Source of the DNA: Candidatus Aenigmatarchaeota archaeon | GTDB lineage: Archaea; Aenigmatarchaeota; Aenigmatarchaeia; GW2011-AR5 | Length of the DNA stretch: 34,704 nt | Direction: 5' to 3' | NCBI GenBank assembly: GCA_016193585.1 | Contig: JACPRW010000009.1 | Span: forward strand, 1-34,704 | Shown here: piece by piece, positions 1 to 34,704 of the stretch | Layout of the letters: each line of letters starts with the position of its first letter | Numbering within the stretch: position 1 is the first letter of the stretch | Program-made: the position numbers and the translations under genes | Notes under the pieces: model-generated | The model's input: only the letters and a program-made list of their open reading frames with translations | Database searches by the model: none | What the model was told of the DNA's origin: nothing

Positions 1-31
1 AATCCATGATGTGCCTCGCGATACACCAACA

Positions 32-98
32 GCGCCGCGCGGGGATACTGCGGGTTCATCACACAGTTCGCTATGAACCCGCAGAGGAAGCGCGGCGC
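32..98. other. Compound hairpin at the left edge
   Basis: An outer stem GCGCCGCGC (32-40) pairs with GCGCGGCGC (90-98). An inner stem TGCGGGTTCAT (49-59) pairs perfectly with ATGAACCCGCA (73-83) around a 13-base loop. The arms are separated by short internal loops, giving one long, very stable structure. It could be the 3' end or terminator of a gene left of the window, or a small structured RNA. No known RNA family was recognised. Confidence 0.55.
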
Positions 99-113
99 AC
101 AAAAGGGAAGGTC

Positions 114-141
114 ATAGGAAACCGTAGGTTTCCTATTTCAT
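114..141. repeat. Short hairpin plus 15-base repeat, copy 1
   Basis: ATAGGAAACC (114-123) and GGTTTCCTAT (127-136) form a perfect 10-bp stem with a GTA triloop. The right arm and the bases after it, GGTTTCCTATTTCAT (127-141), recur exactly at 16033-16047, where a similar hairpin with one mismatch is present. The ATG of the next open frame falls inside this copy. Confidence 0.5.
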
Positions 142-424
142 GAATAGACCGATTTACAGAAGATACGGCAAAAACTTCCCTGACTCTGAGAGATATGCCG
201 CCTTGGAAAGAGATTTTCTCTACAGGGTTTCTCACAGGTGCGCAAGAAAAATAGAACTTCCTCAGATGCCTTGTATTGTTGCCAGTCCATTCGACATACA
301 AAAAAATGAAAGAACGTTGAGGGAACGCAAGAAAATAGTAGAGTTGGTAATTGCAGAAATCGTGCAAGAAATGCCCGAGCTTGCACCCGTAGCAGAAGAT
401 TACAGATTTAAGTCTTGCCTGTGA
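140..424 (+). CDS. Hypothetical small protein, 94 aa
   Basis: An open frame of 94 codons starts with ATG at the edge of the hairpin repeat. The predicted protein is soluble and charged, with a basic N-terminal half (RPIYRRYGKNF) and a helical C-terminal half rich in E, V and I. It has no signal peptide or membrane segment. No family is recognised. Base composition is AT-richer than the neighbouring Sec61-beta gene, like other accessory genes in this window. No clear Shine-Dalgarno site or TATA box is visible, so this is a tentative gene. Confidence 0.45.
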   Translation: MNRPIYRRYGKNFPDSERYAALERDFLYRVSHRCARKIELPQMPCIVASPFDIQKNERTLRERKKIVELVIAEIVQEMPELAPVAEDYRFKSCL

Positions 425-445
425 TAGATAGTTACCTTACTCAGC

Positions 446-613
446 ATGGCGACTGTTATGGCCGAGAAAGAAAAAAACTACATGCCGCAGAGCACGGCAG
501 GACTCATCCGGTACTTTGATGTCGAGGACGGGATCAAGCTGCGGCCGCACACCGCCGTGTTCCTGAGCGTCGGCTTCATGGTTCTCGTCATCGTGCTCAA
601 GTTTCTCGCCTGA
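446..613 (+). CDS. secG: Preprotein translocase subunit Sec61-beta (archaeal SecG)
   Basis: A 55-residue protein that forms the small beta subunit of the SecYEG/Sec61 translocation channel in the cytoplasmic membrane. A charged cytosolic N-terminus (KEKNYMPQSTAGLIRYFD) carries the family's hallmark, a polar PxSxAGLxRYFD segment. A short acidic stretch and KLRPH follow, then one C-terminal hydrophobic helix (about residues 37-55, AVFLSVGFMVLVIVLKFLA). This tail-anchored layout and length are normal for archaeal Sec61-beta. An internal ATG at 458 is an alternative start. The first double-hairpin element begins 13 bases after the stop codon. Confidence 0.93.
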   Translation: MATVMAEKEKNYMPQSTAGLIRYFDVEDGIKLRPHTAVFLSVGFMVLVIVLKFLA

Positions 614-626
614 AAGAAGGACCTAA

Positions 627-719
627 TAGTATGTTCAGTTTATTTTGGAACATTTTATGCTGAACATACACTATAGCAGGTTCGAACGAAAAGTTCCAGT
701 ATTATTCGAACCTACTATA
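627..719. mobile_element. Double-hairpin element, copy E1 (93 bp)
   Basis: Hairpin 1 has the stem GTATGTTCAG (629-638) / CTGAACATAC (660-669) with a 21-base loop containing TGGAAC. Hairpin 2 has the stem 672-685 / 706-719 (TATAGCAGGTTCGA / TCGAACCTACTATA, one mismatch) with a 20-base loop containing GTTCCA. The two loops are complementary (TGGAAC with GTTCCA). The junction CTATAGCAG and the terminal CTATAAT are shared with E4. TAAT occurs on both sides (624-627 and 718-721), as a possible target duplication. No protein is encoded. Confidence 0.8.
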
Positions 720-869
720 ATGCCTCTTGCGGCGCTCGCCCTACCCCGTTTCAGCGTGCGGATGAATCGCTCACCACGAACAAAGCGGAGCAGCGTGTTC
801 AGTTCAATCCCCGAAAAAATGGAATGCCCCGAGCCCGCCGGAAACGGCAATTCTCTTAACGTCTTCAAT
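720..869. other. Unassigned stretch between element E1 and the HEPN promoter
   Basis: About 150 GC-rich bases with no convincing gene. A minus-strand frame (868 to 671, TTG start) has GC-rich codons and a basic product but runs into E1. It could be the relic of a gene cut by the element. No family is recognised and it is not called as a gene. Confidence 0.3.
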
Positions 870-920
870 GGGTATAAACTATACCTAAATTATTTAAGTT
901 TTTGGGTATAAAATATACCC
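870..920 (+). promoter_or_regulatory. Twin palindromic operator of the HEPN/MNT pair
   Basis: GGTATA-AAC-TATACC (871-885) and the perfect palindrome GGGTATA-AAA-TATACCC (904-920) are near-identical sites 34 bp apart, centre to centre. The second abuts the ATG at 921. An AT-rich TATA-like stretch (about 890-897) lies between them, consistent with leaderless transcription. Their placement fits autorepression by the encoded pair, which is an inference. Confidence 0.65.
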
Positions 921-1352
921 ATGAGCAGCGTAGCCGAGCATAAGCGGAGAATAAAGGAGCATGTGGACGGACTTCAGGACGCGGTAAATATCGGCATAGA
1001 AAACAAGCCTGCTACAGTCGGTTTTCATACCTCGGCATGTGCAGCGGAGCTGCTGGAACTCTACCTTCATCTCGCAAACCTCATTTCTTCAGGCAAGAGA
1101 GTAAATCATACGTGGTTCAAAAGGCCCCAGAAGCACCAGAAAATAGTTCCGCTGATAGAGAGAAAGATGCCGGTCAATTTCCCTAACAAAGAAAAGGTAT
1201 ATGAGCTGCTGTATACCCTAGAGGAGAACAGAGACAATCTGGTATACGGAAAAAGCACAAAATCGCAGATAGAAGTTACGTTTTCCGCGTTCCAGCGGCT
1301 GAAAGGGATGCTGCAAAAAATGCTCGAAGAGAGGGGTGAGAAAATTGAATAG
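921..1352 (+). CDS. HEPN-like protein of a HEPN/MNT module
   Basis: A 143-residue, mostly alpha-helical protein encoded immediately upstream of a minimal nucleotidyltransferase, with a 17-base overlap. Its order and size match the HEPN partner of MNT/HEPN toxin-antitoxin modules, where the HEPN protein is usually an RNase toxin. Near the C-terminus (about 106-117) ENRDNLVYGKS sits where HEPN proteins carry Rx4-6H. The arginine is present but the histidine is not evident, so RNase activity is uncertain. It could instead be an inactive HEPN helical bundle. Expression probably starts at the ATG beside the palindrome. Family assignment rests on context and helical character rather than a strong motif. 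Confidence 0.6.
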   Translation: MSSVAEHKRRIKEHVDGLQDAVNIGIENKPATVGFHTSACAAELLELYLHLANLISSGKRVNHTWFKRPQKHQKIVPLIERKMPVNFPNKEKVYELLYTLEENRDNLVYGKSTKSQIEVTFSAFQRLKGMLQKMLEERGEKIE

Positions 1353-1953
1353 GGAAATCTTGATATCTTATGCGCTTGCATTTGCGAGCTTTCTCTTTCG
1401 CCAGCCCGAGATAAAGGCGGGGATGATAAAATCCGTTTATCTCTTTGGCTCTGTTGCGCGGGGGGATTTCTCAAAAGAAAGCGATGTGGATATTTTCATA
1501 GATATAGACAAAAAGAATGAACATGCAATAGCAAAGTCTGTTAACAAAACTATGCAAAATTTTCTGCATTCGGAAGAGATGAAAAAATTCCTTTTGCTGG
1601 GCATTGAAAACGAGATAAACGTGAAATATGGCGATGTGAAAGAATGGGAGCTTTACAGCTCAATACAAAGCGAAGCTCTTGTTATGTTCTCTTCCTCTGT
1701 TTCATCATTCCACATGAAACATTTCCTTGTAGAAATAAAGCCCATCCGCTCTGTAGCCAAGCGGAACAGGGTAGTAAGAAAGCTGGCGGGAAGAAGAGAA
1801 AGGGGAAGGGAAGACAAGGGGCTGGTAATAATCCATGGCGGAGTCGTCTTGGATTCAAGGCACTACATAATCCCTGCAGAAAAAATTAATGAGGTGCTGC
1901 CCATCTTCTCGAAAGAAAAGGTTCTCTACGAATTGCGGGAGGTGTGGATGTAA
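1336..1953 (+). CDS. MNT-type nucleotidyltransferase (putative antitoxin)
   Basis: A 205-residue protein with an N-terminal minimal nucleotidyltransferase domain. The signature is GSVARGDFSKESDVDIFID (from about residue 38), giving the GS motif and the metal-binding Asp pair D50/D52. In MNT/HEPN systems this enzyme AMPylates the HEPN toxin to neutralise it. That role here is inferred from family and context. The C-terminal 80 residues are basic (RSVAKRNRVVRKLAGRRER) and lie outside the minimal fold, possibly binding nucleic acid. The start is GTG at 1336, with TTG at 1345 as an alternative. It is translationally coupled to the HEPN-like gene. Confidence 0.75.
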   Translation: MRKLNREILISYALAFASFLFRQPEIKAGMIKSVYLFGSVARGDFSKESDVDIFIDIDKKNEHAIAKSVNKTMQNFLHSEEMKKFLLLGIENEINVKYGDVKEWELYSSIQSEALVMFSSSVSSFHMKHFLVEIKPIRSVAKRNRVVRKLAGRRERGREDKGLVIIHGGVVLDSRHYIIPAEKINEVLPIFSKEKVLYELREVWM

Positions 1954-2060
1954 ATAAGCTGCCGTCGTCAAGGCCCCTGAAAAGTCCGTACGACGATGTA
2001 GCTGCCTCCCTTTGGACATTTCACCCTGCTTTCATTACCTTTCTCTGCCTATGGTAACGT

Positions 2061-2861
2061 ATGAGCATCAGTCTCGGTCCTGCCGGTTCTCCTGCACGAA
2101 GCACGCTCGAGGGCATTCCGCAGGTCAAAAAGCTCGGCCTGCAGGCAATGGAGGTCGAGTTCGTCCGTGGTGTGCGAATGTCGCCGGGCCTCGCGCAGCA
2201 GGTCGGCGAAGCAGCCGCGGCGCACGGGATAGCGCTCAGCGTCCATGCACCCTATTACATCAATCTCGCCTCCCACAACAGTGCCACGGTTGCGGCGAGC
2301 AGGCGCCATATACTGGATTCGTGCGAACGGGCGCATCTCATGGGCGCTTCGACCGTCGTGTTCCACCCGGGGTGCTACGGCACGCACAGCCCAGAAGACA
2401 CGTATGAGCTTATCAGGCATGAAATTCTCGGTCTGCTCGATGCCATCCGCGACCTGTCATGGGACGTTGCGCTGGCCCCGGAAGTCATGGGAAGGCTTTC
2501 TCAGTTCGGTTCGTTCGATGACGTGCTGCGCCTCTCAAAAGACACGCACTGCTCGCTGTGCATTGACGTTTGCCACGTCTATGCGAGGAATCTCGGAACC
2601 ATCGATTACCAGAGGCTTTTTGAAGGACTCACGAGCCTGAAGCGCACGGCGTTCCATTTCCACTTTTCCGGCGTCACCTACGGCCCCCGCGGCGAGCGGT
2701 CGCACGAAACGCTCGAGCGCGCAGGGCCGGCGTTTGAAGGCTTTGCCCGGCGCCTTCTGGAGAGCGGTTTCGGCGCCACGGTCATCTCCGAGTCGCCGGT
2801 GACATGGGAAGATTCGCTTGTCATGAAAGCTGTCCTTGAGCGATTGGGTTATAAATTTTAG
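2061..2861 (+). CDS. nfo: Endonuclease IV-like AP endonuclease (TIM barrel)
   Basis: A 266-residue xylose-isomerase-like TIM barrel of the endonuclease IV family, which cuts the backbone at abasic sites in base-excision repair. Zinc-ligand motifs appear in order: SVHAPYYINL (about 60), VVFHPG (about 101), ALAPEVMG (about 137), CIDVCHVYA (about 170), FHFHFSG (about 200) and VISESP (about 244). The length matches the compact archaeal form. The stop lies 28 bases before the epimerase start, so the two may be co-transcribed. Substrate is inferred from the family; other sugar-isomerase-like barrels share this fold. Confidence 0.85.
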   Translation: MSISLGPAGSPARSTLEGIPQVKKLGLQAMEVEFVRGVRMSPGLAQQVGEAAAAHGIALSVHAPYYINLASHNSATVAASRRHILDSCERAHLMGASTVVFHPGCYGTHSPEDTYELIRHEILGLLDAIRDLSWDVALAPEVMGRLSQFGSFDDVLRLSKDTHCSLCIDVCHVYARNLGTIDYQRLFEGLTSLKRTAFHFHFSGVTYGPRGERSHETLERAGPAFEGFARRLLESGFGATVISESPVTWEDSLVMKAVLERLGYKF

Positions 2862-2889
2862 AGCAGCTATATGGAGACAGGGTATCGGA

Positions 2890-3759
2890 ATGAAAGTGCT
2901 CGTAACCGGCGGCGCAGGCTTTATCGGCTCGCATCTCTCCCGCCGCCTTGTCGCGCTCGGCAACGACGTCGTCGTCATGGACAACCTGTCAACAGGGAAA
3001 AAAGAACACGTCCCTCCAGGGGCGCACTTCATCAAGGGAGACATCTGCGAGCCGCTCACGGTCAGCAGGGCAATGAAGGACTGCTCAGCCGTTTTCCATC
3101 TCGCCGCGTCTGCTGACGCCCGCGGCGACGCCGACACCGATTACAAGGTGAATTTCCTCGGCGCACAGACGGTATTCGAGCGCGCGGCAAAGCATAACGT
3201 CAAGGTTGTGTTCACCTCTTCTGCCGCGGTTTACGGGGACGCAAAAGTGCCGCATCGCGAGGACATCCAGTGCAAACCCGTCTCCCCGTACGGAAAGAGC
3301 AAGCTCAAGGCTGAGCGCGCCGCGCCGAAGAACTCGTTCATCATCCGCGTCTTCAACTGCTACGGGCCGCGCGGCAAGGGCGTCGTCAACACGTTCTGCA
3401 GGAAAATACCGGAATACGAGGACATCACGGTGTACGGCAACGGGCTCCAGACGCGCGACTACGTGTACGTGAGCGACGTGGTCGACGCGCTCCTGCTCGG
3501 CTTCGACAACGCCGGCGTCTACAACGTCGGCACCGGCTCCGAAACGTCGCTCCTCAACCTCATCGACGTCATCCACAAGGTCGCCAATGCAAAGCCTCAT
3601 GTCACGTTCGCACTGGCGCGGCAGGAGGTGGCACGAAGCAGGGCCGACATCGGCAAAATCAGGCGGGAGCTTGGATGGGAACCGAAGATACAGCTCGAGG
3701 AGGGAATCGGTCTGGTGCTGCAGGGCACGAGCCCTGTTCCCGAGAAACCGGCCGCGTAG
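2890..3759 (+). CDS. NAD-dependent sugar-nucleotide epimerase/dehydratase
   Basis: A 289-residue extended short-chain dehydrogenase. The N-terminus has the Rossmann motif VTGGAGFIGSHL. DNLSTGKKEH follows beta-2, TSSAAVYGD provides the catalytic Ser, and SPYGKSK provides the YxxxK pair. A second half with NCYGPRGKG and YNVGTG matches UDP-glucose 4-epimerase-like enzymes that prepare sugars for surface glycans. The exact substrate cannot be read from the sequence. The ATG at 2890 places the glycine motif at the expected distance; an upstream in-frame start would add 18 residues without a homologous role. It converges with a glycosyltransferase gene only 3 bases away. Confidence 0.88.
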   Translation: MKVLVTGGAGFIGSHLSRRLVALGNDVVVMDNLSTGKKEHVPPGAHFIKGDICEPLTVSRAMKDCSAVFHLAASADARGDADTDYKVNFLGAQTVFERAAKHNVKVVFTSSAAVYGDAKVPHREDIQCKPVSPYGKSKLKAERAAPKNSFIIRVFNCYGPRGKGVVNTFCRKIPEYEDITVYGNGLQTRDYVYVSDVVDALLLGFDNAGVYNVGTGSETSLLNLIDVIHKVANAKPHVTFALARQEVARSRADIGKIRRELGWEPKIQLEEGIGLVLQGTSPVPEKPAA

Positions 3760-3762
3760 CGC

Positions 3763-4461
3763 TCAGAAGTGCAGGTGCTTCTTCACCACGTATTTGATGT
3801 CGCGCAGGTAATCGAACCACGTCTTCTGGCGCCGGTGCAGGAGGTAGAAGAAATTCCTGAATCCGTCAATGACGCCAACGCCCTGCACGTACACGGACGA
3901 CGAGATGTCGATGTTCACTGACTTGAGGTCGTTCCTCCCGACCTCGAAAATTATTTCCGCGGCTATCTCGTACCGTTCTGCCTTGAGCAGCAGTTTCTCC
4001 AGTCCGCTTCGTGAGAAGGCGCGAAAACCGCTTTCGGTGTCCCTGAGACTCGTCCCGGAGATGAAATTGGTCGCCGCGTTGAGAAAGAAATTGCCGATTT
4101 TTTTCCTGACAGGGTAATTGGCCAGGTCACGCCTCCCCAGGACAAAGTCGTACCCGTCGTTTATTTTCCGGACGAATTCCGGGATATCCCCGGGCGCATG
4201 CTGGCCGTCGGCGTCGATGGTGACGATGACATCCGGCTTGTATGCAAGCGCCTTCGCGAAGCCTGTCCGGAGCGCAGCGCCGAGGCCCCTGTTCTGCCGG
4301 TGCTGCACGACAACTGCGCCTGCTTTCCTGGCAAGCTGGGCGGTGGCATCTGCCGAGCAGTCGTCAACGACAACTACCTTGTCTGCATATTTTTTCGTTT
4401 CCCTGACCGCCCAAAGTACCGTTTGCTCCTCGTTATAGGCGGGCATCACGGCAACAATCAT
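3763..4461 (-). CDS. Family 2 glycosyltransferase (dolichyl-phosphate mannose/glucose synthase type)
   Basis: A 232-residue GT-A glycosyltransferase. VAVMPAYNEEQTV opens the fold, VVVDDCSADAT binds nucleotide-sugar, TIDADGQH holds the metal-binding DxD, and FVLGRRD and DTESGFRAFSR follow. These are typical of DPM1-like enzymes that charge polyprenyl phosphate with a sugar. No long hydrophobic C-terminal anchor is seen, so it is probably peripheral at the membrane. The ATG at 4461 is preceded by GGGAG 5 bases upstream. A longer GTG start at 4488 is possible. With the convergent epimerase it suggests a small surface-glycan locus. Confidence 0.88.
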   Translation of the reverse strand: MIVAVMPAYNEEQTVLWAVRETKKYADKVVVVDDCSADATAQLARKAGAVVVQHRQNRGLGAALRTGFAKALAYKPDVIVTIDADGQHAPGDIPEFVRKINDGYDFVLGRRDLANYPVRKKIGNFFLNAATNFISGTSLRDTESGFRAFSRSGLEKLLLKAERYEIAAEIIFEVGRNDLKSVNIDISSSVYVQGVGVIDGFRNFFYLLHRRQKTWFDYLRDIKYVVKKHLHF

Positions 4462-4498
4462 CAAATCTCCCGGCTTACTCTTACGCACAGAGATTACC

Positions 4499-4547
4499 TA
4501 TAGAGAAGTGCATTTATTATGCTATTGGAACACTTTTCGCTCTATTT
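4499..4547. repeat. Probable single-hairpin remnant of the double-hairpin element (E6)
   Basis: CTATAG at 4498-4503 opens a stem ATAGAGAAGTG (4500-4510) that pairs with CACTT (4531-4535) and, after a 4-base bulge, CTCTAT (4540-4545). The 20-base loop ends in TTGGAA followed by CAC, resembling the TTGGAACA loop of E1 and E4. On the minus strand it reads like hairpin 2 of those copies. Only one hairpin is recognisable. It lies in the promoter region of the glycosyltransferase gene. Confidence 0.45.
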
Positions 4548-4626
4548 GTGCTGGCATGTACCGTAGGGTGCTCGGCGTACCGCAGAAACTCGAAAGGAGA
4601 CGCACGCCACTTGAGCGGCGTTGGCT

Positions 4627-4824
4627 TCACTTTCCCGCCACAAATTTGACGTCCTCTGCCATTACCGTCCTTCGGTGCGCGTGCCTGCTTATCCTGACCG
4701 CCCTTTCAGCGATATCCATCGCGTGCTCATCCATGACGTCGCGCAGCTCCTCAAGCGCGTCCTGCGAGATACGCCTGACGCCCGCTTTCTTGACGATGCG
4801 CTCGAACGGAAGGAGGGGGAGCAT
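4627..4824 (-). CDS. Archaeal histone
   Basis: A 65-residue single histone fold that dimerises and wraps DNA. LPLLPFERIVKKAGVRRIS forms the start of helix 1, the central long helix spans about residues 22-49, and HRRTVMAEDVKFVAGK matches the archaeal RKTVxAEDVKLA signature. Length is standard for HMfB-type histones and there are no tails. The ATG at 4824 gives the canonical N-terminus; an upstream in-frame ATG would add 19 unlikely residues. A TATA-like TTTTTATGCA lies about 26 bases upstream, consistent with a leaderless mRNA. Confidence 0.95.
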   Translation of the reverse strand: MLPLLPFERIVKKAGVRRISQDALEELRDVMDEHAMDIAERAVRISRHAHRRTVMAEDVKFVAGK

Positions 4825-4890
4825 ATACTTATGGTTCGTGCAATGCATAAAAAGGTAAAAGGAACGTATGCGTTCCGCCACAGGAATCTA

Positions 4891-4914
4891 TTTATAGTTA
4901 CTAAAGAGTAGTAA
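4891..4914 (+). promoter_or_regulatory. TATA box with TTACTA/TAGTAA operator
   Basis: TATA-like TTTATAG (4891-4897) is followed directly by TTACTA (4898-4903), a 5-base spacer, and TAGTAA (4909-4914). The palindrome sits between the TATA box and the expected transcription start of the gene at 4933. Related sites occur before 7944, 10541 and 14415. Confidence 0.5.
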
Positions 4915-4932
4915 TTATTGTAATCTGGTGAT

Positions 4933-5199
4933 ATGATGGGATACTCACATCAAGTATTTGACAGCATCAATACTGCGTTTCAGGTGGCTTTGAGGCGCGG
5001 GCGCTCAGTACCCGATGCGCTGGCTATGGCACTCGCTGGTGTGCTGAAATCCTATAGTCTTGATGTGAAATACGAAGAGTTGCCAATAGAAATGAGAATG
5101 ATCAGAGACCCGGCCACCAACAGGGCTGTCAGAAGGGTTTTCAAAGACCCTGCATACAGGTCTGATATGGAACGAAAGTACCGCACGCTGCTTGATTAA
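4933..5199 (+). CDS. Hypothetical protein, small tandem paralogue 1
   Basis: An 88-residue soluble protein of no recognised family. It is clearly related to the product of 5570-5839: both share an N-terminal amphipathic helix, ALAG (AMALAGVLKSY / VIALAGTLQAF), a central ELP or DLP turn, and a C-terminal block VRRxFxDPxxRSDxExKYRxLL. The middle gene at 5214 is a more distant relative. ATG at 4933 is used, with ATG at 4936 as an alternative. A TATA box and inverted repeat lie upstream, and it probably heads a three-gene operon. Function is unknown. Confidence 0.65.
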   Translation: MMGYSHQVFDSINTAFQVALRRGRSVPDALAMALAGVLKSYSLDVKYEELPIEMRMIRDPATNRAVRRVFKDPAYRSDMERKYRTLLD

Positions 5200-5213
5200 C
5201 AAGAGGTGTTGTT

Positions 5214-5549
5214 ATGGATTTAGACAGCATGGAAATGAGAATGCATGGGTACCGCGGTATCGTGCGGGCAGTAGCAGAACAGTTCAGTGGAAGTCCTCGG
5301 GGCGGTTACGTAGGGGGTTATCATATTGAGCTGCTTGGCGAACTAATCGCCAGGGACATAGGACCTGACCAAACCGTGCGGCTGTATCGGGAAGTAGCCG
5401 GGCAGGTAGGAAACCCGGTCTTCAGGGCATATGCAGCAGACCCTGATTTCAGCGCACATATAGCCGGTGCAATCAAGCGCCCTAGTGCTATTCGCATAAC
5501 CGTTGAACCGGAAGAACCGCCCATCGTCATACGGCCGGAAGACCTCTGA
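5214..5549 (+). CDS. Hypothetical protein, divergent tandem paralogue 2
   Basis: A 111-residue protein of unknown function, with a GAGGTG Shine-Dalgarno (5203-5208) 5 bases before ATG. NPVFRAYAADPDFSAHI aligns in position with the conserved C-terminal block of its neighbours, where DPxF/Y is the most constant part. The similarity is weak elsewhere. A glycine-rich GSPRGGYVGGYH segment precedes a helix, and the tail is proline- and glutamate-rich (EPEEPPIVIRPED), which the neighbours lack. It lies between the two closer paralogues, 14 and 20 bases from each, so co-transcription is likely. Confidence 0.6.
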   Translation: MDLDSMEMRMHGYRGIVRAVAEQFSGSPRGGYVGGYHIELLGELIARDIGPDQTVRLYREVAGQVGNPVFRAYAADPDFSAHIAGAIKRPSAIRITVEPEEPPIVIRPEDL

Positions 5550-5569
5550 CGGGTTGCTGGAGGCGTATC

Positions 5570-5839
5570 ATGTCCCGCAGTTTTGGTCCCCAGTTTTACG
5601 AAGTGCTTACCAGGACGGCACGCATAGCGCAGCGGAATGGCTACCGGTTTCCCGAGACGTCTGTTATCGCGCTTGCCGGCACGCTGCAGGCATTTCAGCT
5701 AACACCAACCTACGGTGACCTCCCTTCAGACATCAGGGACACCGGAAACACGCTTCTTGACCGTAATGTCAGACGGCTATTCGAAGACCCGTCGTTCAGG
5801 AGCGATGCAGAAACGAAATACCGGAGGCTGCTCAATTAA
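5570..5839 (+). CDS. Hypothetical protein, small tandem paralogue 3
   Basis: An 89-residue protein closely related to the one at 4933: same length, ALAG helix, Y(G/E)xLP turn and the C-terminal VRRLFEDPSFRSDAETKYRRLLN. A strong Shine-Dalgarno GGAGG (5559-5563) sits 6 bases before ATG, supporting translation from a polycistronic message. It has no membrane segment, cysteine cluster or catalytic motif. Retention of the C-terminal block in duplicates suggests a conserved binding surface, which is inference. Function is unknown. Confidence 0.65.
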   Translation: MSRSFGPQFYEVLTRTARIAQRNGYRFPETSVIALAGTLQAFQLTPTYGDLPSDIRDTGNTLLDRNVRRLFEDPSFRSDAETKYRRLLN

Positions 5840-6099
5840 GCGCACCAGTGCATTTCATCTATGATAAAAAATATATATCAAAGAATTCAAATAGCTTTAA
5901 ATATGCTTTGTTCTTAAGCCACAAAAAAAGCACAATCTTTAAATACTTTACTGAAAAAGGTACAGTTACGGTTTCCCCGTCATTTTCACGAAAAAGTGAT
6001 GAAATAGCATTTTGTTTGGCAGCGCTCCTACGTCAGCGCAGGAGGCTCGGCAGACGGAATTACAGGGGAGGCTTTCGTAGCTGATACGGTGCATGTTCA
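5840..6099 (+). promoter_or_regulatory. Intergenic region and long leader before TFB
   Basis: 260 bases without a supported gene. The first half is strongly AT-rich and holds two TATA-like boxes (CTTTAAATATG near 5893 and CTTTAAATACT near 5938). The second half is GC-rich, with short potential stems such as GCGCT/AGCGC around 6025-6042. The downstream TATA box would give a leader of roughly 130 bases for TFB, unusual among the leaderless genes here. An AT-rich open frame starting at 5848 is not believed to be real. Confidence 0.4.
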
Positions 6100-7026
6100 A
6101 TGGCTGAATTCAAATGTCCCGAGTGCGGTTCGAGGCACTTCTACAAGGACGCGGACAAGGCCGAGCGCGTGTGCGCGAAGTGCGGGCTCGTTCTTGAAGA
6201 AGGGATGGTCGACACCGGCCAGGAATGGCGGGCATTCGACCACGACCAGAAGGTGCGCCGCGCGCGCACGGGCGCGCCGCTCACGCACAAGCGGCATGAT
6301 AAAGGTCTGACCACAGAAATCGGCAAAGGAACCGCCGAATTGTTCAAGGTGCCGGCAAAGAAGCGTTCCCAGTTTTTCCGCATCAGGAAATGGCAGAAGC
6401 GCCTGCTCACGAGCAAGGACCGCAACATGAGCTTTGCCATGAGCGAGCTCCAGCGGCTGGTTTCGTTCCTCGGCCTGCCGAAGACGCTCCACGAGGAGGT
6501 CGCCAAGCTGTACGAGAAGGCGCTCCAGAAGGGCCTGGTGCGCGGCAGGAGCATCGAATCAATTATTGCCGCGCTCGTCTATTCATTGTCCCGCGAGTAC
6601 GAAACGCCGCGAACGCTCACCGAGATTTCCCAGGCGTCCGGCATCGGAAAACGTGAGTTAGGCAGGACGTACCGTTATATTTCACGCAAGCTCGACATCC
6701 GCATCCTGCCGGCGAAGGCAGAGGCGTACATACCGCGTTTCTCTTCCATGCTCAAGCTTTCCGACCGCACGCAGATGCATGCGATTAAAATACTGCGCAC
6801 CGCGAAGGAAAAAGACGTTATCAGCGGCAAAGGCCCTACAGGCTGCGCTGCTGCGGCGATTTATATTGCAAGCGTTCTTGAAGGCGAGCGCAAGACGCAG
6901 AGAGAAGTGGCTGACGTCGTCGGCGTCACCGAAGTGACCATCCGCAACCGCTACAAGGAGATGGCTGAGGCGCTCAACATCGAGGAGGAAGTCGAGCGCA
7001 AGGCCAAGGAAGAAGAAGCTGAGTGA
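6100..7026 (+). CDS. tfb: Transcription initiation factor TFB (TFIIB)
   Basis: A 308-residue general transcription factor that bridges TBP-bound promoters and RNA polymerase. An N-terminal zinc ribbon has Cys 6, 9, 25 and 28. The B-reader/linker region carries GQEWRAFD and RARTGAPLTHKRHDKGLTT. Two cyclin-like repeats follow, at about 115-200 and 210-295; the second ends in the helix-turn-helix TQREVADVVGVTEVTIRNRYKE that contacts the BRE. Length and motif order are typical of archaea. A charged E/K tail closes the protein. A small gene starts 6 bases downstream. Confidence 0.97.
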   Translation: MAEFKCPECGSRHFYKDADKAERVCAKCGLVLEEGMVDTGQEWRAFDHDQKVRRARTGAPLTHKRHDKGLTTEIGKGTAELFKVPAKKRSQFFRIRKWQKRLLTSKDRNMSFAMSELQRLVSFLGLPKTLHEEVAKLYEKALQKGLVRGRSIESIIAALVYSLSREYETPRTLTEISQASGIGKRELGRTYRYISRKLDIRILPAKAEAYIPRFSSMLKLSDRTQMHAIKILRTAKEKDVISGKGPTGCAAAAIYIASVLEGERKTQREVADVVGVTEVTIRNRYKEMAEALNIEEEVERKAKEEEAE

Positions 7027-7031
7027 CTATT

Positions 7032-7265
7032 ATGACAAGCGTTTATGGAACTATGCATTTTTCCGGGGAAACAGATTTAGGACGCCTCGCTGAAACGCTT
7101 GGAGGTTATGAAGGCGTAAGGGAAGTTTCTTTGCATTACCCTGCCCGGGGAGGCGGAGCCACATGTATTTACGTCCGGGGAGAGGTGCCTCCTGGTGGTA
7201 TATTCGAATTTCGGAGAATGATTGAACGGACTGCCGGAGTACAAGATTTGAGATTTGGTTTTTAA
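7032..7265 (+). CDS. Hypothetical small protein downstream of TFB
   Basis: A 77-residue protein of unknown function. Alternating hydrophobic strands (VYGTMHFSGE, REVSLHYPARGGGATCIYVRGEV) and a helix (IFEFRRMIERTAG) suggest a small alpha/beta fold, possibly ferredoxin-like. ATG at 7032 is preferred, 6 bases after the TFB stop. A GTG at 7023 would overlap TFB by 4 bases. No Shine-Dalgarno is seen. It may be co-transcribed with TFB. A perfect 12-bp hairpin begins 6 bases after its stop codon. Confidence 0.55.
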   Translation: MTSVYGTMHFSGETDLGRLAETLGGYEGVREVSLHYPARGGGATCIYVRGEVPPGGIFEFRRMIERTAGVQDLRFGF

Positions 7266-7270
7266 CATAC

Positions 7271-7308
7271 CCAGAGACATTACTATTTGAACAAATTAAT
7301 GTCTCTGG
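7271..7308. other. Perfect 12-bp hairpin
   Basis: CCAGAGACATTA (7271-7282) pairs with TAATGTCTCTGG (7297-7308) around the 14-base loop CTATTTGAACAAAT. It lies between two small genes and could be an mRNA-end structure or a control element for the next gene, whose first ATG is 2 bases further on. The loop's TTGAACA resembles the TTGGAACA loop of elements E1/E4, but the flanking CTATAG is missing. Confidence 0.6.
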
Positions 7309-7309
7309 C

Positions 7310-7552
7310 ATGAGGAAGAAGCCAGAAGTAATTATAATGAAAACCATGTACAGAAACTTGACGCCTGAAGAACGCAGCAGCCTGAGAAAGTTCTTCCCTG
7401 GCCAGAGTGTCGCTGATGTCATACGCCGCGGCGCAGTAATTGACCAAGCATGCAGAGAGAGCAGGTATCCAAGCGTCGTCGCCGTTGATGCACCTCTTTT
7501 GCCGGAATCCGAATTTGCGGTGGCATTGTTTGCGAAGTATGGCGCCCGGTAA
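7310..7552 (+). CDS. Hypothetical small protein
   Basis: An open frame of 80 codons if ATG at 7310 is used, or 71 if the ATG at 7337 is used. The latter gives the N-terminus MKTMYRNLTPEERSSLRKFF, which reads like a natural helix start. A segment FPGQSVADVIRRGAVID suggests a short helical DNA- or protein-binding motif, but no family is recognised. There are no transmembrane segments. No convincing ribosome site is visible for either start. Base composition is intermediate between core and accessory genes. Confidence 0.45.
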   Translation: MRKKPEVIIMKTMYRNLTPEERSSLRKFFPGQSVADVIRRGAVIDQACRESRYPSVVAVDAPLLPESEFAVALFAKYGAR

Positions 7553-7600
7553 TCCAGGCGAAGCCCGAAAAGATTACCAATGCTTTGCTGCTACGTGGCG

Positions 7601-7608
7601 TATAAAAG
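7601..7608 (+). promoter_or_regulatory. TATA box of the 7630 gene
   Basis: TATAAAAG lies about 25 bases before the ATG at 7630, the spacing expected for a leaderless archaeal transcript. Confidence 0.65.
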
Positions 7609-7629
7609 CGTTCCCTGCGTATCCTTATC

Positions 7630-7869
7630 ATGCCATCCCACTACAAATACCAGCGCCTCCTTACGCGCATGCTCGACGGCGAGGACATCGAGGGCGACTT
7701 TTCCTGGTATCTGGACCTTGACGGCGACATGGCAACCGAACGCTTCCGCGAACTGCTGTTTTCTTCCATCGAGAAGCACGGCGAGGCGGTCACCGACCGC
7801 ATCCCCGTCGGCACGCTCAGGAAAATCAACGACGTCGTGAAGCGGAAGGTGCCGATTGAGGAACAGTAA
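7630..7869 (+). CDS. Conserved-looking hypothetical protein, 79 aa
   Basis: A 79-residue soluble protein with GC-rich core-type codon use. It is rich in aspartate and aromatics in its first half (YQRLLTRMLDGEDIEGDFSWYLDLDGD), followed by a helix (ATERFRELLFSSIEKHG) and a basic C-terminus (KINDVVKRKVPIEEQ). No cysteine motif, signal peptide or membrane helix is present. No family is recognised. A textbook TATA box at leaderless spacing supports expression as a single gene. Confidence 0.6.
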   Translation: MPSHYKYQRLLTRMLDGEDIEGDFSWYLDLDGDMATERFRELLFSSIEKHGEAVTDRIPVGTLRKINDVVKRKVPIEEQ

Positions 7870-7910
7870 CTAACCACTTACTGGATATATATATTAGCGG
7901 ACAGATATCT

Positions 7911-7940
7911 TTAAATTATAGTCACTACTATAAAGTAGTG
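7911..7940 (+). promoter_or_regulatory. TATA box with CACTACT/AGTAGTG operator
   Basis: TATA-like TTTAAATTA (7911-7919) is followed by CACTACT (7923-7929), a 4-base spacer and AGTAGTG (7934-7940), a 7-bp perfect inverted repeat over the expected transcription start. It resembles the sites before 4933, 10541 and 14415. Confidence 0.5.
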
Positions 7941-7943
7941 AAG

Positions 7944-8714
7944 ATGATGAGCATGGGTATCTACAACGCACTGAAAAATGCACTTGGAAAGCGCAGCGAC
8001 GTGCCTACGCAGGCAGCGCCTCAGCGCGCCACGTACGAAACGCTCGCGCAAGAGGACGGCATGCCGCACCTGTTCGTTGAATCGCCGTACGTCACCAATC
8101 CCACAGCAGTTGTGCCGACGGAGCTCGGCGATGTCGTTGTCCGCAGAAATTATTGTCTTTTAACGATAACCGGGCGCAACGGGCGGTCCGAGCCGGTAGG
8201 GCCTGACACCGCAGATGTGGCGGGCTTTTACAGAGCAGAACTCGAGCCAATGGGTTTCCTTCCGCCATCATCGCGTGGTTCTGGTAGACGTTTACGAACA
8301 TACGAAGTTGATCCAATACCAGCTGACCAGAGAGAAGCTGTTGCTGCTGGCCTGAATGCTGCAGGCTACGGTGGTGCAGAGCTTAACTTTGACCTCAACT
8401 GGGGACAGCGCCTTCCAGTGACCACATGCGGGACTGGCATACGGATGACACAGAAACAGGTAGGCCAGTATGTTGCTGACCAGATGGATGTTGCACGGCG
8501 CATGCTTGCAGCAGGCCGTGCAGAGGCTGCTGTTAAATTACTCATCACTGTGGACAGAGATACCAGTGACCAGAGCAGGCTGAATACCGGATTCGTCAAT
8601 AGCAGCGCATACGCATCAAGCAGAAACCCGGATTTCAGGGAACTGGTCAACAGAGCCATCGGAACAGCATATCCTATTCCACCGCTTCCTGAGCAGCCTA
8701 CTCAAGAATCCTAA
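7944..8714 (+). CDS. Hypothetical protein, 256 aa
   Basis: No recognised family. The N-terminal 40 residues are basic and alanine-rich. A central region alternates predicted strands and loops (DVVVRRNYCLLTITGRNGR, GAELNFDLNWGQRLPVTTCG). A helical C-terminal part (QVGQYVADQMDVARRMLAAGRAEAAVKLL) ends in SSRNPDFRELVNRAIGTAYP, whose NPDFR recalls the DPxFR block of the 4933/5570 family. Start is one of several close ATGs (7944, 7947, 7953) or GTG 7938; leaderless spacing favours 7944. The last codons fall in a 31-base sequence duplicated at 9572-9602, so the C-terminus may have been altered by a rearrangement. Confidence 0.6.
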   Translation: MMSMGIYNALKNALGKRSDVPTQAAPQRATYETLAQEDGMPHLFVESPYVTNPTAVVPTELGDVVVRRNYCLLTITGRNGRSEPVGPDTADVAGFYRAELEPMGFLPPSSRGSGRRLRTYEVDPIPADQREAVAAGLNAAGYGGAELNFDLNWGQRLPVTTCGTGIRMTQKQVGQYVADQMDVARRMLAAGRAEAAVKLLITVDRDTSDQSRLNTGFVNSSAYASSRNPDFRELVNRAIGTAYPIPPLPEQPTQES

Positions 8715-8732
8715 CAGTGTCGACAATGCCGT
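8702..8732. repeat. 31-base imperfect direct repeat, left copy
   Basis: Bases 8702-8732 match 9572-9602 at 26 of 31 positions without gaps. The right copy encodes the C-terminal end of the wHTH regulator (VVDDVRILE). The pair brackets the whole PIN/UPF0175 module. Confidence 0.65.
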
Positions 8733-8733
8733 T

Positions 8734-9213
8734 TTATTCCAATTCTTTCATAACGGTGCTGTAGATTTCTGTTGATATTCTGAAGCCGGCTACAATTAGT
8801 TCATCAACCAGCCTCTTTGCTTCATTTTTTGCAATAATTTTCTTTTTGTACGCAAGCAAAAGCACATACAACGTGCCTTTCACGTTGAATCCAAAACTTT
8901 CCATTATCTTTCGTGCAGAGGCGTCATCCACGAGAACCAAACCCGGTTTCAGGTCTTTTGCAAGATTGATCAGGGCTATTTCGCCTTTTCCCAGACCGGG
9001 CGCGCGAACGTGCATTCCGGATTCTTTGGCTGTTACCCATCCTTCGTTCACTGCCTGCTCGAGTATGGAAAGTTCGGGGTGTTCTGTTCCGGCGCGCAGT
9101 TCAGACAAAACTGCTTCCGGCACGATTATTCTGTTGTACAACGTCCTTAACAGCCCGAGTTTACCAAGTTTGGCAAGATACACCAATGGACTGGAATTTG
9201 ACAGAACAAGCAC
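8734..9213 (-). CDS. PIN-like toxin, DUF3368 type
   Basis: A 159-residue PIN-superfamily protein of the DUF3368 type, predicted RNase toxin. SNSSPLVYLAKLGKL opens the fold, VPEAVLSEL follows, GKGEIALINLAKD supplies an acidic residue, and VLVDDASARKIMESFG supplies the next Asp pair. The first acidic residue of classical PIN domains is replaced by Asn-Ser, as is usual in this subfamily. GTLYVLLLAYKKKII and the C-terminal helix complete the domain. The gene starts 4 bases after its antitoxin gene, so the two are coupled. It is AT-richer than core genes, fitting a mobile toxin-antitoxin module. Confidence 0.83.
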   Translation of the reverse strand: MLVLSNSSPLVYLAKLGKLGLLRTLYNRIIVPEAVLSELRAGTEHPELSILEQAVNEGWVTAKESGMHVRAPGLGKGEIALINLAKDLKPGLVLVDDASARKIMESFGFNVKGTLYVLLLAYKKKIIAKNEAKRLVDELIVAGFRISTEIYSTVMKELE

Positions 9214-9217
9214 GGCA

Positions 9218-9526
9218 TCATCTCAGCGCTTTCAAATCCTCTTCCAGTTCCTTCGGGCCGTACTGCGCGTCCACCTTCCGTTCACGGAACAGCTCTATCA
9301 TTCTCCACAGCGAGACGCCTGCGATTTCAGCAGCTCTGGAAACGGAAATGTTCCCCTCTTTGTAGAGCCTCGCCGCCTTTTCGATCTTCTTTTCCCTGAG
9401 CCCCGTCTTTATCAGTTCCCTGACCATCTCTGATTTGTCCCTGTCCTCTTCCTTTGACAGCAGTGCAAGCTCTTTCTGCAGTTCCTCCGGAAGCCTGAAT
9501 GATACAAGTTCTCCCACATCAATCAC
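9218..9526 (-). CDS. UPF0175-type antitoxin
   Basis: A 102-residue DNA-binding antitoxin. The N-terminal half is ribbon-helix-helix-like (VSFRLPEELQKELALLSKEEDRDKSEMVRELIKTGL), and the second half has the UPF0175 helix-turn-helix-like block (AARLYKEGNISVSRAAEIAGVSLWRMIELF). It is paired with a DUF3368 PIN protein, the standard partner, and should neutralise it and repress the operon. The start is GTG at 9526. Just upstream, AT-rich repeats (CGTATTACG and a run of TATA) offer the TATA box and a plausible operator. Confidence 0.85.
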   Translation of the reverse strand: MIDVGELVSFRLPEELQKELALLSKEEDRDKSEMVRELIKTGLREKKIEKAARLYKEGNISVSRAAEIAGVSLWRMIELFRERKVDAQYGPKELEEDLKALR

Positions 9527-9567
9527 GTATTACGATATATATACTTTGTATTATTTAAAGCTTCTCT

Positions 9568-10455
9568 TCATTCAAGAATCCTGACGTCGTCGACAACGCC
9601 GTCGTAATTCGTGTCGATGCCATCGACGACCTTTGCGTGGATTTTGTTCCTGTGCCTGTTTCCCGTGGACAATTCGTCAAACTTATCGAGGAACGCAAGA
9701 ATCGCGCTCCTCGTTCCCGAATAGCGCTTCCCGGCGATGACGAGAACCCACGCGTTTTCGTTGTACGGGTTCTTCATCTTCACGACAAGCCCCGCGTCGT
9801 CGGACGTGTACTTCTTCCCGCTCACGAGCGAGTGGATGTTTTTCCGGTCGTCGAACCGCACCGGCATCTTCGGGTTGACGAGGTTGGTTATCCTGTTGAT
9901 GACCGGCCCTCCGATGAGGATGAGGTTGCCGCTCAGGTCTTCCTTCGACACCTCGGTGTCGAGCCTGACCGACGCACGCGCGCTCGCAAGGAACGTGCCG
10001 AGGAAGACGCCGAAGTCAATCGCGTACGATGCGTCCCTGCTCCGCGCCTTCTCCGGCCCGTGCGGGTCGGGAGAGCCGACGACGATGGTGCCGTTGAACG
10101 TGCCGTCGTCGATGAACGGCTCGAGATACGCATGCGCCGATTTCGGCACCTTTGCCGCCGGCGCCAGCTCCCTGCATACCATGGAGAACGACGGCGCTGC
10201 GAGCGCATACACCTTTGCAAGCGCCCCGCCGTGCTCTTCCCTGCGGACCACCTGCACAATGCCCTTCTTCTCGAGCTTCCTGACGTGGTAGTACACCTTC
10301 TGCTCGTGCACCTTGAGCGCCTGCGCCATTTCCTTCGGGTACGAGTCCTTCTTTGCCAAGTGCTGGATAATCCTCATCGCCAAACCTGAAAAGAATCTCG
10401 CCTCACGGGTCGGCAGCGCATACAACCTGCCATCCTGTTCCTGGACCACATGCAT
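9568..10455 (-). CDS. Winged-helix regulator with S-layer-like C-terminal domain
   Basis: A 295-residue protein. Residues about 20-80 form a winged helix-turn-helix (RIIQHLAKKDSYPKEMAQALKVHEQKVYYHVRKLEKKGIVQV), ArsR-like. The remaining 200 residues form an alpha/beta domain with FNGTIVVGSPDPHGPEKARSRDASYAIDFGVFLG and NLILIGGPVINRITN, which resembles domains shared with archaeal S-layer proteins; that resemblance is by eye. It has no signal peptide, so it is probably a cytoplasmic transcription regulator sensing an unknown ligand. The 85-base divergent promoter region toward 10541 contains a TTACTA/TAGTAA repeat it may bind. Confidence 0.7.
   Translation of the reverse strand: MHVVQEQDGRLYALPTREARFFSGLAMRIIQHLAKKDSYPKEMAQALKVHEQKVYYHVRKLEKKGIVQVVRREEHGGALAKVYALAAPSFSMVCRELAPAAKVPKSAHAYLEPFIDDGTFNGTIVVGSPDPHGPEKARSRDASYAIDFGVFLGTFLASARASVRLDTEVSKEDLSGNLILIGGPVINRITNLVNPKMPVRFDDRKNIHSLVSGKKYTSDDAGLVVKMKNPYNENAWVLVIAGKRYSGTRSAILAFLDKFDELSTGNRHRNKIHAKVVDGIDTNYDGVVDDVRILE
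9572..9602. repeat. 31-base imperfect direct repeat, right copy
   Basis: The right copy of the repeat at 8702-8732. It forms the 3' end of the wHTH regulator gene on the minus strand. Confidence 0.65.
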
Positions 10456-10480
10456 GAGGAATCACGCTATTAAAAAATTC

Positions 10481-10517
10481 TTACTACCATTAAAAGATTT
10501 TTAGTAAATCTATTTAA
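10481..10517 (+). promoter_or_regulatory. Divergent promoter with TTACTA/TAGTAA site
   Basis: TTACTA (10481-10486) and TAGTAA (10502-10507) lie between the regulator gene and the 10541 gene. TATTTAAGC (about 10509-10517) serves as TATA box for the 10541 gene. An A/T stretch near 10471-10480 could serve the minus-strand regulator. Confidence 0.45.
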
Positions 10518-10540
10518 GCTCCTCGCTCGAAGGAGTAGAG

Positions 10541-11674
10541 ATGCAGGCCGTCATCCTTGCAGCAGGGCTGGGCACGCGCCTCGAGCCCGTCACCACTACC
10601 CTGTCCAAACCGATGGTGCCCGTCGCCAACAAGCCGTTCCTCGAGTGGCTCAGCAGCTCGCTGCCCTGCGACGATGTCGCCCTTGTTATACGAAAAGAGC
10701 AGAACGACATCATAGACTACTTTTCCGGCAATGACCGGATACAGTTTGTGTTCCAGGAAAAGCCCCTCGGCACCGCTGACGCGCTGAAGCGGTGCAAGGA
10801 CGTGGTCAGGGACAGGTTTCTCGTCGCAAACGGCGACTGCTACGCAACGCAAGCAGACCTTAGGCGCCTCTCGAAAGCGAAAAACGCCGTGGCGGTGTTC
10901 GAGTCGAGCAACCCGAAAGCATTCGGCTCCGTGAGCGTCGAGAACGGAAACGTCACGTCAATAGATGAAAAGTCGGGCTCGGGAAGCCTCGTCAATGCCG
11001 GCTTCTACTCTTTTGATGAGGGCATCTTTGATGCAATCGAGAAAACGAAACTTTCCAAAAGAAATGAATATGAGCTCACCGACGCGATAATGCTGCACAT
11101 GCAAATGCACGAGATAGAAGCCGTTCCCCTTTCAGAATGGAAAACCATTACGTATCCATGGGACATCCTCGAGCTCAATGAAGCCATTCTCAAGGAAAAG
11201 GGCAGCATGATCAGCAAAACCGCAGAAATCCGCAGCGGCGCGGTTATTGAGGAGCCGGTTGCCATCGGCGATGGCGCTGTTATCGGCCCCAACTGTTTCA
11301 TCCGCCGGCACACGTCCATAGGCAAAGGATGCAAGGTCGGCAATGCTGTCGAGATAAAAAATTCAATAGTGATGGATAATTCGTTCGTGTCTCATCTCAG
11401 CTATGTTGGAGATTCGATAGTCGGGAGAAACTGCAACATCGGCGCAGGGGCGATTTTTGCGAATCTGCGCCTGGACGAGAAAACCGTCAAAATGAACATC
11501 AAAGGAGAGAAAATTGATAGCGGAAGAAAGAAATTAGGCGCCCTGATAGGCGACAACGTGAAGCTCGGGGTCAACGTCACCATCATGCCGGGCAAGAAGA
11601 TCTACCCGAACATCATGGTGCCGGCGTGCCACAAGGTCGAGCATGACCTTGCAGAACAGCCACCACTGAAGTGA
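10541..11674 (+). CDS. glmU: Sugar-1-phosphate nucleotidyltransferase with acyltransferase-like domain (GlmU-like)
   Basis: A 377-residue protein. The N-terminal nucleotidyltransferase has the signature LAAGLGTRLEPVTTTLSKPMVPVANKP, VANGDCY at the metal site, and VNAGFYSFDEGIF. The C-terminal third is a left-handed beta-helix of hexapeptide repeats (AEIRSGAVIEEPVAIGDGAVIGPNCFIR). This layout fits archaeal bifunctional GlcN-1-P acetyltransferase/GlcNAc-1-P uridyltransferase, which makes UDP-GlcNAc. Pairing with glmS downstream supports that over glucose-1-P thymidylyltransferase. It is the first gene of a tight three-gene cluster; the gap to the next ATG is 4 bases. Confidence 0.85.
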   Translation: MQAVILAAGLGTRLEPVTTTLSKPMVPVANKPFLEWLSSSLPCDDVALVIRKEQNDIIDYFSGNDRIQFVFQEKPLGTADALKRCKDVVRDRFLVANGDCYATQADLRRLSKAKNAVAVFESSNPKAFGSVSVENGNVTSIDEKSGSGSLVNAGFYSFDEGIFDAIEKTKLSKRNEYELTDAIMLHMQMHEIEAVPLSEWKTITYPWDILELNEAILKEKGSMISKTAEIRSGAVIEEPVAIGDGAVIGPNCFIRRHTSIGKGCKVGNAVEIKNSIVMDNSFVSHLSYVGDSIVGRNCNIGAGAIFANLRLDEKTVKMNIKGEKIDSGRKKLGALIGDNVKLGVNVTIMPGKKIYPNIMVPACHKVEHDLAEQPPLK

Positions 11675-11678
11675 TTGA

Positions 11679-12104
11679 ATGAGTTGGAAAGAGTATCTCG
11701 AAGATAGGATACGAAGATTTCCAGATGATGTATGGGGTAATGCTACGGCAGTTGACGGCGGCATGCTCTCTTTTGAGACGGATGCAATACCCAAACAAGT
11801 TGATAATGGCTATTTTATGACTGATTACCTTCTGCGAAGGGACGGTACAATAGTCAGAAGAGATATATTGTACAGAAACCCTCGAAAGATCGATAAAAAC
11901 CCAGACAGCCAACTTCCGGTTGGTGCTATGACAAGAGTAATCTTTTGCGATTCTGACGGTTATCTTGTCGGCGACCCTGAAGTTGTGAACGAAGAAGAAA
12001 TAGATGAAGGCGAATACGTGGGGCACATAAGGTTTGCAGAAGAAAAATTGGACGTTGTGCCACGAAGGGCAGAACACTGGAGAAGATATTACAAAGGGTT
12101 ATGA
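11679..12104 (+). CDS. Hypothetical protein between glmU-like gene and glmS
   Basis: A 141-residue acidic soluble protein of unknown family. Predicted strands surround YFMTDYLLRRDGTIVRRDILYRNPRK and TRVIFCDSDGYLVGDPEVVNEEE, suggesting an all-beta or alpha/beta domain. Its AT-rich composition contrasts sharply with the GC-rich end of the preceding gene but matches glmS, whose ATG follows 1 base after this stop (TGATATG). The two were probably acquired together. The position suggests a link to amino-sugar supply, but no catalytic motif is seen. Confidence 0.6.
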   Translation: MSWKEYLEDRIRRFPDDVWGNATAVDGGMLSFETDAIPKQVDNGYFMTDYLLRRDGTIVRRDILYRNPRKIDKNPDSQLPVGAMTRVIFCDSDGYLVGDPEVVNEEEIDEGEYVGHIRFAEEKLDVVPRRAEHWRRYYKGL

Positions 12105-12105
12105 T

Positions 12106-14013
12106 ATGTGCGGGATTGTTGGAATAACGAGAAAGGAAGAGATTTCCGCAGATGTCGTCTTAAAATTGCTCAAGCGCATGGAGTATCGTGGTTACGATTC
12201 TTTTGGAATTGCTAACAATAATTCTGATAGTAAAAATTGTCATAAATATATAGGGGAAATTGCCAACGCAGATGTCGAAGGTGTGCACACGGTTGTATCT
12301 AATTCAAAAACATTTATTGCGCATACGCGCTGGGCCACTCATGGCGGTGTCACAGAGCAAAATGCACACCCTCATATTGACTGTAATAATGAATTATTTA
12401 TTGTTCACAATGGTATTATCGACAACTATTTGGAACTAAAGAATGAACTGCAAGAAAAACGCCGTTTATTGGGCAAGGTTGAGCACGACTTTAAAAGTCA
12501 AACTGACAGTGAAGTTATAGCACATTTCTTTGAAGACAATCTTGCAGAAGGCAGGGAGGTTAAAGACACAGTCGAAACATTTTTCAGGAAAGCTAAAGGA
12601 GAGTTCGCGATAGTTGTTATGAGGAAAAACGATGCTACCATTTATGCATTCAAACGTGGCTCGCCGCTTGTTCTAGGTATTAATAATGAACACAATGAAC
12701 ATATTGTAGCAAGCGACATCCAAGCATTTTCAGATAGAACTTCTAGGGCTATTTTCTTTAATGAAAATGAATACGCTGAGATACAGTCCAACAACTACAA
12801 ATTCTTCAGATATGATGAAGCAGAGAATTTACTAAAGGAATGTAGTAAAACGCCAAATTTTGTTACATGGCGTTCGGATGATATCACACAATCGGGATAT
12901 GCACATCACATGTTGAAAGAAATAAAAGATGAGCCAAATGTAGCACGGATGCTCTTAACGGCACTTAACGCGAATGATGGTAATGCGACTTTTCATGAGC
13001 AAAGGTCAGATTTAGCAGAATTAGCAAAATTGGTCGTAGAATCTAAACGTGTGGTATTTGTGGCATCAGGTTCCAGTTACCATGCAGGTCTTCTTGGAGC
13101 ATATTTCCTTGGCAAAGTCGGTATCGAGGCACACGCAATTATAGCATCTGAATTCAGAAACTTCACATTACTTGATGGAGAAACTCTTGTGATAGCTGTC
13201 ACGCAGAGCGGCGAAACAATGGATGTTATAAGTGCTCTGCGAGGAATAAAACAAGAGGGAGTTAAGATAGCGTCTTTTGTTAATGTTCCATATTCAACAG
13301 TCAAAAGGATGTCACAGATTTCTATCAACATCTACGCGGGACAAGAAATTTCTGTTGCAGCCACAAAAACTTTCATTAATCAAATTATAGCAATTATTTC
13401 TTTGGCGGGGAAAATACTTGATGTACAAAAAAAAGACCCTGAAATTAAAAAGAAACTTGAGCAAAAACTCAGTCTTGATGACATTGCACAGTTGATAGAT
13501 GAAATTACAACTGATTTGCCCGTTAACAGAATTGAAGAACAGGTAAAAAAGGTGGCAAAGAAACTGAAGGACTCAGAAGATATCTATATCATAGGTAGAG
13601 GCTTCTGCTATCCTGTAGCACTGGAAATGTCTCTTAAACTCAAAGAAGTTGCGTATATCCACGCCGAGGGCATGATGGCTGGCGAATTAAAGCATGGAAC
13701 ACTCGCGCTAATAGAAGACGGAACGCCAGTAATCGCTTTGATACCGTCTAGTAATCTTGAAGTTTTGTCCAATGTGAAAGAAGTTCAGGCACGTGGAGCG
13801 CGAATTATTGCACTCTCGGATATAGAAACAGAATATGAAACCATATGTATTCCACGTATTCCTTTAGGAAATGAAGTACAATTCGCTATCCTTACCTCGG
13901 TTATAGGTCAATTGCTTACGTACTATATTGCTGCTGAGCGAAAAGATAGCAAGGGCAAAGACCTGTCCATTGACAAGCCGCGGAACCTCGCGAAGAGCGT
14001 GACCGTGAAATAA
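12106..14013 (+). CDS. glmS: Glutamine-fructose-6-phosphate aminotransferase (isomerising)
   Basis: A 635-residue cytoplasmic enzyme making glucosamine-6-phosphate from fructose-6-P and glutamine. It starts MCGIVGI, with Cys2 as the glutaminase nucleophile. TRWATHGGVTEQNAHPH and FIVHNGIIDNY belong to the Ntn-hydrolase domain (1-235). Two SIS domains follow, with VASGSSYHAG, VTQSGETMDV, GRGFCYPVALEMSLKLKEVAYIHAEGMMAGELKHG, and the conserved C-terminus DKPRNLAKSVTVK. Length is normal. The gene body is AT-rich, while roughly the last 60 bases are GC-rich like the host's core genes, suggesting a recombinant gene. Confidence 0.96.
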   Translation: MCGIVGITRKEEISADVVLKLLKRMEYRGYDSFGIANNNSDSKNCHKYIGEIANADVEGVHTVVSNSKTFIAHTRWATHGGVTEQNAHPHIDCNNELFIVHNGIIDNYLELKNELQEKRRLLGKVEHDFKSQTDSEVIAHFFEDNLAEGREVKDTVETFFRKAKGEFAIVVMRKNDATIYAFKRGSPLVLGINNEHNEHIVASDIQAFSDRTSRAIFFNENEYAEIQSNNYKFFRYDEAENLLKECSKTPNFVTWRSDDITQSGYAHHMLKEIKDEPNVARMLLTALNANDGNATFHEQRSDLAELAKLVVESKRVVFVASGSSYHAGLLGAYFLGKVGIEAHAIIASEFRNFTLLDGETLVIAVTQSGETMDVISALRGIKQEGVKIASFVNVPYSTVKRMSQISINIYAGQEISVAATKTFINQIIAIISLAGKILDVQKKDPEIKKKLEQKLSLDDIAQLIDEITTDLPVNRIEEQVKKVAKKLKDSEDIYIIGRGFCYPVALEMSLKLKEVAYIHAEGMMAGELKHGTLALIEDGTPVIALIPSSNLEVLSNVKEVQARGARIIALSDIETEYETICIPRIPLGNEVQFAILTSVIGQLLTYYIAAERKDSKGKDLSIDKPRNLAKSVTVK

Positions 14014-14027
14014 AAATCAGAAAGAAA

Positions 14028-14074
14028 AAGCCTGCCAATAACTGCTTCTCGGCTGCTCCACGATTGGCAGGCTT
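14028..14074 (+). terminator. 12-bp hairpin just after glmS
   Basis: AAGCCTGCCAAT (14028-14039) pairs perfectly with ATTGGCAGGCTT (14063-14074) around a 23-base loop, 15 bases after the glmS stop codon. It may protect or terminate the glmS message, though there is no obvious downstream T-tract. Confidence 0.45.
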
Positions 14075-14174
14075 GCGTACGGCTCGAAAGTTACCGAATA
14101 CACAACACCCCCGCAGTGACGGTGCGCGGCAGTCGGAACACATGACTTAAAAAGAATCGCAGCAAGTACCTATA

Positions 14175-14309
14175 ATGAGAAACCTCAAAACGAAGATAGT
14201 GCCAGTGCTTGCAATAGTGTTCGGGCTCATTATCCTGATCAAGCCCGACGTGCTGGCGCTGCTCGTGTCACTGTACCTGATCGTCTATGGCATATCCGAG
14301 CTGCTGTAA
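14175..14309 (+). CDS. Small membrane protein, DUF3096-like
   Basis: A 44-residue protein: a basic N-terminus (MRNLKTK), then two hydrophobic segments, IVPVLAIVFGLIILI and VLALLVSLYLIVYGISELL, joined by KPD. This hairpin with a Lys-Pro turn is the pattern of archaeal DUF3096 proteins. It should sit in the cytoplasmic membrane with both ends inside. A TATA-like CTTAAAAAG about 26 bases upstream gives leaderless spacing. Function is unknown. Confidence 0.7.
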   Translation: MRNLKTKIVPVLAIVFGLIILIKPDVLALLVSLYLIVYGISELL

Positions 14310-14360
14310 TCCCTGAAAGACATTGGGCGCCGGTGAAATAGCTGCTGCTCCATACATATC

Positions 14361-14393
14361 TTTTTATACTACTTTAACCACTAATTAGTAGTA
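14361..14393 (+). promoter_or_regulatory. TATA box with TACTACT/AGTAGTA operator
   Basis: TTTTTATA (14361-14368) overlaps TACTACT (14367-14373), which pairs with AGTAGTA (14387-14393). A perfect palindrome ACTAATTAGT (14380-14389) lies inside. It is comparable to the sites before 4933, 7944 and 10541. It precedes the ATG at 14415. Confidence 0.5.
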
Positions 14394-14414
14394 AATATAA
14401 GTGACGGTGGAACA

Positions 14415-15878
14415 ATGGCACGGATATTCCCCTACGTTGCGGACAACACACAGGATACTGTTGAGCTCATTAGGCGCCCTGTTGATGCAGGTTCTGGATA
14501 TGCGTCTGCGCGCATGGAATCGCTGTACCCTGGCCTTGGCAACGGTGAGGTGTACGTACCGCCGTTGCTTGCAGCTCATGCTCCATATTCAGGAACTGTT
14601 GTTGCGCAACGTGATGGCGGCAGGGCGTGTATTACCGGCAGGGAAGTCACTTTTGACCTGAGCCGCCTCGGGTTTACTGAGGAGCCCATCTTGCAGCAAT
14701 TCAGGGAGAGCAGGAAGGGTGTCGGCACCAAAACAGGTCAGCTACCACTCGATCCGATACTCGGCTATCGGGGATCTATGGAACGAATAAAATCCTACGT
14801 GAAAAGCAAACTTCCGCCTGACAGCGAACTTTTCCACATTGTTCTCACGCCTTCAGGAGACAGACGGCCCCCTTTCAGGCGCCTGGTGGGGAACCCTGCC
14901 TATCCTGACTGGGTTTATCGCATGCGGGACATGGCGCACGGATACGTTCCTGATGTCCGCATCCACGATGAGAACATTATAACCCTGCACGATCATGGTT
15001 TCGGAAGACCTTCCGGCGCCCAGCGCTATTCGTTCGCACACGGCAGCGTCGATGTCACTGACGAGCTCATCGGCGACAGCGGAGGCATCAAGATAGCGCC
15101 TGTCACGCATGCGTACCCCTATCCGGAAGCTGTTGCAGAAGCTATCCGCCACATGCCGCACGATAGGCGATCCGTTGATCCAGCCATGCGCATGGGGCAG
15201 GAATGCAGGTACCTGCCTTCTGGGTTGCGGGCTGAGCGCATCACCAATCCTTACGCTTACAACATTCCGGGCAATCCATTGGCAGTGCTTTCAAACGACC
15301 GTGATGAACGCGCAGCGATGCTCGAGGTCCTGTACCGTGACCTGCCACCGTACCTGAGCATATACAGCCGATATTTTAACGGGAGAGGAAGCACGTTCAG
15401 CATTCCGCGCATAGGCGACGTTGATTTGCGATACGCAAATCCATCATCGTTTCAATCCAACGTCAAGCCTTTTTTCATTGTAAAGGACCTTGTTGTGGCA
15501 CCCACAGGGGCATATTTCGTTGATCTTGAGAGCATCAGATTGCGGGAACCGTGCCCTCCTGAAGAATTTGACACGCGGTTTAACATGTATGCGGCCTGTG
15601 TTTTGCGGGACTTTTTCGGGCTCTTCTACTATTCTCAGCTGCTCAACAACGGGCCTCTGACGCTTGCAGACCTTCCCAGTAACAGTTCCCCGTATCTCCA
15701 GCAATCCCCGGATGGCACACTGGAAAAAATGGCCGCTGTAATCAACCAGTCGCCGCAACTGGAGGCACAGCGCGCGGACGATGGCGGTATTGAGGTTTCT
15801 ATCTACACTAAAGACGGCTGGCTCACCACAACCGTGCCCATGAACCAGATAGTGCCGGGGCACCTGTTGCGTAACTAA
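14415..15878 (+). CDS. Large orphan protein, 487 aa
   Basis: No family is recognised. The protein is soluble, rich in Pro, Arg and Tyr, with no signal peptide or membrane helix. One segment, FFIVKDLVVAPTGAYFVDLESIRLREP (about 356-382), has the feel of the catalytic/DxE loop region of kinase-like phosphotransferases, but no ATP-binding lysine or glycine loop was found upstream, so this is only a hint. FAHGSVDVTDEL and HDENIITLHDHG contain His/Asp clusters. Expression likely depends on the upstream TATA box and inverted repeat. Codon use is less GC-biased than core genes, consistent with accessory status. Confidence 0.65.
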   Translation: MARIFPYVADNTQDTVELIRRPVDAGSGYASARMESLYPGLGNGEVYVPPLLAAHAPYSGTVVAQRDGGRACITGREVTFDLSRLGFTEEPILQQFRESRKGVGTKTGQLPLDPILGYRGSMERIKSYVKSKLPPDSELFHIVLTPSGDRRPPFRRLVGNPAYPDWVYRMRDMAHGYVPDVRIHDENIITLHDHGFGRPSGAQRYSFAHGSVDVTDELIGDSGGIKIAPVTHAYPYPEAVAEAIRHMPHDRRSVDPAMRMGQECRYLPSGLRAERITNPYAYNIPGNPLAVLSNDRDERAAMLEVLYRDLPPYLSIYSRYFNGRGSTFSIPRIGDVDLRYANPSSFQSNVKPFFIVKDLVVAPTGAYFVDLESIRLREPCPPEEFDTRFNMYAACVLRDFFGLFYYSQLLNNGPLTLADLPSNSSPYLQQSPDGTLEKMAAVINQSPQLEAQRADDGGIEVSIYTKDGWLTTTVPMNQIVPGHLLRN

Positions 15879-15990
15879 TACACAGTCCCCAAAAAAGCTT
15901 TATGAGTTACAATGCTAAAAAATCGGAAGCTTAGAGGTAAATTTCCCGAAAGTATTAACAGAATTAATAAAGGAATTTAGTGGACAGCCT

Positions 15991-16010
15991 ATTAGTACAA
16001 TCTGCTATAA
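15991..16010. repeat. Fragment of the double-hairpin element (E7)
   Basis: The 20 bases here differ at a single position from E4 bases 32691-32710, including the whole right arm of hairpin 2 (ACAATCTGCTATA). No matching left arm is found nearby, so this looks like the surviving end of a deleted copy. The surrounding 180-base intergenic region (15879-16059) holds nothing else that is clear. Confidence 0.5.
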
Positions 16011-16021
16011 GCAGCGGACAG

Positions 16022-16047
16022 AGAAAACCGCGGGTTTCCTATTTCAT
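16022..16047. repeat. Short hairpin plus 15-base repeat, copy 2
   Basis: AGAAAACC (16022-16029) and GGTTTCCT (16033-16040) form a stem with one mismatch and a GCG loop. GGTTTCCTATTTCAT (16033-16047) is identical to 127-141. It lies just after the minus-strand gene ending at 16060, where it could act as an mRNA-end structure. Confidence 0.45.
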
Positions 16048-16059
16048 ATGGACATTACA

Positions 16060-16437
16060 TTATTCTGAAATTTCTCTCGGCTCACTTTCTATTCGTTTCG
16101 AAAATGCATCTAAAATTCCCATGCTTCTGGCACTCAAAACGCATGAGCATGCGAAATATCCGTTATCCCCGTCTAAAGTCCAGAATACATCTGTGTACGG
16201 TTCTCTGGCCATGTGATGCCTGACGCCTCCGTTCCCGTATTCCGTCCGCATGTACCAGAACTGCAATGGCACCATAACACTCCACGCCCCGGCTACAAAA
16301 TTACCATCGCAGTACCTCTCCCGAACCAGTCCGGGGCATTTTCTCTGGTAAAATTCTTTTGGAGGCATTCCCAATCTCATCAGTATGCTTTTTACCAAGG
16401 CTTTTCCGCTTTCTGGTACATCATAATCAACTTTCAT
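16060..16437 (-). CDS. Hypothetical protein, 125 aa
   Basis: Unknown family. The helical N-terminus (DYDVPESGKALVKSILMRLGMPPKEFYQRKCPG) is followed by a strand-rich, aromatic region (VAGAWSVMVPLQFWYMRTEYGNGG, YTDVFWTLDGDNGYFACSCV). Three cysteines and several Trp/Tyr are present, but no metal motif is evident. ATG at 16437 is used; upstream in-frame starts would overlap the DNA ligase gene. Composition is AT-rich. It lies downstream of ligase in the same direction and may be co-transcribed. Confidence 0.55.
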   Translation of the reverse strand: MKVDYDVPESGKALVKSILMRLGMPPKEFYQRKCPGLVRERYCDGNFVAGAWSVMVPLQFWYMRTEYGNGGVRHHMAREPYTDVFWTLDGDNGYFACSCVLSARSMGILDAFSKRIESEPREISE

Positions 16438-16501
16438 TGCATACCCGCCGTTACTTTCTTCAGGGTTTCTACGAATCTTTTTGCTTAACAAATTAAACAC
16501 G

Positions 16502-18181
16502 TTACGCTGATTTCCTGAATCTACCACGTTGTAATTTGTATAACTTATTAATTTCTTGTACCGTTGCACAGTCTTGCGCAGAGCGATCAGGTCTCAAACG
16601 TAATATTTTTGGAAATCTTAGCGCGTAGCCCGTCGGATACTTCGGCGATTTCTGCAGCTCCTCGTAGCCGACTTCCACGACGATTTCAGGCTTCACCCTG
16701 ACGATTTTCCCCTCCTCAGCTACTATCAGTTTTTTCAGCCGTGCCGTGAATTCTTCCATGGTGGGTATTTCTTTGTCGCCCGCTTTTTCTATCAATCCCG
16801 ATGCCATCCTTCCTGTTTCAAGGAACGTATCTCCAGAACGGGCGGCAAGAATAAACGAACCCAGATACCTCGTTCTTTTGCCCTCGCCCCATTCTGCGCC
16901 GACGATCACGAGGTCGAGGGGCTCGAGGACTTCTTTTACTTTGAGCCAGAACCCTACACGTCTCCCGGGTTGGTAACGGGCGTCGAGGTTCTTGACGATG
17001 ACGCCTTCCTGACCCATGCTGAGCGCACGCTTGTAGAATACGTTCGCCCTGCTGAAGTCCTTTGTTTCCATGTGTTCGGCAAGCCGCAACTGTGCTGTTT
17101 CCCTGACGATCCCCTTCAGCTTGCTCCACCGTTCCGAAAGCGGGAGATTCATGAGCGACTGGCCGTTGCAGTACACGACATCGAACAGGTTTACCTGCAC
17201 CGGTATCTCCTTCGTCATTCGCTCAATGTCATATTTCCGCTGAATGCGGCGCGACAGCATCTGAAATGGAAGCGGCTTTTCATCCCTGCCTATTGCCAAA
17301 GACTCGCCTTCAATAATGCACTGCCGTGCCTTGATGTTCTCCCTGCTCCGTTCAGCTATGTCCGGGAATTGGTGCGTAACATCTTCCAGGCGGCGGGAGA
17401 AGATTTTAACGTCGTTGCCGTCTTTGTGAATTGCCACGCGAAATCCATCATATTTATATTCAAGTGCAGGGTTCTCAAATTTTTCTAAAGCGGTTTTCAG
17501 GTCAGGCGCCCTGTCAGCAAGCATAACTCTTATCGGGCGGCCGGGCCGGATTTCAGCTTTCAGCTTTCCCAGCCGTGCCATCCCAGCAATCTGCCCGTAA
17601 TCGCCGATAATGTCATAAGCGTGTTCTATTTCCTTCGCATCCTTTCCGAATGCTTTTGCAACCGCATCCCTTACGATGCCGGCTGCAACGCCTATGCGCA
17701 TATCACCGAGAATCGTGCGGACAATGTATCTTGCCCCTAAAGGCGATGCATGAGACAGAAGCTCATTGACAAGCGCTATTTTTCTTTCATGGCTGCCTGC
17801 TCCTGTTATATCGGGAAGCTTTCTCATGTTTTCAAAAACATGTTCAACCGTTAATTCGCGCTTTGCCAACGAATGCTGTTTCCTGTTCTTTGAGAAGAAC
17901 TCGGCTGTGCTTCCCAAATCGCCTGTTTCCTTGAATTTTTTAATAACATCATTTTCTGACACGCCGTATGTCTTAACGATGACGCGCCTCATCATCTTCC
18001 TTGCTATGCCTAATTCCTGCTCGCCTGCAATGAATACAGTACCTGAAGAAAGCAGGACGACTCTTGATAGGTATTTTTCGCTGCATTGTCCGTAAAGCTC
18101 CGCAAGTATGTCGCGCTTCTCCAGTTTCTTCGTTGTCGCCTCAAGGCGCTGGTAATATTCTACGAGATCAGCGTAGCGCAT
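16502..18181 (-). CDS. lig: ATP-dependent DNA ligase
   Basis: A 559-residue replicative and repair ligase. The N-terminal DNA-binding domain (about 1-210) is followed by adenylation motif I EYKYDGFRV, with the AMP-accepting lysine at K243. Motif III-like DVVYCNGQSLMNL, motif IV-like EGVIVKNLDARYQPG and motif V-like WLKVKE follow. The OB-fold carries LVIVGAEWGEGKRTRYLGSF, and ALRFPKILRLRPDRSAQD is the C-terminal motif VI region. Length is normal for archaeal LigI. The start MRYADLVEYYQRLEATTKK is canonical. Confidence 0.97.
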   Translation of the reverse strand: MRYADLVEYYQRLEATTKKLEKRDILAELYGQCSEKYLSRVVLLSSGTVFIAGEQELGIARKMMRRVIVKTYGVSENDVIKKFKETGDLGSTAEFFSKNRKQHSLAKRELTVEHVFENMRKLPDITGAGSHERKIALVNELLSHASPLGARYIVRTILGDMRIGVAAGIVRDAVAKAFGKDAKEIEHAYDIIGDYGQIAGMARLGKLKAEIRPGRPIRVMLADRAPDLKTALEKFENPALEYKYDGFRVAIHKDGNDVKIFSRRLEDVTHQFPDIAERSRENIKARQCIIEGESLAIGRDEKPLPFQMLSRRIQRKYDIERMTKEIPVQVNLFDVVYCNGQSLMNLPLSERWSKLKGIVRETAQLRLAEHMETKDFSRANVFYKRALSMGQEGVIVKNLDARYQPGRRVGFWLKVKEVLEPLDLVIVGAEWGEGKRTRYLGSFILAARSGDTFLETGRMASGLIEKAGDKEIPTMEEFTARLKKLIVAEEGKIVRVKPEIVVEVGYEELQKSPKYPTGYALRFPKILRLRPDRSAQDCATVQEINKLYKLQRGRFRKSA

Positions 18182-18203
18182 GAACGTATATCGTCAGCAA
18201 GGG

Positions 18204-18401
18204 TTAAAAGTTCAGGATAGGCGCATGCTGATCCCAAGAAAAATCAATCCCGCGACCTGTCAGTTCATAGCGCACTTCTTCGCCCGCGTCGATGCGGAAC
18301 CCGTACGGATCCCTCACTATGACGGTCCTGCCCCCTGTAGCAGGCCTCACCTTCATATTCCCCTGCTTGTCATGATAACCAGTAAAATTTCCCGATGTCA
18401 T
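18204..18401 (-). CDS. Hypothetical small protein, 65 aa
   Basis: A small basic-to-neutral protein with predicted beta strands (GGRTVIVRDPYGFRIDAGEEVRYELTGRGIDFSW), suggesting a compact barrel. It lies upstream of DNA ligase in the same direction, 22 bases away. A TATA-like GTTAAAAAGG about 28 bases before the ATG supports expression, possibly as the first gene of the ligase transcript. No family is recognised. Confidence 0.5.
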   Translation of the reverse strand: MTSGNFTGYHDKQGNMKVRPATGGRTVIVRDPYGFRIDAGEEVRYELTGRGIDFSWDQHAPILNF

Positions 18402-18463
18402 TGGTCAGTAGTTCTTATCAACCTTTTTAACGGTTATGATTGCCAGTGCCGGTCTTGGTTACA

Positions 18464-18473
18464 CTTATAAAAG
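18464..18473 (+). promoter_or_regulatory. TATA box of the eS1 gene
   Basis: CTTATAAAAG lies about 65 bases before the eS1 start, so the message should have a short leader. Within it, a small stem CCCTC/GAGGG (about 18502-18518) is possible. Confidence 0.5.
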
Positions 18474-18532
18474 TTGCCATTAATGGATAATGGTTCTCCC
18501 CTCCCTTCGGATAGAGGGTAACGTGATATGGC

Positions 18533-19117
18533 ATGGCAGTCAAGAAACAGTGGTACGACATCGTTGCGCCGAAGCTGTTCGGCGAGAGGGTCATAGGCGA
18601 AACGCTGTCGAGCGACCCGAAGACGCTTATCGGCAGGAAGGTGGAGGTCAGCCTGCTTGATATTGCCAAGGACTTCCAGAAATTCTACATCAAGCTACTT
18701 TTTCAAATTGAGCGCGTCGAGGGGTCAAAAGCCTACACCGTGTTCGTCGGCCACGACTGCCTGCGCGAGCGCATCTACCGCATGGTGCAGCGCAGGTCGC
18801 GCCGCGTCGACGTCATACAGGACGTCAGGACGAAAGACGGCGTCCAGCTGCGCGTCAAAACGGTCTTTGTCATCATCCGCCGGGTCAACACCTCCATCAA
18901 GGGCGCCTGCCGGACGAAAGCGCGGGAGCTCATCAACGACACGATCAGCAATGCGACCGTCGATGAATACGTCCAGATGCTCATTGCCGGCGAGCTTCAG
19001 GCGAACATCAGGAAGGCATGCAACAAGATATCCCCCATCGGCAACGTCGAAATCCGCAAGAGCGAGATCACCCTCGAGAGAAAAAAAGAGCAGCCGGTCG
19101 AGGTCGCCGCCGAATAA
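18533..19117 (+). CDS. rps3ae: 30S ribosomal protein eS1 (S3Ae)
   Basis: A 194-residue small-subunit ribosomal protein shared by archaea and eukaryotes. MAVKKQWYDIVAPKLFGERVIGET, GRKVEVSLLDIAKDFQKFYIKLLFQI and RRRSRRVDVIQDVRTKDGVQLRVKTVFV are family hallmarks. The C-terminal EYVQMLIAGELQANIRKACNKISPIGNVEIRKSE is also conserved. Length is typical. ATG at 18533 gives the canonical N-terminus. It is flanked on the 3' side by convergent small membrane-protein genes. Confidence 0.97.
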   Translation: MAVKKQWYDIVAPKLFGERVIGETLSSDPKTLIGRKVEVSLLDIAKDFQKFYIKLLFQIERVEGSKAYTVFVGHDCLRERIYRMVQRRSRRVDVIQDVRTKDGVQLRVKTVFVIIRRVNTSIKGACRTKARELINDTISNATVDEYVQMLIAGELQANIRKACNKISPIGNVEIRKSEITLERKKEQPVEVAAE

Positions 19118-19120
19118 CTT

Positions 19121-19297
19121 TCATTCTTCCGCATCCCAGACGATAAATCTTTTCATCAGCACGCCAACGCCTATGGCGAGGAGCGACAGGAATGCCATGA
19201 AAAGCTGCCCCTGAATCGCCGCGGCGACCGCGTTGGAGAATATGATGCCGGACAGGAATGCAACGACATAGTTGATGTCTTCAGAGAGCTTTGTCAT
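19121..19297 (-). CDS. Small membrane protein, tandem paralogue A
   Basis: A 58-residue protein with two hydrophobic segments: YVVAFLSGIIFSNAVAAAI and LFMAFLSLLAIGVGVLM. A basic/aromatic tail (KRFIVWDAEE) follows. It shares the block VAFLSGIIFSNAV exactly with the product of the adjacent upstream gene (19281-19469), so the two are tandem duplicates. Their genes overlap by 17 bases. It ends 3 bases from the eS1 stop on the opposite strand. Function is unknown; probably a cytoplasmic-membrane protein. Confidence 0.65.
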   Translation of the reverse strand: MTKLSEDINYVVAFLSGIIFSNAVAAAIQGQLFMAFLSLLAIGVGVLMKRFIVWDAEE

Positions 19298-19469
19298 AGT
19301 AATCCCTCAGGTAGCTTACTGTCTGTATGCCGAATCCCGATGCCATGAGCGAGAGCAGCGCTATCGCGTATTCTCCGAGCAGGAACGAGCCGACGGCATT
19401 CGAGAAAATAATTCCACTCAGAAAGGCGACGAGGTAGCTGGCACGCTTTACGGTTGACCGCTGCACCAT
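19281..19469 (-). CDS. Small membrane protein, tandem paralogue B
   Basis: A 62-residue protein with two membrane segments: ASYLVAFLSGIIFSNAVGSFLL and IALLSLMASGFGIQTV, then a charged tail (SYLRDYYDKAL). It is a paralogue of the downstream gene, with identical VAFLSGIIFSNAV. ATG at 19469 is preferred; a start 8 codons upstream adds an unlikely polar leader. AATAGTAGT immediately precedes the ATG, a motif also seen before the membrane protein at 26266. Function is unknown. Confidence 0.65.
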   Translation of the reverse strand: MVQRSTVKRASYLVAFLSGIIFSNAVGSFLLGEYAIALLSLMASGFGIQTVSYLRDYYDKAL

Positions 19470-19505
19470 ACTACTATTCCGCGTCCGGCACATAAATACG
19501 CGCAG

Positions 19506-19727
19506 CTAGCGCTCTTCCTGCCGCGCGTTAACCGCTGCCGAGACCCAGAGAAAGCCGGCGAGCACGAACATGACAAACGCGAGCAGGGCGGCAAGCCAGA
19601 AGGAGGACTGCGTCGTGCCCTCGACCCATTCGACGTTGCCTGCGATAAAGGCGCCTGCGAAGAAGAAGATGGCGCCAAGAATGCAGAACCCGTGGACGTA
19701 GATGTCGAAGTCAAACGGTTTTGCCAT
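19506..19727 (-). CDS. Small membrane protein with two helices
   Basis: A 73-residue protein with two hydrophobic helices (GFCILGAIFFFAGAFIAG and WLAALLAFVMFVLAGFLWVSAAV). A polar loop NVEWVEGTTQSS lies between them, and the ends (MAKPFDFDIY, NARQEER) are short and charged. It is unrelated in sequence to the paralogue pair downstream but of similar size. It lies 6 bases after the gene starting at 20033, in the same direction, so a common transcript with 20037-21212 is plausible. No family is recognised. Confidence 0.6.
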   Translation of the reverse strand: MAKPFDFDIYVHGFCILGAIFFFAGAFIAGNVEWVEGTTQSSFWLAALLAFVMFVLAGFLWVSAAVNARQEER

Positions 19728-19733
19728 ATGCTC

Positions 19734-20033
19734 CTACACTCTACCGAGATATACGCTTTCCGTGCCCGCTGCTTCCCACCTAAGATTGACATGGACTTCC
19801 TGATGTCCCCGCACAACTTCGGCGGTGAGGTACGGCTCTGCAACGCGGTCGATGACCTGTCCCTGAAACGTCAGCTCAAAGCCCCCTTGCACCGGTACGA
19901 GTAGCGCCGAGGGGCGCCGCTCCACTAGTTCGCCGTACACATTACTTTTTTCCCCGATAAATTTCCTTGCCTGTACCGGATTGCCTATACCGACAGATGT
20001 TCTAAAATCTCCCATGCTTGCGTACTGCACCAT
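19734..20033 (-). CDS. Hypothetical protein, 99 aa
   Basis: A soluble protein with predicted strands throughout (LLVPVQGGFELTFQGQVIDRV, VHVNLRWEAAGTESVYLGRV), suggesting a small beta sandwich or barrel. There is no signal peptide and no cysteine. It begins 3 bases after the NTase-HEPN gene stop, so it is likely in the same transcript. No family is recognised. Confidence 0.55.
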   Translation of the reverse strand: MVQYASMGDFRTSVGIGNPVQARKFIGEKSNVYGELVERRPSALLVPVQGGFELTFQGQVIDRVAEPYLTAEVVRGHQEVHVNLRWEAAGTESVYLGRV

Positions 20034-20036
20034 TGT

Positions 20037-21212
20037 TCACCTCTTATTTCTCCCTTTCTGCTGCTTCTTCACTTTCCTCGCCTTTTCCTTCGCGCCTTCC
20101 ATGAGCGGAGCCACGTCGCGGACGAACCGGCGGACATATTCGCGCGTGAGCTCGATGTCCTTCTGCGGGATCTCGTCGACCTTGTTCTCGTCGAGCATCT
20201 TGCGCATGGTGACGACGCGCTTGAAAATCTCGCCGTAGTAGGAGTCGATTTTGCCGGCGTCGATGAGGTAGTCCTTGAGGGCCCGCGGCAGCTCCTTCGG
20301 GTCCTGGGGCAGCTTTTCCATCTTCTTGAGCGTGGCGACTGCCGCCTTGATCATGACCTCGTAATTCTTCTGCACAATCGTTTCTTTCTTTTTCTTCTGC
20401 AACTGGAGCAGGAGCTGCTCCATCCTCGAGACGAACTGCTTTGATTTCTGGATGAACACGTCAAGGTCGGGGCCCGCAACGTCCTTTATCTCCTTGTGCT
20501 CGACGCGCTTGCGGAAATCGATGACCGCCTCGAGGTCCTGCAGGTAGCTCTCCTCGAGCAGGTTCTGGGAGACGAGATGCTCCCGCACCTCCTGCGTCGC
20601 GTGCTTCGGCGACGGCGCGTTCTGGCCGACGTACATGAGCACCGCCTGCGCCGAGTTGAGCATCGCGTAATAGAGATCCTCCGCGATCATGTACAGCTTC
20701 GCGGTTTCGACGCGGTTTATTTTCTGCGGCGCAGCTTCCATGAACTTCTCAACCGCCTCGAGCGTTGTCGGTATCTTGCCGAGTTCGAGCAGCTTCCGGA
20801 TAGGGATCCAGAAACCGGTGTCATAGAGCGCCCAGCCGTCCCTCACGATCGTGTAGAGGAGCGGGTGGCCGATCCGTGCCATGTCCCAGAATTCGGTGAG
20901 CGTCCATGCAGGCTGGACGGTGATATGCTCGGAAATGTCCTTGCCGATGAAATAAATATCGTCGTCGAAGCGCAGCTTCTGCTCGGGCGTGAAGCGCGTC
21001 ATCGTATCGTCGATGATGACGAGCAGGTCGATATCGCTCTTCTCGTGGAAGTCGCCCCTCGTGAAGGAGCCGAAGAGCACCACCGCCTTGACGAAGTTCT
21101 TGTATTTCTTGAGCACGTCGTCCTTGAACTTGTTGGCGATGTCGAGCTGCTTCTTGCGCAACTTCTCGAGGCGCTTCATCTCCTTTGTCTGTTTCGGCGG
21201 CGTCTGTTCCAT
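20037..21212 (-). CDS. Nucleotidyltransferase-HEPN fusion protein
   Basis: A 391-residue protein. An N-terminal Pol-beta/MNT nucleotidyltransferase carries VLFGSFTRGDFHEKSDIDLLVIIDD (GS plus DxD). A helical region follows, including NRVETAKLYMIAEDLYYAMLNSAQAVLMY and DFRKRVEHKE, where RKRVEH matches the HEPN Rx4-6H motif. A long charged coiled-coil-like tail ends KKQQKGRNKR. Toxin-antitoxin NTase and HEPN are normally separate proteins; the stable fusion and core-like GC content suggest a housekeeping RNA or nucleotide-related role. TATA box TTTATATCA lies about 25 bases upstream. Confidence 0.75.
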   Translation of the reverse strand: MEQTPPKQTKEMKRLEKLRKKQLDIANKFKDDVLKKYKNFVKAVVLFGSFTRGDFHEKSDIDLLVIIDDTMTRFTPEQKLRFDDDIYFIGKDISEHITVQPAWTLTEFWDMARIGHPLLYTIVRDGWALYDTGFWIPIRKLLELGKIPTTLEAVEKFMEAAPQKINRVETAKLYMIAEDLYYAMLNSAQAVLMYVGQNAPSPKHATQEVREHLVSQNLLEESYLQDLEAVIDFRKRVEHKEIKDVAGPDLDVFIQKSKQFVSRMEQLLLQLQKKKKETIVQKNYEVMIKAAVATLKKMEKLPQDPKELPRALKDYLIDAGKIDSYYGEIFKRVVTMRKMLDENKVDEIPQKDIELTREYVRRFVRDVAPLMEGAKEKARKVKKQQKGRNKR

Positions 21213-21248
21213 ACCAACCAGATGGTGGGAAAATGATATAAACCTTCG

Positions 21249-21372
21249 TCAGCGGTACTTTCTCCGCCCTACCCCGCGCTTCGCGCGTCGTAGCCCATAT
21301 TATTTTTAATTTCCCTCCCTCAGCGCTTCGCGCGTCGTAGCCCATTCTAATCCATTCTAGCCCATTCTATTG
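21249..21372. repeat. Repeat-rich intergenic patch
   Basis: A 23-base unit is present identically at 21276-21298 and 21323-21345; it contains the self-pairing CGCGCTTCGCGCG in its first copy. It is followed by three 10-base steps of CATTCTA (about 21343-21370). At 21250-21266 a near-copy of the 3' end of the following minus-strand gene (21373 onward: AGCGGTACTTTC plus CCGC) is present. The pattern suggests local duplication or slippage. Confidence 0.65.
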
Positions 21373-23103
21373 TTAGCGGTACTTTCGCCGCTCCCAGACT
21401 TCCCCTTTGCCCTTCTCGACCGCGGCCTTGCTCAGGAAGGTGTGCGTTTCCTCAGGCAGGACGAGCAGGTCCTTGAGCGGGTCCCAGGCGTGCTCGCGCA
21501 TGTTAATTACCTGCGTCGCCCAGATGTCCTTGTTGTTGACCGAGATGCCGAAGAACTCAGGCGGCAGCGCTTTCGGTTCTACATTCAGGTCAAGGTACTT
21601 TGACATCTGCCGCAGCACCCATACAGAATACTCGAACACCTTGAAGGCGGTGGCGCCGCCCCCTTCTCCGCCCCTGCCGCCGCCGCGCTCGAAGAGCATG
21701 TAGCCGTCCTTGAAGCCGCGCTTCCGCAGCTCAAAGAGCCAGCCATAGAGAATCTCCTGGCCCCTGCCTCCAATGGATATGGGAATGTGCGCGGTGCCGA
21801 AGTACGGTATGGGTTCGCCGAGGTGGATGAGCACCACTTCCTTGCCGAAGTCGCCCGGCATGCGGCCGGATGCGAACATTTTGTCTATGTCGATATTCTG
21901 CCCCATCACCTGCTCGAAGTCGATGCAGAGCTTGACTTTTGACGAGCCTATGCTCTTGACAAGGTGATAGCCGTCTATGGGGTCGTACATCCTCGACAGG
22001 CCTTCGGTTCCCTGCCCTGACTGGGGCGTTTCCATAGTGAGGATAAGTCCGTTCCTGTTGAGATAGTCAATGAGCCTCGCGCCGCCGAGCAGCTGGTCAT
22101 TGGCAGGGTGTTTCGCTTCGAGATGGCCCTTGATATAGTACGCAGTGGTCGCCGCGTTGAATTCCTTGGGCTTGGTAGTGTACGCGGTTTCCGGATGAAC
22201 GCCGCCGACGATATTGAACCAGAGCGGTTCATTTTTGTGGTACATATACACAGCAGTTGCCAACGAAGCGTCTATTTCACCCGCCTCGAGGACGTACTTG
22301 CCGATGTTGCATTGAGGGTCCTTCCAAAGGCTGTAAAAGAATTGCAGTACCAGTGCATTCCATTCGCCGCTATTTTGGCGGTCTGTATGCACAATTTGCC
22401 TCACCGATTCGACTATTGACGGGTCAGTTGTGCCGGGAGGTACGTGCCGTGCAGGATTCTGGGGGTTAACATACCATCCTTCATCAATTCTCTTGCGGGC
22501 TTCTGTTCTCTCCTTTTCTGTTTCCTTCGTGCTGAATGCGTTCCACTTGTCCTGAAATATTTCCTCCTCCTGAAGGACACGCTGAATACCGGAGCCTGTC
22601 TGCATCCGCCGCATGATAAATTCCTTCACTTTCCTGCCAGCTTCTGAATTTTCTTCCGCGAGCTCGTAGAACGGCCTGCCGAAAGGGTTCACCACCTGGT
22701 ACGACCAGCCGAACGGCCGCAGCTCACGCTCGCGCTGCTGCAGCTGCAGCGTGCTCGAGAAGTGGATGTTGATGTACTTGAACTTCAGGTCAGCGGCGTG
22801 CTTTATCGCGGTAGCCAGCCGCTCGTGGCTCAGCTCCCAGATGCGGCGCTCGGCGCTCTCGAGCGCTGCGTGCTCGCCTATCTCGCCGTGCAGCCCCAGT
22901 TCGATGCCCAGTTCCCGCTGCATCCGCTCTATCTGCTTTTTCAGCTGCGGCTCGACGAACTCGATGACGCCCTCGAGGTCGAGCTGGTTGAACTGGACGC
23001 CTGACGTGGCGCCGTAGCCGCCTGCCTTGATGGGCAGACCGAGGAGCGCGGGGTCCTTGGCTATGGACCACCAGCCTGACGAGATGCCGACCTTGTAGGG
23101 CAT
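21373..23103 (-). CDS. Large TIM-barrel protein of the AP endonuclease 2/xylose isomerase-like fold
   Basis: A 576-residue cytoplasmic protein with sugar-isomerase/endonuclease-IV-like barrel features: ELGLHGEIGEH (about 68-78), FKYINIHFSS (about 107-116), LILTMETPQSGQGTEG (about 356-371), KVKLCIDFEQVMGQNID (about 391-407) and VVLIHLGEPIPYFGTAHIPI (about 425-444). A large polar insertion separates the second and third strand motifs, making it twice the usual size. GYMLFERGGGRGGEGGGATAF is a glycine-rich loop. The acidic/His residues suggest a metal centre, but the substrate is unknown. A TATA-like box lies about 27 bases upstream, and AATACTACT is next to the start codon. Confidence 0.7.
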   Translation of the reverse strand: MPYKVGISSGWWSIAKDPALLGLPIKAGGYGATSGVQFNQLDLEGVIEFVEPQLKKQIERMQRELGIELGLHGEIGEHAALESAERRIWELSHERLATAIKHAADLKFKYINIHFSSTLQLQQRERELRPFGWSYQVVNPFGRPFYELAEENSEAGRKVKEFIMRRMQTGSGIQRVLQEEEIFQDKWNAFSTKETEKERTEARKRIDEGWYVNPQNPARHVPPGTTDPSIVESVRQIVHTDRQNSGEWNALVLQFFYSLWKDPQCNIGKYVLEAGEIDASLATAVYMYHKNEPLWFNIVGGVHPETAYTTKPKEFNAATTAYYIKGHLEAKHPANDQLLGGARLIDYLNRNGLILTMETPQSGQGTEGLSRMYDPIDGYHLVKSIGSSKVKLCIDFEQVMGQNIDIDKMFASGRMPGDFGKEVVLIHLGEPIPYFGTAHIPISIGGRGQEILYGWLFELRKRGFKDGYMLFERGGGRGGEGGGATAFKVFEYSVWVLRQMSKYLDLNVEPKALPPEFFGISVNNKDIWATQVINMREHAWDPLKDLLVLPEETHTFLSKAAVEKGKGEVWERRKYR

Positions 23104-23160
23104 AACAGTAGTATTCCCCGCTGCGCTATTAAGTTTTGCGGTTGCGGATGATAGAACCAG

Positions 23161-23529
23161 TTATTTCACGAATTCTACATTATCCATGCCTTCGAATGCG
23201 TTGTCTCCGGTGACAAAAATCAGCCCGTTGTCCTTTGCAAGCACATACCCGATGCAGTCTATATACGAGAGGTTCTTGCTTTTGTTGCTGAACCTGAATT
23301 CCACGGCTTTCATAATCACTTCCAACGTAACATTCAGACAGTTTCCGTGCAGCTGTCCGCAGAACAGCATTCCTTCGTGCTTGTTGCCATTTTTAAGGAA
23401 ATCATAATACAATTCGCCTATATTCAACAGTGAGGTTATCAACGGCGTTTCACTGAACTTTCCGTACTTCTCATTTTTCCGCAGAATCTCGATAAGGGCA
23501 TAGGTGTCAAAAAAGTACCCTACAGCCAT
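23161..23529 (-). CDS. vapC: VapC-type PIN-domain toxin
   Basis: A 122-residue PIN ribonuclease. YFFDTYALIEIL supplies the first Asp (D8), NIGELYYD supplies Glu (about 39), SYIDCIGYVLAKDNGL supplies the third acidic residue (about 92) and FVTGDNAF supplies the fourth (about 109). Length is typical. It overlaps the antitoxin gene by 10 bases. It should cleave RNA (in characterised relatives, often initiator tRNA or rRNA). AT-rich composition and position between two large core-type genes suggest later acquisition. Confidence 0.87.
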   Translation of the reverse strand: MAVGYFFDTYALIEILRKNEKYGKFSETPLITSLLNIGELYYDFLKNGNKHEGMLFCGQLHGNCLNVTLEVIMKAVEFRFSNKSKNLSYIDCIGYVLAKDNGLIFVTGDNAFEGMDNVEFVK

Positions 23530-23753
23530 TTGCTACCGAGCTCCTTTTTGTTCTCCGCGACAATCCTTTCCGTGGACTTTTTCCATTCAGTGAATTTTCC
23601 GTACAGGTCCTTGACCCTCACCGTCTTTTTAGGCACAATGAGCACTTTAACAACTTGGTTTTCGCGCACATTTCCCTTTTGTGCCTGCTCCCTGGGTATG
23701 ACGATGCCCAACGAATTTCCCCATTTCTTCACCCTGGCTTCGCATTCTATCAT
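23520..23753 (-). CDS. vapB: AbrB/MazE-type antitoxin
   Basis: A 77-residue swapped-hairpin (SpoVT/AbrB) DNA-binding antitoxin. EARVKKWGNSLGIVIPREQAQKGNVRENQVVKVLIVP is the classic WGNSLGIxIP motif region. The C-terminal 35 residues (KDLYGKFTEWKKSTERIVAENKKELGSKW) form the toxin-wrapping helix. The ATG at 23753 is preceded by nested palindromes over the TATA box, which it probably binds. Confidence 0.87.
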   Translation of the reverse strand: MIECEARVKKWGNSLGIVIPREQAQKGNVRENQVVKVLIVPKKTVRVKDLYGKFTEWKKSTERIVAENKKELGSKWL

Positions 23754-23762
23754 ACGGGCACC

Positions 23763-23812
23763 ACCATAGCGGATAGCTATAGTTAGACCGTATAACTATT
23801 TAAGGCTATGGT
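23763..23812 (-). promoter_or_regulatory. Nested palindromic operator of the VapBC operon
   Basis: Outer arms ACCATAGC (23763-23770) / GCTATGGT (23805-23812) surround inner arms ATAGTTA (23779-23785) / TAACTAT (23793-23799). A minus-strand TATA box (CTTAAATAG, about 23795-23804) overlaps it. Binding by the antitoxin is inferred. Confidence 0.65.
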
Positions 23813-23853
23813 GTTGTGGATGCCTATCTGCCCTGTAGCCAGTAGAGAAAGTT

Positions 23854-24147
23854 TTACAATCCCCTTCTCACGATGTACATGGGGTTTCTGTCCGACGCGC
23901 CGTCGCTGAAGCGTTTATACCCCCTGAGCTCGACGCGGGCAGTGATGCCGCGCTGGGCGAGGCGTTGCTGCAGCAAGACCGATGTCACGAGCGTCGGCAC
24001 AACTCTTCCTTCTTCCAGTGCGATAGGCTCGAATTGGTAATCGAACACCAGCGTGCCCGGATGCTTGTCCATATCCTCGACGAGCGCTGCCAGTCCCTCG
24101 CCCAAGGAGAAGGGTCCCCTGTACACTGCGTCATGTCGCGGTTCCAT
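23854..24147 (-). CDS. Hypothetical protein, 97 aa
   Basis: A soluble alpha/beta protein with no recognised family. GEGLAALVEDMDKHPGTLVFDYQFEPIALEEGRVVPTLVTSVLLQQRLAQRGITARVELRGYKRF gives a helix, paired strands, helix, strand order. The start has a GTGAGGA Shine-Dalgarno-like stretch directly upstream, and a TATA-like TTTAATAAT lies about 35 bases away. It lies between VapBC and the 553-residue orphan, on the same strand as both. Confidence 0.55.
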   Translation of the reverse strand: MEPRHDAVYRGPFSLGEGLAALVEDMDKHPGTLVFDYQFEPIALEEGRVVPTLVTSVLLQQRLAQRGITARVELRGYKRFSDGASDRNPMYIVRRGL

Positions 24148-24214
24148 ACATTCCTCACGTTCCCTTTATTGTCTTGCACAAAATTATTAAACAACATACA
24201 GATTGGACAACATT

Positions 24215-25876
24215 TTAGTTCACGCCCATGCCGATTTTTTCCTTGATGTAGTTGACGATGGGCGCGTAGCGCTGCGACGCCATGGAGTGCAGCCATACCT
24301 TCGAGATGCGGTGCTGGAAATCGCGCTCGTACGGCCCGCCTTTGCTCAGCTTGAACACCATGCCCGCGTGCTCAAGCGCACGCTGCACCGACGACAGGAA
24401 CTTGTTCTCCTCGTAGACGGGCTTCGTGCCTGACATACCGGGTGTCTCGAGCTTGACGCCGAGCAGGTTGTTGACGTAGCGGTTGAGTTCCTCCTTCTTC
24501 GCCTGCAGTTCGCAGTACTTGACGAAGAGCACGTTGCGGCTCATGAGGATGCCGTCGATGTGGTAGACGGTATCCTCGACCTCAGCGCCTGAGGCGAAGC
24601 GCATGTTGAACTTGAGAAACCAGATGTGGAAGAACGCGTAGTAGAGGCGCCGCTGGACCATCGATCCCGACGACTCAAACGCTTTCAGCTGCTCCTTGAC
24701 CCACTCGTCGGTAATCCAGTTGTACTTTGTCCACAAGCCGTGTTCCTTGTGGAAGATAAGGTGCTTTTTCGTCCAGTCGTCGTACGGCGTGATGGTCCCT
24801 TCCAGCCGCTCGCGCGCGAGCCGCTCCGAACCCGCTTCCCTGAATATCTCGGGAGCAGGGTGGTCCCGCCACGCCCAGAGCAGGATGCTCGATGCGGCTG
24901 ATGCATGGCTGAGCAGCGTCGGTGAATAGTAGACGGTCTTGAGCCAGCCCCGCATCCAGTTCGACGGTCCGGGGAACGAATCAGGACGCGTCGCCAGCCC
25001 CTCCTCGATCAGCTTGTGGCGGGCGATGACCGGCGTAAGCCAGTTGCGGTACCACTTCACCGACTCGTCCCTGCTCTTCACCAGCTCGACGATGTGCTCG
25101 AAGCGACTTTTAATCTCGGGCTCGAACAGCTTCTTCCACTCCTTGTAGAGCTTGTTCTTGGTGACGAGCACGACCGCCTCGGCTTTCGATATGTCGAGCT
25201 TTTCCTTCACCTTGTCCGGTTCGGTATCGTCATCAGAGAGCTTGAGGAAATCGACGATGAGCGTCGGCCACCTGCCGACGATGCTCCGCATCGAGATGCC
25301 CTCGCCGGTGTGGACGTCAACCAGGTCGATGAACATCGCCTTGAGCGCGTGCTCGTCCGGCTCCTTTTTCTCCCCGCCCTTTTTCGCGTCCTTCTTCTTT
25401 TCCCCGTTCTCCCACGTCCGCGCCTCTTCGTTGTACTCGAGGCCAAAGTAGTCGAGGAATTCCTTGTACTTGCGGTAATCGTGGCGTATGAGCTCTAAAT
25501 CAGCCACCGCCTGCGCCGCGCTCGCCAAGCCTGATTTTATCCTGCTTTCCATCTCCTCTTTCTGCCGTATGGTGAGCTGGTACAGCTGCGCGAACACCGG
25601 ATTTACTTCGATCCATTCGTCGATCCGCTCGACGTTGCGGAATTCCCACTTCCTCAGCTGGAACATGAGGCCGATGAGCATGCCGGTTGTCCCGCCGGGC
25701 GGCGTGGTCGGGTTGATTTCCGTGTACATCTCAAACGGCGCTGCGCAGACCGCATGCCCCAGATACTTGCCGTCAGGGCCGAAATATTCCTCGATTTTCT
25801 TCTGGCCCTCGTTGAGATTGAGCGGATTAAATTTGTCCCGCGGAAAGAAGTTGCCGTCGTCGAGCAGGTATGCCAT
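24215..25876 (-). CDS. Large orphan protein, 553 aa
   Basis: A largely helical, soluble protein of no recognised family with core-type GC-rich codons. PTTPPGGTTGMLIGLMFQLRKWEFRNVERIDEWI recalls the ELRKRGF/GGGG segments near the end of the TIM-barrel protein at 21373, but no clear homology is established. A lysine/glutamate linker (GEKKKDAKKGGEKKEPDEH, about 158-176) separates an N-terminal domain from a second one with HTGEGISMRSIVGRWPTLIVDFLKL. The C-terminal half is rich in Trp/Tyr helices (FHIWFLKFNMRFASGAEVEDTVYHIDGILMSRNVLF). No signal peptide or membrane helix is present. Function is unknown. Confidence 0.7.
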   Translation of the reverse strand: MAYLLDDGNFFPRDKFNPLNLNEGQKKIEEYFGPDGKYLGHAVCAAPFEMYTEINPTTPPGGTTGMLIGLMFQLRKWEFRNVERIDEWIEVNPVFAQLYQLTIRQKEEMESRIKSGLASAAQAVADLELIRHDYRKYKEFLDYFGLEYNEEARTWENGEKKKDAKKGGEKKEPDEHALKAMFIDLVDVHTGEGISMRSIVGRWPTLIVDFLKLSDDDTEPDKVKEKLDISKAEAVVLVTKNKLYKEWKKLFEPEIKSRFEHIVELVKSRDESVKWYRNWLTPVIARHKLIEEGLATRPDSFPGPSNWMRGWLKTVYYSPTLLSHASAASSILLWAWRDHPAPEIFREAGSERLARERLEGTITPYDDWTKKHLIFHKEHGLWTKYNWITDEWVKEQLKAFESSGSMVQRRLYYAFFHIWFLKFNMRFASGAEVEDTVYHIDGILMSRNVLFVKYCELQAKKEELNRYVNNLLGVKLETPGMSGTKPVYEENKFLSSVQRALEHAGMVFKLSKGGPYERDFQHRISKVWLHSMASQRYAPIVNYIKEKIGMGVN

Positions 25877-25930
25877 AGTGACCTATCTATCTATGTTCAT
25901 TTCCTGTATTAAGCTTTTGATTTCCGCACA

Positions 25931-26266
25931 TCAGAAGAGCAGCAGGAAGATACCGAAGATGAGCAGGACGAGCCCTATGAGCGCGCCGGCCCTGCTCATG
26001 CCGAACGCCTGGTACTCCACGAGGTCCGGGAAACCGATGACCAGGAACAGCCCGACGCCGACGAGAATCAGCCCGGCAAGCTTCTGGAGCACGAGGAAGA
26101 GCGTCAGCTTGGAGAGGATAATCCAGCCGCCTATTGCCACTGCCATGATGCCGAGGAAGATGACGATGGTCAGTTCCATGTCCTTGAGCCCGCTTTCGAT
26201 GGAAAAATAGATAGCCATGACGCCGACAGCGATGAGTATCGCGGCGGCGAGGATATCGAGGACCAT
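25931..26266 (-). CDS. Integral membrane protein, four predicted helices
   Basis: A 111-residue, highly hydrophobic protein. Segments are at about 4-24 (DILAAAILIAVGVMAIYFSI), 32-52 (LTIVIFLGIMAVAIGGWIIL), 56-80 (FLVLQKLAGLILVGVGLFLVIGF) and 90-111 (RAGALIGLVLLIFGIFLLLF). No charged catalytic residues lie in the membrane. The start codon is preceded by AAATAGTAG. It diverges from the 26411 operon. Function is unknown. Confidence 0.7.
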   Translation of the reverse strand: MVLDILAAAILIAVGVMAIYFSIESGLKDMELTIVIFLGIMAVAIGGWIILSKLTLFLVLQKLAGLILVGVGLFLVIGFPDLVEYQAFGMSRAGALIGLVLLIFGIFLLLF

Positions 26267-26350
26267 GCTACTATTTGCGCTCCCCTCAGTATAAAGCTAA
26301 TTGTTTCGCCGTCAAGTTTTATTAATAGGGAAATGCACCATATGTATAGG

Positions 26351-26391
26351 TAGCCCGGTACATACGAGGAATATTTTTCATTGCCGGGCTA
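26351..26391 (+). promoter_or_regulatory. Leader hairpin of the 26411 operon
   Basis: TAGCCCGG (26351-26358) pairs with CCGGGCTA (26384-26391). A TATA-like TTTTATTAATA (26317-26327) would start transcription close to the left arm, placing the hairpin at the very 5' end of a leader of about 60 bases. Confidence 0.5.
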
Positions 26392-26410
26392 ACGAGACGA
26401 GTGTGATTGT

Positions 26411-26926
26411 ATGGTCTGGGCCCGAACGCGGCTGCTCATTTGGGACTATATCTTCGAGCCGGTGAAACAGATACGTATCAGCTACGTCGGCAGGAACCCC
26501 GACCGCTTTTACCGGAAGGTCAACGAGCTCGTGCGGACGACCTTCAACGTCCCCGAGTCGTACGTGCAGGAAAAAGACTACACGTGGGAGAAGATACGGG
26601 AAACCGAGCGTTTCGACGTCGGCTGGGAAGTGAACAAGGTCCTTGACACGTTCAGCTACATAACCGTCGAAATAGACCTCCGGGGATTCGTCACCGAGGG
26701 CGAAGGCAGGGCAACCATCATCATCAAGCCGCGCCTCATCACCGAATACCCCCAGGACACCATCTGGCAGCAGAGCATCTTCTACGAGATGCTCCGGCGG
26801 GTATGGCACAAGGCCTTCTATCACCACCGGCGGATGGAGTACCTCAACATGGGCAAGGAGCTCGTCGTTTCCTTTGAATCGTCGCTCAAGCATTTTGCTG
26901 AAGCGCTCCGCGCCGGCGAAATCTAG
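26411..26926 (+). CDS. Unknown protein, first of a paralogous pair
   Basis: A 171-residue protein that resembles the next gene's product in layout and local sequence. Both have an N-terminal strand region before a (R/K)NP segment (RISYVGRNPDRFYRKVNELVRTTFNV). A middle with paired strands follows (VNKVLDTFSYITVEIDLRGFVTEGEGRATIIIKPRLITEYPQ). The C-terminus is an aromatic helix pair (IFYEMLRRVWHKAFYHHRRMEYLNMGKELVVSFESSLKHFAEAL). It is soluble or membrane-peripheral, with no signal peptide. Codon use is core-like. Family and function are unknown; conservation of the duplicated fold suggests the two products may form a hetero-oligomer. Confidence 0.7.
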   Translation: MVWARTRLLIWDYIFEPVKQIRISYVGRNPDRFYRKVNELVRTTFNVPESYVQEKDYTWEKIRETERFDVGWEVNKVLDTFSYITVEIDLRGFVTEGEGRATIIIKPRLITEYPQDTIWQQSIFYEMLRRVWHKAFYHHRRMEYLNMGKELVVSFESSLKHFAEALRAGEI

Positions 26927-26934
26927 GTGATTGC

Positions 26935-27423
26935 ATGCCGAAAATTTCATGGCAGGATGACATTCTCTCGCCTTCAGATACGCTGCGCGTCAACTTTCAG
27001 GGAAAGAACCCCTTCGTCGTCTGCGGCATGTTCCCGTCGCTCCTGCGCGAAGTCATGAAGATATCAGGCAAGGACGTGTTCGAGACGGATATCCGCTGGG
27101 ACATCACGTCAGACCCGCGGCCGTTCTACGGCATCTGGATGGGCAGGCGCAAGGAAGACCGCTGGACAGACACGCGGCTGCGGATAATCGCGCAGGGCGA
27201 GCAGTCGAGCGCCGAGAAAACAGGGTGGATTCGCATCATCATGAAAGGCTACATCACCACCCAGTACGAGTACACGAACTTCGTCCAGAAGAGCTTCTGG
27301 TGGTTCTACAACTACGGCTTCTACTACAAGCAGCGGCGGAAATATCTTGAATTCGCGAAGGACAACCTCTTTCTCCTGCGCGAACGGGTGCAGCGCGCGC
27401 TTGCGATATACCGGGAAGAATAG
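26935..27423 (+). CDS. Unknown protein, second of a paralogous pair
   Basis: A 162-residue protein with Shine-Dalgarno AGGTGA (26925-26930) 4 bases before ATG. It aligns with the preceding product: LRVNFQGKNPFVVCGMFPSLLREVM, the strand block TGWIRIIMKGYITTQYEYTNF, and KSFWWFYNYGFYYKQRRKYLEFAKDNLFLLRERVQRAL at the C-terminus. It is unusually rich in Trp, Tyr and Phe near the C-terminal helices. No catalytic residues are evident. It is probably co-translated with its partner. Function is unknown. Confidence 0.7.
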   Translation: MPKISWQDDILSPSDTLRVNFQGKNPFVVCGMFPSLLREVMKISGKDVFETDIRWDITSDPRPFYGIWMGRRKEDRWTDTRLRIIAQGEQSSAEKTGWIRIIMKGYITTQYEYTNFVQKSFWWFYNYGFYYKQRRKYLEFAKDNLFLLRERVQRALAIYREE

Positions 27424-27470
27424 GACTCCCGGCTTTTACGCTTAAATATCTAGAAAGCCAAATAGGTTTT

Positions 27471-27962
27471 ATGGGTATCCTCGACTCAATCATGGGCAGA
27501 TTTTCCCGGAAGGATGACAGCAGCTACCTGGACGTACGCTCGCACGTTCTCGGCGAACGTTCATCGCTGCAGCCTCCTCCGCCTCTGCCGCCTCCAGCAA
27601 ACCGTTTCAATGAGCCGCCGCGGCCAGAAGAGCAGCGCGTCGCTGCGCGGTATCCCATGCCCGACGACCGCTATGGCCCGCCTGAACGGCCCATGGAGAC
27701 GGAACCGACATTCGATGCTGCCCCATTCGAGCGGAAACCGCTGGGATTTGACGACAGTGATTTGCTGCCGCCACCAACCGGCGGCTTCGGTTTGGAGAAA
27801 ATGGGCAAGGAGCAGCTGAGCACCGAGGAAGCGGGAAAGAACTACGAAATCATCGACCGGCTCAACATTATTGAGGCGCAACTGCAGGCCATACGCTCAC
27901 AAACAGAAACCATCAACGAGCGCCTGAAGAACATGGAGCTGCGGCTGCCGAGACGCTATTGA
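27471..27962 (+). CDS. Proline-rich protein with C-terminal coiled coil
   Basis: A 163-residue protein in three parts. The N-terminus is a short amphipathic MGILDSIMGRFSRKDD. The middle is disordered and proline-rich (PPPPLPPPANRFNEPPRPEE and several PP motifs, about 35-105). The C-terminus is a coiled coil (YEIIDRLNIIEAQLQAIRSQTETINERLKNMELRL, about 125-160). This looks like a scaffold or tether. It has its own TATA-like CTTAAATATC about 26 bases upstream but follows the paralogous pair in the same direction. Function is unknown. Confidence 0.7.
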   Translation: MGILDSIMGRFSRKDDSSYLDVRSHVLGERSSLQPPPPLPPPANRFNEPPRPEEQRVAARYPMPDDRYGPPERPMETEPTFDAAPFERKPLGFDDSDLLPPPTGGFGLEKMGKEQLSTEEAGKNYEIIDRLNIIEAQLQAIRSQTETINERLKNMELRLPRRY

Positions 27963-28598
27963 TCAGAGCGTTTTCTTGTACACATGGCATACGATACGCT
28001 CATTCGGGCGAGGTACCCAGTCAACGGCGCCAGCTATGGTATACCCATTCGCTTCCCAGAACGCGAACACTCCATGCTTCTCAAACGGATGGTCGTTGCT
28101 CAGGGGGACGCAGACCATACTGCAGCCCAGTTGTCGTATCAGTTTTTCAGCAGATGCAAGTAACTGCGCGTCTGCTTTCTTGTCCTTATATGGTGAATTG
28201 CACTGGTTATGTCCTGATATTATTTGCAATTCACCTATAGAAAATTGCGCGTTAATACGACATAAGCTGCGCAATTATCTATAATTGGTTTCTGTAGTAA
28301 ACGCAATGATATGCGCCCAGCGTCCGGTCAGAGGCTCTGTCATGCGCATCGCACCAAAGTCTTCTGGGACGTCATTTTCGCCCAGCAGCTCGAACACGAC
28401 AAAGCCGGTTATTGCTTTATCGGTTTCGGCAACCAGAATTCCCTGCGGGAATGATGCCATTTTTCTTGAGAAATAACGGGCATCAGCTCCGTATGCACCG
28501 TATGCCTCCTTGTCGAGCTCCACCAGTTTACTGACATCGTGCTCGGTGGCTTGCCGTACGCGCATCAATCTATCTGCTGCACGCGTATGCGCTTTCAC
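27963..28598 (-). pseudogene. GNAT N-acetyltransferase gene interrupted by a double-hairpin element
   Basis: Two open frames form one GNAT protein. The upstream part (28598 or 28565 to 28275) reads MRVRQATEHDVSKLVELDKEAYG to IIAFTTETNY. The downstream part resumes at 28187 with KDKKADAQLLASAEKLIRQLGC and ends with FEKHGVFAFWEANGYTIAG and VCHVYKKTL. Removing exactly 93 bp restores ...TETNY-KDKKADAQ... and a normal protein of about 169 residues. The insert stays in frame but brings one TAA stop (28275-28277), so readthrough or loss of function are both possible. It overlaps the KH-protein gene by 4 bases (GTGA), indicating an operon. Confidence 0.85.
28187..28283. mobile_element. Double-hairpin element, copy E2, inside the GNAT gene
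   Basis: GGTGAATTGCA (28192-28202) pairs with TGCAATTCACC (28225-28235), flanked by TATA on both sides. AATTGCGC (28243-28250) pairs with GCGCAATT (28269-28276), flanked by TATAG (28236-28240) and CTATA (28279-28283). The loops are complementary: on the minus strand TTATGTC in one and GACATAA in the other. Repeated TAT codons at 28188 and 28281 mark a 93-bp insertion with a TATA-type duplicated target. Confidence 0.85.
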
Positions 28599-29053
28599 TC
28601 AAACACCACGTCAGCGGGCTTGTCAAGGATGCTGTTCAATGCCTGCAGCGCCTGCTCTGTTATCCTTCTGCGGTACACCCGCGAGACGCGCACGCGGTAC
28701 TTCTCGCCGCTGTTGTAGACGATATTGACGCCGACGACCGGGACGCCGAGCACTGCTTCAGTCATGCTTCGTGTATCACTGTTCTCGATGATGCGCACCT
28801 TTTTCCCCAATTCCCGCTCGAGCTGCCTGACGTTCTTTCCCGACCTGCCGACAATCTTCGGGGCTCCGCCGTGCTTGGCGACGATAAAGACGGTGTCAAC
28901 GCCGACAGCCTTGACAAAGTCCGCCTTGTCGTCGATTTTATGGAGCGAGCGGGAGACAGCAACATCAAGGTCGGTCATCACGCCGCGTGCAAGCTTTTCG
29001 CTGCAGCCGCTGCAGAGGAAATCATTCTTCAGGCAGAATCTGCATAGTATCAC
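28595..29053 (-). CDS. NusA-like KH-domain RNA-binding protein
   Basis: A 152-residue archaeal NusA-like protein. An N-terminal zinc-binding-like CRFCLKNDFLCSGC (two CxxC) precedes a short linker, then KH domains. VFIVAKHGGAPKIVGRSGKNVRQLERELGKKVRII carries the GxxG loop (GRSG) of one, and VLGVPVVGVNIVYNSGEKYRVRVSRV is the region before it folds back. It probably binds RNA in transcription or translation. GTG at 29053 is chosen because GGTGAG lies just upstream and the protein begins at the zinc motif; an ATG-type start further upstream would add 26 unrelated residues. It is followed by the GNAT gene with a 4-base overlap. Confidence 0.85.
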   Translation of the reverse strand: MILCRFCLKNDFLCSGCSEKLARGVMTDLDVAVSRSLHKIDDKADFVKAVGVDTVFIVAKHGGAPKIVGRSGKNVRQLERELGKKVRIIENSDTRSMTEAVLGVPVVGVNIVYNSGEKYRVRVSRVYRRRITEQALQALNSILDKPADVVFE

Positions 29054-29210
29054 GAATATCTCACCTTCTCTAGCCCTTAACCTGTTGTCAGAAGCGCTTA
29101 AAAAAGATTTTTTAGTCAGGGAATAGCTCAAGTGATTGATGGATACGTTTTATGAACCTTTTTACCTATTCGTTCCAATTTACCCAATACGTAACGAACG
29201 GTGTTTACCT

Positions 29211-30377
29211 GTGCTCGCAGCCCTTGTCGGAAAGCCTAACTGTGGTAAGTCAACCATGTTTTCAGCAGCCACACTCGTTGATGTAGAAATCTCCAACAGG
29301 ATATTCACCACGATACAGCCGAACAAGGGCATAGCGTACGTCCGCGCACGCTGTCCCTGCACGGAGCTGCAGGTGAGGTGCACACCCGTCAATTCACTAT
29401 GCAGGAACGGAACCCGCTTACTGCCGATAAACATCGTCGATATCGCTGGTTTAGTGCCTGACGCGCACCAAGGCCGCGGCCTGGGGAACCAGTTCCTTTC
29501 CGATATCATGCAGGCAGACGCGCTCATACACGTGGTCGACGTTTCAGGTTCCACGGACAAGGACGGCAACCCCGTCGGGCCGGGGACGCATGACCCGGCG
29601 GAAGACGTTGCATTCTTCACGCAGGAACTGGACTACTGGATGCTCGGCATTGTCCAGAAGATGAACCTTGGCAGGCGCGTGGACCTCAGGGAGAAAGAGT
29701 TCATCGCGGCGCTCCACAAACAGCTCGCAGGTCTCGGCATCGCGCTCGCTGACGTGGAATACGCCGCGGCTGCAACAGGACTCAAGCAGGCAGCTCCTGA
29801 GAGCGCATACCTGCAGTTCATCGAGCTGCTGCGGAAGAAAAGCAAGCCCATCACCATTGCTGCGAACAAGGCTGATGTCCCCGGCGCGGACAAGCTCCAT
29901 GAAAGGCTGAAGGAACGCTACGACGCGGTGCCCTGCTCCGCAGCAGCCGAGCTCATGCTGCGCAGGGCAGCCGAGCAGCAGCTCGTCACCTACGCTCCCG
30001 GAGACGGCGATTTTGCTGTTTCAAAAGAACTAGACGATCGGCAGCGGAAGGCGCTGGACATCATCCGTGCGCTTATGAAGCGATTCGGTTCCACCGGTGT
30101 GCAGCAGGCGCTCGAGAAGGCGGTGTTCGGCACGCTCGGCATGATTGCTGTCTACCCGGTGGAAAACGAGCACAAATTCTCGGACAAGCAGGGGCGCGTG
30201 CTTCCGGACGTTTTTCTCATGAAAAAAGGCAGCACGGCACTTGACCTTGCGTTTAAAGTCCACGAGGACATAGGAAAAAAATTCATCGCCGCGGTCGATG
30301 CCCGCACGCACAAAAGCGTTTCCGCTTCGTATCAGCTGAAGCACAACGACACCATATCCATCAAGGCAGGACGATAG
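29211..30377 (+). CDS. OBG/YchF-family GTPase (archaeal)
   Basis: A 388-residue translation-associated GTPase/ATPase. LVGKPNCGKST (7-15 Walker A), FTTIQPNKG (switch I), NIVDIAGLVPDAHQGRGLGNQFL (switch II/G3) and TIAANKAD (NKxD) form the G domain. The C-terminal TGS domain ends in DARTHKSVSASYQLKHNDTISIKAG. A cysteine-rich stretch RCPCTELQVRC in the G domain fits the archaeal variant. GTG at 29211 gives the N-terminus MLAALVGKPN, matching family spacing; ATG at 29136/29139 would add about 25 atypical residues. Confidence 0.92.
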   Translation: MLAALVGKPNCGKSTMFSAATLVDVEISNRIFTTIQPNKGIAYVRARCPCTELQVRCTPVNSLCRNGTRLLPINIVDIAGLVPDAHQGRGLGNQFLSDIMQADALIHVVDVSGSTDKDGNPVGPGTHDPAEDVAFFTQELDYWMLGIVQKMNLGRRVDLREKEFIAALHKQLAGLGIALADVEYAAAATGLKQAAPESAYLQFIELLRKKSKPITIAANKADVPGADKLHERLKERYDAVPCSAAAELMLRRAAEQQLVTYAPGDGDFAVSKELDDRQRKALDIIRALMKRFGSTGVQQALEKAVFGTLGMIAVYPVENEHKFSDKQGRVLPDVFLMKKGSTALDLAFKVHEDIGKKFIAAVDARTHKSVSASYQLKHNDTISIKAGR

Positions 30378-30489
30378 CTATTTCAACCTTATGATGATAA
30401 TAACCCCATGTATTTTGCTTTTTTCAAGACAATGACGCAGCCATAATTCGTTCTCCGTACGCTTAGAACTGTTCCTAACGGCGTTTTGC

Positions 30490-31431
30490 ATGAGCTATGT
30501 CAAAGATTTCACGTGGAACAAAGACATGACCGCAGGGGAGCTTGCGGGCAGCCTCGGCTCTGTCGGCTTCCAGGGAACCGAGCTTGCGAAGGCGGCAGCC
30601 ATTGTCGAGAAGATGAAAGAGACAGGCGCGAAAGTTTTTCTCACATTCACGTCGAACATGGTCACGTCGGGCCTGCGCGGCTTCTTTGCGCAACTCATCG
30701 AGCTCGGCGTTGCCGATGCCGTTGTCACCACGGTCGGCAGCGTCGAGGAGGACATCATGCGCGCGTCCGGCGAACAATTCGCCATCGGCAGCTTCGCTGC
30801 AAATGATTTCGCACTGCATGAGGAGGGGACGAACAGAGTCGGAAATTTGTACATCAGCAACAAGAGCTACGAGAAGTTCGAGGCGGCAATGGGAACGACG
30901 CTCGCCGCGCTCTACGCGCACAAGAAGACGTGGACGGTCTCCGAGATGCTGCGGGAAATCGGGCTGACGCTCAGCGACCCGCATTCGATTCTGCACCATG
31001 CAGCGAAACACAACGTCCCGGTGTTCTGCCCTGCGATCACCGACGGCGCATTCGGCTTCCACTTGTTCATGTTCCAGCAGGACCACAAGGACTTCATGGT
31101 CGATGTGGTGAGAGACTTCCAGCACATCCTTGAGTGCACGAGCCACGACGAGAAGAAGGGCATCATATGCCTCGGCGGCGGGGTGAGCAAACACTATGCC
31201 ATATTCACGTGCCTTCTCAATGGCGGCTTTGATTATGCGGTGTACCTGACGACATCCCAGCAGTACGCCGGCAGCCTCAGCGGCGCGACGACGAGCGAGG
31301 CGAAAAGCTGGGGGAAGATCAAGGACGATTCCGACGCCGCGACGGTCATCGGCGACGTGACCATTACCTTCCCGCTCGTCATGGTGAAGGCACTCGAGGA
31401 GCTGGCGGCGAAAGGACTGCTCAGGCAATAA
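30490..31431 (+). CDS. dys: Deoxyhypusine synthase-family protein
   Basis: A 313-residue NAD-dependent enzyme that transfers aminobutyl from spermidine to a lysine of aIF5A. FLTFTSNMVTSGLRGFFAQLIELGVADAVVTTVGSVEEDI is the NAD-binding core. SILHHAAKHNVPVFCPAITDGAFGFHLF and GIICLGGGVSKHYAI are family blocks. SGATTSEAKSWGKI holds the active-site lysine (about K276). Length is typical. Some archaeal homologues use other polyamines. It is followed by a PLP-dependent decarboxylase, making a polyamine/hypusine link likely. Confidence 0.9.
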   Translation: MSYVKDFTWNKDMTAGELAGSLGSVGFQGTELAKAAAIVEKMKETGAKVFLTFTSNMVTSGLRGFFAQLIELGVADAVVTTVGSVEEDIMRASGEQFAIGSFAANDFALHEEGTNRVGNLYISNKSYEKFEAAMGTTLAALYAHKKTWTVSEMLREIGLTLSDPHSILHHAAKHNVPVFCPAITDGAFGFHLFMFQQDHKDFMVDVVRDFQHILECTSHDEKKGIICLGGGVSKHYAIFTCLLNGGFDYAVYLTTSQQYAGSLSGATTSEAKSWGKIKDDSDAATVIGDVTITFPLVMVKALEELAAKGLLRQ

Positions 31432-31439
31432 TATGGGAT

Positions 31440-31491
31440 AGCTGCAACGAGGCAGAGCCTTGTTGAGCTGCCAGAAAGCTGGTGCTTTCTG
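31440..31491 (+). promoter_or_regulatory. Twin RNA hairpins between dys and the decarboxylase gene
   Basis: CAACGAGGC (31445-31453) and GCCTTGTTG (31457-31465) pair with one G-U and an AGA triloop, extended by AGCT on both sides. CAGAAAGC (31472-31479) and GCTTTCTG (31484-31491) form a perfect 8-bp stem with a TGGT tetraloop. They lie 26-70 bases before the GTG start, in transcribed leader or spacer. They could control translation or processing. Confidence 0.6.
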
Positions 31492-31516
31492 AGCACGACA
31501 CCGAAGGTGGGGTATT

Positions 31517-32539
31517 GTGGCAAGATTCGTGGTGAGCCGGTCGAAAGTGCTCGCGCAGTACGCAGCCGTGCGCGAACTTGCGGACGCCGTCTCGTACAGC
31601 GTCAAGACAAACCCGCTTCTTGTTTCGTTGCTTGAAGAGAAAACTGATTCGTTCTTCGGCATACATTTCATCCACTCGCTCAGCTACGTACAGAATCCCA
31701 GCCGCGTATGGTTCTTTGCCCAGGGGTGGACTGAGCAGGAATTGAACGAACTGTTCACCCACGGCGTGCGCTCGTTCGTCGTCGACAATGAAAACGACCT
31801 TGCCATGTTGCTGCGTTATATCGAAGCAAGGGACGAGCGCATCAGCCTGCTCCTCAGGATGCGGCTGAAAGAACGAACAATTCATACGGAACGGCATTTC
31901 GTTTTCGGCTTCTACGCAGCGCAGATCAACGAGTGGATACCGAAACTGCGGAAGAACGAAAAAATAGCGCGCCTCGGCATCCACTTCCACCGGAAGAGCG
32001 AGAACCTGAGCGAGTGGGATTTCAGGGATGAATTGGGCGCAGTGATTGACAGCGCGGTTCTCGACTCAATTGATGTGCTCAACATGGGCGGAGGGATTCC
32101 GGTACAGTACAAGAATCACCCCGTTGACATGCTGCCGCACATTTTCCTGAAGATACGCGAGCTCAGGGAATGGCTCAGCGAAAGAAACGTGCAGCTCGTC
32201 ATCGAGCCGGGAAGGTTCATCGCCGCGCCGTGCACGAAGCTGGAGGCGGTCATCAGGAACATCTACGGCAATACCATCATCATCGACTGTTCAGTGTACA
32301 ACGCCGCCATGGACACGTTCGTCGTCCCCATACGGCTGCTCGTCGAGGGCGAGCGCGAAGCGGGCGAAGCGTACACCGTCAAGGGCTGCACGCCTGATTC
32401 TCTCGACGTTTTCAGGTACCGCATCTACATGGATAATCCGAAGATAGGCGACACGATTGTTTTTCTCAATGCCGGCGCGTACACGTACGCAGCGGATTTT
32501 TGCGGACTGCAGAAACTTGAGACGGTATTCGTTGACTGA
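31517..32539 (+). CDS. PLP-dependent decarboxylase, ornithine/carboxynorspermidine decarboxylase fold
   Basis: A 340-residue fold-type III PLP enzyme. SYSVKTNPLL holds the Schiff-base lysine (K30). GIHFHRKSE, NMGGGIP (phosphate-binding glycines), VIEPGRFI and the CTPDSLDVF Cys-Asp motif of the dimer partner site follow in order, and GAYTYAADF near the end provides the conserved Tyr. It could act on ornithine, diaminopimelate or carboxynorspermidine; the short length and proximity to dys favour polyamine synthesis. The start is GTG with AGGTGGGG upstream. AT-rich double-hairpin elements begin 12 bases after the stop. Confidence 0.88.
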   Translation: MARFVVSRSKVLAQYAAVRELADAVSYSVKTNPLLVSLLEEKTDSFFGIHFIHSLSYVQNPSRVWFFAQGWTEQELNELFTHGVRSFVVDNENDLAMLLRYIEARDERISLLLRMRLKERTIHTERHFVFGFYAAQINEWIPKLRKNEKIARLGIHFHRKSENLSEWDFRDELGAVIDSAVLDSIDVLNMGGGIPVQYKNHPVDMLPHIFLKIRELREWLSERNVQLVIEPGRFIAAPCTKLEAVIRNIYGNTIIIDCSVYNAAMDTFVVPIRLLVEGEREAGEAYTVKGCTPDSLDVFRYRIYMDNPKIGDTIVFLNAGAYTYAADFCGLQKLETVFVD

Positions 32540-32550
32540 ATCCCCTCATT

Positions 32551-32739
32551 TATAGCTGACCAACTTAATATTCAGGTATTACACAAGTTGGTCACCTATA
32601 GTGAACCAAGTTATAATAGTAAAGAACATTGATTTTGGAACATTTTACAATGTTCTTTCCCTATAGCAGATTGTGGTAAAAAGTTCCATTATTATTACAA
32701 TCTGCTATAATATCCGGATTCTTTACTTGGTTAACTATA
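32551..32739. mobile_element. Double-hairpin element, copy E3, interrupted by E4
   Basis: Hairpin A: TGACCAACTT (32557-32566) with AAGTTGGTCA (32585-32594), flanked by TATAG (32551-32555) and CTATA (32596-32600). Hairpin B: AACCAAGT (32604-32611) with ACTTGGTT (32725-32732), flanked by TATAGT (32597-32602) and ACTATA (32734-32739). Hairpin B's loop contains the whole of E4. Without E4 the element is 96 bp, and its loops are again largely complementary (TTCAGGTATT with AATATCCGGA, allowing G-U). Confidence 0.78.
32617..32709. mobile_element. Double-hairpin element, copy E4 (93 bp), nested in E3
   Basis: Hairpin 1: AAAGAACATTG (32621-32631) with CAATGTTCTTT (32648-32658), loop containing TGGAAC. 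Hairpin 2: TATAGCAGATTGT (32662-32674) with ACAATCTGCTATA (32697-32709), perfect, loop containing GTTCCA. Length equals E1 exactly. TATAATA occurs on both sides (32612-32618 and 32706-32712). It interrupts the loop of hairpin B of E3. Confidence 0.82.
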
Positions 32740-32744
32740 TATTC
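32735..32744 (+). promoter_or_regulatory. TATA box of argS, partly formed by the end of element E3
   Basis: CTATATATTC lies about 26 bases before the argS ATG at 32765. Its first bases are the terminal CTATA of E3, so the element end supplies part of the promoter. Confidence 0.55.
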
Positions 32745-32764
32745 GTATCTGCTTATTGATTCTC

Positions 32765-34450
32765 ATGCACCCGTTCCAGAAATTCCGTCTTGAGTGCGAG
32801 CGGCTCACCCAGCAGCACCTTCCCGGGGCAAGGCTCGAGGTGCCGCCGAAGGAAATAGGCGCCGACCTCGCGTTTCCCTGCTTTGCGCACGCGAAGGAGC
32901 TCAGGCAGAGCCCTGCCGACATCGCCAGGGAGAAGGTCAAGCCCATTGTCGGTGAAATCATGTTCTCGCCGCTCATCAGGAAGGTCGAGTCCTCCGGGCC
33001 GTACATCAACTTCTACGCGAACTGGGAAATGCTTGGCAAACTTATTGTCAATGACATCCTCAAACAGAAGGAATACGGCAAAGGGAAGAGAAAAAACAAG
33101 ACGGTCATGATAGAATATTCGTCGCCCAACACCAACAAGCCGCTTCACGTAGGGCATTTGCGCAATGATTCGATCGGCATGGCGGTGTCGAATGTACTCG
33201 ACTACTGCGGCTACGATGCCATCCGGACGGCTATAATAAATGACCGCGGCATCCACATATGCAAAAGCATGTACGCCTATCGGCAATGGGGCAACAACAA
33301 AAAGCCGGACAAAAAGCCCGATCATTTTGTCGGCGATTTCTATGTGCTGTTCGAGCAGAAGCTGAAGGAAAATCCAGACCTCGAGCAGCGCGCACTGGAG
33401 CTCCTCAGGAAATGGGAATTGGGAGACAAGAAAACCCGTACCTTGTGGAAGCACATGAGCATGTGGGTCTTGCGGGGAATGAAGGAAACCTACAAACGAT
33501 TCGGGTCGAAATTTGATTTCTGGACATTCGAGAGCGACATTTACGATAAAGCAAAGCCGATTATTGAAGAAGGGATGAGGAAAAGAGTTTTTCTCAAGAA
33601 TGAAAAAGGTGATACGGTTGCGAAACTCGAGCCGGAACTGCCCAACAAGGTGGTGCTGCGTGCAGATGGGACATCTATCTACATAACGCAGGATCTTGTA
33701 CTGGCGAAAATGCGATTCGAGAAATATAAACTTGACAAGCTCCTCTACGTTGTTGCCAGCGAGCAGAACCTCCATTTCCAGCAGCTCTTCAAAATCTTCG
33801 CACTCTTGGGCTGTTCATTCTCGAGGAAGTGCCATCATCTTTCATATGGGCTCGTTAACCTTCCGACGGGAAGGATGAAAACACGGGAAGGAACGGTCGT
33901 CGATGCGGATGAGCTCATTGCCGAGGTTGCGGGACTTGCCGCGGCAGAAATCAGCAAGAGGGAAAAAAGCCTCCCAAAAAAAGAAACAGCAGCACGGGCA
34001 GAAGCGATCGCGCTTGCTGCAATAAAATACTACCTGCTGAAGCCGGAACCGGTGAAAGACATACTCTTCGACCCGCAGCGTTCCATCGACTTTGAGGGCG
34101 ACACCGGGCCGTACCTGCAGTACACGTATGCGCGTGCGCGTTCCATCCTGCGGAAATCGAAAAAGAAGCCGCGGCTGGGGAAAGGGCACTACCAGGACAA
34201 GGAAATCGCCGTTGTCAAGAAGCTCGGCCAGTTCCCCGAGGTCATCGGGAAGTGCAGCGCCGAGCTGAAGCCGCACTTCCTCGCCAACTACCTCTTTGAG
34301 CTGGCGACGATGTTCAACGAGTTCTACCACACGACGCAGGTCATCGGGTCGGAGCGGGAGCAGGAACTGCTGGCGCTCACCAAGGCGTTCACGGACGTGC
34401 TCGGAACGGGGCTGCGGCTGCTCGGCATCGCACCGCTCGAGAAGATGTAG
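32765..34450 (+). CDS. argS: Arginyl-tRNA synthetase
   Basis: A 561-residue class I synthetase. A short N-terminal Add-1-like domain (1-105) precedes EYSSPNTNKPLHVGHLRND, with the HIGH motif as HVGH (128-131). The catalytic domain continues with GRMKTREGTVVDADEL, the KMSKS-equivalent region. The C-terminal anticodon domain has YLQYTYARARSILRK and ends in LGTGLRLLGIAPLEKM, the typical LGLxLLGI ending. ATG at 32765 is used; TTG at 32756 is less likely. TATA box and leaderless spacing agree. Confidence 0.96.
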   Translation: MHPFQKFRLECERLTQQHLPGARLEVPPKEIGADLAFPCFAHAKELRQSPADIAREKVKPIVGEIMFSPLIRKVESSGPYINFYANWEMLGKLIVNDILKQKEYGKGKRKNKTVMIEYSSPNTNKPLHVGHLRNDSIGMAVSNVLDYCGYDAIRTAIINDRGIHICKSMYAYRQWGNNKKPDKKPDHFVGDFYVLFEQKLKENPDLEQRALELLRKWELGDKKTRTLWKHMSMWVLRGMKETYKRFGSKFDFWTFESDIYDKAKPIIEEGMRKRVFLKNEKGDTVAKLEPELPNKVVLRADGTSIYITQDLVLAKMRFEKYKLDKLLYVVASEQNLHFQQLFKIFALLGCSFSRKCHHLSYGLVNLPTGRMKTREGTVVDADELIAEVAGLAAAEISKREKSLPKKETAARAEAIALAAIKYYLLKPEPVKDILFDPQRSIDFEGDTGPYLQYTYARARSILRKSKKKPRLGKGHYQDKEIAVVKKLGQFPEVIGKCSAELKPHFLANYLFELATMFNEFYHTTQVIGSEREQELLALTKAFTDVLGTGLRLLGIAPLEKM

Positions 34451-34472
34451 CGTTAACCAGGAACAAGCGGTT

Positions 34473-34489
34473 TTCTACAGGCGGTAGAA
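34473..34489 (+). terminator. Small hairpin after argS
   Basis: TTCTAC (34473-34478) pairs with GTAGAA (34484-34489), 22 bases after the argS stop. It is a weak candidate for an mRNA-end structure. Confidence 0.3.
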
Positions 34490-34511
34490 CGTTGCATCAG
34501 GATACGCGTAA

Positions 34512-34550
34512 TATATGGTGAATTGCACTGGTTATAGTGGACCAACAAAA
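34512..34550. repeat. Truncated double-hairpin element (E5)
   Basis: The first 24 bases (34512-34535) are identical to E2 bases 28187-28210, including the stem arm GGTGAATTGCA. They then run into TATAGTGGACCAA, matching the start of E3 hairpin B (TATAGTGAACCAA) at 12 of 13 positions. The right arms are missing. It looks like a deletion derivative joining the left arms of both hairpins. The remaining 34551-34640 region holds nothing else recognised. Confidence 0.6.
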
Positions 34551-34647
34551 GAATACCGACATATTACTCGCCTGCGTGAATGCTGCGTGGTCTTGACCCG
34601 CAGATGAGAGCAGGCTCCCTTTTTCTTGAGGCACGTGTAAAAGTTTA

Positions 34648-34704
34648 ATGCGGATAGTGATGCGGCTTTCGCCGCACCCGAACATCCGCGGAGTTGATTC
34701 GCCA
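34648..34704 (+). CDS. Start of a gene running off the right edge (partial)
   Basis: An open frame from ATG at 34648 (or 34660) reads RIVMRLSPHPNIRGVDSP and continues past the window. AAAAGTTTAA lies just upstream. A short stem TGCGGC/GCCGCA falls within it. Too little is present to assign a family. Confidence 0.35.
   Translation, partial: MRIVMRLSPHPNIRGVDSP

Follow-up and report, generated by a model that had tools for sequence, protein, structure and literature searches.

The window, that is, the whole 34,704-nt stretch of DNA analysed here, carries four double-hairpin elements, E1 to E4, together with a truncated composite and a single hairpin. E2 lies within a broken acetyltransferase gene, and E4 lies within E3. 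These features, with the evidence on which the main assignments rest, are as follows:

624–626, plus strand: left target duplication of E1, TAA (sequence and TNA rule)
627–717, plus strand: E1, type A double hairpin, TAG...CTA, 91 bp (blastn, covariance model and ssDNA fold)
718–720, plus strand: right target duplication of E1, TAA (sequence)
7267–7305, minus strand: single hairpin akin to hairpin 2 of the element at L068:8860-8956, with the partner hairpin absent
27963–28598, minus strand: GNAT-family acetyltransferase gene, broken by E2 (frame restoration; PF00583 across the insertion point)
28189–28190, plus strand: left TA of E2 (sequence and insertion-site comparison)
28191–28281, plus strand: E2, type D double hairpin, TGG...CTA, 91 bp (covariance model and subfamily D comparison)
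28282–28283, plus strand: right TA of E2 (sequence and insertion-site comparison)
32553–32737, plus strand: E3, double hairpin TAG...CTA with TA on each side (comparison with uninterrupted copies)
32614–32616, plus strand: left target duplication of E4, TAA (sequence and intact-E3 comparison)
32617–32707, plus strand: E4, type B double hairpin, TAG...CTA, 91 bp (loop pattern, covariance model and ssDNA fold)
32708–32710, plus strand: right target duplication of E4, TAA (sequence and intact-E3 comparison)
34512–34568, plus strand: truncated composite, the 5' part of a D-type hairpin 1 whose loop holds an inserted partial E-type hairpin

The general layout of a copy is TAG-hairpin 1, a TATAG junction, and hairpin 2-CTA. 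The common architecture that the initial annotation had proposed for E1 to E4 proved real, with E1, E2 and E4 recovered both by folding and by a covariance model. When folded as single-stranded DNA, E1, E2 and E4 had z-scores of -5.3, -5.9 and -7.6, respectively, and none of 200 dinucleotide shuffles folded as well as any of the three. The loops are TTGGAAC (645–651) and GTTCCA (693–698) in E1, TTATGTC (28207–28213) and GACATAA (28259–28265) in E2, and TGGAAC (32636–32641) and GTTCCA (32683–32688) in E4, in line with the pairs first reported (TGGAAC/GTTCCA in E1 and E4, TTATGTC/GACATAA in E2). In E3, the insertion point of E4 is the loop of hairpin 2, and the loops are GGTATTA (32575–32581) and TAATATC (32708–32714), which pair with one G-U; half of the second loop is provided by the duplicated TAA of E4. 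Hence, the two subtypes previously drawn from loop sequences stand only in part: E1 and E4 do share their loops, but the grouping of E2 with E3 was wrong given the different loops of the latter, and E2 and E3 are separate types. Elsewhere in the genome studied (G000), E1 has a twin of identical sequence at G000:C3:328629. Uninterrupted copies of E3 are found at L074:13717 and G000:C9 117104.

These elements are members of a large family. With E1 as query, blastn identified 55 places in the genome studied, and a pattern based on the shared loops identified 29, compared to 0 for the reversed pattern. The covariance model, built from seven dissimilar elements and applied to the search for further copies proposed at the outset, yielded at least 149 matches at E ≤ 1, with some places matched on both strands, so that the lack of additional copies named at the outset as a refutation does not apply. 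We extracted 125 copies with their flanks, and about 125 copies are well-supported in this 1.17 Mb genome, all short (91–97 bp), non-coding, multicopy and dispersed; the sequence stretches examined around matches cover 487 kb of the genome, ~9% of which is missing according to the completeness estimate. The 66 dissimilar elements extracted fall into many subfamilies with unrelated stems, and the columns conserved across subfamilies are the TATAG/CTATA ends and the TATAG junction. This larger set also revealed features beyond those initially annotated, namely target duplications, a restorable gene interruption, additional subfamilies, multi-hairpin forms, and nested composites.

The distribution of the family across the phylum is centred on one order. 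Matches at E ≤ 0.001 were obtained with the covariance model in 23 of 156 phylum genomes, including the one studied, so that the search of related DPANN genomes suggested in the initial annotation extends the family to 22 further genomes, 21 of them in the same order. Within the host family, 17 of 19 genomes bear matches (the host genome and 16 others), while five match-bearing genomes from the 156-genome search represent other families of the same order, and a smaller genome search gave an unchanged picture. The match-bearing Ca. Aenigmatarchaeota come from groundwater and lake sediment habitats. Two genomes stand apart: G139, a member of another family of the same class that is remote from the main clade, has six model matches, possibly through horizontal transfer, and G008 has no match although it is estimated to be 90% complete and its genus-mates (G014, G017 and G018) represent a genus rich in elements.

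Stems vary between copies yet stay paired, as first noted on four copies, and this covariation exceeds chance in both types E–G and types A–C. In a MAFFT alignment based on sequence alone and comprising 22 elements of types E–G, 97.2% of stem cells are paired and 12 of 26 stem pairs display two-sided changes, while pairing is only 41% in a control with the partner shifted by one column. Types A–C show similar covariation for hairpin 2 and for the loop helix. In both sets, shared ancestry may contribute to the apparent covariation. An unguided scan of the A–C alignment ranked the loop-loop helix second among all covarying helices, with two-sided changes in five of its six pairs, and none of 500 shuffles matched the observed values. 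Examples of paired loops include GGAAC/GTTCC, GGAGCAT/ATGCTCC, TAAAC/GTTTA, TTATGTC/GACATAA, GTTACAT/ATGTAAC, CGATAT/ATATCG, and GGATAT/ATATCC. Across 38 dissimilar elements, the mean loop duplex energy is -5.1 kcal/mol, compared to -3.1 (sd 0.35) for swapped partners, in a test that is conservative through swaps among related loops and liberal through shared ancestry. The observed mean was reached in 0 of 10,000 permutations, and this figure, like that of the shuffles, overstates independence, since the representatives have a common ancestry. The complementary loops and their suggested kissing contact are thus borne out by covariation of the loop helix and by duplex energies beyond those of swapped partners, with the contact weak or absent in a minority of elements (e.g., L046, L050, L051 and L056). 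Overall, the fold and the kissing contact are very probably kept by selection.

Insertion sites, interrupted genes and near-identical copies all bear on mobility. Types A–C are flanked by TNA, the variable base of which is the same on the left and on the right in 49 of 52 copies; where this base is not A, agreement is seen in 8 of 11 copies, a level never reached in 20,000 permutations. Types D–H have TA on either side and the bases outside are not copied, a duplicated TA being distinguishable from an element-borne TA only at filled/empty sites. The insertion of E4 into E3, with TAA duplicated, is exactly as predicted from intact E3 copies, and filled/empty site agreement is also found for a D element interrupting a B element. 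Similarly, removing E2 and one TA yields an uninterrupted minus-strand frame that runs to its stop codon, in which the GNAT match (PF00583) spans the insertion point. Other broken genes include an IS1595-type transposase, a Fic-type gene, and a RidA-type gene, the latter probably affected by a deletion after insertion, since only hairpin 2 of the element is left (with a nested F element) and a few residues are seemingly missing. Finally, type D, the E2 subfamily, comprises 22 almost identical copies that differ by five substitutions in total, and its movement is therefore recent. Taken together, these elements almost certainly constitute a family of mobile DNA.

A frame of at least 120 codons spans 46% of insertion sites, compared to 80% of random TA sites, as expected if most insertions into genes are lost. 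This preference for positions outside long frames would also suit regulatory hairpins useful to the host, such as terminators or mRNA ends, multiplied because of this usefulness. Purifying selection against insertions leads to the same intergenic bias, however, and the elements also carry target duplications, nest in one another, and break genes (GNAT, IS1595-type transposase, RidA and Fic), so that this explanation appears extremely improbable. Because the GNAT gene is interrupted by an in-frame insertion of 93 bp, splicing of the element from transcripts was also considered. It was rejected as the main explanation: this insertion adds a stop codon, insertions of types A–C measure 94 bp, and the majority of copies are located outside long frames.

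Elements are nested in the loops of others, often at one recurring internal site. F elements are found in the loop of D hairpin 2 at four places, and an E3-type hairpin 2 that contains a D element occurs with three different outer flanks, the other E3 hairpin being missing in two of these. These distinct flanks suggest that composites can move, the alternative being deletion. Long forms of types E and F include two extra hairpins between the main ones, arranged as TACAC-hairpin-TGCAC-hairpin-GTGTA; E-type copies with the junction expanded in this way, i.e., by two small-loop hairpins in a TACAC/GTGTA stem, are found at L069:3399-3544, L020:1636-1781, L071:17364-17509, and L074:9122-9267. Separately, a second and unrelated modular repeat family, bounded by AT on each side and reading CTTGAATGCCTTG...CAAGGCATTC...GATGCCATGCTCC...GGAGCATATC in between, was observed across L088-L107, with 49 matching places in the genome (e.g., G000:C8:23346-23526 and G000:C5:53173-53287). 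It too consists of hairpins with further hairpins inserted, and several double hairpins of types A/C contain it in loop 1, at a constant site.

The initial annotation had interpreted compensated stems as selection on a folded single strand of either RNA or DNA. The fold is indeed kept between subfamilies; selection on an RNA made from each copy, however, is not indicated, because this should leave more G-U than A-C mismatches and the stems have no such preference: mismatches amount to 15 G-U and 27 A-C among dissimilar elements (C-A in hairpin 2 alone representing 15), and to 25 G-U and 19 A-C within subfamily B. Instead, selection appears to operate on source copies while they transpose as DNA, since inserted copies vary without compensation. 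The elements could still be transcribed structured RNAs which spread via reverse transcription and whose fold is selected as RNA. Compensated stems with a kissing contact are typical of RNA, large multi-hairpin forms occur, several relatives encode a reverse transcriptase, and several loop pairs show G-U forms in the sense orientation, where one-sided changes in the loop helix, from few independent events, yield G-U in the sense strand. Against this, reverse transcriptase is absent from the genome studied, which is the one with the most copies, the stems have no G-U excess, and the TNA/TA duplications are short and exact and lack tails, in keeping with DNA transposition. In addition, the elements have no Rfam match, a search of three element-rich 20-kb stretches returning nothing beyond SRP RNA and a microRNA family below threshold. 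We consider spread through RNA improbable.

If DNA is the recognised form, one or both strands could be folded. Bulged bases in hairpin 2 are mostly located on the 3' arm (40, compared to 18 on the 5' arm), hence the two DNA strands fold differently, and this asymmetry hints that one single DNA strand may be what is recognised. Alternatively, double-stranded DNA would move with both arms extruded as a cruciform, with a junction- or hairpin-cutting nuclease opening the arms and loop pairing stabilising the extrusion. The almost strictly Watson-Crick stems suit simultaneous folding of both strands, and AT-rich arm bases would favour extrusion, but the bulges make the folds of the two strands non-equivalent and no candidate nuclease was found, and this route seems improbable as well.

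Candidate mobilising enzymes were tracked across 15 genomes with different element numbers, using transposase and reverse transcriptase families PF01797, PF01609, PF00078 and PF13358, none of which follows element numbers. The Y1/HUH transposase initially suggested as a possible neighbour is absent from the genome studied based on a PF01797 search, and Y1 is patchy overall (5 of 15 genomes). IS630/Tc1-type DDE_3, which uses TA targets, is similarly absent from the genome studied and present in 3 of 15 genomes. No gene located between two hairpins, as expected for an autonomous or parent copy, was detected in the 487 kb examined, and separated hairpin halves, considered as potential ends of an autonomous element, are explained by nested or extended forms. 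A viral origin of the elements was rejected as well, since viral contigs had no match to three element patterns.

DDE_Tnp_1 is represented in the genome studied by one intact IS5-like gene, the product of which has a SWIM-type N-terminus. Subgroups of the IS5 family generate TNA or TA duplications, which makes IS5-type enzymes the main sequence-reading alternative. The elements would then be ordinary MITEs of an IS5/Harbinger-type element (TNA/TA target), with a transposase binding short terminal double-stranded sequences, and hairpins and loop pairing would only aid replication or excision or be a by-product. The intact gene and a decayed DDE_Tnp_1 gene abutting an element are both consistent with this scenario. 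Yet long terminal inverted repeats are lacking, the ends of one copy being unlike beyond TAG/CTA, and the intact gene has neither such hairpins at its sides nor clear terminal repeats. Furthermore, DDE_Tnp_1 has no match in the element-rich G030, G018 and G009, and compensated stems and loop pairing would be left unexplained. We thus view an IS5/Harbinger origin as unlikely, albeit by no means negligible. The decayed gene (L139:3147-3239, 3237-3613) abuts a C-type element whose first bases are missing, and another TATAG-hairpin is located upstream of the gene. A ~200-bp stretch, ~73% identical between two genomes (L137:2915-3108 and L142:2321-2515), was also observed upstream of related IS5-like transposase genes, and is possibly a non-coding part of that mobile element.

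The reading we favour, with a probability of roughly one half, is that of a non-autonomous MITE-like element for which pairing rather than sequence is conserved and whose folded single strand is recognised by a putative trans-acting transposase. This enzyme would bind two hairpins with TAG and CTA at their bases, presumably held together by the kissing loop-loop contact, then cut at TAG and CTA and join the element into TA or TNA targets, leading to target duplication. Because the enzyme would read shape and TAG/CTA bases instead of stem sequence, source copies would be free to change their stem and loop sequences as long as pairing is kept, which could generate many subfamilies with unrelated stems, and inserted copies would decay without further selection. 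More tentatively, these elements may represent a class of archaeal mobile DNA with an enzyme reading the fold only, i.e., a single-stranded kissing double hairpin with TAG/CTA bases. Should this be the case, subfamilies could lose their sequence identity to one another and still be able to transpose, and mobility would extend to any two hairpins with suitable bases, nested composites included.

As a rule, transposases recognise sequence; IS200/IS605 transposases and integron integrases are known to recognise folded DNA. An element keeping its fold while changing its sequence suggests that the mobilising enzyme reads shape rather than sequence, in which case dozens of subfamilies with a common fold and little else would provide a natural mutagenesis record of what this enzyme reads, in a family large enough to be detected in genomes by a covariance model. 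These data also indicate that the very small genomes of DPANN archaea, for which streamlining is expected, can hold >120 mobile copies nested in each other and in genes. In these lineages, such repeats will disrupt both assemblies and gene calls.

No description of these elements in Aenigmatarchaeota was found in a literature search, which identified mitochondrial analogues and MITE reviews. Among known systems, integron attC sites are single long hairpins carried by gene cassettes, on which IntI acts by site-specific recombination that leaves no target duplication. They resemble the elements described here in their variable stems, in unpaired bases that mark the strand, and in being read by a recombinase as a folded single strand, as would be the case here. 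However, attC sites are attached to cassettes, whereas these elements are free and insert at many TNA/TA sites, with no cassette arrangement seen around copies. REP/REPIN elements mobilised with RAYT (Y1) similarly form hairpin pairs dispersed outside genes, but have a conserved palindrome sequence and no target duplication (PMC3116915, PMC3733652), while TNA is duplicated here. Identity with REPINs was thus rejected, as the genome has no Y1 gene and target duplications are present.

Prokaryotic MITEs are defined by terminal inverted repeats in common with a parent insertion sequence. They are short, non-coding, multicopy, nested, and flanked by target duplications, like the elements described here, and are moved in trans, as is proposed here (PMC10969869). 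For types A–C, this extends to a target duplication of constant length (TNA, 49 of 52). Unlike in MITEs, the ends match for ~3–5 bp only, as TAG(Y)A/T(R)CTA, the inverted repeats are the two internal hairpins, no parent insertion sequence was detected in the 487 kb examined, and pairing is conserved between subfamilies. These elements work like MITEs but lack the terminal inverted repeats that define them.

The closest analogues in the literature consulted are two types of fungal mitochondrial elements. In the mitochondria of Allomyces and other fungi, double-hairpin elements (DHEs), reported by Paquin, Laforest and Lang in 2000 and known to us via excerpts of PMC2800124, are likewise made of two adjacent hairpins, with dispersed copies, evidence of mobility, and insertions in both genes and spacers. 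According to these excerpts, they are mitochondrial, have no flanking duplications, and may move through an RNA intermediate, and loop-loop pairing is not mentioned there (PMC2800124), whereas the archaeal elements have TNA/TA duplications and kissing loops. Yeast mitochondrial GC clusters are also short mobile hairpins; they are flanked by repeats of 2–3 bp (AG or ACT), show bursts of copies with identical sequence, and have no known transposase. They are, however, GC-rich, mitochondrial, and ~42 bp long for GC42 (PMC4478555), whereas the archaeal elements are rich in AT, have two arms and kissing loops, and insert at TNA/TA.

Follow-up and report, generated by a model that had tools for sequence, protein, structure and literature searches.

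A minus-strand reading frame running from 28598 to 27963 in the window, the whole stretch of 34,704 nucleotides analysed here, is interrupted by a repeated element that we call E2 (Table 1). The frame reads ...TETNYR*LRSL...SPYKDKKADAQ..., and excision of exactly 93 bp (28188-28280) yields a single open frame of 180 codons in which ...TETNY is followed directly by KDKKADAQ.... The joined 180-aa protein matched the GNAT profile PF00583 over residues 28-136, across the junction (E 5.9e-4), with a score of 20.5 bits that lies just under the Pfam cut-off of 20.7. Searches of NCBIfam (E 5.1e-4) and PDB (E 0.079) with the joined protein each gave a weak GNAT match, and the two halves taken singly matched neither PF00583 nor any other profile in the same search. 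The original prediction that two GNAT halves join once 93 bp are removed is thus borne out by one open frame with a family match across the junction. Among 39 relatives, with no same-genus genome among them, the GNAT gene had only weak matches, in three, and no orthologue was found in the contig-collection search.

The insert keeps the frame simply through its length, 93 being divisible by three, and our reading of the GNAT frame agrees with the earlier claim that it brings one stop only, a TAA, which is its second codon. At this stop the GNAT protein ends at residue 107, ahead of the C-terminal part of the domain. We infer a loss of function, and the split gene is most likely inactive. Readthrough to a full-length protein, which had also been proposed, is possible but finds no support in the frame, and it is unlikely to matter because the stop follows so closely on the start of the insert.

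The window is contig C10 of a 1.17-Mb genome (G000; 10 contigs, 90.75% complete). Its proteins look archaeal. The transposase contigs of a genome of the same order, G020, identify the latter as Candidatus Aenigmatarchaeota NC_groundwater_1917, and we therefore assume that the host is a DPANN archaeon from the same order.

Table 1. Positions of the split gene, of E2 and of related elements in the window
Feature	Positions	Strand	Basis
GNAT 5' part, GTG start	28284..28598	minus	frame reading, profile search
GNAT 3' part	27963..28187	minus	frame reading, profile search
E2, 91 bp, minus-strand reading TAGATAATTGCGC...CACCA	28191..28281	minus	23 aligned copies, empty site
TA target duplication, copy 1	28189..28190		aligned copies, empty site
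TA target duplication, copy 2	28282..28283		aligned copies, empty site
E2 hairpin with IS630-like end; 15-bp stem, one mismatch, 18-nt loop	28236..28283		folding, end match
E2 second hairpin; 11-bp stem, 22-nt loop	28192..28235		folding
E1, other family, 91 bp; TAA duplications 624-626, 718-720	627..717	plus	copy alignment
E5, TA-flanked double-hairpin element, interrupted by E4	32553..32737	plus	empty copy in L053
E4, 91 bp with TAA duplications, within E5 second loop	32617..32707	plus	94 bp longer than empty site
Remnant: E2 first 24 bp, then E3 start, then degenerate; end approximate	34512..34567	plus	sequence matches

Copies, ends and target sites

A blastn search of E2 against its own genome returned 54 matches, 23 of them full length (the GNAT copy included). 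In the alignment 18 of these were identical over 94 bp, four were 98.9% and one 97.9% identical, and they sit at different sites with different flanks, a recurrence that exceeds chance. Two further matches, at 70-72% identity, belong to another family, F4. Set against the MITE properties given in an extract of PMC10969869, E2 is short, non-coding and multicopy (91 bp, 23 full copies), its termini are imperfect inverted resemblances of each other, and its copies are flanked by a TA duplication in 21 of 23 cases and add 93 bp to an empty site; the two remaining copies (L034 and L039) have unequal flanking dinucleotides. The duplicated unit is TA and not, as originally predicted, a TAT codon, which leaves an element of 91 bp with exact ends. 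With A as its first base and T as its last, E2 would have the same flanks after a TA duplication as after a duplication-free insertion between T and A.

Empty and filled sites were found as paralogues within the genome. Seven of the 23 E2 copies (L026-L028, L031, L032, L040, L043) are nested in other elements as judged by both flanks; L034, whose flanks match two different families, was left out of this count. The second loop of E5 is empty in L053, where the distance is 15; it is occupied by E2 in L026, L027 and L028 (distance 108, +93) and by E4 in the window (distance 109, +94). The three E5/E2 composites may be one insertion copied onward and so are not necessarily three events. Other elements have in turn split some of the E2 copies, within either loop 1 or loop 2, and the length difference between intact and E3-filled E2 loops is 95 bp. 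From these length differences (+93, 95 bp), E2 (91+2), E3 (93+2) and E5 therefore behave as TA-duplicating elements. E3 or E7 was also seen at the same loop positions of E2 copies at different genomic sites (L045-L049, L053-L061), so that either the composites move as units or insertion has recurred at a single position.

E1 and E4 carry a 3-bp TNA duplication (91+3) with a variable middle base, which is clear, unlike the TA of E2. The left and right triplets of E1 agree in most copies, TGA and TTA included (exceptions L008 and L009), and E4 has one exception (L040). Each of the two elements thus adds 94 bp, and not the 93 bp that had been given as their length. Because they use TNA, the families may not all depend on one and the same mobiliser. 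One E1-like element (L074:1547-1636; G000:C1:102146-102235) adjoins a remnant matching DDE_Tnp_1 (C1:102236-102394).

We screened 57 element copies for interrupted genes. Apart from the GNAT gene, only two clear cases were recognised: E2 splits a frame that we take, from its sequence, to be vapB-like and to adjoin a PIN gene (L042), and E4 splits a transposase-like ORF, presumably of the IS1595 type (L046). The remaining long joined frames look spurious, and the majority of E2 copies fall in no recognisable gene.

Double-hairpin architecture and its spread

About ten families of the genome consist of two abutting hairpins with nearly constant total length. All ten, folded as single-stranded DNA, formed two hairpins (z -3.6 to -11.6), and none of 200 shuffles of each was as stable. 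In seven TA families, 17 of 26 pairs had changed on both sides (0/500 shuffles). Ten 20-kb stretches of the genome, spaced regardless of hits, contained 21 tandem hairpin pairs, some of which are arrays of short hairpins and not 93-bp elements; the window contained three and shuffled sequences none. Elsewhere we counted one in 200 kb of G007, none in 120 kb of G008 and none in 60 kb of G005. Stretches picked near transposase or E2-match loci held two in 51 kb (G020), none in 32 kb (G002) and none in 9 kb (G021).

A second class of hairpins, with stems of 8-11 bp and mostly 3-nt loops, is often arrayed (L168:14535-14686, L173:7038-7188, L174:2818-2900; window 110-141 and 16016-16047; G020 L198:3849-3938). 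Hairpins of this class also occur in the TA junction between the hairpins of E3 or E7, where they give longer composites (L045, L047, L048, L054, L059).

For covariation we aligned 40 E7-like copies, selected from the full-length matches listed, with the one of our own genome (39 distinct sequences). In the first hairpin 91.1% of cells are paired and in the second 97.1%, and the whole structure, loop pairs included, has 160 double-sided changes compared with 58 in shuffles (0/500). Mutual information was 1.17 and 1.02 within the hairpins and 0.03-0.49 between arms of different hairpins; RNAalifold, run unaided, predicted the second hairpin alone. Since E7 covaries strongly with no excess of G-U (11 G-T against 18 A-C mismatches in hairpin cells), the constraint on the hairpins points to DNA rather than RNA. 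Template-switch correction of palindromes could be a source of covariation that is free of selection, but 34 of the 39 sequences retain an unpaired A in hairpin 2, which speaks against this mechanism as the whole story.

The loops of E1, E2, E7 and F2 have complementary runs of 6-8 nt in common (partner permutation over 11 families: 190/20000). As kissing loops, the E7 loop pairs did no better than shuffles (422/500; 39 distinct sequences), and we rejected a structured RNA with kissing loops on the missing loop covariation and the mismatch counts of E7, the family tested; the copies of E2 hardly vary. Because the E7 loops pair with no covariation, the loop similarity is better read as common terminal repeats.

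E2 matched in two of 97 genomes, its own and, as one half-match, G002. E4 matched in 12 and E7 in 19 of 40 genomes, own included, and neither matched in nine genomes related at class level only. The E2 pattern had no match in viral contigs; a 17-base loop pattern of E1/E4 matched 37, which we take as chance given the length of the pattern. A search for MITEs of Aenigmatarchaeota and DPANN archaea found these elements undescribed in the library searched, which is not proof of absence.

Terminal repeats and routes of mobilisation

IS630-family transposons of G020 have TATAGATAACTGCGAAACTTGGATGACGCC at one end and TATAGATAACTGCATAAGTTACATGACATA at the other, and TATAGATAACTGCG ends occur on IS630 relatives in two contigs, L154 from Nanoarchaeota (protein identity 69%) and L157 from Pacearchaeota. 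Against the G020 ends, E2 scored above all 2000 shuffles with its right end, as did F8, a family of our genome, with both of its ends. The left end of E2 matched weakly, with 18 of 2000 shuffles scoring equally well, and the ends of E1, E3 and E4 were not significant in the shuffle test. The claim that E2 is an insertion and not a resident structure is strongly supported by this IS630-like end together with the near-identical copies in different flanks and the +93 difference between empty and filled sites.

Because one end matches DPANN IS630 terminal repeats, our preferred reading of E2 is an IS630-type MITE, which makes it a new family of an established kind, and we consider it likely that it was mobilised in trans and multiplied recently, with one copy in the GNAT gene. 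An IS630-type transposase supplied in trans would recognise the ends of E2 and move it, probably by cut-and-paste, to a TA dinucleotide, which would be duplicated; during recent multiplication in this DPANN genome one copy would have entered the GNAT gene, adding 93 bp and the early stop. The source of the enzyme may be lost, unassembled or in another cell.

Neither the PF13358 (DDE_3) profile, which matched in three of 18 genomes, nor the G020 IS630 protein as query, which matched in seven of 97, found an IS630 transposase in G000 (90.75% complete), and this enzyme may have been lost, may have escaped assembly or may come from another source. An IS630-derived MITE usually shares its genome with such a transposase, although this does not strictly define it. 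G000 has one intact DDE_Tnp_1 gene (C5:81500), with ends that by eye are unlike those of E1 or E2. Likewise by eye, different ends were seen at the IS630 loci of G002 and G021, and the autonomous IS630 copies in G020 have no matching terminal hairpins. None of the transposase loci examined offered an autonomous partner for E7 or E1/E4. A degenerate IS630 transposase fragment in L105 (G020:C72) is overlapped at its end, near position 1671, by an element whose terminus is E3-like, with its first 24 nt identical; RUP is likewise said to overlap IS genes.

Alternatively, E2 could move as folded single-stranded DNA through an HUH enzyme (Y1, of the IS200/IS605 or REP type) and leave no target duplication, a model that fits all 23 copies. 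The two hairpins conserved in every family, the insertion of other elements into loops and the unpaired A of E7 would suit such a route, but the TNA duplications of E1 and E4, with a variable middle base and a 94-bp difference to the empty site, are genuine, and E7 prefers a palindromic T-TA-A flank (28 of 34 preceded by T, 28 of 34 followed by A). No Y1 transposase was found in G000, with matches in eight of 30 genomes, and the end of E2 resembles IS630; we regard the HUH route as improbable.

That E2 acts in RNA, for instance as a structured intron or bypass element that is excised from the transcript or passed over in it and so still allows GNAT to be made, is very improbable. The insert is in frame and folds as two hairpins, but its stop stands at codon 2, most copies lie outside recognisable genes, the E7 hairpins do not have G-U above A-C as conserved RNA would, and Rfam had no match in the window. 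Least credible of all is that two independent genes lie side by side around a resident structured spacer, with no insertion: an uninterrupted orthologue was not found, but the joined frame is open, the GNAT match spans the junction and the spacer is a high-copy repeat.

Comparison with known elements and implications

Mitochondrial double-hairpin elements (DHE) resemble E2 in their two hairpins and mobility but are elements of organelles. Among bacterial elements, RUP shares TATAG-like ends with E2. In the extracts of PMC2229807, RUP of pneumococcus (107 bp) is, like E2, a tiny AT-rich non-coding element with a TA target and IS630-like ends (IS630-Spn1), and according to a part of PMC3049150 it is foldable and at times splits a gene annotated as two CDSs. 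E2 differs from it in being shorter, in its two abutting hairpins, in its DPANN host and in that no transposase was found in the genome. The Correia/NEMIS elements of Neisseria are MITEs, about 107 or 155 bp in length, that have terminal TA and a duplication (PMC2229807, in extract); they differ from E2 in sequence and internal organisation, and the description there mentions no double hairpin. The same extracts describe Rickettsia palindromic elements (RPE) as palindromic, 105-146 bp long and located inside protein genes. RPEs remain translated in frame, whereas E2 brings a stop to the GNAT gene and mostly lies outside recognisable genes. We rejected E2 as an RPE, as it is not open in the host frame.

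The double-hairpin form is unusual and, with the order-wide covariation, is the part worth following. We offer tentatively that double-palindrome MITEs are spread throughout the order in Aenigmatarchaeota-type archaea, and that complementarity at the DNA level and the unpaired base might be conserved because extruded hairpins, or else four inverted binding sites, are what the transposition complex recognises. Such elements, on this doubtful but possible extension, would multiply in genomes devoid of the enzyme, on transposase from elsewhere.

The insertion explains a split gene that annotation would give as two proteins, and E2 shows that MITEs were active very recently in a DPANN archaeon. 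The hairpins maintained by paired changes in E7, a family spread over many genera, raise the question of whether a DDE-type transposase or replication selects palindromic ends. Movement of elements that lack their own transposase, in tiny symbiont-like genomes, makes a case for the supply of enzyme between cells.

Follow-up and report, generated by a model that had tools for sequence, protein, structure and literature searches.

The gap upstream of argS in this archaeal genome holds two mobile elements, one inserted into the other: a double-hairpin element, E3, arrived first, and a second double-hairpin element, E4, entered the loop of E3's second hairpin later and recently. Both are MITEs, probably of the IS630/Tc1-mariner (ITm) type, in a lineage-restricted variant with a near-constant 91-bp double-hairpin anatomy, and we put the probability that such elements are mobilized in trans by IS630/Tc1-mariner-type transposases at roughly two in three.

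Structure of the nested locus

The window (the whole stretch of 34,704 nucleotides that was analyzed) is contig 10 of a 1.17-Mb Aenigmatarchaeota (DPANN) genome. E3 with its nested E4 occupies the gap between a diaminopimelate-decarboxylase-like gene (31517–32539, forward strand; weak family match) and argS, which encodes arginyl-tRNA synthetase (32765–34450, forward strand). E3 (32553–32737, forward strand, TAG..CTA) is 185 bp long with E4 and 91 bp without it, and stands between two copies of TA (32551–32552 and 32738–32739). Its first hairpin (32557–32594, forward strand; arms 32557–32566 and 32585–32594) was folded in an empty copy, and its second (32597–32739, forward strand) has a loop filled by E4. 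The arms originally assigned to the second hairpin, AACCAAGT (32604–32611) and ACTTGGTT (32725–32732), match exactly and are separated by 113 bases; the full stem extends to 15 bp with one mismatch (TATAGTGAACCAAGT, 32597–32611, and ACTTGGTTAACTATA, 32725–32739).

The initial annotation measured E4 at 93 bases. The element is in fact a 91-bp core (32617–32707, forward strand, TAG..CTA) between two copies of a duplicated TAA (32614–32616 and 32708–32710), so that the net insertion amounts to 94 bp. TATAATA does occur on both sides of E4, as reported (32612–32618 and 32706–32712), and these apparent flanks consist in part of target sequence and in part of the TA tips that belong to E4 itself.

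The same annotation also deduced two separate insertions, and this is borne out. E3 copies that lack E4 exist in the same genome (C1:111418–111514, C5:90447–90547, and L047), in L058 and L059, and in other Aenigmatarchaeota, and in G001, which belongs to another genus of the family (g2), the same two genes lie 54 bp apart with no element between them; E3 therefore came first and E4 second. The uninterrupted E3 loop reads AAGTTATAATATCC, and the filled site reads AAGTTA-TAA-[91 bp]-TAA-TATCC. Among the stretches read, five E4 cores, that of the window and four at other places, are identical, and the host E3 belongs to a different and older family. A second composite (C7:25483–25622), where a C-type element hosts an E4 of another subfamily in its homologous loop, is an independent event. 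This recurrence of E4 in a hairpin at an equivalent point might suggest a single ancient, fixed unit or an assembly artifact, a reading with next to no chance of being correct, given that the C7 host is of a different family and its E4 is only ~93% identical, that E3 without E4 is common, that the orthologous gap in G001 has no element, and that elements are nested in other pairings as well; we checked specifically for an ancient, invariant composite, and it is excluded.

Copy number, distribution, and target choice

Across the genome, E4 yields 43 left-end and 39 right-end matches, against 0 for a reversed-pattern control. In the 38 copies that were read with their flanks, the boundaries are constant and the surroundings unrelated; flanking genes and orientation differ from copy to copy, and most copies are intergenic (with genes defined by simple ORF calls). 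Other families are present within the window as well: A2, the sister family of E4 (627–717, forward strand, 91 bp, TAA on both sides); a D element (28191–28281, forward strand, 91 bp, TGG..CTA, TA on both sides); and, near the contig end, a partial D element interrupted by a C element (34512–34568, forward strand, with D matches at 34512–34535 and C matches at 34532–34568). When 84,980 species genomes were searched for the exact E3 pattern, matches came only from Aenigmatarchaeota MAGs, including GW2011_AR5, and related genomes also carry E3. Viral contigs searched with the left half of E4 returned no match, and a scan of genome contigs for ArgRS yielded nothing usable. We also sought an autonomous E4 by way of unpaired ends, all of which turned out to be those of truncated or interrupted copies.

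A preference of these elements for AT-rich loops, proposed from the nesting itself, finds no support. Of 38 E4 sites, 6 are within or abut another hairpin unit; among randomly drawn intergenic TAA/TTA sites, the figure is 148 of 941 (15.7%; P = 0.56). These controls were drawn from the same stretches as the E4 sites, the comparison covers the stretches around copies, and the unit detector misses several nested cases, equally in sites and controls. Nor do the flanks differ in A+T content (0.577 at E4 sites versus 0.592 at controls; P = 0.29). E4 selects a trinucleotide, TNA, in DNA where insertions are tolerated, which is mostly intergenic and is crowded with TA-rich hairpin elements, and because such TA/TAA-rich elements are abundant there, nesting is expected from their density with no need for a loop preference. 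Nesting also runs in both directions, with E4 itself serving as host in L189, L190, and L035, and nested short repeats are known from pneumococcus (PMC3049150).

Several rearranged or unrelated repeats are also present. In L192 (C7:45500–49500), a nested cluster splits an E4 into halves that lie ~2.6 kb from each other and face opposite ways, a layout suggestive of an inversion of the intervening DNA through homologous recombination between nested elements. An E4-type element in G011 (L140, 750–840) has its second hairpin inverted in place, with the inner box reversed in direction. C elements in L054, L058, and L028 carry an extra palindromic insert, TACACGCAAAAAGC..CCGCGTGTA, between their hairpins, at a TATA junction. 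Finally, a 32-bp palindromic repeat with a GGAAACC..GGTTTCC core occurs twice in the window (110–141 and 16016–16047; 84% identical) and represents a family of short REP-like repeats separate from the double-hairpin elements; an E4 right-end remnant (15990–16010) adjoins this palindrome.

Target-site duplications

Flanks of E4 and A2 copies read TAA/TAA in 44 cases, TGA/TGA in two, TTA/TTA in one, and TCA/TCA in one more (L189); three E4-type copies have discordant flanks, with TGA on the left and TAA on the right. The non-TAA flanks agree across the element far more often than shuffling produces (P ≤ 1e-5), and such concordance among TAA, TGA, TTA, and TCA flanks indicates that E4 duplicates a 3-bp TNA.

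The E3-like, C, and D families duplicate TA, as ITm MITEs do. This can be read from filled and empty sites: an element in the second loop of E4 in L189 (empty, GTGGTTAAAAG; filled, GTGGTTA[TAG..CTA]TAAAAG), a D element in the hairpin junction of E4 in L190, and, in L050, a C element inside the loop of D and a D element inside the loop of E3. E3 copies are themselves flanked by NTA on the left and TAN on the right, consistent with a TA duplication, which is also what the filled/empty pairs of its sister families display. The 3-bp TNA of E4 and A2 departs from the classical 2-bp TA; within the ITm group, the TAA duplications described in PMC7386202 are those of eukaryotic pogo/Fot elements and not of prokaryotic IS630. 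Given a TNA in place of TA, in a form known from pogo/Fot, we do not file E4 as a proven ITm member.

Shared anatomy of the element families

The core is exactly 91 bp long in E4, A2, E3, and D, and 92 and 93 bp long in two other families. Each half (~46 bp) begins with TAG (TGG in the left half of D), continues into a variable outer stretch, and contains a conserved inner box ~17 to 31 bp from the tip. The terminal inverted repeats have TAG tips, with outer matches of 8/13 in E3, 10/13 in C, and 5/13 in E4; the inner portion matches at 12/15 in E4. Among six families, the inner boxes are mirrored above the level of shuffles in E4, A2, D, and G, and not clearly so in E3 and C. In the E4 copy of the window, the left box (TGGAACATTTTA, 32636–32647, forward strand) lies in the loop of the first hairpin and mirrors, about the element's center, the right box (TAAAAAGTTCCA, 32677–32688, forward strand) in the loop of the second.

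A probable IS630/Tc1-mariner-type mobilizer

Taken together, these elements are MITEs: they are short, gene-less, and multicopy, with precise ends, unrelated flanks, terminal inverted repeats, and target-site duplications. An IS630 in G020, a genome of the same order and another family, has TAGATAACTGC at both ends beside TA, with an inner ATGAC at positions 21 to 25 (at least two left and at least two right ends were seen, at contig breaks), and 30 bp of a 47-bp hairpin unit in the present genome (L047) match the right end of this IS630 at 93% identity. The right end of D resembles that end (18 of 30 positions), and E3 and E4 share its tip and layout only. By layout, end match, and TA duplication, the TA families would thus be IS630-type MITEs. 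A search of the present genome (G000; 90.75% complete) with PF13358 and with the G020 IS630 protein found no ITm transposase, and none of the genomes searched yielded an IS whose ends resemble those of E4. A mobilizer housed in the same genome is the usual case, though no requirement, and it may have been lost or may lie in the part that the assembly lacks; the tie to IS630 is accordingly one that we infer, most strongly for the TA families and less so for E4, whose place in the same group is suggested by likeness.

If the elements are indeed ITm MITEs, each half would constitute a complete transposon end; the transposase would bind both ends and excise the element, which would then be joined to a TA (E3-like, C, and D) or to a TNA, usually TAA (E4 and A2), that becomes duplicated. 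At this locus E3 landed first, at a TA in the gap ahead of argS; E4 followed, in a recent burst, at a TAA within the second-hairpin loop of E3.

The alternative that survives best, although we consider it unlikely, restricts ITm enzymes to the TA families and assigns E4 and A2 to a DDE transposase of the IS5 type (ISL2/IS1031-like), with TNA as its duplicated target. Duplication of TNA is typical of some IS5 subgroups, and the 3-bp duplication made by E4 agrees with this, but E4 shares its tips, its length, and the arrangement of its boxes with the TA families. Moreover, the sole intact IS5-like transposase found in the present genome (L073) is that of an IS with GGCTTTGTTTAA tips and ~9-bp duplications, and PF13359 has no match there. 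As specific candidates, the SWIM-DDE (IS5_2-like) transposase, which several element-bearing genomes encode, is ruled out by these ends and this duplication length, and the PF13359 (IS5/PIF-like) type by its absence from the present genome, the multicopy IS of this kind in G020 having GAGAACTTT tips. Separately, C3 of the present genome carries a copy derived by deletion from the SWIM-zinc-finger IS5-like transposon (L126; GGCTTTGTTTAA.. tips and a 9-bp duplication, GTCGGAAAT), which constitutes a second, unrelated MITE-like type.

Folding and pairing between the hairpins

Both elements fold strongly as DNA, with z = −7.6 for E4 and z = −9.9 for an empty E3 (0 of 200 shuffles folded as well), and each half forms a hairpin (fold z of −5 to −10). 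In the window, the first hairpin of E4 (32621–32658, forward strand) is predicted by folding to have an 11-bp stem (32621–32631 with 32648–32658), in which 93% of cells are paired and two pairs show two-sided changes. The second (32664–32707, forward strand) has 11 conserved pairs (32664–32674 with 32697–32707), and across the E4 family 92% of cells in this stem are paired, while 6 of the 11 pairs show two-sided changes. The two loops are likewise complementary: 97% of cells pair, with two-sided changes at four of six pairs, and sliding the loops lowers this to at most 49%; in all of these figures, cells count sequences and not independent events. Compensatory changes in the second stem and between the loops include GGAGC/GCTCC in G005 and GTAAAC/GTTTAT in G002. 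Loop-loop pairing is weak or absent in C and D2. In E4 it is exactly dyad-symmetric (i + j = 92, the element being 91 bp long), a geometry that does not discriminate between kissing loops and mirrored protein-binding boxes; we rejected the kissing-loop reading since the pairing, real as it is in the E4 family, is explicable as mirrored boxes and does not extend to C and D2.

Such strong folding, and compensatory change both in the second stem and between the loops, could mean that the elements are retained for what their folded RNA or single-stranded DNA does, be it in mRNA processing, in attenuation, or in structure-directed recognition through kissing loops, and that mobility is secondary; hairpin MITEs are known to affect genes with which they are cotranscribed (PMC3049150, PMC2229807). 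We judge this somewhat less probable still than an IS5-type enzyme: two inverted transposase-binding boxes give the same dyad-symmetric pairing, neighboring genes and orientation vary between copies, recent, near-identical copies require no host function, and Rfam covariance models run over the window gave no match above the gathering cutoff. It is improbable, too, that the folded single strands, their hairpins locked by loop-loop pairing, are the substrate of an as yet unrecognized recombinase that duplicates a 3-bp TNA, for which the 91-bp length would be a structural requirement.

Paired hairpins also bring to mind REP/BIME sequences, and with them single-strand transposition of the REP/IS200-IS605-like kind, in which a Y1 (HUH) transposase acts on hairpins and no target is duplicated. 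Some relatives do have Y1 genes, one of them with a hairpin unit upstream, but the present genome has no Y1 match, Y1 and element counts are unrelated across relatives, and the TGA/TGA, TTA/TTA, and TCA/TCA flanks are real target duplications, all of which makes this a very poor prospect. The hairpin unit in question (L066, 1333–1378, in G018) lies just upstream of the Y1 transposase gene; other Y1 loci have no such link.

IS110 was likewise rejected as the mobilizer: it is absent from the present genome, and in G012 and G020 copies of it are inserted into hairpin elements, which makes these elements its targets, not its cargo. These IS110-family insertions (L019, 1501–1620; L108, 700–2030; L109) fall, in G012, between two hairpins at a TATAG junction (in two hosts) and, in G020, within a hairpin.

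Comparison with known systems

The ITm-type MITEs proposed here populate a DPANN lineage of tiny genomes with dense, recently active, gene-less elements that have precise ends, readable empty sites, and multilevel nesting; with these, the chemistry of insertion can be worked out from the sequence by itself. For IS630-type MITEs, a near-fixed 91-bp plan, self-palindromic ends, and duplication of TNA are out of the ordinary, and these features of E4 raise the question of which transposase moves it.

Among systems to which the elements may be likened by description, the double-hairpin elements of fungal and other mitochondria are also built of two hairpins, mobile, and abundant. REP/BIME sequences with RAYT (Y1) similarly consist of paired palindromes in intergenic DNA, whereas the present elements have target duplications and TAG..CTA tips, in a genome with no Y1 gene.

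Correia elements (NEMIS), whose tips are TATAG-like, form a family known from Neisseria, unlike the elements described here. By description they, too, are short and TA-ended and contain stem-loops (PMC2229807). A close parallel is RUP, the IS630-Spn1 MITE of pneumococcus, which has TA ends and a link to IS630 (PMC2229807), and mutual insertion among RUP, BOX, and SPRITE has been reported (PMC2229807, PMC3049150). Like the present elements, RUP (~107 bp, with IS630-like ends) has a high copy number, targets TA, and contains no gene. Unlike RUP, the elements here have no partner transposase found in their own genome, and whereas RUP is bacterial, they belong to DPANN archaea and combine two hairpins with a near-constant 91-bp core and palindromic ends.
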